Shown here: one piece after another, positions 1-34,394 of the stretch
Numbering within the stretch: the first letter of the stretch is position 1
Layout of the letters: every line of letters starts with the position of its first letter
Origin: Alphaproteobacteria bacterium
Lineage (GTDB): Bacteria > Pseudomonadota > Alphaproteobacteria > Rhizobiales > NORP267
Assembly: GCA_028599125.1 (NCBI GenBank)
Contig: JAQRMX010000063.1
Coordinates: 1 to 34,394, forward strand
DNA: 34,394 bases
Direction: 5' to 3'
Made by a program: the position numbers and the translations under genes
The notes under the pieces: generated by a model
Database searches by the model: none
Seen by the model: only the letters and a program-made list of their open reading frames with translations
What the model was told of the DNA's origin: nothing

Positions 1-44
1 TTTACTCATGCCGCATAATGTGCAATCAGTGCGGCATGAGTAAA
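1..44. repeat. Perfect 15-bp inverted repeat upstream of ftsY
   Basis: The arms at 1-15 and 30-44 are exact reverse complements (TTTACTCATGCCGCA and its complement) around a 14-base loop. No T-run follows the 3' arm on the + strand, so it is not a standard intrinsic terminator for + transcription. On the - strand the sequence past the hairpin is outside the window. It may separate ftsY from its upstream neighbour or act as a protein-binding palindrome; the sequence cannot decide between these. Confidence 0.75.
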
Positions 45-116
45 ATTATGTAGTACAATAAAAATTGAAAGGAAAGAAAACAGTGAAACGCTGTTCATGA
101 TATAAAAGGGCTCCTT

Positions 117-1130
117 GTGACAAAAAAAGTGGAAACAAATGAAAACATGCAAGGAAAAGAGGCAGATAAACAGGAATCTTCCTCACCAATACAGAAAAAA
201 GGCTGGATCCGCCGCTTAAGTGATGGCTTGTCCCATTCATCTGGTACAATACGCAAACACGCATTTTCCCTCTTCACCAAACGCAAGCTTGATGAAAGCC
301 TATTGGAAAATCTAGAAATGGTGCTCCTAAAAGCAGATTTCGGCGTCGGAAACACAATATCCATCATCCAATCCCTGCGAAATGAATATAACGGGAAAGA
401 TGTCTCTCCAGAGAAGATAGCTGGAACCCTTGCAAGGGAAGTCGAACGCATCCTTCTCCCTGTCGCACACCCATTGAACATTGCAAACACACATCATCCA
501 CATATCATTTTTCTAGTCGGGGTGAACGGATCCGGGAAAACAACAACAATTGGAAAATTGGCCACGCAATTTCGGAAAGAAGGTAAAAAAGTCATGTTGG
601 CAGCCTGCGATACATTTCGCGCGGGCGCAATTGATCAATTGAAAATCTGGGCGGAACGCAGCGGAACCGAATTCATCGCCCGTGCGCCAGGGGCTGACCC
701 CGCAGGGCTCCTTTTCGACGCTATCTCACAAGCAAGAAAAGAGGGAATGAATATCCTGCTCGTTGATACAGCAGGACGCCTCCAAAACAGGCAAGACCTG
801 ATGGCTGAACTTCAAAAACTCGTTCGTGTCGCACAAAAGCAGGATCAAACCGCCCCTCACGATATCATCATCGTTCTGGACGCAACAACTGGGCAAAACG
901 CCCTTCAGCAGGTTGAAGTTTTCAAAAAAACAGCAGGCGTAACAGGTATCATCATGACAAAACTAGACGGAACCGCAAAGGGTGGTATTCTCCTTGCGAT
1001 TGCGGACCAATATGCGCTCCCGATCCATGCCATCGGTATCGGGGAAGGAATCAATGATCTTCAACCTTTCACTGCACACGAATTTGCACAAGCCATAGCT
1101 GGACAGAGAGAACGGGAACAATCACAATGA
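117..1130 (+). CDS. ftsY: Signal recognition particle receptor FtsY
   Basis: FtsY is the SRP receptor GTPase. It docks the SRP-ribosome complex at the inner membrane and, through paired GTP hydrolysis with Ffh, hands nascent membrane proteins to the translocon. The 337-residue product has a short polar, basic N-terminal region (about 1-50), an N domain of helices (about 55-115) and a G domain with all hallmarks: P-loop GVNGSGKT (135-142), DTFRAGAIDQL (165-175), DTAGR (217-221) and TKLDG (281-285). The acidic A domain of enterobacterial FtsY is essentially missing, as is usual for short alphaproteobacterial forms. The start is GTG with only a weak purine stretch upstream; the next in-frame ATG is codon 11. 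The stop overlaps yciB by four bases, so the two are translationally coupled. Confidence 0.97.
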   Translation: MTKKVETNENMQGKEADKQESSSPIQKKGWIRRLSDGLSHSSGTIRKHAFSLFTKRKLDESLLENLEMVLLKADFGVGNTISIIQSLRNEYNGKDVSPEKIAGTLAREVERILLPVAHPLNIANTHHPHIIFLVGVNGSGKTTTIGKLATQFRKEGKKVMLAACDTFRAGAIDQLKIWAERSGTEFIARAPGADPAGLLFDAISQARKEGMNILLVDTAGRLQNRQDLMAELQKLVRVAQKQDQTAPHDIIIVLDATTGQNALQQVEVFKKTAGVTGIIMTKLDGTAKGGILLAIADQYALPIHAIGIGEGINDLQPFTAHEFAQAIAGQREREQSQ

Positions 1131-1762
1131 ATCAACAAGGTATGACAGAAAAAAAAGAAGGAAACGCAAAAGATTCAAGTGCGTCCCTAAGTCAGATTGT
1201 CTTCGATATCGTTTCGTTATTATTATTTTTCGGGTCCAATGCCCTGTATGGCATTTTTATCGCAACAGGTCTTTTCATGACCACGACACTCCTCGGCATT
1301 ATTATCACTTATGTGCGAAAACGAAGAATCGCTGTCAATTCCTTGATCACTGCTTTTTTTGTCATGATCTTTGGTGGCATGACGCTCTATCTTCAAAATG
1401 AAACTTTCATCAAAATCAAATTGACCCTCCTTTACCTTTTATTCGCACTACTCCTCGGGGCCGGACTTGCATCAAAACGTATTTTTCTGAAAACCCTTAT
1501 GCAATGGGAAATTCAGATGAGCATGGAAGGCTGGTATAAACTGACATGGCGTATGATCATTTTCTTTATTTTTGATGCAGCCCTTAATGAAATTATATGG
1601 CGGAATTTCTCAACGGATACGTGGGTAAGTTTCAAAACTTTCGGCATCCTACCACTGATGATCATTTTCGTTATGGCCCAAATTCCTCTGATTCAGCGCT
1701 ATCAGATCAACAAAGAAGACAAAATCCAAAATTCAGGAACGGATTCAGGAACACTTTCATGA
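1127..1762 (+). CDS. yciB: Inner-membrane septation-associated protein YciB (IspZ family)
   Basis: This is a polytopic inner-membrane protein of the YciB/IspZ (septation protein A) family, linked in other bacteria to septation and cell-envelope integrity; its biochemical activity is not settled. The 211-residue product has hydrophobic segments at roughly 24-62, 72-88, 98-114, 142-156 and 172-188. It carries the two most conserved family blocks, FGGMTLYLQNETFIKIK (82-98) and NEIIWRNFSTDTWVSFK (154-170). Its ATG overlaps the ftsY stop as ATGA, giving a two-gene operon, and ftsY-yciB adjacency is common in alphaproteobacteria. The N-terminus has about 20 polar residues before the first membrane segment. 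The C-terminal tail is polar and non-conserved. Confidence 0.93.
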   Translation: MNQQGMTEKKEGNAKDSSASLSQIVFDIVSLLLFFGSNALYGIFIATGLFMTTTLLGIIITYVRKRRIAVNSLITAFFVMIFGGMTLYLQNETFIKIKLTLLYLLFALLLGAGLASKRIFLKTLMQWEIQMSMEGWYKLTWRMIIFFIFDAALNEIIWRNFSTDTWVSFKTFGILPLMIIFVMAQIPLIQRYQINKEDKIQNSGTDSGTLS

Positions 1763-2078
1763 GCAGTGCCTGAATCATAAAAGATTCGTGAGCACATCCT
1801 GATTCATGCCTACTCCCGATCAAAGCAAAAATTTTTCACTACCGAATAACCTGCTTACTAAAAATCGGCCTATTCGTGTCCTCCTCTCTTCTGCCTTGTG
1901 CCAACTCTCTATTTTCGTAAAAAACCGCTAACAGAAAAGCCCAAAGCTTAAAAACTTGATAAAATATGGACATGATGCAGCAAGAAAGACCGCTCGCTTT
2001 CTTTACGGGGAACAGAGTTACGGCACTTTTTGCAGACTGCTTGAAAAAGAAATCTAAATAAAGCAGAAAAACCGCAAA
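1763..2078. other. Non-coding gap between convergent yciB and ccmG
   Basis: These 316 bases separate two convergent operons, so terminators are expected. I see only weak stems. An 8-bp pair (GATTCAGG with CCTGAATC) straddles the yciB stop, and a 7-bp pair (AAGAAAG with CTTTCTT) lies at 1982-2003. Neither is followed by a proper T-run. No open reading frame here looks real. Confidence 0.5.
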
Positions 2079-2660
2079 TTAAGGTAGAACATTTCGAACT
2101 TTCTTAAGGATATGCGTCACCGTTCCAGGCAAAAGTGCGCCGGTATGCTTGTAAATGACAACCCCGTCTCCCCGGACCAGAAAAGTCTCCGGCAAGCCAA
2201 AAACACCCCAGTCAATGATTGTGGTCCCCCTTTCATCAACGCCGACTTTTTCAAAAGGAGATCCGAAATTCTTTAGAAATGTGAGAGCATTCGCAGAAGA
2301 GTCCTTATAATTCAGTCCATAAATAACAACCCCTTCATCTGACAGCTTTTGTAACAAGGGATGTTCTTTCCGGCACGGCGGACACCACGAGGCCCAGATG
2401 TTAACAAGCCGAACCTCCCCCCTCTTCAAATCCGCAGAAGAAAAACCAGGAACGGGGCGCCCCTCCCGGTCAACAAGGCCCTCAAGGGCCGGGAGCGTAA
2501 ACGCCGATACAGGATGGCCAATCAAAACAGAAGGCGAAAAAATGATCCCCGGACCTTTATCTAGACGCAGGTAAAAAACAAACAGAAGAAAAAAGAAAAA
2601 TATCACGGGAACCGCAAATAAAAAATTCCATCCCTTCTTCCTATCTCCAGAAGATAACAT
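2079..2660 (-). CDS. ccmG: Thiol:disulfide oxidoreductase CcmG (DsbE/HelX), cytochrome c maturation
   Basis: CcmG is a membrane-anchored periplasmic thioredoxin-like protein that keeps the apocytochrome c CXXCH cysteines (or CcmH) reduced so that heme can be attached. The 193-residue product has one N-terminal membrane anchor (about 13-31) followed by a thioredoxin fold with the active site WCPPC (92-96, Cys93 and Cys96) and the cis-proline loop GLP (155-157). The insertion before the active site, with a GRPVPGF-type segment (68-73), is typical of DsbE/CcmG. The ATG at 2660 has an AGGAGAGGAAG-type ribosome binding site. It is the last gene of the ccmABCDG operon, two bases after the ccmD stop, the same order as helABCDX of Rhodobacter capsulatus. 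Confidence 0.94.
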   Translation of the reverse strand: MLSSGDRKKGWNFLFAVPVIFFFFLLFVFYLRLDKGPGIIFSPSVLIGHPVSAFTLPALEGLVDREGRPVPGFSSADLKRGEVRLVNIWASWCPPCRKEHPLLQKLSDEGVVIYGLNYKDSSANALTFLKNFGSPFEKVGVDERGTTIIDWGVFGLPETFLVRGDGVVIYKHTGALLPGTVTHILKKVRNVLP

Positions 2661-2662
2661 GC

Positions 2663-2860
2663 TTAGTCTTCCTCTCCTGAAAGAAAAGCTGAAGGCACAG
2701 AGGAACGCCGGGTGATCCCCAAAGCCTCAAGCTCAGAAAGGGCATGACGCTGAGACCGGTAATCCAGAACAGTCCAAAGGATAAGACCGGATATTACAAC
2801 GCCGGAAAGAACATAAACTGCAATCACATATTCCCAGCCACCAACAATAACTCCTATCAT
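2663..2860 (-). CDS. ccmD: Heme exporter protein CcmD
   Basis: CcmD is a small membrane protein that helps release heme-loaded CcmE from the CcmABC complex. This 65-residue product has the expected form: a short N-terminus with a GGWEYVIAVYVLS block, a single membrane helix (about 10-33), then a basic, polar cytoplasmic tail. The GGxxxYV...Y signature just before and within the helix is the main family feature. Its ATG overlaps the ccmC stop by four bases, and ccmG starts two bases after its stop, so position supports the call as strongly as sequence. The C-terminal tail of about 30 residues is longer than in some relatives. Confidence 0.88.
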   Translation of the reverse strand: MIGVIVGGWEYVIAVYVLSGVVISGLILWTVLDYRSQRHALSELEALGITRRSSVPSAFLSGEED

Positions 2861-3624
2861 AAAACCTCCCCGAAAACATCTGGTAGCGTTCCGGGTGAAG
2901 CCTGCAACCGGGCCTGCATCTGGCGAAGAGAAGTGACACGACGGTACAAAATCTCGTTACGCATCCTCATCAGATAAAGCAGGACAAAAACAAGACTGAA
3001 CCCTAGAGCCATCATCAGAAGCGGCCTCAACATGTCCGGATGAAGAGATGGCCCCCCGCTCCGGATGAGACTAGCCGGCTGATGAAGTGTACTCCACCAG
3101 TTAACAGAAAATTTAATAATCGGAAGATTGATCAGACCAACAAGAGCAAGAATCGCAACCGCCCGACCCGAACGACGCAAATCCTCAATCGCATGTGAGA
3201 GCGCAATCAGGCCAAGATAAAGAAAAAAAAGAATGAGAACAGATGTCAATCGGGCATCCCATACCCACGGCACGCCCCAAGTCGGAAGCGCCCAAATTGA
3301 ACCGGTCACAAGCGTCAATGCCGTAAAAACGGCACCAACAGGTGCAGCCGCACGGATGGAAACATCAGCCAGGGGATGACGCCAGACCAAAGTCCCGAGG
3401 GCTGATACGGCAATCAAGAAATAGCAGCCCATAGACAACCACGCCATGGGGACATGCACATAAATGATACGGACAAGTTCACCCTGCTGATAATCCGGTG
3501 GGGACATAAAGGAAAAATAAAGCCCCCCGCATAAACAAAGGCCCGCTGCTGCTGCTAACCATGGGAAAAACAGGTCAACAAAACGAAGAAACAGGTTCGG
3601 GTTAGTCAATCGCAAAAATACCAT
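2857..3624 (-). CDS. ccmC: Heme export/handling protein CcmC
   Basis: CcmC presents heme to CcmE on the periplasmic side of the inner membrane. The 255-residue product has six hydrophobic segments and the heme-handling-protein tryptophan motif WGVPWVWD (116-123), matching WGXXWXWD. The two axial heme ligands of the family are present: His57 (in IYVHVPMAW) and His181 (in WWSTLHQ), close to His60 and His184 of E. coli. The ATG at 3622-3624 has a good AAGGAAGAGG ribosome binding site. The stop overlaps the ccmD start. Unlike the other junctions, a 169-base gap separates this gene from upstream ccmB; I see no gene in that gap. The cysteine-rich frame overlapping it is a shadow. Confidence 0.96.
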   Translation of the reverse strand: MVFLRLTNPNLFLRFVDLFFPWLAAAAGLCLCGGLYFSFMSPPDYQQGELVRIIYVHVPMAWLSMGCYFLIAVSALGTLVWRHPLADVSIRAAAPVGAVFTALTLVTGSIWALPTWGVPWVWDARLTSVLILFFLYLGLIALSHAIEDLRRSGRAVAILALVGLINLPIIKFSVNWWSTLHQPASLIRSGGPSLHPDMLRPLLMMALGFSLVFVLLYLMRMRNEILYRRVTSLRQMQARLQASPGTLPDVFGEVL

Positions 3625-3793
3625 GCCTCTTCCTTAAGACAGCCAAAAATTGAACGCAATCCCTTACCTTTAGAATCTCGAAAAACACCTCTCTCCTCAG
3701 GGTCAAAAAAGAGCCTCCTGAATCCTGACAGATGAGACCTACAACGAAGTCTGATCAGGGTACACCCACACGTCAAAAATAAAAACTTTCCCT

Positions 3794-4465
3794 TTACTCC
3801 AAAGCAGATCTCAACGCTGCAGCCGCTGCAAATGGTGTCAGAGACATCGCACATAAAGCCATTGAAACCAAAATCATAAAAGGAACGCCGAAGGAAAGAG
3901 GCCCCACAAGCGCGGCATCAATTGATAAAATACCAAAAATCAGGACCGGAATGTAAAAGGGTAAAATCAATATCGCCGTCAAAAGGCCGCCGCGCCTCAG
4001 CGTTAATGTCAGAGCCGCCCCGATCGTCCCCACGAAGCTCAATGTCAGGCCCCCGATCAGCATCGTAGCGATAAGAGGCAAAACCGCAATACTCTCCAGG
4101 TTCAGAACAATGCCGAACAAGGGAGCCGCGAAAGCCAGAGGAAGAGTTGTTGTCAGCCAATGCGAAAAAGCTTTCGCGACAACCGCAAGTTCAAGGGGTA
4201 ATGAGGCCGTCATGAAAAGTTCAAGGAGCCCGTCTTCATAATCGGAGATAAACAGACGATCTAGTGTCAGCAAGGTCGCCAATAATAAAGCTGTCCATAA
4301 CAAACCCGGTGCTAATTGCCTGAGTAATCCGAGATCCGGACCAACGCCGAACGGTAAAAGAGATACAACGACCAGTAAAAAGCCCAGAGCAACGCCAGAC
4401 CCGCCTTCCTGTCTAACTGATAAATATATGTCACGCCTGAGAAGAGCAAGGAAGGCCGTCCTCAT
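3794..4465 (-). CDS. ccmB: Heme exporter membrane subunit CcmB
   Basis: CcmB is the membrane-spanning subunit that pairs with the CcmA ATPase; the CcmABCD complex uses ATP to free holo-CcmE. The 223-residue length is normal for the family and the product is almost entirely hydrophobic, with about six membrane segments. Recognisable features are the N-terminal RRDIYLSVRQ segment, the GLLWTALLLATLLTLDRLF block and the LFISDYEDGLLELFMTA loop, all typical of CcmB. Its ATG overlaps the ccmA stop (ATGA at 4462-4465), showing translational coupling of the two transporter halves. Confidence 0.95.
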   Translation of the reverse strand: MRTAFLALLRRDIYLSVRQEGGSGVALGFLLVVVSLLPFGVGPDLGLLRQLAPGLLWTALLLATLLTLDRLFISDYEDGLLELFMTASLPLELAVVAKAFSHWLTTTLPLAFAAPLFGIVLNLESIAVLPLIATMLIGGLTLSFVGTIGAALTLTLRRGGLLTAILILPFYIPVLIFGILSIDAALVGPLSFGVPFMILVSMALCAMSLTPFAAAAALRSALE

Positions 4466-5082
4466 GCCCTTTTTCTTTCCATCATTTTCTCACCCAATGT
4501 CAGTTGATGTGTAAATGTCACACCGAGATCAACATGACTGACGGCAATAACGATCCCCCCTTGCGCTAGATGCGTATAAATTAACCCGGAGAGCACAGCG
4601 CGCGTACCGGCATCTAATGATACACTCGGCTCGTCAAGCAACCAGACCGGCCGGGAAACAAGCCTCAAACGTGATAATGCAACTTTACGCTTCTGACCTG
4701 CAGAAAGATAAGCAACTGGAAGATCCGCAAGCACATTCAGGCCAAAAGCCTCAAGCGCGGGTTCAATATCCCCTCCTCCTAGGTAATGTGCCCAAAAAGA
4801 AAGGTTAGCCGCTACAGATAAGCCCTGTTTTAGGGCATCGGCATGAGCAACATAATGCACATGCTCACACAAAGGAATACCGGGCTTGCCCCCCTGCAAA
4901 CTTGCAACACCTCTGGAAAACGGAATAAGACCTGCAATCGCACGGATCAAGCTCGTTTTGCCTGAACCATTGCAGCCTGTAACCAGTAAACCGTCTCCTC
5001 CCTGGACATGAAAGTTAATACCAGAAAAAACACAGTATGGACCACGCATACAGGAAAGAGAAGAACCTTTCAGAACCAACAT
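4462..5082 (-). CDS. ccmA: Heme exporter ATP-binding protein CcmA
   Basis: CcmA is the cytoplasmic ABC ATPase of the cytochrome c maturation complex. The 206-residue product carries Walker A GCNGSGKT (36-43), the ABC signature LSAGQ (126-130), Walker B VWLLDEP (146-152) and the switch histidine His183. Its short length and the LSAGQKRKVALSRL form of the signature are typical of CcmA. It is the first gene of the operon (A-B-C-D-G on the - strand) and is transcribed divergently from acnA. The later-acting factors CcmE, CcmF and CcmH are not in this window and must be encoded elsewhere if c-type cytochromes are made by this route. That split is known from the Rhodobacter hel/ccl genes. Confidence 0.96.
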   Translation of the reverse strand: MLVLKGSSLSCMRGPYCVFSGINFHVQGGDGLLVTGCNGSGKTSLIRAIAGLIPFSRGVASLQGGKPGIPLCEHVHYVAHADALKQGLSVAANLSFWAHYLGGGDIEPALEAFGLNVLADLPVAYLSAGQKRKVALSRLRLVSRPVWLLDEPSVSLDAGTRAVLSGLIYTHLAQGGIVIAVSHVDLGVTFTHQLTLGEKMMERKRA

Positions 5083-5224
5083 ACCTGTTTCCTTGCATCT
5101 TTCTCCTCATTCACTCCCTGACACAGCCTCCCATATAAAAGAAGGTAAACAGAACTGAAACTGAAAAGTGCGCCCTAGTATAGAAAAAAAAAATCATATA
5201 GTCTCACAATAGAGAAACACGCTC

Positions 5225-5266
5225 CAATTACAGGGTATATTTCTTCCAGTTGCAGGGTATATCTCT
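5225..5266. promoter_or_regulatory. Direct repeat in the ccmA-acnA divergent promoter region
   Basis: Two near-identical copies of a CAGGGTATAT core lie 22 bp apart (5225-5244 and 5247-5266), about two helical turns. Flanks also agree (CAATTA/CAGTTG before, TTCT/CTCT after). They sit in the 288-bp gap between divergent ccmA and acnA, where an operator for either gene would be placed. I do not recognise the site as belonging to a known regulator. acnA has a good AAGGAGA ribosome binding site at 5354-5360, but no strong sigma70 promoter is visible. Confidence 0.4.
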
Positions 5267-5370
5267 ATTAGTAATAGCCCCGATGAGAAGACCGATTTTT
5301 TACGTGAACCGCAATTTCAATGACCCTTTAACAGCTATTGTATAGGACAAATTAAGGAGACGTTACTATC

Positions 5371-8076
5371 GTGACAACTCAAATACCTCTTTCCCTTAAC
5401 TCTTTCAATGCAAAGAAGAAATTCACATTCAAAAACAAGGACTATGTCTATTACAGTCTGCCGGATGCCGAAGAAAATGGTCTGGATTCCATTTCCAGGT
5501 TGCCCTTCTCATTAAAGATTCTTCTCGAAAATTTACTCAGGCACGAAGACGGACACTCTGTAAAAAAAGACGATATAACAGCCCTGGCTCGGTGGCTTGA
5601 TCGGAGAGAAAAGGGCAAGGAAATCGCGTTCCGCCCCGCGCGTGTCCTGATGCAGGACTTTACAGGCGTACCTGCCGTTGTTGACTTGGCCGCCATGCGT
5701 GATGCCGTGCAGACTCTTGGTGGAAATCCGGAAAAAATCAACCCCCTCATCCCCGTTGATCTTATCATTGATCACTCAATTATGGTAGATGCTTTCGGCA
5801 AAAAGGACGCTCTTAGGCAAAATACAGAAAAAGAGTATGAGCGTAACAGAGAGCGCTACACTTTCTTGAAATGGGGACAGGAGAGCTTCGCTAATTTCCG
5901 CGTAATCCCCCCGGGAGCAGGCATCTGTCACCAGGTTAATCTTGAATATCTTGCACAAACCGTCTGGATACGGACCATCTCATCCAATGGTGAAACAATG
6001 GAAATCATTTACCCCGATACGGTCATCGGGACAGACAGCCATACAACCATGATTAACGGACTTTCTGTCCTTGGCTGGGGTGTTGGTGGTATTGAAGCCG
6101 AAGCGGCCATGCTTGGACAGCCTGTTTCCATGCTCATTCCCGAGGTTATTGGCTTTAAACTCACAGGAAAGCTTCAGGCATCTCTCACCGCAACGGATCT
6201 TGTCCTCACGATCACCGAAAAACTTCGCAAGAAAGGTGTCGTCGGGAAATTCGTTGAATTCTACGGTGCCGGAATTGATGAACTCTCTCTTGAAGACAGA
6301 GCAACCATTTCTAATATGGCACCGGAATACGGAGCAACCTGCGGTTTCTTTCCTATTGATAATGAAACACTCCGCTATCTAAAAAGAACCGGACGAGAAA
6401 TCAAAAGAATTGAGTTAGTCGAAAAATATGCAAAGGCGCAGGGCCTGTTCCGCAGTCAGGAAACGCCAGACCCTGTCTTCACAGATCTAATCGAACTGGA
6501 TCTGGGAAGCATCACGCAAAGCGTAGCCGGTCCCAAACGTCCGCAAGACCGCGTGGATATCAGCCAACTCTCTGAAAATTTCAGCACTCTCCTTGAAAAG
6601 GAATATCGGAAAACAGAAGATGCACAGAAACGCTATCCCGTGCCCAACGAAACCCATGACCTCGGCCATGGAGATATTGTTATCGCAGCGCTTACATCCT
6701 GCACTAACACCTCAAACCCCGATGTGATGATCGCCGCCGGTCTCCTCGCCCGCAAGGCCAGAGCTAAGGGCCTCAATGTCAAACCCTGGGTTAAAACGTC
6801 TTTAGCACCTGGTAGCCAAGTCGTAACTGAATATCTCAAAAAAGCAGGATTGCAGGAAGATCTGAATGAGCTCGGCTTTCAGCTGGTTGGTTATGGGTGC
6901 ACAACCTGTATCGGAAATTCCGGCCCCCTCAATGAAAATATCTCCAGCACCATCAGGAAACATGATATCGTTGTCGCTTCAGTACTCTCCGGAAATCGCA
7001 ATTTCGAGGGACGTGTCCATCAAGACGTGCGCGCCAATTATCTGGCCTCCCCACCGCTGGTGGTCGCCTATGCCCTGGCAGGAAGTATCGGCATTGATTT
7101 GACAAAAACACCATTCGGTACAGATAAAACTGGCGCACCCGTCTATCTTAAAGATATCTGGCCCAAAAAGGAAGAAATCATACAGATTAGACAAAGAATC
7201 ATCGACCCGAGCATGTTTGAAAAATGCTATTCTCATATTTTTAAAGGCGATGAAGACTGGCAGTCCATCAAAATTTCGAGCGAAAGGACATATCAATGGC
7301 AGCCCGACTCGACTTATGTAAAAAAACCACCCTATTTCCACGCCATAAAAAAAGAACCGGATCCAATAACTGATATTATTAACGCACGTATCCTGGCTTT
7401 GTTCCTTGATTCCATAACGACAGATCATATTTCACCAGCAGGAAGTATTGCACAAGACAGCCCAGCAGGACACTATCTTCATCAATACGGTGTCCTCCCG
7501 GAGGATTTCAATTCTTACGGATCACGACGTGGTAATGATCGTGTTATGTTGCGCGGCACTTTTGCGAACATCAGACTTAAAAATCAGATGTTACCAGGCA
7601 TTGAAGGGGGGTTCACAAAACATTTTCCTTCCGGCGAAGAAATGACAATCTATGATGCAGCTATGCGGTATAAAAAGGATGCTGTTCCTCTTGTTATTTT
7701 TTCAGGAAAGGAATACGGATCCGGATCATCCCGTGACTGGGCCGCTAAGGGCGCAAAATTGCTCGGCCTCCGGGCTGTCATCGCAGAATCCTTTGAACGG
7801 ATCCATCGCTCAAACCTGATCGGAATGGGCGTGTTACCCCTCGTTTTTGAAAAAAACACCTCCTGGAAACAGCTTGGGCTCAAGGGAAACGAAAAAATAA
7901 CCCTTCCGGACCTTGCACAAAAATTACAGCCCGGTATACAGCTGACAGCTTCCCTAACATTTGATGACGGGCGCATCACGCAAATTCCGTTGCAGTGTCG
8001 GATTGATACGCTTGAGGAAATGGAATATTACTACAACGGAGGTATTCTCCACTATATGCTCCGACAGCTTGCATAA
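5371..8076 (+). CDS. acnA: Aconitate hydratase A
   Basis: AcnA isomerises citrate to isocitrate through cis-aconitate in the TCA cycle, using a [4Fe-4S] cluster in the cytoplasm. The 901-residue product matches the AcnA/IRP1 length. The three cluster ligands are Cys444 (ALTSCTNTSNP) and Cys510 and Cys513 (GYGCTTCIGNSGPL). Other conserved blocks are TDSHTTMINGLSVLGWGVGG (221-240) and, in the C-terminal swivel domain, YGSRRGNDRVMLRGTFAN and GSGSSRDWAAKG. The start is GTG with a strong AAGGAGA site ten bases upstream. The gene stands alone, divergent from ccmA, an arrangement also seen in other Rhodospirillales. A cytochrome c operon beside a respiratory-cycle enzyme fits an aerobic, respiring cell. 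Confidence 0.98.
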   Translation: MTTQIPLSLNSFNAKKKFTFKNKDYVYYSLPDAEENGLDSISRLPFSLKILLENLLRHEDGHSVKKDDITALARWLDRREKGKEIAFRPARVLMQDFTGVPAVVDLAAMRDAVQTLGGNPEKINPLIPVDLIIDHSIMVDAFGKKDALRQNTEKEYERNRERYTFLKWGQESFANFRVIPPGAGICHQVNLEYLAQTVWIRTISSNGETMEIIYPDTVIGTDSHTTMINGLSVLGWGVGGIEAEAAMLGQPVSMLIPEVIGFKLTGKLQASLTATDLVLTITEKLRKKGVVGKFVEFYGAGIDELSLEDRATISNMAPEYGATCGFFPIDNETLRYLKRTGREIKRIELVEKYAKAQGLFRSQETPDPVFTDLIELDLGSITQSVAGPKRPQDRVDISQLSENFSTLLEKEYRKTEDAQKRYPVPNETHDLGHGDIVIAALTSCTNTSNPDVMIAAGLLARKARAKGLNVKPWVKTSLAPGSQVVTEYLKKAGLQEDLNELGFQLVGYGCTTCIGNSGPLNENISSTIRKHDIVVASVLSGNRNFEGRVHQDVRANYLASPPLVVAYALAGSIGIDLTKTPFGTDKTGAPVYLKDIWPKKEEIIQIRQRIIDPSMFEKCYSHIFKGDEDWQSIKISSERTYQWQPDSTYVKKPPYFHAIKKEPDPITDIINARILALFLDSITTDHISPAGSIAQDSPAGHYLHQYGVLPEDFNSYGSRRGNDRVMLRGTFANIRLKNQMLPGIEGGFTKHFPSGEEMTIYDAAMRYKKDAVPLVIFSGKEYGSGSSRDWAAKGAKLLGLRAVIAESFERIHRSNLIGMGVLPLVFEKNTSWKQLGLKGNEKITLPDLAQKLQPGIQLTASLTFDDGRITQIPLQCRIDTLEEMEYYYNGGILHYMLRQLA

Positions 8077-8701
8077 AAGAGGCTAAGCTTCTTACAAAAT
8101 CGTCTCCTCTGTGCGGTCTCACCCGCGATAGCAGCCTGAAAAGAAATTGATGGAGACCCCATGCTTTTGTTCCTTTTCCTACTTCTCTGTGCCACATGTG
8201 TAAAAAAGTTTTCAACTTCCATCCCGTTCAGGCTAAATCCTGGTCATCCGTTACAAACCTGGGCTTCCGGGCATAGAAAAATTCAGAACATCTTGACAGA
8301 TTTATTGCCCAGATCACTTTAGCCAGCACAATTCTTGTGCAATTAAAGCAAAATATGACGGAGACGGAAGAAGAGGGTTCTTCAAAACAACAAGAAGGTT
8401 ATCGTACAATAAAACCGCCCTCTTACGGAGCAAGGAAACGCACCCCATAAATCAAAAAACATCGGCCGAACGAACGAATCCGGTTTCAGTAAATAAACCT
8501 CACGAAAAAAAGAAGGAAGAGGGTATTTATCGCACAGGAAAGACAATAAGCAGAACTCAACAGGGAAGAGGATGTGCAAGGTAGAAAAAAAGCCAGTAGA
8601 ACAAAAAACAAATAAGAGAAAAAGTTCTCTTTCTTAAGTTAAGCCTCCCCTATCACGAAGGAAAGCAGAAGAACAAAAGAAAAGGCACTGTCTTAAAACA
8701 G
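8077..8701. other. Non-coding gap after acnA
   Basis: About 625 bases lie between the acnA stop and the terminator of the convergent BI-1 gene. The short frames are low-complexity, have no ribosome binding site and resemble nothing known to me. No T-rich hairpin terminator for acnA stands out. The segment is A-rich towards its right end (8380-8700). Confidence 0.5.
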
Positions 8702-8739
8702 AAATGAAACAAGAAACCCCGACCAAAGAAAGGTCGGGG
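8702..8739 (-). terminator. Intrinsic terminator of the BI-1 family gene
   Basis: On the - strand a perfect 8-bp stem (CCCCGACC paired with GGTCGGGG, at 8717-8724 and 8732-8739) closes a 7-base loop. It is followed directly by TTTCTTGTTTC. It lies 40 bases past the stop of the gene ending at 8779, the normal position for an intrinsic terminator. Confidence 0.85.
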
Positions 8740-8778
8740 CCATACAAAGCCGCCTTGCCCAAGGAGACTCGCTCACAC

Positions 8779-9558
8779 TCACCGCTGACGCTCATTCCCC
8801 ATAAGGCGCAAAAGCATGAGCAAAAGGTTGATAAAATTAAGATACAAAGACAGTGCACTCAGAACAGCCCTGCGTCCCTTTTCGACCTCACTAGCTGAAG
8901 CATTAGCATTATACTCAGCCCTGATTTTCTGGTTATCATAAGCTGTCAGGCCTGTGAAAACCAAGACACCAGCAACAGAAACCATGAACCCGATTAAAGA
9001 TGAGGCGAGAAAAATATTCACAACTGAAGCGATAATAATACCAATCAATCCCATAAAGAGAAAAGACCCCCAGGAAGAAAGGTCACGCTTTGTTGTGTGG
9101 CCAAACAGACTCATAGATCCAAACATAGCTGCCGCCACAAAAAACGTCTTCGTAATAGACTCAGACGTGTAAACAAGAAAAACAGAAGACAAGGATACGC
9201 CCATCAACAAGGAATAAAAACCAAAAGAAAGCTGAGCCGTCAACACACTCATGGTGCTAATCCGAGAATTAAGGAAAATAGCGAGTCCAAGAGGTGCAAG
9301 AAGAAGGACAAAGCCAATAGGACCGGAGAAAATGAGACGGCCGAAACCTGTCAGATAGAGACCTTCCCCAATTTGGGTTGATGAAGCCGATGCATCACCC
9401 GTCACAGCCATATAATAAGCGAAGAGAGCAGCTATGCCGGTCACAGCTAATCCCGCTGCCATGTGATTATAAACACGCAAAAGGTAAGTGCGCAGTCCCT
9501 TGTCAACAGAACGGGGATCTGTCACTGTTGCGCTGCCAGCGACCCTTGAAAAATCCAT
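8779..9558 (-). CDS. Bax inhibitor-1 / YbhL-YccA family membrane protein
   Basis: This is a seven-helix inner-membrane protein of the Bax inhibitor-1 superfamily (COG0670). Members act as pH-sensitive calcium leaks (BsYetJ) or as FtsH-associated modulators (YccA); the role here is not known. The 259-residue product has a soluble N-terminus of about 28 residues ending LRTYLLRVYNHMAAGL, then alternating hydrophobic segments. The C-terminal family hallmarks are present: GLTAYDNQKIR and SLYLNFINLLLMLLRLMG. The conserved aspartate in TAYDNQ corresponds to a pore residue of the family. The ATG has a GGAGG site seven bases upstream, and a strong terminator follows. It is a single-gene unit. Confidence 0.93.
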   Translation of the reverse strand: MDFSRVAGSATVTDPRSVDKGLRTYLLRVYNHMAAGLAVTGIAALFAYYMAVTGDASASSTQIGEGLYLTGFGRLIFSGPIGFVLLLAPLGLAIFLNSRISTMSVLTAQLSFGFYSLLMGVSLSSVFLVYTSESITKTFFVAAAMFGSMSLFGHTTKRDLSSWGSFLFMGLIGIIIASVVNIFLASSLIGFMVSVAGVLVFTGLTAYDNQKIRAEYNANASASEVEKGRRAVLSALSLYLNFINLLLMLLRLMGNERQR

Positions 9559-10051
9559 AACACCACCTCCATGTTATCATTCATACCCATTCTGCAGAAT
9601 ACAAAACCACAGAACGCAAAAAATACCATACCTAAAAGAAGGTATAAATGCATTAAATTAAATGCTCATACGGAAGCGAGCAGAAGAAAAAACAGTTCAA
9701 AAATTGCAGAAATCAGATGAATTCGGCAAAAACAGGTTAGCTTTCAATCAAAAGCAACTATCATCAACAAAGCTCGAATCTGTATTCGGATCTTACCAAA
9801 GCCCAAACAACAATACAAGGGATTAATGCACCACCCCGGTATAATTGCAAGGACATTTTTACTCTTCTGATGAAGCCATAACGGAGCAATCTGATAAGCC
9901 AAAGCCCCGTTCAGCCTCACTCATCGGCAATGATATCACAAAACAACTTCAATGAGCTCTATATCCCTTATAGATCCCTCTCCGGAAAGTCCCTGCGGAA
10001 AAAAGAAAGCTGAACAATATCTCTCTGACATAAGCACTAAAGCAGGAAAAC

Positions 10052-10087
10052 AAAGATTGAGCGCATCAGAAAGATTGAGCGTATCAA
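10052..10087. repeat. 18-bp tandem duplication
   Basis: AAAGATTGAGCGCATCAG at 10052-10069 is followed at once by AAAGATTGAGCGTATCAA at 10070-10087, 16 of 18 identical. It lies in the non-coding gap upstream of phaZ. Two other gaps hold perfect 18-bp duplications. Confidence 0.8.
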
Positions 10088-10222
10088 AGGAGAAATTTTT
10101 TATGAACAGTAAGAAAACAGAAACAAAAACAGGGACAGGGAAGGCAGAAAGTGAGCTAGAAGCAACACCTCCGGCTTGATCTGCTGAATTTTGCGGAAAA
10201 GAAAAACTAGAAAAACACAAGG

Positions 10223-10259
10223 ATTTTATAGCTATTTTGAAAGATTTCAGCTATAAAAT
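10223..10259. promoter_or_regulatory. Perfect 11-bp palindrome upstream of phaZ
   Basis: ATTTTATAGCT (10223-10233) and its exact complement (10249-10259) flank a 15-base spacer, about 115 bp before the phaZ start. It is AT-rich and has no trailing T-run on the + strand. It could be an operator for a PHA-metabolism regulator, or a hairpin in the transcript; this is inference from position only. Confidence 0.45.
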
Positions 10260-10374
10260 AGAAGCATTGCACAAGAGCAGGAAAAGCGTCCCCTGAAAAT
10301 ACGGAAGGGCCATTTGCCTTTCAAAAAAGACCTTTATCCCTAATCCAAAATGAAAATAAAATAAGGAAAAACGG

Positions 10375-11616
10375 ATGCTTTACTATCTATATGAGCTCAA
10401 TCATGCCGTAATCAGTCCATTCCGCAGCGCTATTAAAGGAAGCAAAAATTATCTCAGCAACCCCTTCAATCCTCTCTCCTACACCCCGACAGGGAAAAGC
10501 ATGATCGCCATGTGTGAGATGTTTGAACGAGCCACGCGGCGTTATGAAAAACCCTCATTTGATATAAAATCCACCTCTTCCGGAAAAAAAGAAATAGAAG
10601 TGAAGGAAAAAATCATCTGGAAGAATCATTTCTGCGAAATCATCCATTTCTCAAAAAAACTCCCGAAAGAAAAGCATCCCGGACCAAAGCTGTTGCTCGT
10701 TGCCCCCATGTCAGGTCATTACGCCACACTGCTGCGGGGCACAGTGGAAGCCCTGCTTCCTGATCATGACGTTCACATTACCGACTGGGCAGATGCCCGC
10801 ATGGTCCCTCTGGCTAAAGGATCCTTTGATCTCAGTAGCTATATTGATTACATCATTTCCATATTGCACGAAATGGGGCCAACAACCCATGTAATCGCCA
10901 TTTGTCAGCCTTCCGTCCCTGTCCTCGCTGCCATTTCCCTCATGGAAGCCGCCGGTGACCCCGCCAGGCCGGCAAGCATGTGCCTGATCGGAGGCCCCAT
11001 TGATACCAGGAAAAATCCGACAAGCGTCAACAAACTCGCCGAAGAGCGCGGCTTAGACTGGTTTCGTTCAAATACCATCGTTAACGTGCCCTTCCCTCAT
11101 CCGGGGGCTATGAGGCAGGTTCACCCCGGCTTCCTACAATTGACGGGTTTTATGAGCATGAATCTTGATCGCCATATGAACGCCCATTACGATCTGTTCA
11201 CGCATCTGGTGGAGGGAGACGAGGATTCCGCAGAAAAACACCGCATCTTTTACGATGAGTACCTCGCTGTCATGGATCTCACAGCTGAATTCTATCTCCA
11301 AACCGTTGAAACCGTCTTTGTGGAGCATGCCCTTCCGCAGGGCAGCATGATGCATCGGGGAAAACATGTCGACACGGGGCAGGTGCGCAACGTCGCCCTT
11401 ATGACTATTGAAGGCGAAAAAGACGATATTTCAAGCCCGGGGCAAACACAAGCAGCCCATGACCTCTGCCACCGATTACCCCAAAAAATGCATGAACACT
11501 ATGTCCAGAAAAATGTCGGACATTACGGAATTTTCAATGGCTCACGCTTCTGCAAGCAAATCGTCCCTCGTCTTCACGATTTTATCACCCGCTTTGACCC
11601 CGTGGAAAAACGCTAA
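10375..11616 (+). CDS. phaZ: Intracellular polyhydroxyalkanoate (PHB) depolymerase
   Basis: PhaZ of this type mobilises native intracellular PHA granules, cutting poly-3-hydroxybutyrate to oligomers and monomers. The 413-residue length fits the family. It is an alpha/beta hydrolase with a cysteine nucleophile: Cys177 in VIAICQPSVPV, aspartate in EGEKDDIS (350-351) and His383 in VGHYGIFNGSRF. These match the Cys-Asp-His triad described for PhaZa1 of Ralstonia eutropha. The N-terminal block beginning LYYLYELNHAVISPFR and the oxyanion region VAPMSGHYATLLRGTV are also typical. The ATG has an AAGGAAA ribosome binding site. No PHA synthase or phasin gene lies nearby, so whether the cell makes PHA cannot be judged here. 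It is probably monocistronic. Confidence 0.93.
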   Translation: MLYYLYELNHAVISPFRSAIKGSKNYLSNPFNPLSYTPTGKSMIAMCEMFERATRRYEKPSFDIKSTSSGKKEIEVKEKIIWKNHFCEIIHFSKKLPKEKHPGPKLLLVAPMSGHYATLLRGTVEALLPDHDVHITDWADARMVPLAKGSFDLSSYIDYIISILHEMGPTTHVIAICQPSVPVLAAISLMEAAGDPARPASMCLIGGPIDTRKNPTSVNKLAEERGLDWFRSNTIVNVPFPHPGAMRQVHPGFLQLTGFMSMNLDRHMNAHYDLFTHLVEGDEDSAEKHRIFYDEYLAVMDLTAEFYLQTVETVFVEHALPQGSMMHRGKHVDTGQVRNVALMTIEGEKDDISSPGQTQAAHDLCHRLPQKMHEHYVQKNVGHYGIFNGSRFCKQIVPRLHDFITRFDPVEKR

Positions 11617-11622
11617 AAAAAA

Positions 11623-11650
11623 GAGACCCGGACAAAACGAGACCCGGACA
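11623..11650. repeat. Short direct repeat after phaZ
   Basis: GAGACCCGGACA occurs at 11623-11634 and again at 11639-11650, a 16-bp period. It runs straight into the DnaA-box hairpin that follows. Confidence 0.7.
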
Positions 11651-11679
11651 TGGACAGACATTATCCACAGTCTGTCCAT
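11650..11679. promoter_or_regulatory. Hairpin with a consensus DnaA box (TTATCCACA) in its loop
   Basis: ATGGACAGAC (11650-11659) pairs perfectly with 11670-11679, and the 10-base loop between contains TTATCCACA at 11661-11669, an exact match to the strongest DnaA box. It lies in the 214-bp gap between phaZ and the peptidase gene. No second consensus box is apparent nearby, so this is a single site, not an obvious origin. It could also work as a weak terminator for phaZ, but no T-run follows. Confidence 0.5.
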
Positions 11680-11830
11680 ACGGAAAACGCGCCGCCATAA
11701 TCATAAAAATCCTTTACATTAACGCTTAACGGAATAAAAAACTGACAAAATCCCTCTGCAATCTTGCCATTCCGAGCACTCCTGATTACTCTTTGTGTTT
11801 CTTGTCTTGTACCTTGCTCAGAGACTATTT

Positions 11831-12631
11831 ATGGGGATTTTTGATAATCACATGCCTGCCAAAGCTAAATTCAGCGTTACTACAGCCCTAGAGGTTAATT
11901 TTGAGGGTAGGCCCGTTCCGGTAACCATCGTCAGACGCAGCAGGGCAAAGCGATATATCCTTCGTATTCATCCTACCTGTGAAGGGATCCGTTTAACCAT
12001 GCCACCATCTGGTTCGCTGCGCCGGGCACAGACCTTCCTTGAAGCAAATGGAGACTGGGTCTGTGCCCGGCTTTCCACACTGCCTCCTCTCTGTCGCTTC
12101 CAGGACGGCACCATAATTAATTATAGGGAGAAAAATCACCGGATCACATATTTCCAGTGCCGGAAGGGAAGAGACGAAGTCTGGGTAGAGACAGAAAAAA
12201 AAAGGAAGAATGACAGTGAAGTTGAAACAATGATGCCTCGTCTGTGCGTTGCCCCAGCCGGATCTTCAGAAAATCTCAGTCTGACCCTCCTTAACTGGCT
12301 GAAATCTAAGGCACGAATCTTCCTCTCTGAAGCGGCGTCCACATATGCACGCCGCCTTGATGTGCGGTTCTCCCGCATTTCCATACGCGATCAGAAAACA
12401 CGCTGGGGCTCCTGTTCCACCAGTGGAGAGCTTTCCTTCTCATGGAGATTAATCATGGCTCCTCCTTATGTACTGGATTATCTAGCGGCCCATGAAGTAA
12501 CGCATCTGCGCCATATGGACCATTCCAGACTCTTCTGGAAAACCTTACGAGATCTTTGCCCTGCTGCAGACAAAGCAGAAATTTGGCTCAGGCTACAAGG
12601 GCGGAAACTTCATCGTTACCAAGTCAACTGA
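11831..12631 (+). CDS. YgjP-like zinc metallopeptidase (M48/DUF45)
   Basis: The product belongs to the YgjP/SprT-like group of small cytoplasmic zinc metalloproteins (DUF45, COG1451), often next to restriction or DNA-repair genes but with no settled substrate. Counting from the ATG at 11831 it has 266 residues. The C-terminal half carries the diagnostic blocks: RDQKTRWGSCSTSGELSFSW, then LDYLAAHEVTHLRHMDHSRLFW, with HEVTH as the zinc site and a third ligand His six residues after the second (HExxHx5H). The middle (about 120-145) has a lysine/glutamate-rich insert that varies in the family. A GTG at 11795 would add 12 residues and an ATG at 11852 would remove seven. None has a strong ribosome binding site, so the start is uncertain. 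Confidence 0.88.
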   Translation: MGIFDNHMPAKAKFSVTTALEVNFEGRPVPVTIVRRSRAKRYILRIHPTCEGIRLTMPPSGSLRRAQTFLEANGDWVCARLSTLPPLCRFQDGTIINYREKNHRITYFQCRKGRDEVWVETEKKRKNDSEVETMMPRLCVAPAGSSENLSLTLLNWLKSKARIFLSEAASTYARRLDVRFSRISIRDQKTRWGSCSTSGELSFSWRLIMAPPYVLDYLAAHEVTHLRHMDHSRLFWKTLRDLCPAADKAEIWLRLQGRKLHRYQVN

Positions 12632-12860
12632 AACGACAGAGAAATAATCCGCTCTCTCCGGCCGCTCCCCCTCCGAGTGGGACAGACATGGATGACCGCC
12701 GCTCATCTATAGAGAATCTTTCTCATGATACGTGATAAATAATATTTCCATAATAAATGTCTCACGTAGTAGGCAGGATCATAACATAAAGCAGTCCGTA
12801 ACTCTTCACACCGGAGGAAGGCTCTTCCGGACATATGAGATCCTGATAAATTCAGCAGAA

Positions 12861-13322
12861 TCAAAGGAACCCTGTAGACCCAAACCCCTCCGACCCCCGA
12901 TCTGATTCTGAAAGACGATCAACGATTTCCGGTTCCACACGCAGAATCGGCGCAATCACGAGTTGTGCAATGCGCATCCCCCGCTTAACGGTAAAAGATT
13001 CCGCTCCCATATTAATCAGCAAAATCTTCAACTCACCACGATAATCCTGATCAATCGTACCCGGCGTATTGAGTACCGTCACGCCGTATCGCGCTGCAAG
13101 ACCTGATCGCGGACGAATTTGCCCCTCATAACCTGTAGCCAATTCAAGCAACAGGCCTGTCACGATAACAGCACGATCAAATGGCTTAAGAATAACAGGT
13201 TCAAACGCCGCTACCGCCGCCTCAATATCCATACCTGAGGCTCCGGAAGTCTGATAAGAGGGTTTTCTAAGACCATCTGCATGCGGAAGAAATTTTAGCC
13301 GGAGAACAGATCGCGCCTTCAT
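12861..13322 (-). CDS. dut: Deoxyuridine 5'-triphosphate nucleotidohydrolase (dUTPase)
   Basis: Dut hydrolyses dUTP to dUMP and pyrophosphate, keeping uracil out of DNA and feeding dTMP synthesis; it works as a homotrimer. All five motifs are present in order: GASGMDI, RPRSGLAARYGV, the NTPGTIDQDYRGEL block with the catalytic Asp, RIAQLVIAP, and the C-terminal RGSEGFGSTG arm that closes the site. I chose the ATG at 13322 (153 residues). It overlaps the coaBC stop as ATGA and has GGAGAG eight bases upstream; the in-frame ATG at 13340 would add six residues but lacks these signs. It is the last gene of the ubiE-ubiB-coaBC-dut operon. No clear terminator follows in the 229-bp gap. Confidence 0.97.
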   Translation of the reverse strand: MKARSVLRLKFLPHADGLRKPSYQTSGASGMDIEAAVAAFEPVILKPFDRAVIVTGLLLELATGYEGQIRPRSGLAARYGVTVLNTPGTIDQDYRGELKILLINMGAESFTVKRGMRIAQLVIAPILRVEPEIVDRLSESDRGSEGFGSTGFL

Positions 13323-14569
13323 ACTGTTTTCTCTCCACATTCAAAGAAAGCCGCAACCCTTTTTGCTATTCCTGATGCCACTTCACACTTACTCATGAGT
13401 GGCCAGTTTTCTACCCACTCCGAAGTGATTATGCTCACTTGATTAGCATCCATGCCCATAATTCCCCCTGTGACCTGATACTGCGGCATAACATTATTGG
13501 CGATAATCCAGTCACAGCCCTTGCGCTTCAATTTTTCTCCTGCCTTCACGATCAAATCCTCTGTCTCTGCTGCAAAACCAATAACAAGCAAGGGACGGGG
13601 CATTATCACTTTTGAAACCAGCTCCAGTATGTCAGGAGTTTCCGTTAGCTTGAGATGAAAAAGAGCATTACAGGATTTCTTGAGTTTTCCGGTAGCTGGT
13701 TCCTCAGCGTACCAATCCGTGACGGCCGCTACAGAGACAAAAATATCCGCAGGCCAGGACGCTTTAACTGCTTGCAACATCTCCTGAGCAGAAACGACAT
13801 GCATGACACGAACACCTGGTGGGGCAGGAATGTGCACAGGACCTGACACAAGCGTGACATCAGCTCCATAGCATGACAAGGCCCTTGCAATAGCATGACC
13901 TTGCTTCCCAGATGAACCGCTGCTGAGATAGCGTATAGGGTCAATCATTTCACGAGTCGGCCCTGAGGTTACAATAACCCGTTTCCCTACAAGGGAACCG
14001 TTCTTCTGACTGATAAGGCGGGATACGGCAGACAGAATGGAATCTGGTTCCGCCATGCGGCCTATTCCCTCTTCCCCTTCCGCCAAAAGCCCGACTTCAG
14101 GACCGATAAAAGAAACCCCGAATTCGACAAGCCGCTTCACATGGTCCTTTGTCGCCGGATGTTGCCACATACGCGTATTCATCGCAGGGGCAGCAAGAAT
14201 TGGACAATCTGAGGCCAAAAGCAGCGTTGTTGCCAGATCATTCGCAAGCCCCAGAGCCATCCTTGCGAGCAAATCAGCACTCGCAGGCGCAACAAGAATT
14301 ATATCGCTCTCCCGCGACAACCGAATATGATTAATCTCCTGCTCACGGTCCAGCTCAAAAAGATCACCGGGTAACGCCTTTCCGCAGAGCATCATAACCG
14401 AGAGAGGTGTTACGAATTGTCCCCCCGCTTTTGTCAGAACCGGCTGGACTTCCGCGCCCTGCGCGCGGAGAGACCGAACAAGATCCAATGATTTATAAGC
14501 GGAAATGCTCCCTCCGATAATCAGGAGAATTCTCTTGCAATCCAGTGAAGAAAAAGAAAAATCAGCCAT
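13319..14569 (-). CDS. coaBC: Bifunctional phosphopantothenoylcysteine decarboxylase / phosphopantothenate-cysteine ligase
   Basis: CoaBC carries out two steps of coenzyme A synthesis: it joins 4'-phosphopantothenate to cysteine using CTP (CoaB), then decarboxylates the product with FMN (CoaC). From the ATG at 14569 the product has 416 residues. The CoaC half shows the flavoprotein start IIGGSISAYKSLDLVR, the active-site His81 in INHIRLSRE, VAPASAD (93-99) and the PAMNTRMW loop (128-135). The CoaB half begins near 194 with VTSGPTREMIDPIRY, SSGKQG and later GFAAETED. Unusually, the position of the CoaC cysteine (E. coli Cys158, in the LACG segment) is Glu164, in GLLAEGEEGIGRMAEP. The ATG has AAGGAAG just upstream; a GTG at 14587 is an alternative start. 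Confidence 0.95.
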   Translation of the reverse strand: MADFSFSSLDCKRILLIIGGSISAYKSLDLVRSLRAQGAEVQPVLTKAGGQFVTPLSVMMLCGKALPGDLFELDREQEINHIRLSRESDIILVAPASADLLARMALGLANDLATTLLLASDCPILAAPAMNTRMWQHPATKDHVKRLVEFGVSFIGPEVGLLAEGEEGIGRMAEPDSILSAVSRLISQKNGSLVGKRVIVTSGPTREMIDPIRYLSSGSSGKQGHAIARALSCYGADVTLVSGPVHIPAPPGVRVMHVVSAQEMLQAVKASWPADIFVSVAAVTDWYAEEPATGKLKKSCNALFHLKLTETPDILELVSKVIMPRPLLVIGFAAETEDLIVKAGEKLKRKGCDWIIANNVMPQYQVTGGIMGMDANQVSIITSEWVENWPLMSKCEVASGIAKRVAAFFECGEKTV

Positions 14570-14611
14570 ATCACTTCCTTGCTTCACTCCCAGGCATGAT
14601 CCCGGGACGCT

Positions 14612-16186
14612 TCAGAGAAAAAAGTACAGGACAATAAAGATGAGCGAAAGAGCACATCCCCAAAAAATACGCGACTCTCTCTTCCGCGATCGGTCTTCAT
14701 CACGGAAACAAGACCTCTTATCTGCCAAATCAATATCCGTCTTTCTGATAATTCGCTCCATGCAATCAAGAAGCTCCGGAATACGGACCTGAAAGCGATT
14801 GAGTGCAAGACGTCCCTCCTCTACTGTCTTCAAAACACTCCCCGCACCAAGCTGGCCCTCAATCCATTCACGAATGACAGGGTCTGCTGTGGTCCACATG
14901 TTAAAACGTGGATTCAGCTTGCGCGCGACTCCTTCGACGACCAGCATTGATTTTTGCAACAAAAGAAGTTCTGGTCGTGTTTCCATATCAAACTGCCGGG
15001 TCACTTCAAAAAGCTGAATCAAAAGCCTGGCCATTGAAATATTCTCTGCATTCTCACCGAACAGGGACTCCCCGATCGCCCGCAAGGCCTGCGCAAAACT
15101 GTCAATGTGATGATGGCGGGGAACATAACCCGCCTCAAGGTGAATTTCGGCGACAAGAGCATAGTCACGCTGAATGAAGCCCCAGAGCACCTTCGCGAGA
15201 AAACGACGTTCCTTCAGACCAAGCCTGCCCATAATACCAAAATCAACGGCAACCAGATATCCTGACTTGTCAACAAGAAGATTACCGGGATGCATATCAC
15301 CATGGAAAAAACCATCACGCGTCGCATGGCGAAGAAAAGACTGAATCACGAGGCTGGCAAGACGCACACGATCATGCCCTGCAGCTGTGAGGGCCTCCTC
15401 ATCACCGAGAGAAAGACCGTCAATCCATTCCATCGTCAAGACACGCTTCCCTGTGCGTGGCCAATTCACCCGCGGCACACGAAAGGCATTATCTCCTTCA
15501 CTATTCCCGCCCATCTCGCACATCGCCGCTGCGTCCATGCGCAGATCCATTTCCAGCTCAACCGACTTTTCTAAAGTCTCAACAACAGAAACAAGCTTTA
15601 ACCGGCGCGCCGGGGAGAAAAAATAATCAATCGTAACCGCAGCAGAACGAAAAATAGCAAGATCACGCGCGAAACAATCTTCAATACCAGGACGGAGAAT
15701 CTTCACCGCTACATCACGAAGAATACCTTGTCGGTTGCGAAAACAGGCCTTATGTACCTGAGCAACGGATGCTGCGGCGATAACATCCCCAAAAGAGACA
15801 AAAAGCTCATCCAAAGGAAGATCAAACGTCGTTTCAACGACAGAAATCGCCTCTTCACGCGGGAAAAACGGCATCCGATCATGCAAAAGAGAAAGAGCAC
15901 AAGCAAGATTCACGCCAATTAAATCAGGACGTGTCGCAAAAAACTGTCCAAGTTTAACATAACCGGGACCAAGAGTTTGCAAACCTTCAACAAATGCACT
16001 CTCATTTCCCTCTTTCCGGCAGCGGTAAAAAATAAAATGTAAAAAGCGAAGGGAAAGACGTAAAATCAAAGGGTCATCAGGAGGACGACTCTTGGCAATG
16101 AGACCAGAGCGCAGCAAAATCAAAAGAACGCGCCGCAAGCGAATGATCACCCAAAGACCACGAAAAAAAAACAGAACCCCGGTCAC
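14612..16186 (-). CDS. ubiB: UbiB, ubiquinone-biosynthesis ATPase/kinase-like protein
   Basis: UbiB is an atypical protein-kinase-like (ABC1/ADCK) membrane ATPase needed for coenzyme Q synthesis. Numbering is from the upstream TTG at 16195, the longest reading (527 residues). It has the family KxGQ motif KLGQ (81-84), the alanine-rich loop AAASVAQVHKA (140-150) replacing the kinase P-loop, the lysine in VAVKILRPG (about 164), HGDMHPGNLL (298-307) and the metal-binding VDFG (317-320). A single C-terminal hydrophobic helix (about 510-527) anchors it. I prefer the GTG at 16186, which overlaps the ubiE stop as GTGA and would shorten the protein by three residues. Immediately downstream is coaBC. 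Confidence 0.95.
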   Translation of the reverse strand: MTGVLFFFRGLWVIIRLRRVLLILLRSGLIAKSRPPDDPLILRLSLRFLHFIFYRCRKEGNESAFVEGLQTLGPGYVKLGQFFATRPDLIGVNLACALSLLHDRMPFFPREEAISVVETTFDLPLDELFVSFGDVIAAASVAQVHKACFRNRQGILRDVAVKILRPGIEDCFARDLAIFRSAAVTIDYFFSPARRLKLVSVVETLEKSVELEMDLRMDAAAMCEMGGNSEGDNAFRVPRVNWPRTGKRVLTMEWIDGLSLGDEEALTAAGHDRVRLASLVIQSFLRHATRDGFFHGDMHPGNLLVDKSGYLVAVDFGIMGRLGLKERRFLAKVLWGFIQRDYALVAEIHLEAGYVPRHHHIDSFAQALRAIGESLFGENAENISMARLLIQLFEVTRQFDMETRPELLLLQKSMLVVEGVARKLNPRFNMWTTADPVIREWIEGQLGAGSVLKTVEEGRLALNRFQVRIPELLDCMERIIRKTDIDLADKRSCFRDEDRSRKRESRIFWGCALSLIFIVLYFFL

Positions 16187-16950
16187 AATCGCCAACCGCT
16201 GTGAATCGCCACAATCCCTCCAAGAAAATTTCTGTACGTAACTTGCTCAAAACCTGCGCAGCAAAGCATAGAGGCAAATTTTTCCTGATCGGGAAATTTT
16301 CTTATCGATTCGGCAAGATAAAGATAAGCTTCGCGTTCCCCAGCAACAAGTTGACCGAGCATAGGAAGCATATTGAAAGAATAAAGATCATAAAGACGGT
16401 CAAAAAGGGGCAAATCCACATGAGAAAATTCAAGACAGACAAAACGTCCTCCGTAGCGTAACACACGGAAGATTTCACGGAGAGCCTGATCTATGCGAGG
16501 GATATTACGAATCCCAAAAGCAATTGTGCACGCCTCAAAAAACCCGTCCCCGAAAGGTAAGGATTCCCCATTGCCACGGATGAAATGAAAAGGGGCTCCG
16601 TCTCTTTCTCGTGCCCGCTGTTGCCCCACAGAGAGCATATCGCCATTGATATCAAGAAGAACAATCTCTGCCTCTGCACAAATATCGCGGATACGGAACG
16701 CAATGTCCCCTGTACCACCCGCAACATCCAGGACACGATACTCTCTCGCATGGCGGGGAGGGGCAAGTATTGTGACAGCTGCTTCCTTCCATAACCGGTG
16801 AAGACCACCCGACATCAAATCATTCATCAGATCATAATCGCTTGCCACACGACGGAAAACACCATCAACAAGAGACTGTTTCCTATCAATCGGAACGTCT
16901 TCAAATCCGAAAGAAACCATGCTTGCTTTATCGAGGGACATTGGTGTCAT
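16183..16950 (-). CDS. ubiE: Ubiquinone/menaquinone methyltransferase UbiE
   Basis: UbiE is the SAM-dependent C-methyltransferase of ubiquinone (and menaquinone) synthesis. The preferred start is the ATG at 16950, which has a perfect AGGAGG six bases upstream and gives a 255-residue product; an upstream TTG at 17013 extends the frame but has no such site. Motifs: VFRRVASDYDLMNDLMSGGL (family signature), SAM motif I VLDVAGGTGDIAFRI, an acidic nucleotide contact in VLLDINGDML, FGIRNIP and GGRFVCLEFS. It heads the operon ubiE-ubiB-coaBC-dut. In related genomes mutM/fpg usually lies between ubiE and the enoyl-CoA hydratase gene; here that place is a 1.3-kb gap. Confidence 0.96.
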   Translation of the reverse strand: MTPMSLDKASMVSFGFEDVPIDRKQSLVDGVFRRVASDYDLMNDLMSGGLHRLWKEAAVTILAPPRHAREYRVLDVAGGTGDIAFRIRDICAEAEIVLLDINGDMLSVGQQRARERDGAPFHFIRGNGESLPFGDGFFEACTIAFGIRNIPRIDQALREIFRVLRYGGRFVCLEFSHVDLPLFDRLYDLYSFNMLPMLGQLVAGEREAYLYLAESIRKFPDQEKFASMLCCAGFEQVTYRNFLGGIVAIHSGWRL

Positions 16951-17192
16951 CACCGGCCTCCTGCTGCCTTTCCTCCTGCCTGTTGCGTAACACCCTGCTG
17001 AATTGCTATGCAACAGAGCACCAAATCCAGGATATCTTCACTCAAAAAACAGGTAAAAAAGAACAAACATGTTCAAAAAACGAAACATTCACAATGTCAC
17101 CTTCCACCTTACGTAAGTCAAGACCAGACAAAAAAGAGTATAAATCTCAGATAAAAATAAAGCCCGGACGCACCGCTTGTCAGGGATAGTGA

Positions 17193-17652
17193 CAAAATCT
17201 CAAAAAAGATCCGTTCATTGAATACAACCTTAGGCGCTGGTGGGTCATACAGATCCCAATGCAAAACGCAGATGATCTCGAATGAGCTACAAATGGTTCT
17301 AAGCTATGGTTTGATAATTTGTGGGCCTGTTTTCATAACCAGTCAGGACAAATCGCAAGGTGGTTGCATAATCATAAAAGATCCGATGAATTTAAATTAC
17401 TTATAACCGCCCCAAAAACCCCTGAGCGCGAAATTGTAATCAGAACAGAAGAATCATTATGGCCCGAAATACCGCCGCTGGTAGACTTAATGGAAAAGGG
17501 CTAGGACAGTACAATCAAAAAATGATCATTCAGTGCGCTTTAGATTCAACTCTGAACAAAAACGGGTATGGTCAATTTTAAGTTCAGATGCCTCAGGAAA
17601 TCTGTGGTCTCAAAAGACCGTCGTTGCCTTTCTTAACAAATCGTCGTTTTAA
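17193..17652 (+). pseudogene. Relic of an unrecognised protein gene (stop codon and frameshift)
   Basis: One frame from 17193 reads as protein-like sequence (for example RRWWVIQIPMQNADDLE), meets TGA at 17283-17285, then continues in the same frame with another protein-like stretch (WFDNLWACFHNQSGQIARWL, later LLITAPKTPEREIVIRTE) to TAG at 17502. The next frame continues with SVRFRFNSEQKRVWSILS and ends at 17652. The simplest reading is one gene of about 150 codons with a nonsense mutation and a frameshift near 17,490. I do not recognise the family, and it does not resemble MutM. A short expressed peptide from 17319-17504 cannot be excluded. Confidence 0.4.
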
Positions 17653-17776
17653 AATTGACACGCCCCTTAAATTATGGTGGCGCTAATAGATGTGTGAGTC
17701 GATTTTACTCCATGCCGTCTGTCCTAAGATAGGATTTTCAATCCCTCTAAATCCAGATGTCCTCTTAGGGGTCCAT

Positions 17777-17791
17777 GCGCGCGCGCGCGCG
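17777..17791. repeat. Alternating GC dinucleotide tract, 15 bp
   Basis: A (GC)7G run lies in an otherwise AT-rich gap. Such alternating purine-pyrimidine tracts can flip to Z-DNA and slip during replication. It is nine bases left of an AT-rich 18-bp duplication. Confidence 0.85.
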
Positions 17792-17799
17792 GCTCATTT

Positions 17800-17835
17800 A
17801 GAATACTAATTTATAACAGAATACTAATTTATAAC
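17800..17835. repeat. Perfect 18-bp tandem duplication, AT-rich
   Basis: AGAATACTAATTTATAAC occurs twice in direct succession (17800-17817 and 17818-17835) with no mismatch. AT-rich sequence follows to about 17,870. The block resembles a DNA-unwinding element, but no DnaA boxes accompany it. Confidence 0.85.
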
Positions 17836-18273
17836 ATTTCCTATATAATACCTATTATTACTAGCACTGATATGGAATGTAACGCTGCACGAAGCAAAAA
17901 AGGCCTGAATAGAGGACCAAACCTAAAATACAGGCAGTAATCATTTGCGTGAAATAAAGGGGCGGGGCCCTTCCTTTTCCGGAAACGAATATAAATTTGC
18001 AAAATCCTTTGCAAAGGCAAGAACCGTTCCGTCTCTTTCCCTGTCCGGTATGGCATCATACCTCTCTCTGAACGCAATCTTTATTCCGTCTCACCAGAAA
18101 AAGAAAAAATTGTCCCCAAGAAAGTCGAATCATTGAAAAATGACCCCGTTGCGAATAAAATGGAGCATCCTTTTAGGATCGGGCTCCACAATTAAAAGGA
18201 GAAATAAGGCCTAAAAAGCGTAAGAAAAGAGCCACAGGGTTAAATCGATTCATTCTTCATCAAGGGGACGCCC

Positions 18274-19062
18274 ATGACCTATAAAATGATACTGACGGAA
18301 ACACAGGGCCGCGTCAGCCTCATCAGACTCAATCGCCCAGATGCTGCCAATGCACTTAACCGTGAACTCATAAGAGAACTCAATCATGCCCTTGACCGGT
18401 TCGAAGACGATGAGGACAGCGGATGCCTTATTATCACCGGCTCGGAAAACGTCTTTTCCGCCGGTGCCGAAATCAGAGAAATGAAGGACAAAAATTTCAC
18501 AGACATGCTTTATGAGAATTATATTGAAGAATGGGAACAGCTTACCCGCGTCCGCAAGCCTGTCATCGCGGCTGTTGCCGGTCATGCTCTTGGGGGCGGC
18601 TGTGAATTAGCCATGATGTGCGATTTCATCATTGCCGCCGAAAATGCCATCTTCGCCCAGCCGGAACTTGGCCTGGGAGTTATGCCGGGAGCCGGTGGAA
18701 CGCAGCGCCTGACCCGAATCATTGGAAAAGCAAAGGCTATGGATATGTGTCTGACAGGGCGCAGCCTCCTGGCTCAGGAGGCCGAGCAATCCGGACTGGT
18801 TAGCAGGGTTGTCCCCTGCGCAACATTGATGACAGAAGCGCTTAGCATAGCGCAAAAAATTGCGTCCATGCCTACAACAGCAACCTTAATGATCAAAGAT
18901 GCCGTTAATTCCGCCTATGAAACAACCCTGTCAGAAGGGATATCCTTTGAAAGACGCAGTTTTTATGCCCTGTTTTCAACCAGCGACCAGAAAGAGGGGA
19001 TGAACGCCTTTCTTGAAAAACGACCCGCCCGGTTCAGGAAGCGCCCCCAGACAGATCTCTGA
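18274..19062 (+). CDS. Enoyl-CoA hydratase (crotonase family)
   Basis: The product hydrates trans-2-enoyl-CoA to 3-hydroxyacyl-CoA, the second step of beta-oxidation. Its 262 residues match a single-domain crotonase. Both catalytic glutamates are present: Glu111 in GHALGGGCELAM and Glu131 in QPELGLGVMPGAGGTQRL, with the same 20-residue spacing as Glu144/Glu164 of the rat enzyme. The oxyanion-hole regions are FSAGAEI (61-67) and the glycine run at 107-109. The C-terminal helix region is complete. The ATG has AAGGGGA six bases upstream. This gene just before rpsT and dnaA is the standard Acetobacteraceae order and suggests vertical inheritance. Other crotonases share this fold, but the two glutamates favour a true hydratase. 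Confidence 0.94.
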   Translation: MTYKMILTETQGRVSLIRLNRPDAANALNRELIRELNHALDRFEDDEDSGCLIITGSENVFSAGAEIREMKDKNFTDMLYENYIEEWEQLTRVRKPVIAAVAGHALGGGCELAMMCDFIIAAENAIFAQPELGLGVMPGAGGTQRLTRIIGKAKAMDMCLTGRSLLAQEAEQSGLVSRVVPCATLMTEALSIAQKIASMPTTATLMIKDAVNSAYETTLSEGISFERRSFYALFSTSDQKEGMNAFLEKRPARFRKRPQTDL

Positions 19063-19552
19063 AGAGACACACTTGACCTCATAGGAGCTGCAAGGTAAAA
19101 GGGGAGTGGGTGTCTCATTCTTGCCTGTTTCTGCCCGCTTTGGAATTTTTCTGAAATCGTTTTTTCAGAGTCTTTGTTCATTGGATTCTCTTTCTGAATT
19201 TCTTCGGGGGGGGGGGAGAATTAAGGACGCTGAAGCAGCTGTTTATTCTTTTTTATCCGATTGTACTCTATTTTCAGACCAAAAGCTCTTTCTATATCCT
19301 GTTGGCCAGGGCTTTATGAGACCTTATGTTCGTGAAACCTCAAGCTCATAAAACCCTGTCTTTTTGTTCGGCTTATGCTATCCTGAGCTCTTGGTTGAGT
19401 AGCCACTGGGAATATTTCCGTACAGGCCCGACTATCCTTTTCCTGGAGCCTATTCATCCTCTAGGAAAAGCGCAGGATTTCGTTACAGTACAGAGCTTAT
19501 ATAAGGGATTATAAGACACAAAACAAAAAATCACTCCTCAGGCTAAAAAAAA
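19063..19552. other. Non-coding gap before the rpsT leader
   Basis: About 490 bases with two doubtful frames. One at 19106-19351 spans a run of 11 G; another at 19326-19514 encodes 62 residues ending AQDFVTVQSLYKGL. Neither has a ribosome binding site or a family I know. A CTTTTCCT/AGGAAAAG inverted repeat lies at 19437-19470, and a TATATAAG stretch near 19,498 could be part of an rpsT promoter, though no well-spaced -35 fits. Confidence 0.4.
19206..19216 (+). repeat. Homopolymer run of 11 G
   Basis: Eleven consecutive G, unusual in this AT-rich DNA. It falls inside a doubtful 81-codon frame (19106-19351), where a change in tract length would switch the frame. Confidence 0.8.
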
Positions 19553-19629
19553 TACAAAGAAAGAAAACATACAAAGAAAGAAACAAAGAAAGAAAACATA
19601 CAAAGAAAGAAAACATACAAAGAAAGAAA
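19553..19629 (+). repeat. Purine-rich 17-bp tandem array in the rpsT leader
   Basis: The unit TACAAAGAAAGAAAACA repeats at 19553, 19570 (expanded by an internal 12-bp duplication), 19599 and, truncated, at 19616. The array ends eight bases before the rpsT ATG, so it occupies the ribosome binding site. No GGAG-type sequence is present; the best anti-Shine-Dalgarno match is an AAAGAAAG repeat. Translation may depend on ribosomal protein S1 binding to the unstructured A-rich leader. Confidence 0.85.
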
Positions 19630-19637
19630 TTGATCAT

Positions 19638-19904
19638 ATGGCAAATACAAAATCGGCTAAAAAAGCGATCCGGAAAATTGAGGCACGTACCGCAGTAAAT
19701 AAGGAAAGAAGAAGCCGTACACGCAGCTTTGTGCGCAAGGTAGAACAGGCCATCTCTCTCGGAGACAAAGAGGAAGCCGCCTCCGCCTTCAAGGCAGCCC
19801 AGCCCGAAATCATGCGTGCAGCAACAAAGAAAGTTCTTCATAAGAATACCGCATCCCGTAAGATTTCCCGCCTTTCCGCACGTATCAAAGCAATGAGCGC
19901 CTGA
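19638..19904 (+). CDS. rpsT: 30S ribosomal protein S20
   Basis: S20 is a primary 16S rRNA-binding protein at the bottom of the 30S body. The 88-residue, lysine/arginine-rich product has the classic start [20 protein letters not shown], the three-helix bundle and the conserved [21 protein letters not shown]-terminal block. The ATG at 19638 is fixed by the conserved N-terminus, but the usual ribosome binding site is replaced by the repeat array just upstream. In E. coli S20 represses its own translation; a weak, repeat-based initiation site could serve similar tuning, which is inference. It is flanked by enoyl-CoA hydratase and dnaA as in related genomes, but separated from dnaA by an unusual 1.8 kb. 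Confidence 0.98.
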
Positions 19905-20189
19905 GGAAAAAGACCGCTCGTTTCTACAGATGCAAAAGCAAATATGAGAACAGGGTAGGTTTTGAGGAGAGCGGAACAAAACCGCAATCAATGATTTCAC
20001 GTTTTAACAAAACCCGCCTTGTCAATCTCTGGAATAAGGAGAGCTGGCTCCTTGTTGTCCCGACAGAAGACACAACAGGGAATCAGGAATTCCTCCAGCT
20101 GTAGAAATTACCTTAGTCTATGTCCGTTTATTTGGATTAAACGGTTATACAAACCATATGAAGGGCTTTCAGTTCAGTTATCAACCTAT

Positions 20190-20225
20190 AAGAAACATTG
20201 CAAAATTAAGAAACATTGCAAAATT
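20190..20225. repeat. Perfect 18-bp tandem duplication
   Basis: AAGAAACATTGCAAAATT occurs at 20190-20207 and again at 20208-20225 with no mismatch, in the gap between rpsT and dnaA. Confidence 0.85.
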
Positions 20226-20625
20226 GCTGTAATTCATGGCCCTGATGATGATACAGAATCTAAAATTCACTCTTTCTTTTACCATGGTATCGCCAGACTA
20301 TCTTTTCTGCCCTTTTGAATGGTCTTGGTTTGCCCTTTGACAGAAGTTATCAGCCTCACGCCTCAAAAGAATGCTATCAGCCGTGGTGAAGGATCTTTAT
20401 GCGGCAGAAGATTGCCAGCATCCATCATTTCTGGATGCTTTGTTACAGGCATACCAGAGAGGTACATTTTAGCAATCTCCGGCCCGGAGATGAAGGACAC
20501 CCTACGCTTTTACCGATCAGATAGCTGACCATCAGGAGAGATTTAAATTGCTTCAATGTCACGCTATCAAAGCCACATGAAATAAAAAACAGCATGTATA
20601 TTGCGCTAATCCTCGCTTCCATCCT

Positions 20626-20649
20626 ATGTCTGCAAAAATGTCTGCAAAA
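20626..20649. repeat. Perfect 12-bp tandem duplication
   Basis: ATGTCTGCAAAA is present twice in succession (20626-20637, 20638-20649), again in the rpsT-dnaA gap. Confidence 0.8.
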
Positions 20650-20652
20650 AAA

Positions 20653-21153
20653 TTAAGCCACTTTGTCTGCGGCCGCGTCCCCGAACTTATGAGAGCTTTC
20701 TCACTGTAGTATCTCAGACCTCAACGTTCCCCTGACAGACAGCCACCCCTGTTTCTGCCTCTTCATCCGGGATAATCCAGGACAACCCGTACCTGTCAAG
20801 GACCCCGCCGGTAATCCCTCTTGATTGGATCAAATATGAGGGAGAGCCCCGAAAATATGGTGAGGTTTTACAAGAATCACTTATTGACAAAAATTATCCT
20901 TATAAATCAATGCCTTATATGTGCGTCAAAAAATGGCGTCTACAGAAGAGGAAACAGACAGCCCCCTGTCCCAAAAGCCGATTCTGTCAAGCTTATTTTT
21001 TTCTTATGTCATGTCACAAGCACGCTGTTCGACAAGACCATTGAATCACAAAAAGTTTTTGAAACCAAAATGAAAGACTACAGTCTCTCCCCCTACGTTC
21101 TGGAAAGAAACAGGAAAGAAGACCTCTTGAACAGACCTTACACCTACGTGTAG
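20653..21153 (+). pseudogene. Possible multiply frameshifted gene relic upstream of dnaA
   Basis: Protein-like stretches follow one another in changing frames: HFVCGRVPELMRAF near 20,655, then DLNVPLTDSHPCFCLFIRDN from 20,705 to a stop at 20,822. Next comes DWIKYEGEPRKYGEVLQESL in a second frame from 20,823, and finally VFETKMKDYSLSPYVLERN, ending in a third frame at 21,153. One decayed gene is the simplest explanation, but I do not recognise the family and the composition could mislead. The last frame alone forms an open 110-codon ORF (20821-21153) without a ribosome binding site. Confidence 0.3.
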
Positions 21154-21465
21154 TCTCAGATCAGGTTACAGGGCAGACTGCAAAGACAAATCAGAAAGAC
21201 GGCCTTTGCAGCTCCCCCTCGAACCCGAGCTTACTGGAAAAAGCTGGAGAGTAATCTCTTCTTCCTTCCAGATCTGAAGCCCAGATCAAATTCCTCGCAC
21301 ACAGGGGGAGGAAAAATGAGTTTCCGATTGATGTTTCACAGACCATATCATATGAAACGCCGTGCTAAGAAAGGTCGACAAGGACAAAAAGAGCTGCAAG
21401 AGGGAACCGCACAAACCACCTCCCTGAAGAAGGCATAAACACACCTCTCCCTGAAGAGGAAACAA

Positions 21466-21489
21466 TGATGTCCCCGTAGGGTGACATCA
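21466..21489 (+). promoter_or_regulatory. Hairpin upstream of dnaA
   Basis: TGATGTC-CCC pairs with GGG-GACATCA with one bulged T and a three-base loop, giving a 10-bp stem. No T-run follows. Function is unknown; it lies about 240 bp before the dnaA start. Confidence 0.4.
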
Positions 21490-21610
21490 CTCTCAATATG
21501 GTCACAAAGTTTAAAAAAAGATTAAAAATGGATTCTCATGGAAAATGATCAGATGAACGGCACAGATTTTCTTATACGGCTTGATCTCTCGGTTATGTCC
21601 CGGCGCGTTC

Positions 21611-21643
21611 TCACTCATCCAGTTCGTTCAAGTGGATGAGTGA
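21611..21643 (+). promoter_or_regulatory. Perfect 11-bp inverted repeat in the dnaA leader
   Basis: TCACTCATCCA (21611-21621) pairs exactly with 21633-21643 across an 11-base loop, ending 83 bases before the dnaA ATG at 21727. It could be an operator or a leader hairpin controlling dnaA; no T-run follows. Confidence 0.5.
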
Positions 21644-21726
21644 CGTATGGAATTGCAGTGGAAAGAATAAAAATACCCGTCAGGACAGATGTACCGGAGT
21701 CATCATCAAGAAGGAGACTGAAAGAC

Positions 21727-23220
21727 ATGTTGGCTGAGCAGATTTTTACCACAGAGAATGAAACCAGAACTCGACAGAGCCTCGGAAATTCAGGGATACC
21801 CAGTCAGTCTGAATGGAGAAGTTGGCTCTCCATGTGGCAGCGTGTCACCATGCATTTGCAAGCTGAACTTGGAGAAGACATCTTCTCAAGCTGGTTTGCG
21901 CGGGTCTCTCTGGAGAACGTACAGGACATGCGTGTTGCCCTTTCTGTGCCGACCCCGTTCCTGAAAAATTGGATCCGTACGCATTATATGGTCCATCTTC
22001 TGAAATTCTGGAAAGCCGAAAACAACAAGATTATCGCGATTGATCTCTGGGTCAGGGGGCGGGGACATGTCAGTAGTGGGCAAGATCGGGCGGTGCCCCT
22101 TAGGCCCGCCAGGCCTATAATGCTCCCCGGGTCCTCTGCTGCTGTCGCATCTTCTGAAGCGGTCATTGATATTGTCAGTTCAAGGCTTGAACCCCGCTAT
22201 ACTCTTTCGACATTTGTCGTTGGCCAGTCAAATGCGATGGCTCATCAGGCTGTTCAGGGTCTTTTCACAAAGCAAAGCTCATGGTCTGATTTTAATATTC
22301 TTTACGTGCATGGCGCGGTTGGCTTGGGAAAGACGCACCTTTTGCAGGCGGCAACACATGAAGCACGAACCCATAGTCAGAAATCTCCAGACAAAATCGT
22401 GTATCTGACAGCAGAGCGCTTCATGTACCGCTTTATCTCGGCACTCAAAGCAAATGACGCGCTCGCTTTCAAGAAACAATTGCGGAGTATTGAACTTTTA
22501 CTGATTGATGATCTTCAATTTCTTCAGGGCAAAGCGACACAACAGGAATTTTGTCACACACTCAATGAATTAATAGGAAAGGGGCAGCAAATTATCATCG
22601 CAGCGGATCGTTCACCTTCAGATCTGGACAGTTTTGATGACCGTATGCGCTCTCGCCTATCCGGAGGGCTTTTGCTTCCCATAACACCCTTTGATGCTTC
22701 TATGCGCCTTGATATATTGCGGCACAAATTGCGCGGCGCGCAGCAGCGCTTTCCGAAATTGCTCATTAGCGAGGAGACCCTTATGTTTATTTCGGAACGG
22801 ATACAAGGGAATGGACGGGATCTGGAAGGGGCCTTTAACAGGCTTCTGGCCCATCATCAATTCAATCAAACAGAAATCACAATTCCTGTTGCTGAAGGGC
22901 TCGTCCGTGACCTTGTCCAGAATGTCGACCCAAAGCGGGTTCGTATTGAACAGATCCAGCGCGTTGTCGCCAAGCATTTCAATATTTCCCGTCAGGAACT
23001 CATTTCAAGCCGACGGAGCCGGGCCATTGTCTATCCCCGTCAGATTTGCATGTATCTGGCGAAAACAATGACTGACCGTTCCCTGCCGGAAATCGGCCGC
23101 CGCTTCGGCGGGCGAGATCATACGACGGTTTTACATGCCATACGGAAAATTGAGAATATGAAACAGGATGAAGTAATTTCTCGTAAGATTGATTTATTGC
23201 GCCAGATGGCCGAGGAATAG
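21727..23220 (+). CDS. dnaA: Chromosomal replication initiator DnaA
   Basis: DnaA binds DnaA boxes at the origin, oligomerises with ATP and melts the duplex. From the ATG at 21727 the product has 497 residues. Domain I spans about 30-100 (EWRSWLSMWQRV, FSSWFARV). A variable linker is followed by the AAA+ domain with Walker A GAVGLGKTHLL (196-206), Walker B LLLIDDLQFLQGK (257-269) and sensor II GNGRDLEGAF (361-370). Domain IV has the basic loop SSRRSRAIVYPRQ and the DNA-binding signature GGRDHTTVLHA (461-471). I chose this ATG because AAGGAGA precedes it by ten bases. A GTG at 21640 would add 29 residues but lies inside a hairpin. The Walker A has Ala where GGVGLGKT is most common. Confidence 0.97.
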   Translation: MLAEQIFTTENETRTRQSLGNSGIPSQSEWRSWLSMWQRVTMHLQAELGEDIFSSWFARVSLENVQDMRVALSVPTPFLKNWIRTHYMVHLLKFWKAENNKIIAIDLWVRGRGHVSSGQDRAVPLRPARPIMLPGSSAAVASSEAVIDIVSSRLEPRYTLSTFVVGQSNAMAHQAVQGLFTKQSSWSDFNILYVHGAVGLGKTHLLQAATHEARTHSQKSPDKIVYLTAERFMYRFISALKANDALAFKKQLRSIELLLIDDLQFLQGKATQQEFCHTLNELIGKGQQIIIAADRSPSDLDSFDDRMRSRLSGGLLLPITPFDASMRLDILRHKLRGAQQRFPKLLISEETLMFISERIQGNGRDLEGAFNRLLAHHQFNQTEITIPVAEGLVRDLVQNVDPKRVRIEQIQRVVAKHFNISRQELISSRRSRAIVYPRQICMYLAKTMTDRSLPEIGRRFGGRDHTTVLHAIRKIENMKQDEVISRKIDLLRQMAEE

Positions 23221-23470
23221 AAAAGAGAAACGAAAACAATGCTTTCACGGAACATGTTCTGTTGTCCGGAAAATAACAATAGGGAAGGACTAGACGAAGA
23301 TTAAAAAATTTGCGAGAATCAATCTTTGTAGATTTGTATGTATAGGCATTTTGGTTATACAGGCAAGATAAGAGAAAAATCAGGGCAGTCATGTCCACGA
23401 GCCCCATTTCGCTTTGTCCGAACTTCGGGATGGCTTGTCCGGCATGCAAACACAGGCAGCGGGTTCCGAC

Positions 23471-24607
23471 ATGAAGCTGACAAGCAATCGGAGTGAGTTG
23501 GTCAAGGCCCTTGGGCATGTTCAGGGCGTAGTTGAGAAACGGACAACGATTCCGATTCTTTCCAGTGTACTCTTTGATGCAAGACCTGACGGCAAAATTG
23601 ACCTAAGGGCAACAGATCTTGATATTGAAATCATCCAGACCGCAAGTGCAGAAGTTTCCGTTCCTGGAAGTGCGGCTGTCCCTGCCCATCTTTGCTATGA
23701 CATCATCCGCAAAATGCCGGATAATACCAAAATTGAAATCTCCCTCGGTGAGGATGGCAGGAGTCTCCTTGTGCAGGGAGGTGCTGCTTGCTTTACCCTA
23801 CAGACCCTTCCCAAAGAGGATTTTCCCCGCTTTGTTCAAGATGGAACGGATGGGACAGGCTATAGTTTTTGGCTCCCTGCTACCGCATTGAAAAGCCTCT
23901 TTGATAAAACACGTTTTGCGATGTCTTCCGAGGAAACACGCCACTATCTTAACGGAATTTATATCCAAAGCATCAGAAAAGGAGAGACCTACCTGTTACG
24001 CGCAGTGGCAACAGATGGCCATCGTCTGGCGTTGGCTGAGATTCATGCCCCGGAAGGAAGCTGTGACGAGACAATGCCTGGGGTCATCATTCCCCGCAAA
24101 ACAGTGAATGAGGTGATTAAACTTCTTGAGCATCAAGATATGGACGCAAAAGTTGAAATCTCCTCAACAAAAATCAGATTTTCCCTTCCTGAAGTCACGT
24201 TGACATCAAAATTGGTTGATGGAAAATTTCCTGATTATGAACAGGTCATTCCTAAGGGGAATGATAAAAGGCTCATCGTTGAAAAGACATATTTCTCTGA
24301 AGCCGTGGATCGTGTTTCCATTATTTCCAGTGAGCGAGGACGGGCCGTAAAGCTCTCTCTGGAAAAAAACAAACTGACCCTTTGCGTTAATAGCCCTGAC
24401 GCCGGAAACGCCCGAGAAGACTTTATCGTTGAATATGAAGATACACCGCTTGAAATTGGCTTTAATGCGCGCTACCTACTTGATGTCACAAGCCAGTTGG
24501 AACAGAAAATCATGTATATTGAACTAGCAGATTCCACTTTGCCAACGATCATCCGGAGTAAAGATGACACCTCTCTCCTGTATGTCATCATGCCAATGCG
24601 TGTCTAG
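23471..24607 (+). CDS. dnaN: DNA polymerase III sliding clamp (beta subunit)
   Basis: DnaN forms the ring-shaped dimer that tethers polymerase III to DNA. The preferred start at 23471 gives MKLTSNRSELVKALGHVQGV, the conserved N-terminus, and 378 residues. Upstream in-frame starts (TTG 23414, ATG 23444) add non-conserved residues. Three clamp domains of about 120 residues follow one another. Conserved landmarks are PILSSVL, ATDGHRLALAE, SKLVDGKFPDYEQVIP and the C-terminal YVIMPMRV that forms part of the partner-binding pocket. A 250-bp gap separates it from dnaA. The first bases of the recF frame overlap its 3' end. Confidence 0.97.
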   Translation: MKLTSNRSELVKALGHVQGVVEKRTTIPILSSVLFDARPDGKIDLRATDLDIEIIQTASAEVSVPGSAAVPAHLCYDIIRKMPDNTKIEISLGEDGRSLLVQGGAACFTLQTLPKEDFPRFVQDGTDGTGYSFWLPATALKSLFDKTRFAMSSEETRHYLNGIYIQSIRKGETYLLRAVATDGHRLALAEIHAPEGSCDETMPGVIIPRKTVNEVIKLLEHQDMDAKVEISSTKIRFSLPEVTLTSKLVDGKFPDYEQVIPKGNDKRLIVEKTYFSEAVDRVSIISSERGRAVKLSLEKNKLTLCVNSPDAGNAREDFIVEYEDTPLEIGFNARYLLDVTSQLEQKIMYIELADSTLPTIIRSKDDTSLLYVIMPMRV

Positions 24608-25808
24608 AGGGTATCTTGACGGGATCTCAAATCTTGCTCGACCTGCGTTTCCGATAGCCCCTTCTCCTTCCTGGAAAAAAGAGCAAATATACTGGATTTC
24701 AGAACTACGGTTGACTGATTTTCGGAATCATTCTGATCTCTCTTTGTCGCTATCCTCCCGTCCGGTAGTCTTGGTCGGCAAAAATGGCGCAGGAAAAACG
24801 AATCTTCTGGAAGCCATTTCATTGTTACTGCCCGGACGTGGCCTGCGTGGTGCAGCCATGAGTGAGTTGAAATGTGAAACAGGAAGAGGAAGCTGGACAG
24901 TCTGGGCAAAAATCGAAGGGCCTGAAGGAACACAATCTGTCGGTACGGGTCAGATTTCAGGAATGGATCATTCCCGACGTGAAGCACGGGTTAATGGATG
25001 TGCGTCTGTTCCGCTCCACAAGCTTGCGCGGCTGTGCCGCATGGTTTGGCTTACACCTTCAATGGACGGTCTTTTTATGGGGGCGGCAATGGAACGTAGA
25101 CAGTTCCTTGATAGGCTTGTTCTTGCTCTTAACCCAGAACATAAACAATATGTCATGGCCTTTGATAAGAGCATGCGTCAGCGCAATAATCTTCTTGAAC
25201 AAGGCCGGTATGATCCGGCCTGGCTTGGGGTGATTGAAGCGCAGATGGCCGAATATGGGACCGCCATCGCAGCGGCGCGCTGCGAAACAATTGCCCTGCT
25301 TCAGGATATTCTTTCAGCTCGCCACAGCAAGACACCCTTTCCTGTTGCCTATTTGCAACTGGATGGCTGCCTTGAATCTGATCTTGCCGGCAGGCCCGCC
25401 ATTGATGTTGAAGATCGTTATCGTCTAAGGCTTAAGGAAAATCGGCCGACAGACGCCCGGGCAAAACGAACTCTTGAAGGCCCACACCGTTCTGATCTCG
25501 CTGTTTATCATGCCAACAAGAAGCATCTGGCTCGTTTATGCTCCACCGGTGAGCAGAAAATTCTCCTAATCAGTTTGGTTCTCTCACACGCCAGACTCAT
25601 CGCCATTCAAAAAAGGGGAGCCGCTCCTCTCGTTTTATTTGATGAGGTTGCTGCTCATCTTGATATCGTCCATCGTACAACCCTATTTGAGGAACTTCAT
25701 GAAATTGGTGTCCAGGCCTGGATGACAGGAATCGAAAAAGAAAGCTTCACCTCCTTTGATGCGCAAATCTACCGCCTAACGGAGGGTCGCCTTGAGAACC
25801 TTGAATGA
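24564..25808 (+). CDS. recF: DNA replication and repair protein RecF
   Basis: RecF is an SMC-like ATPase that helps load RecA onto gapped DNA with RecO and RecR. Walker A is GKNGAGKT (72-79). The signature region is STGEQKILLISLVLSHARLI and Walker B with D-loop is PLVLFDEVAAHLD (near 355-367). The block SMDGLFMGAAMERRQFLDRL is also typical. Conserved sequence begins only at residue 45 (ISELRLTDFRNH). The only in-frame ATG codons lie upstream at 24564 and 24582, inside dnaN, so the annotated N-terminus carries about 40 unrelated residues. The true start may be a GTG at 24600 or a rare codon just after 24,680. The 414-residue length is therefore an upper limit. Confidence 0.93.
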   Translation: MTPLSCMSSCQCVSRGYLDGISNLARPAFPIAPSPSWKKEQIYWISELRLTDFRNHSDLSLSLSSRPVVLVGKNGAGKTNLLEAISLLLPGRGLRGAAMSELKCETGRGSWTVWAKIEGPEGTQSVGTGQISGMDHSRREARVNGCASVPLHKLARLCRMVWLTPSMDGLFMGAAMERRQFLDRLVLALNPEHKQYVMAFDKSMRQRNNLLEQGRYDPAWLGVIEAQMAEYGTAIAAARCETIALLQDILSARHSKTPFPVAYLQLDGCLESDLAGRPAIDVEDRYRLRLKENRPTDARAKRTLEGPHRSDLAVYHANKKHLARLCSTGEQKILLISLVLSHARLIAIQKRGAAPLVLFDEVAAHLDIVHRTTLFEELHEIGVQAWMTGIEKESFTSFDAQIYRLTEGRLENLE

Positions 25809-28562
<2,754 letters not shown>

Positions 28563-29048
28563 TGCAATCTTTTGATTGTAGTCGTATAAATTCAGGATCT
28601 AACTGCCACGCGGCTTCCGTCTCTTTTATCTTATTAACGGTAAAGGGTTCAGAACGGATACTTGTTTCACACAATTCCTTTCCAGCCCTCAGGACATAAC
28701 ACCTCCTTTACAGGACGGGTGATTGTCTTCCTGTACATCAGTTGATTTATGCCTGAAATGGAAAGCATCTTCCATATTATGAGAACGGTAATCTCTTCCC
28801 TTTTCTCCATGTCACACTATTTCTCACTCTTAATTTTACCCTTTGTTAAACAACAGGAAAGGATAGTCGGAATCCGAGTTTGAAAGCTTACCGTTCTTTT
28901 TGTAATCTGGTTATTTCCCTGTCATTGCGGATCCGGATTTGACAGGAGGGCTCACTACCTTCATTGAAAGGTCAAAAGACAGAACATTAGGGATCACCGG
29001 ACATCAGGAGTCCATATTTGAAGAAATTTTTCTCATTGAGAGTCAAAA
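28563..29048. other. Non-coding gap after gyrB
   Basis: 486 bases with no supported gene. A tiny CAATC/GATTG hairpin with a TTTT loop follows the gyrB stop at 28565-28578 but has no T-run. The rest shows T-rich stretches on the + strand and nothing I can name. Confidence 0.45.
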
Positions 29049-29594
29049 ATGCGCTTTACCATCACCCTTTTTCTTATTGTGTCCGTCATTTTTTTCCTAG
29101 CGACCAAATCCTATACCCATTTTAGGAACTATACCTTACAAAAAAGCACTCATTCTGCCAGCATAAGGCGCAGTGGCTTACCGATTCCTCGTTTTACCAG
29201 TCTTAAGAATCAACCTGCAAATGTCCGTCAGGGTCCCGGCATGATGTATGCGATCAAATGGATATTCAACCGGAAAGGCCTCCCATTGGAAATCATTGCC
29301 GAATTTAAAAACTGGCGTCAAATAAGGGATTCAGAGGGTATGGAAGGCTGGATTTTTCACAGTCTCCTCTCCGACCGCCGCACAGCACTTGTGGCACCCT
29401 GGAAAAAAGAAGGCCTGATCGCTCTTTATAAAAAAAAACTGGATAACGGAAAGATTCTTGCTAGGGTTGAGCCTTCAGTACAGGTGAGTATAAATTCTTG
29501 CGACGGCATATGGTGCCACCTGAAGATAGGAAGACTCTCTGGCTGGATGAAACAGGAAATTCTCTGGGGTGTATATCCTGATGAGAAAATCTAG
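29049..29594 (+). CDS. Exported SH3-domain protein (COG3807-like)
   Basis: The 181-residue product starts with a hydrophobic signal or anchor segment (about 4-19) and is otherwise soluble, so it is probably periplasmic. Two bacterial SH3-like units follow. The first is strong (about 44-115), with LPIPRFTSLKNQPANVRQGP, then WRQIRDSEGMEGWIFHSLLS. The second (about 128-178) is weaker, with a WCHLKIGRLSGWM segment. This matches the SH3-domain protein family common in alphaproteobacteria, of unknown role; SH3b domains usually bind peptidoglycan or peptides. Two cysteines (in NSCDGIWCHL) are close enough for a disulfide. It sits alone between gyrB and fabA with a weak ribosome binding site. Confidence 0.87.
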   Translation: MRFTITLFLIVSVIFFLATKSYTHFRNYTLQKSTHSASIRRSGLPIPRFTSLKNQPANVRQGPGMMYAIKWIFNRKGLPLEIIAEFKNWRQIRDSEGMEGWIFHSLLSDRRTALVAPWKKEGLIALYKKKLDNGKILARVEPSVQVSINSCDGIWCHLKIGRLSGWMKQEILWGVYPDEKI

Positions 29595-30045
29595 CTGGAA
29601 AGCTCTTCTAGGCAGAGACCTGTGTCAAAGGCTGGGCAGGGCCCCAGCGATAAAAATTCGCTCAAACTTTTTCTCCTGAAAATGAAGAAGGTAAGGACTG
29701 AGCGTCTCTCTGCTCCATGAGCATTCTCGCCTTGACCCATTGGAAGTCATCAGATAGTGTTTCCTGAGTTTGTTATGAGTCTCTTTGGGGTACTGAATGA
29801 GGCCATTTTTCTCTTTTTGTAGAAATGTGTTCTGTTTTCTAGGGGTGAGGCCTGTTTTTTGAAGATATATGATTACTTTCTTTGCGCGCCTTCTTTTCTC
29901 CATTGTAGATTTTTTGTGCGGAACAACTGATGAAGGTGCTTCATAGCCTTCCGTTACTTCCTTATATACCCAGGACATTGGGGAGAAAAGAACCCGCAAT
30001 ACCCTAAACGGGTTTGTATGCTGATAAATGTGAAGGGACCCGATA
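29595..30045. other. Gap before fabA with a doubtful - strand frame
   Basis: In this 451-base gap a 124-codon frame runs on the - strand (29625-29999), divergent from fabA. It starts with TTG or an internal ATG and has no ribosome binding site. Its product is basic (for example KRRRAKKVIIYLQKTGLTPR). In many alphaproteobacteria an irr/Fur-type regulator lies divergent from fabA, and GLTPRKQ faintly recalls the GLRPTRQR start of that family. The zinc and DNA-binding residues that should follow are absent. I treat it as non-coding or a decayed regulator. Confidence 0.3.
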
Positions 30046-30591
30046 ATGGAACGGATGTCCAGCTATGAATACCATGATCTTTTAGCGTGCGCTCACGGAA
30101 CTATGTTTGGTCCCGGGAATGCCCGTCTCCCGCTTCCTCCCATGCTCATGTTCAATCGGATTACAAAGATTAGTGAGAAGGGAGGAAAATATGGCAAAGG
30201 TGTTGTTCTCGCTGAACTTGATGTCAATCCTGATCTCTGGTTTTTCTCCTGCCATTTCGAGAATGATCCTGTCATGCCGGGATGCCTTGGTCTTGATGCA
30301 ACCTGGCAGATGCTAGGCTTCTTTCTCGCTTGGTTGGGAAAAGAAGGACGCGGTCGCGCGCTGGGGGTTGGTGATTCGAAATTCTCGGGTATGATTCTAC
30401 CCAGTACCAAAAAGGTCGAATACGGGATTGATATAAAACGTCTTATTGAACTAAAATTATCCTTGGGCATTGCGAATGGATGGGTCAAAGCAGACGACAA
30501 AGTCATCTATACGATAGAAAATCTGCGTGTTGGTCTCTTTGAGGAGGAAAATGAACAGGAAGATGAAGAAAACATCACCGGATTGGCATGA
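30046..30591 (+). CDS. fabA: 3-hydroxydecanoyl-ACP dehydratase/isomerase FabA
   Basis: FabA dehydrates 3-hydroxydecanoyl-ACP and isomerises trans-2- to cis-3-decenoyl-ACP, the branch point to unsaturated fatty acids. The 181-residue product carries the active-site His70 (in [14 protein letters not shown]) and Asp84 (in [11 protein letters not shown]), the same numbering as E. coli. The isomerase-type signature [13 protein letters not shown] separates it from FabZ. The C-terminus has an acidic tail ([16 protein letters not shown]) beyond the usual end. The ATG has AAGGGA seven bases upstream. It heads the fabA-fabB-fabI set. Confidence 0.96.
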
Positions 30592-30681
30592 ACATATCCG
30601 GTCGAAAAGGTAATATTTGATGAGTAAATGGATATTTTCTTCCCGATACAGGAACAAGAAATCAGAAAAAAGGGAATTTTT

Positions 30682-31899
30682 ATGAGACGCGTTGTCATAA
30701 CCGGGAGAGGAATCGTCTCGTCAATTGGAGATAATTGTGAAGAAGTTCTTTTTTCCCTAAAGAACACACGTTCCGGTATTACTCGCTCCGAAGATCAGGT
30801 CAATATGGGCTTTCGCTCCCATGTTTTCGGTCATCCAAAAGTTGATCCCTTTGAGATTCTTGATAAAAGAACAACCCGCTTTATGGCCCAGGGTTCAGCC
30901 TGGAACTGGATTGCTGCCCAGGAAGCTATAAAAAGCTCTGGTCTTGAAGAAAAAGACATTTCCAACGAACGGACCGGGATTATTATGGGGTCCGGGGGAA
31001 CCTCATCAAGCACGATCGTCAAAGCCTCAGACATTACGCGGGAAAAAGGTCCCCGTCGGATCGGCCCCTTCGGTGTAACAAAGGCCATGTCCAGTACGGC
31101 CTCAGCAACTCTCTCTGTTCCGCTCCATATCAAAGGTATTAGCTACTCAATCTCTTCAGCATGTGCAACCTCAAGCCATTGCATCGGGAACGCAGCAGAA
31201 ATGATTCAGTGGGGAAAACAGGATATCATGTTTGCAGGCGGAAGCGAGGAGCTTCATTGGGCATTAAGCGCTCTTTTTGATGCGATGGGTGCCATCTCGT
31301 CAAAATTTAACAATACACCCAACACAGCTAGCCGGGCCTATGATAAGGAGCGTGATGGCTTCGTTATCTCAGGAGGGGCCGGCGTCCTCATCCTAGAAGA
31401 ACTAGAGCACGCCAAAGCACGGGGTGCTAAGATCTATGCCGAACTCGTCGGTTACGGTGCAACATCTGATGGAAATGATATGGTAGTGCCTTCCGGTGAA
31501 GGTGCCGCCCGTTGCATGCGCCAGGCACTTTCACCCGTCAGTCTGCCCCTAGATTATATCAATCCTCATGCCACATCGACACCTATTGGCGATTTAAAAG
31601 AAGTTGAGGCTCTGCGTGAAGTGTTTGGGGATCAATGCCCTCCTCTTTCTGCAACAAAATCACTCACAGGCCACTCCTTGGGGGCTGCCGGTGTACAAGA
31701 AGCAATTTACTCCCTTCTGATGATGGAAAATCGTTTCATGTGTGAAAGTGCTCATATCACGGAAATTGATCCGCTGGTAGCAGATATGCCGATCTTACGT
31801 AAACGTCAGGATGATGTAGATCTGTCTTACGTAATGTCCAATTCATTCGGTTTCGGTGGGACAAACGCCGCGCTAGTTTTCAAACATCCAGACGCATGA
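30682..31899 (+). CDS. fabB: 3-oxoacyl-ACP synthase I (FabB)
   Basis: FabB elongates the cis-3-decenoyl-ACP made by FabA, completing the anaerobic-type unsaturated pathway. From the ATG at 30682 the product has 405 residues and begins [16 protein letters not shown]. The Cys-His-His triad is Cys161 ([12 protein letters not shown]), His296 ([11 protein letters not shown]) and His331 ([11 protein letters not shown]), with Lys326, two lower than E. coli numbering. The C-terminal [12 protein letters not shown] gate is present. AGGGA lies seven bases upstream of this ATG; an earlier ATG at 30628 would add 18 non-conserved residues. Its stop overlaps an ATG of the fabI frame at 31896. Confidence 0.97.
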
Positions 31900-31934
31900 G
31901 CAAAGACTGCAGGGAAGAGAAGGAAAGATTTTTC

Positions 31935-32741
31935 ATGTCATCGCGACTCATGGAGGGAAAACGTGGTTTGATCATGGGGATCGCTAATGATCATTCCATT
32001 GCATGGGGAATTGCCAGGACGCTTGCGCAGCATGGCGCAAAGCTTGCCATAACCTATCAGGGGGATGTGTTCAAACGGCGTGCCGAACCATTGGCTGAAT
32101 CCTTAAAAGCAGACCTCTGTTTGCCCTGTGATGTTGAAAATATTGAAAGTCTTGATGAAGTTTTCCGTAGTTTGGAAGAGAAATGGGGTGAAATTGATTT
32201 CGTCGTTCATGCGCTTGCTTACTCAAAGAAAGAGGAACTGAATCAGAAATATTTCGAAACGACACGAGAAAACTTCTTCCACACTATGCTGATTTCTTGT
32301 TTTTCCTTCACAGAAATTGCCAAACGTGCCGCCGTTCTTATGCCGCGGGGTGGCTCTCTGCTGACTTTAACAGCAAATGGTTCCACCCGCGTGATGCCCA
32401 ATTATAATGTCATGGGAATTGCAAAAGCCGCGTTGGAATCAAGTGTCCGCTATCTTGCTGTAGATCTAGGCTTGCAAGGCGTTCGTGTCAATGCAATATC
32501 CGCCGGACCGATGCGAACCTTAGCTGGGGCAGGGATTGCCAAGGCGAGGCTTATGTTCAAGTATCAAAAGCAGAATTCAGCAATGCAAAAAAGCGTAACT
32601 CTTGATGATGTGGGCAGTGCCGCTCTTTACTTACTCTCAGACCTTTCCCTCAGTGTTACCGGAAACATTCACTTTGTAGATGCCGGTTACAATATTATGT
32701 GTATGCCACGCGCAGAACACCTTGATACCCCCCGGACCTGA
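31935..32741 (+). CDS. fabI: Enoyl-ACP reductase FabI, with an altered active-site position
   Basis: FabI reduces enoyl-ACP with NADH in the last step of each elongation cycle and is the usual triclosan target. From the ATG at 31935 the product has 268 residues and starts MSSRLMEGKRGLIMGIANDH. That ATG follows GAAGGAAAG; the overlapping ATG at 31896 would add 13. The Rossmann start and Tyr157/Lys164 (NYNVMGIAKAALE) are intact. The residue equal to E. coli Tyr146, usually Tyr in LTYxGSTRVMPNYN, is Ala147 here (LTLTANGSTRVMPNYN). InhA has Phe there, so activity is not excluded. The AGPMRTLAGAGI substrate loop is conserved. It is probably co-transcribed with fabA and fabB. Confidence 0.94.
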   Translation: MSSRLMEGKRGLIMGIANDHSIAWGIARTLAQHGAKLAITYQGDVFKRRAEPLAESLKADLCLPCDVENIESLDEVFRSLEEKWGEIDFVVHALAYSKKEELNQKYFETTRENFFHTMLISCFSFTEIAKRAAVLMPRGGSLLTLTANGSTRVMPNYNVMGIAKAALESSVRYLAVDLGLQGVRVNAISAGPMRTLAGAGIAKARLMFKYQKQNSAMQKSVTLDDVGSAALYLLSDLSLSVTGNIHFVDAGYNIMCMPRAEHLDTPRT

Positions 32742-32950
32742 TCGTCAGTACTGATCATCATCCCCTTAGCTATATATACAGGAACCTGTCCTCTTTATTC
32801 TGTTTTTGATGCGGATTTGCAGCTTACTATCCTATTAAAATTCATGTTTTTTGATCACGCGAGTCCAACTATAACCGAAACAACAGGCAACCGAGACAAG
32901 CTTTAAGTCCGAAACAGAAAAGCCGATACAGCGCCCATTTTTAGAGTCAT
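32742..32950. other. Gap between convergent fabI and pnp
   Basis: About 210 bases with no gene. Small palindromes occur (CAGTACTG near 32,746; TGATC/GATCA around it), but no + strand terminator with a T-run is convincing. Confidence 0.4.
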
Positions 32951-32979
32951 AAAAAAGACCTGTCAAAGGAAAACAGACC
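32951..32979 (-). terminator. Candidate weak intrinsic terminator of pnp
   Basis: On the - strand GGTCTG (32974-32979) can pair with CAGGTC (32957-32962), two of the six pairs being G-U wobbles, and six T follow directly. It lies 14 bases beyond the pnp stop. Position and T-run support it; the stem is weak. Confidence 0.35.
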
Positions 32980-32992
32980 CGATACGGAGACG

Positions 32993-34394
32993 TTATTTAC
33001 CCTCCGGAAGCGCCTCACCTGTCTTCTGGTCAACAACCTTCATGGACAAACGTATCTTTCCCCGCTCATCAAACCCAATCAGCTTGACCCACACATCCTG
33101 TCCCTCACGGACAATATCAGACGTCTTTTCCACACGCATTCTGGCAAGTTGTGAAATATGAACAAGCCCTTCTTTTGCCCCCCAAAAGCTCACAAACGCA
33201 CCAAAATCAACAATTTTGACAACCTTTCCCTTATAAATATGTCCAGCCTCTGGTTCCGATACAATGGAGACAATCCAGTCGCGCGCAGCCTGAATAGCCT
33301 CCTTCTCAGAAGAGGCAATCTTGATTAAACCATCATCAGAAATGTCAATTTTTGCGCGCGTCTGTTCAACAATTTCGCGAATGACCTTTCCACCAGCTCC
33401 AATCACATCACGAATCTTGTTGACGGGAACATTCATGGTTTCAATCCGGGGCGCATATTCAGCAAGCTCCAAGCGTGAGTGATTCAGGGCCTTAGCCATT
33501 TCACCAAGAATGTGGACACGCCCCTTTTTAGCCTGCTCAAGAGCCACCCTCATAATGGTCTCATCAATACCGGTAATTTTTATATCCATCTGCAGCGCAG
33601 TGATTCCCTGTTCTGTGCCCGCAACCTTGAAATCCATATCTCCAATACGATCTTCATCCCCGAGAATATCCGAAAGGACACGATAAGTGCCACCCTCTTT
33701 GATCAATCCCATTGCAATACCCGCTGTTGAACGTTGCATGGGAATCCCCGCATCCATCATTGCAAGCGAAGCTCCGCAGACTGTTGCCATTGAGGATGAA
33801 CCGTTCGACTCGGTAACCTCAGAGACAGCGCGGATTGTGTAAGGAAATTCCTCCCGCGAAGGAAGCTGAGCGCGCAACGCACGCCAGGATAATTTTCCGT
33901 GTCCAATCTCACGACGCCCTGTAAAACCAATCCGACCGGTCTCTCCGACACAGTAGGATGGGAAATTATAGTGCAACATGAAATTTTCTTTATAGGTTCC
34001 CTCAAGCGCGTCTACAAATTGCTCATCTTCACCGGTCCCCAAAGTCACAACGATGATGACTTGAGTTTCCCCGCGGGTGAAAAGCGTTGAGCCATGTGCC
34101 CGCGGGACAATGCCAACCTCGGCCTCAATCGGACGGATATCCTCAAGACCACGCCCGTCAATCCGCTGCCCACTACTAAGGATCTTCTGTCGTACAATAT
34201 CTTTCTCAACGGACTTGAATGCCATTTTAAGAAGATGTGGAAAGAACGCAGGCTCCTCGGAAAACATCATTACCGCTTCTTCACGCACGGAAGAAAGCGC
34301 CTTGGAACGCTCCTCCCGATCCGTGATCATATAAGCAGAGCTGACCTTACCGGAAAGCGCCTCACGGATCCTCTCCTCGGCTTCTGTTTGCTTA
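32993..34394 (-). CDS. pnp: Polyribonucleotide nucleotidyltransferase (PNPase), C-terminal part
   Basis: PNPase degrades RNA 3' to 5' by phosphorolysis, forms a trimer and is a core part of RNA turnover. The frame stays open to the right edge, so the N-terminal RNase PH domain, about a third of the protein, lies outside the window. The 466 visible residues contain the second RNase PH domain, with [15 protein letters not shown] and [18 protein letters not shown] holding the catalytic aspartates. A KH domain follows, with the GAGGK loop in [18 protein letters not shown]. The S1 domain ([26 protein letters not shown]) ends close to the stop, so the long RNase E-binding tail of some proteobacteria is missing. 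It is convergent with fabI. Confidence 0.97.

What the first reader, a model, noticed from the sequence alone, without database searches (positions are those of the whole stretch)
19553..19637. Repeat array replaces the ribosome binding site of rpsT
A purine-rich 17-bp unit, repeated about four times with one internal duplication, ends eight bases before the rpsT start, and no GGAG-like site exists. A ribosomal protein gene normally has an efficient site. Copy-number change would alter leader length without touching the coding region, so it could tune S20 level, or the A-rich leader may recruit S1.
Basis: partly seen in the sequence, partly recalled or inferred. Interest (0 to 1): 0.55.

Follow-up and report, generated by a model that had tools for sequence, protein, structure and literature searches.

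The report
A-rich repeat leader before rpsT
In front of a ribosomal protein gene, one small-genome bacterium carries a short A-rich repeated stretch where the usual ribosome-landing sequence should be, so the gene is probably translated from an unusually open leader by a less common but known route; whether repeat number tunes the gene is untested.

Summary
The array is real: 19547-19629, four 17-mers plus one 12-mer, ending eight bases before the rpsT ATG (19638). It beats shuffles and its core motif occurs exactly nowhere else in its genome. The core Shine-Dalgarno (SD) site is missing: -0.9 kcal/mol, against -3.8 or stronger for all 24 ribosomal protein genes examined (one cluster) and a median of -5.3 for 116 distinct rpsT leaders of other bacteria (2 of 116 as weak). 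None of those carries this array; one has an unrelated 16-bp repeat. The leader is the most A-rich, and its start region the most open, of 192 genes compared. Most likely S20 is made by SD-core-independent entry on an open A-rich leader, a route known from E. coli. A lead: the AGAAAG in each unit could pair with CUUUCU at the extreme 3' end of 16S rRNA, the last copy being in correct register; that would put rpsT at the genome's median pairing strength. But this genome's own 16S tail could not be read, and AGAAAG shows no motif-specific enrichment before other genes. Short tandem repeats are common in this genome, so ordinary slippage or tandem duplication explains the origin. Copy-number tuning could not be tested: no second strain or congener was available.

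The parts
19510..19515 (+). TATAAG, possible -10 element read by eye; would give a leader of about 115 nt that holds the whole array (weak inference)
   Evidence: by eye; the promoter scan of 19060-20100 found 0 promoter-like sites
19547..19629 (+). A-rich tandem array: four 17-mers, one 12-mer, trailing AAA
19581..19592 (+). 12-mer unit AAACAAAGAAAG, short by five bases
19621..19626 (+). Last of five AGAAAG copies (others start at 19558, 19575, 19587, 19604); 11 nt before the ATG; could pair with CUUUCU at the end of a 15-nt 16S tail
   Evidence: pairing is a prediction
19630..19637 (+). TTGATCAT, 8-nt spacer between array and start codon
19638..19904 (+). rpsT, ribosomal protein S20, 88 aa

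Best explanation
In this lineage the rpsT leader has no GGAGG-type SD core and instead carries an array made by tandem duplication or slippage of an A-rich 17-bp stretch. The 30S subunit lands on this unstructured A-rich leader, probably helped by S1, possibly by pairing of the last AGAAAG with CUUUCU at the 3' end of 16S rRNA, and finds the ATG 8-11 nt on. Shown: the array, the missing core, the A-richness, the openness (by computation). Inferred: that the array is transcribed, the S1 role, the AGAAAG pairing, and any effect of copy number.
For: SD core pairing with CCUCCUUA is -0.9 kcal/mol for rpsT; 24 of 24 ribosomal protein genes of one cluster are at -3.8 or stronger, median -6.9 (families confirmed). 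The genome as a whole uses SD: median -4.0 before 219 ORFs against -1.3 before 5744 ATGs of any kind. Across 116 distinct rpsT leaders elsewhere the median is -5.3 and 2 are as weak. A content of the last 60 nt is 0.67: 0 of 192 own genes (max 0.52) and 0 of 116 relatives' leaders (max 0.40) reach it. Cost of opening -20..+12 is 1.8 kcal/mol: 0 of 192 genes as low, median 10.0; the 24 ribosomal protein genes range from 6.2 up. S1 with six domains in one 595-codon frame is present. A-rich sequence upstream of AUG promotes initiation in E. coli reporters with weak SD, and S1 is suggested to bind A's 10-20 nt upstream (PMC7043885, passages). With tail CCUCCUUUCU rpsT pairs at -5.6, the genome's median (96 of 192 genes weaker or equal); that tail is encoded in relative G037, and a 15-nt tail GAUCACCUCCUUUCU was measured in B. 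subtilis (PMC6107228, passages).
Against: No expression data. No promoter was found by the scan, so transcription through the array is assumed. The openness follows from composition: the leader folds no worse than its own dinucleotide shuffles (z 0.69). Within the last 20 nt A content is high but not extreme (16 of 192 genes as high). About 17% of sampled ORFs (37 of 219) have core pairing as weak under a first-ATG rule, so SD-weak genes are not rare here. The own 16S tail reads N. AGAAAG before other genes: own genome 4 in 9 near positions against 3 in 16 far ones, and some letter permutations do as well or better (AAAGAG 6 against 1); other bacteria 5 against 0. With a 13-nt tail (GAUCACCUCCUUU) rpsT stays weak (-2.2; 22 of 192 as weak).
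Confidence: 0.6

Rival explanations
1. Contingency locus: slippage changes the number of 17-bp units, which changes leader length or the number of S1 or standby sites and so sets the S20 level.
For: Units are nearly identical and one is five bases shorter, so the array has changed length in the past. Short tandem arrays are frequent here: 42 in 335 kb, or 12.5 per 100 kb, against 38 in 561 kb, or 6.8 per 100 kb, in loci of other bacteria.
Against: The last unit and the spacer stay the same whatever the copy number. No second strain or congener was available, and the viral contig scan found no copy. A MutS gene is present, so no repair defect was shown. The loci compared differ in base composition and gene content. 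A core ribosomal protein is an odd target.
Confidence: 0.12
2. Short or leaderless mRNA: transcription starts inside or after the array, which then acts only as an A-rich DNA element upstream of the promoter.
For: No promoter was found upstream; A-rich DNA upstream of promoters can raise transcription (recalled).
Against: The scan found no promoter inside or after the array either, and by eye the array offers only 3-of-6 matches to TATAAT.
Confidence: 0.1
3. Decay: a relaxed leader in a reduced genome has lost its SD and filled with slippage repeats; S20 is simply made less efficiently and the array has no role.
For: Small genome (1.43 Mb against 2.8-3.8 Mb in the 5 family members held) and many short repeats.
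Against: 24 of 24 other ribosomal protein genes keep their SD, and the rpsT start is the most open of 192, which fits compensation rather than plain decay.
Confidence: 0.15
4. Assembly artefact: copy number or register in the array was misassembled (84-contig draft).
For: Draft genome in 84 contigs.
Against: The 83-bp array is shorter than common reads, lies well inside a contig and has distinguishable units.
Confidence: 0.03

Closest known systems
SD-weak, A-rich translation initiation regions (Saito et al. 2020, PMC7043885; passages seen)
   Same: Weak anti-SD pairing, A's upstream of the AUG, low structure
   Different: Here the A-rich leader is a tandem array before a ribosomal protein gene whose relatives have an SD
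Extended or shifted SD use of the 16S tail (PMC6107228, PMC10783764; passages seen)
   Same: Complementarity outside the CCUCC core, aligned to the same 16S tail
   Different: The Alphaproteobacteria profile listed there is CCUCCUUU / AAAGGAGG; here the core itself is unpaired and the pairing would lie wholly at CUUUCU
Simple-sequence contingency loci / VNTRs (recalled)
   Same: Short tandem units next to a start codon, past length change
   Different: Non-coding, before a housekeeping gene, no variation seen because no strains were available

Membership tests
SD-independent A-rich initiation region | Weak pairing to the anti-SD core | tested here: met
   -0.9 kcal/mol; 0 of 24 ribosomal protein genes as weak
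SD-independent A-rich initiation region | A enrichment upstream of the AUG | tested here: met
   0.67 A in last 60 nt, 0 of 192 genes as high; last 20 nt 0.55 A, 16 of 192 as high
SD-independent A-rich initiation region | Low structure at the start | tested here: met
   1.8 kcal/mol to open, 0 of 192 as low; explained by composition
SD-independent A-rich initiation region | A's needed for translation | not testable with these tools
   Needs reporter mutants
Extended 16S-tail pairing (AGAAAG:CUUUCU) | Own 16S ends CCUCCUUUCU | not testable with these tools
   Own 16S 3' part reads N; the tail is encoded in relative G037; mature end not established
Extended 16S-tail pairing (AGAAAG:CUUUCU) | Motif in SD register | tested here: met
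   12 of 16 matches to the full tail complement with 7-nt core spacing; 3 of 6249 ATGs of any kind reach 12; 168 of 20000 shuffles of the last 11 nt do. Found after the fact
Extended 16S-tail pairing (AGAAAG:CUUUCU) | Motif enriched before other genes | tested here: inconclusive
   4 near against 3 far in 199 own genes, 5 against 0 in 250 genes of other bacteria; some permutations score as high
Contingency locus / VNTR | Tandem array beyond chance | tested here: met
Contingency locus / VNTR | Copy number varies among strains | not testable with these tools
   No congener among the 40 relatives searched
Contingency locus / VNTR | Expression depends on copy number | not testable with these tools
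   Needs reporters

The most novel reading that the evidence does not exclude
A ribosomal protein gene has swapped its SD for a tandem array in which every unit offers a second kind of ribosome-binding word, AGAAAG, complementary to the outermost 3' end of 16S rRNA; upstream copies act as standby or loading sites and only the last is in initiation register, so array length would set how many 30S subunits are held ready for S20 synthesis.
Probability: 0.1. Interest if true: 0.7.

Novelty: new variant of a known kind. Interest (0 to 1): 0.35.

Why it matters
If right, it is a natural case in which a gene of the ribosome itself lost its SD core and kept working through an A-rich open leader, in a genome that otherwise uses SD. 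That makes a clean natural test of how much the core is needed, and of whether the outermost 16S tail can serve in its place. If the array proves unstable it would also be a rare repeat-tuned ribosomal protein gene.

Tried and rejected
Repeat elsewhere: no exact copy of the 13-mer outside the array in the own genome; a 25-mer of the array found 0 stretches in viral contigs. Rfam: 0 families at gathering score in the window. Upstream reading-frame idea: the rpsT frame is open for about 41 codons upstream (129-codon open frame), but one search lists no ATG, GTG or TTG start before 19638 in that frame, so an extended S20 was rejected. Promoter: 0 promoter-like sites in 19060-20100, both strands. 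RNA structure: no unusual fold. Inverted repeats in 19060-19660: 0 pairs. Mismatch-repair loss as the cause of repeats: MutS_V found in a 945-codon frame, so not supported; MutL not tested.

Caveats on counts. The gene sets are ORFs of at least 150 codons in the window plus sampled stretches, starting at the first ATG near the ORF start; starts were not verified. Starts of the 24 ribosomal protein genes were picked by me from recalled N-termini and Pfam positions, and some choices pass over nearby starts with weaker pairing, for example rpsN ATG -1.3, rplF GTG -1.1, rplV ATG +1.9, so the -3.8 bound leans towards good sites. All 24 lie in one cluster; other ribosomal protein genes were not examined. 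Relatives' leaders: 121 loci, 116 distinct, not all of the same order. Two of the 40 other genomes gave no rpsT match.

Papers: nine searches answered; one was turned back for a term with a sign. None of the titles and abstracts listed describes a repeat array in an rpsT leader, but the lists are capped and the library is partial. Passages only were seen of PMC7043885, PMC10783764 and PMC6107228; the rest only as listings.

Full report
What is there. The rpsT leader holds an 83-bp array, 19547-19629: four 17-bp units and one 12-bp unit, a trailing AAA, then TTGATCAT and the ATG at 19638. Its repeat score of 124 exceeds the top of 100 window shuffles (92) and of 1000 shuffles of the leader alone (115). 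Its 13-base core is found exactly 5 times in the genome, all here. The gene is a full S20, between an enoyl-CoA hydratase family gene (18274-19062) and dnaA (21640-23220).

Setting. The genome is 1.43 Mb in 84 contigs; the 5 family members held are 2.8-3.8 Mb and no congener is held. The order is probably that of Methyloligella and Rhodomicrobium: the rpsT leader of order member G037 is letter for letter that of a named Methyloligella record; the order name Rhizobiales is recalled.

Is the SD really missing? Yes for the core. Pairing with CCUCCUUA is -0.9 kcal/mol. All 24 ribosomal protein genes of the S10-spc-alpha-type cluster examined are at -3.8 or stronger, median -6.9 (families; start choices are mine and lean towards good sites). 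The genome uses SD in general: median -4.0 before 219 ORFs against -1.3 before 5744 ATGs of any kind; still, 37 of the 219 ORFs are as weak as rpsT. In 116 distinct rpsT leaders of other bacteria the median is -5.3 and 2 are as weak. None of the 5 family members has the array; among the 121 loci one, L106, has an unrelated 16-bp repeat of 2.5 copies.

What replaces it? The last 60 nt are 67% A, more than in any of 192 own genes (max 52%) or 116 other rpsT leaders (max 40%). Opening the start region costs 1.8 kcal/mol; no other of 192 genes is as low, median 10.0. This follows from composition, as shuffles fold no worse. In E. coli, A-rich sequence before weak-SD start codons promotes initiation and S1 is a suggested partner (PMC7043885, passages). 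S1 with six domains is encoded. This is the best-supported mechanism, about 0.6.

Each unit holds AGAAAG, complementary to CUUUCU. The 16S tail GATCACCTCCTTTCT is encoded in relative G037; B. subtilis has a measured 15-nt tail of this sequence (PMC6107228, passages). The leader AGAAAGAAATTGATCA matches 12 of 16 letters of the full tail complement AGAAAGGAGGTGATCC, ungapped, with 7-nt core spacing. Of ATGs of any kind 3 of 6249 reach this, of own genes 1 of 199, of genes in other bacteria 0 of 250; with the array kept, 168 of 20000 shuffles of the last 11 nt do. With this tail rpsT pairs at -5.6, the genome's median. Against it: the idea came after seeing the data, the own tail reads N, a 13-nt tail leaves rpsT weak, and AGAAAG is not clearly enriched before other own genes. 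I give it about 0.3 as a contributor.

Origin and tuning. Short tandem arrays are about twice as dense here as in the other loci fetched (12.5 against 6.8 per 100 kb; composition differs), and several are perfect, so slippage or tandem duplication is an ordinary origin. The shortened unit shows past length change. Whether copy number varies today or matters is open; nothing held here can test it.

Verdict. Observation confirmed; interpretation partly supported; a new variant of a known kind of leader, of moderate interest.

Noticed in passing
window 19206-19216: A run of 11 G in the intergenic region upstream of rpsT, the longest G or C run in the 376 kb sampled.
   Followed up: partly
window 17800-17836, 20189-20225, 20626-20650: Perfect 18-, 18- and 12-bp tandem duplications, two of them near rpsT.
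   Followed up: partly
L139 113-833: CRISPR-like array: 11 copies of a 36-bp repeat at 65-66 bp spacing with unlike 29-30-bp stretches between (the 36-bp length read by eye). No cas genes were looked for.
   Followed up: partly
L136 8000-8011: Codons for YSDD, as in reverse transcriptases (motif recalled), in a stretch near the 16S gene contig; read by eye only.
   Followed up: no
L106 (genome G011): A 16-bp tandem repeat, 2.5 copies, in the 150 bp before rpsT of another member of the order, with no sequence likeness to this array by eye.
   Followed up: no
L129 2253-2299 and 2186-2222; L135 1073-1136; L136 780-840: Perfect short arrays elsewhere in the genome: 6-bp units 7.8 and 6.2 copies, 9-bp unit 7.1 copies, 11-bp unit 5.5 copies.
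   Followed up: no
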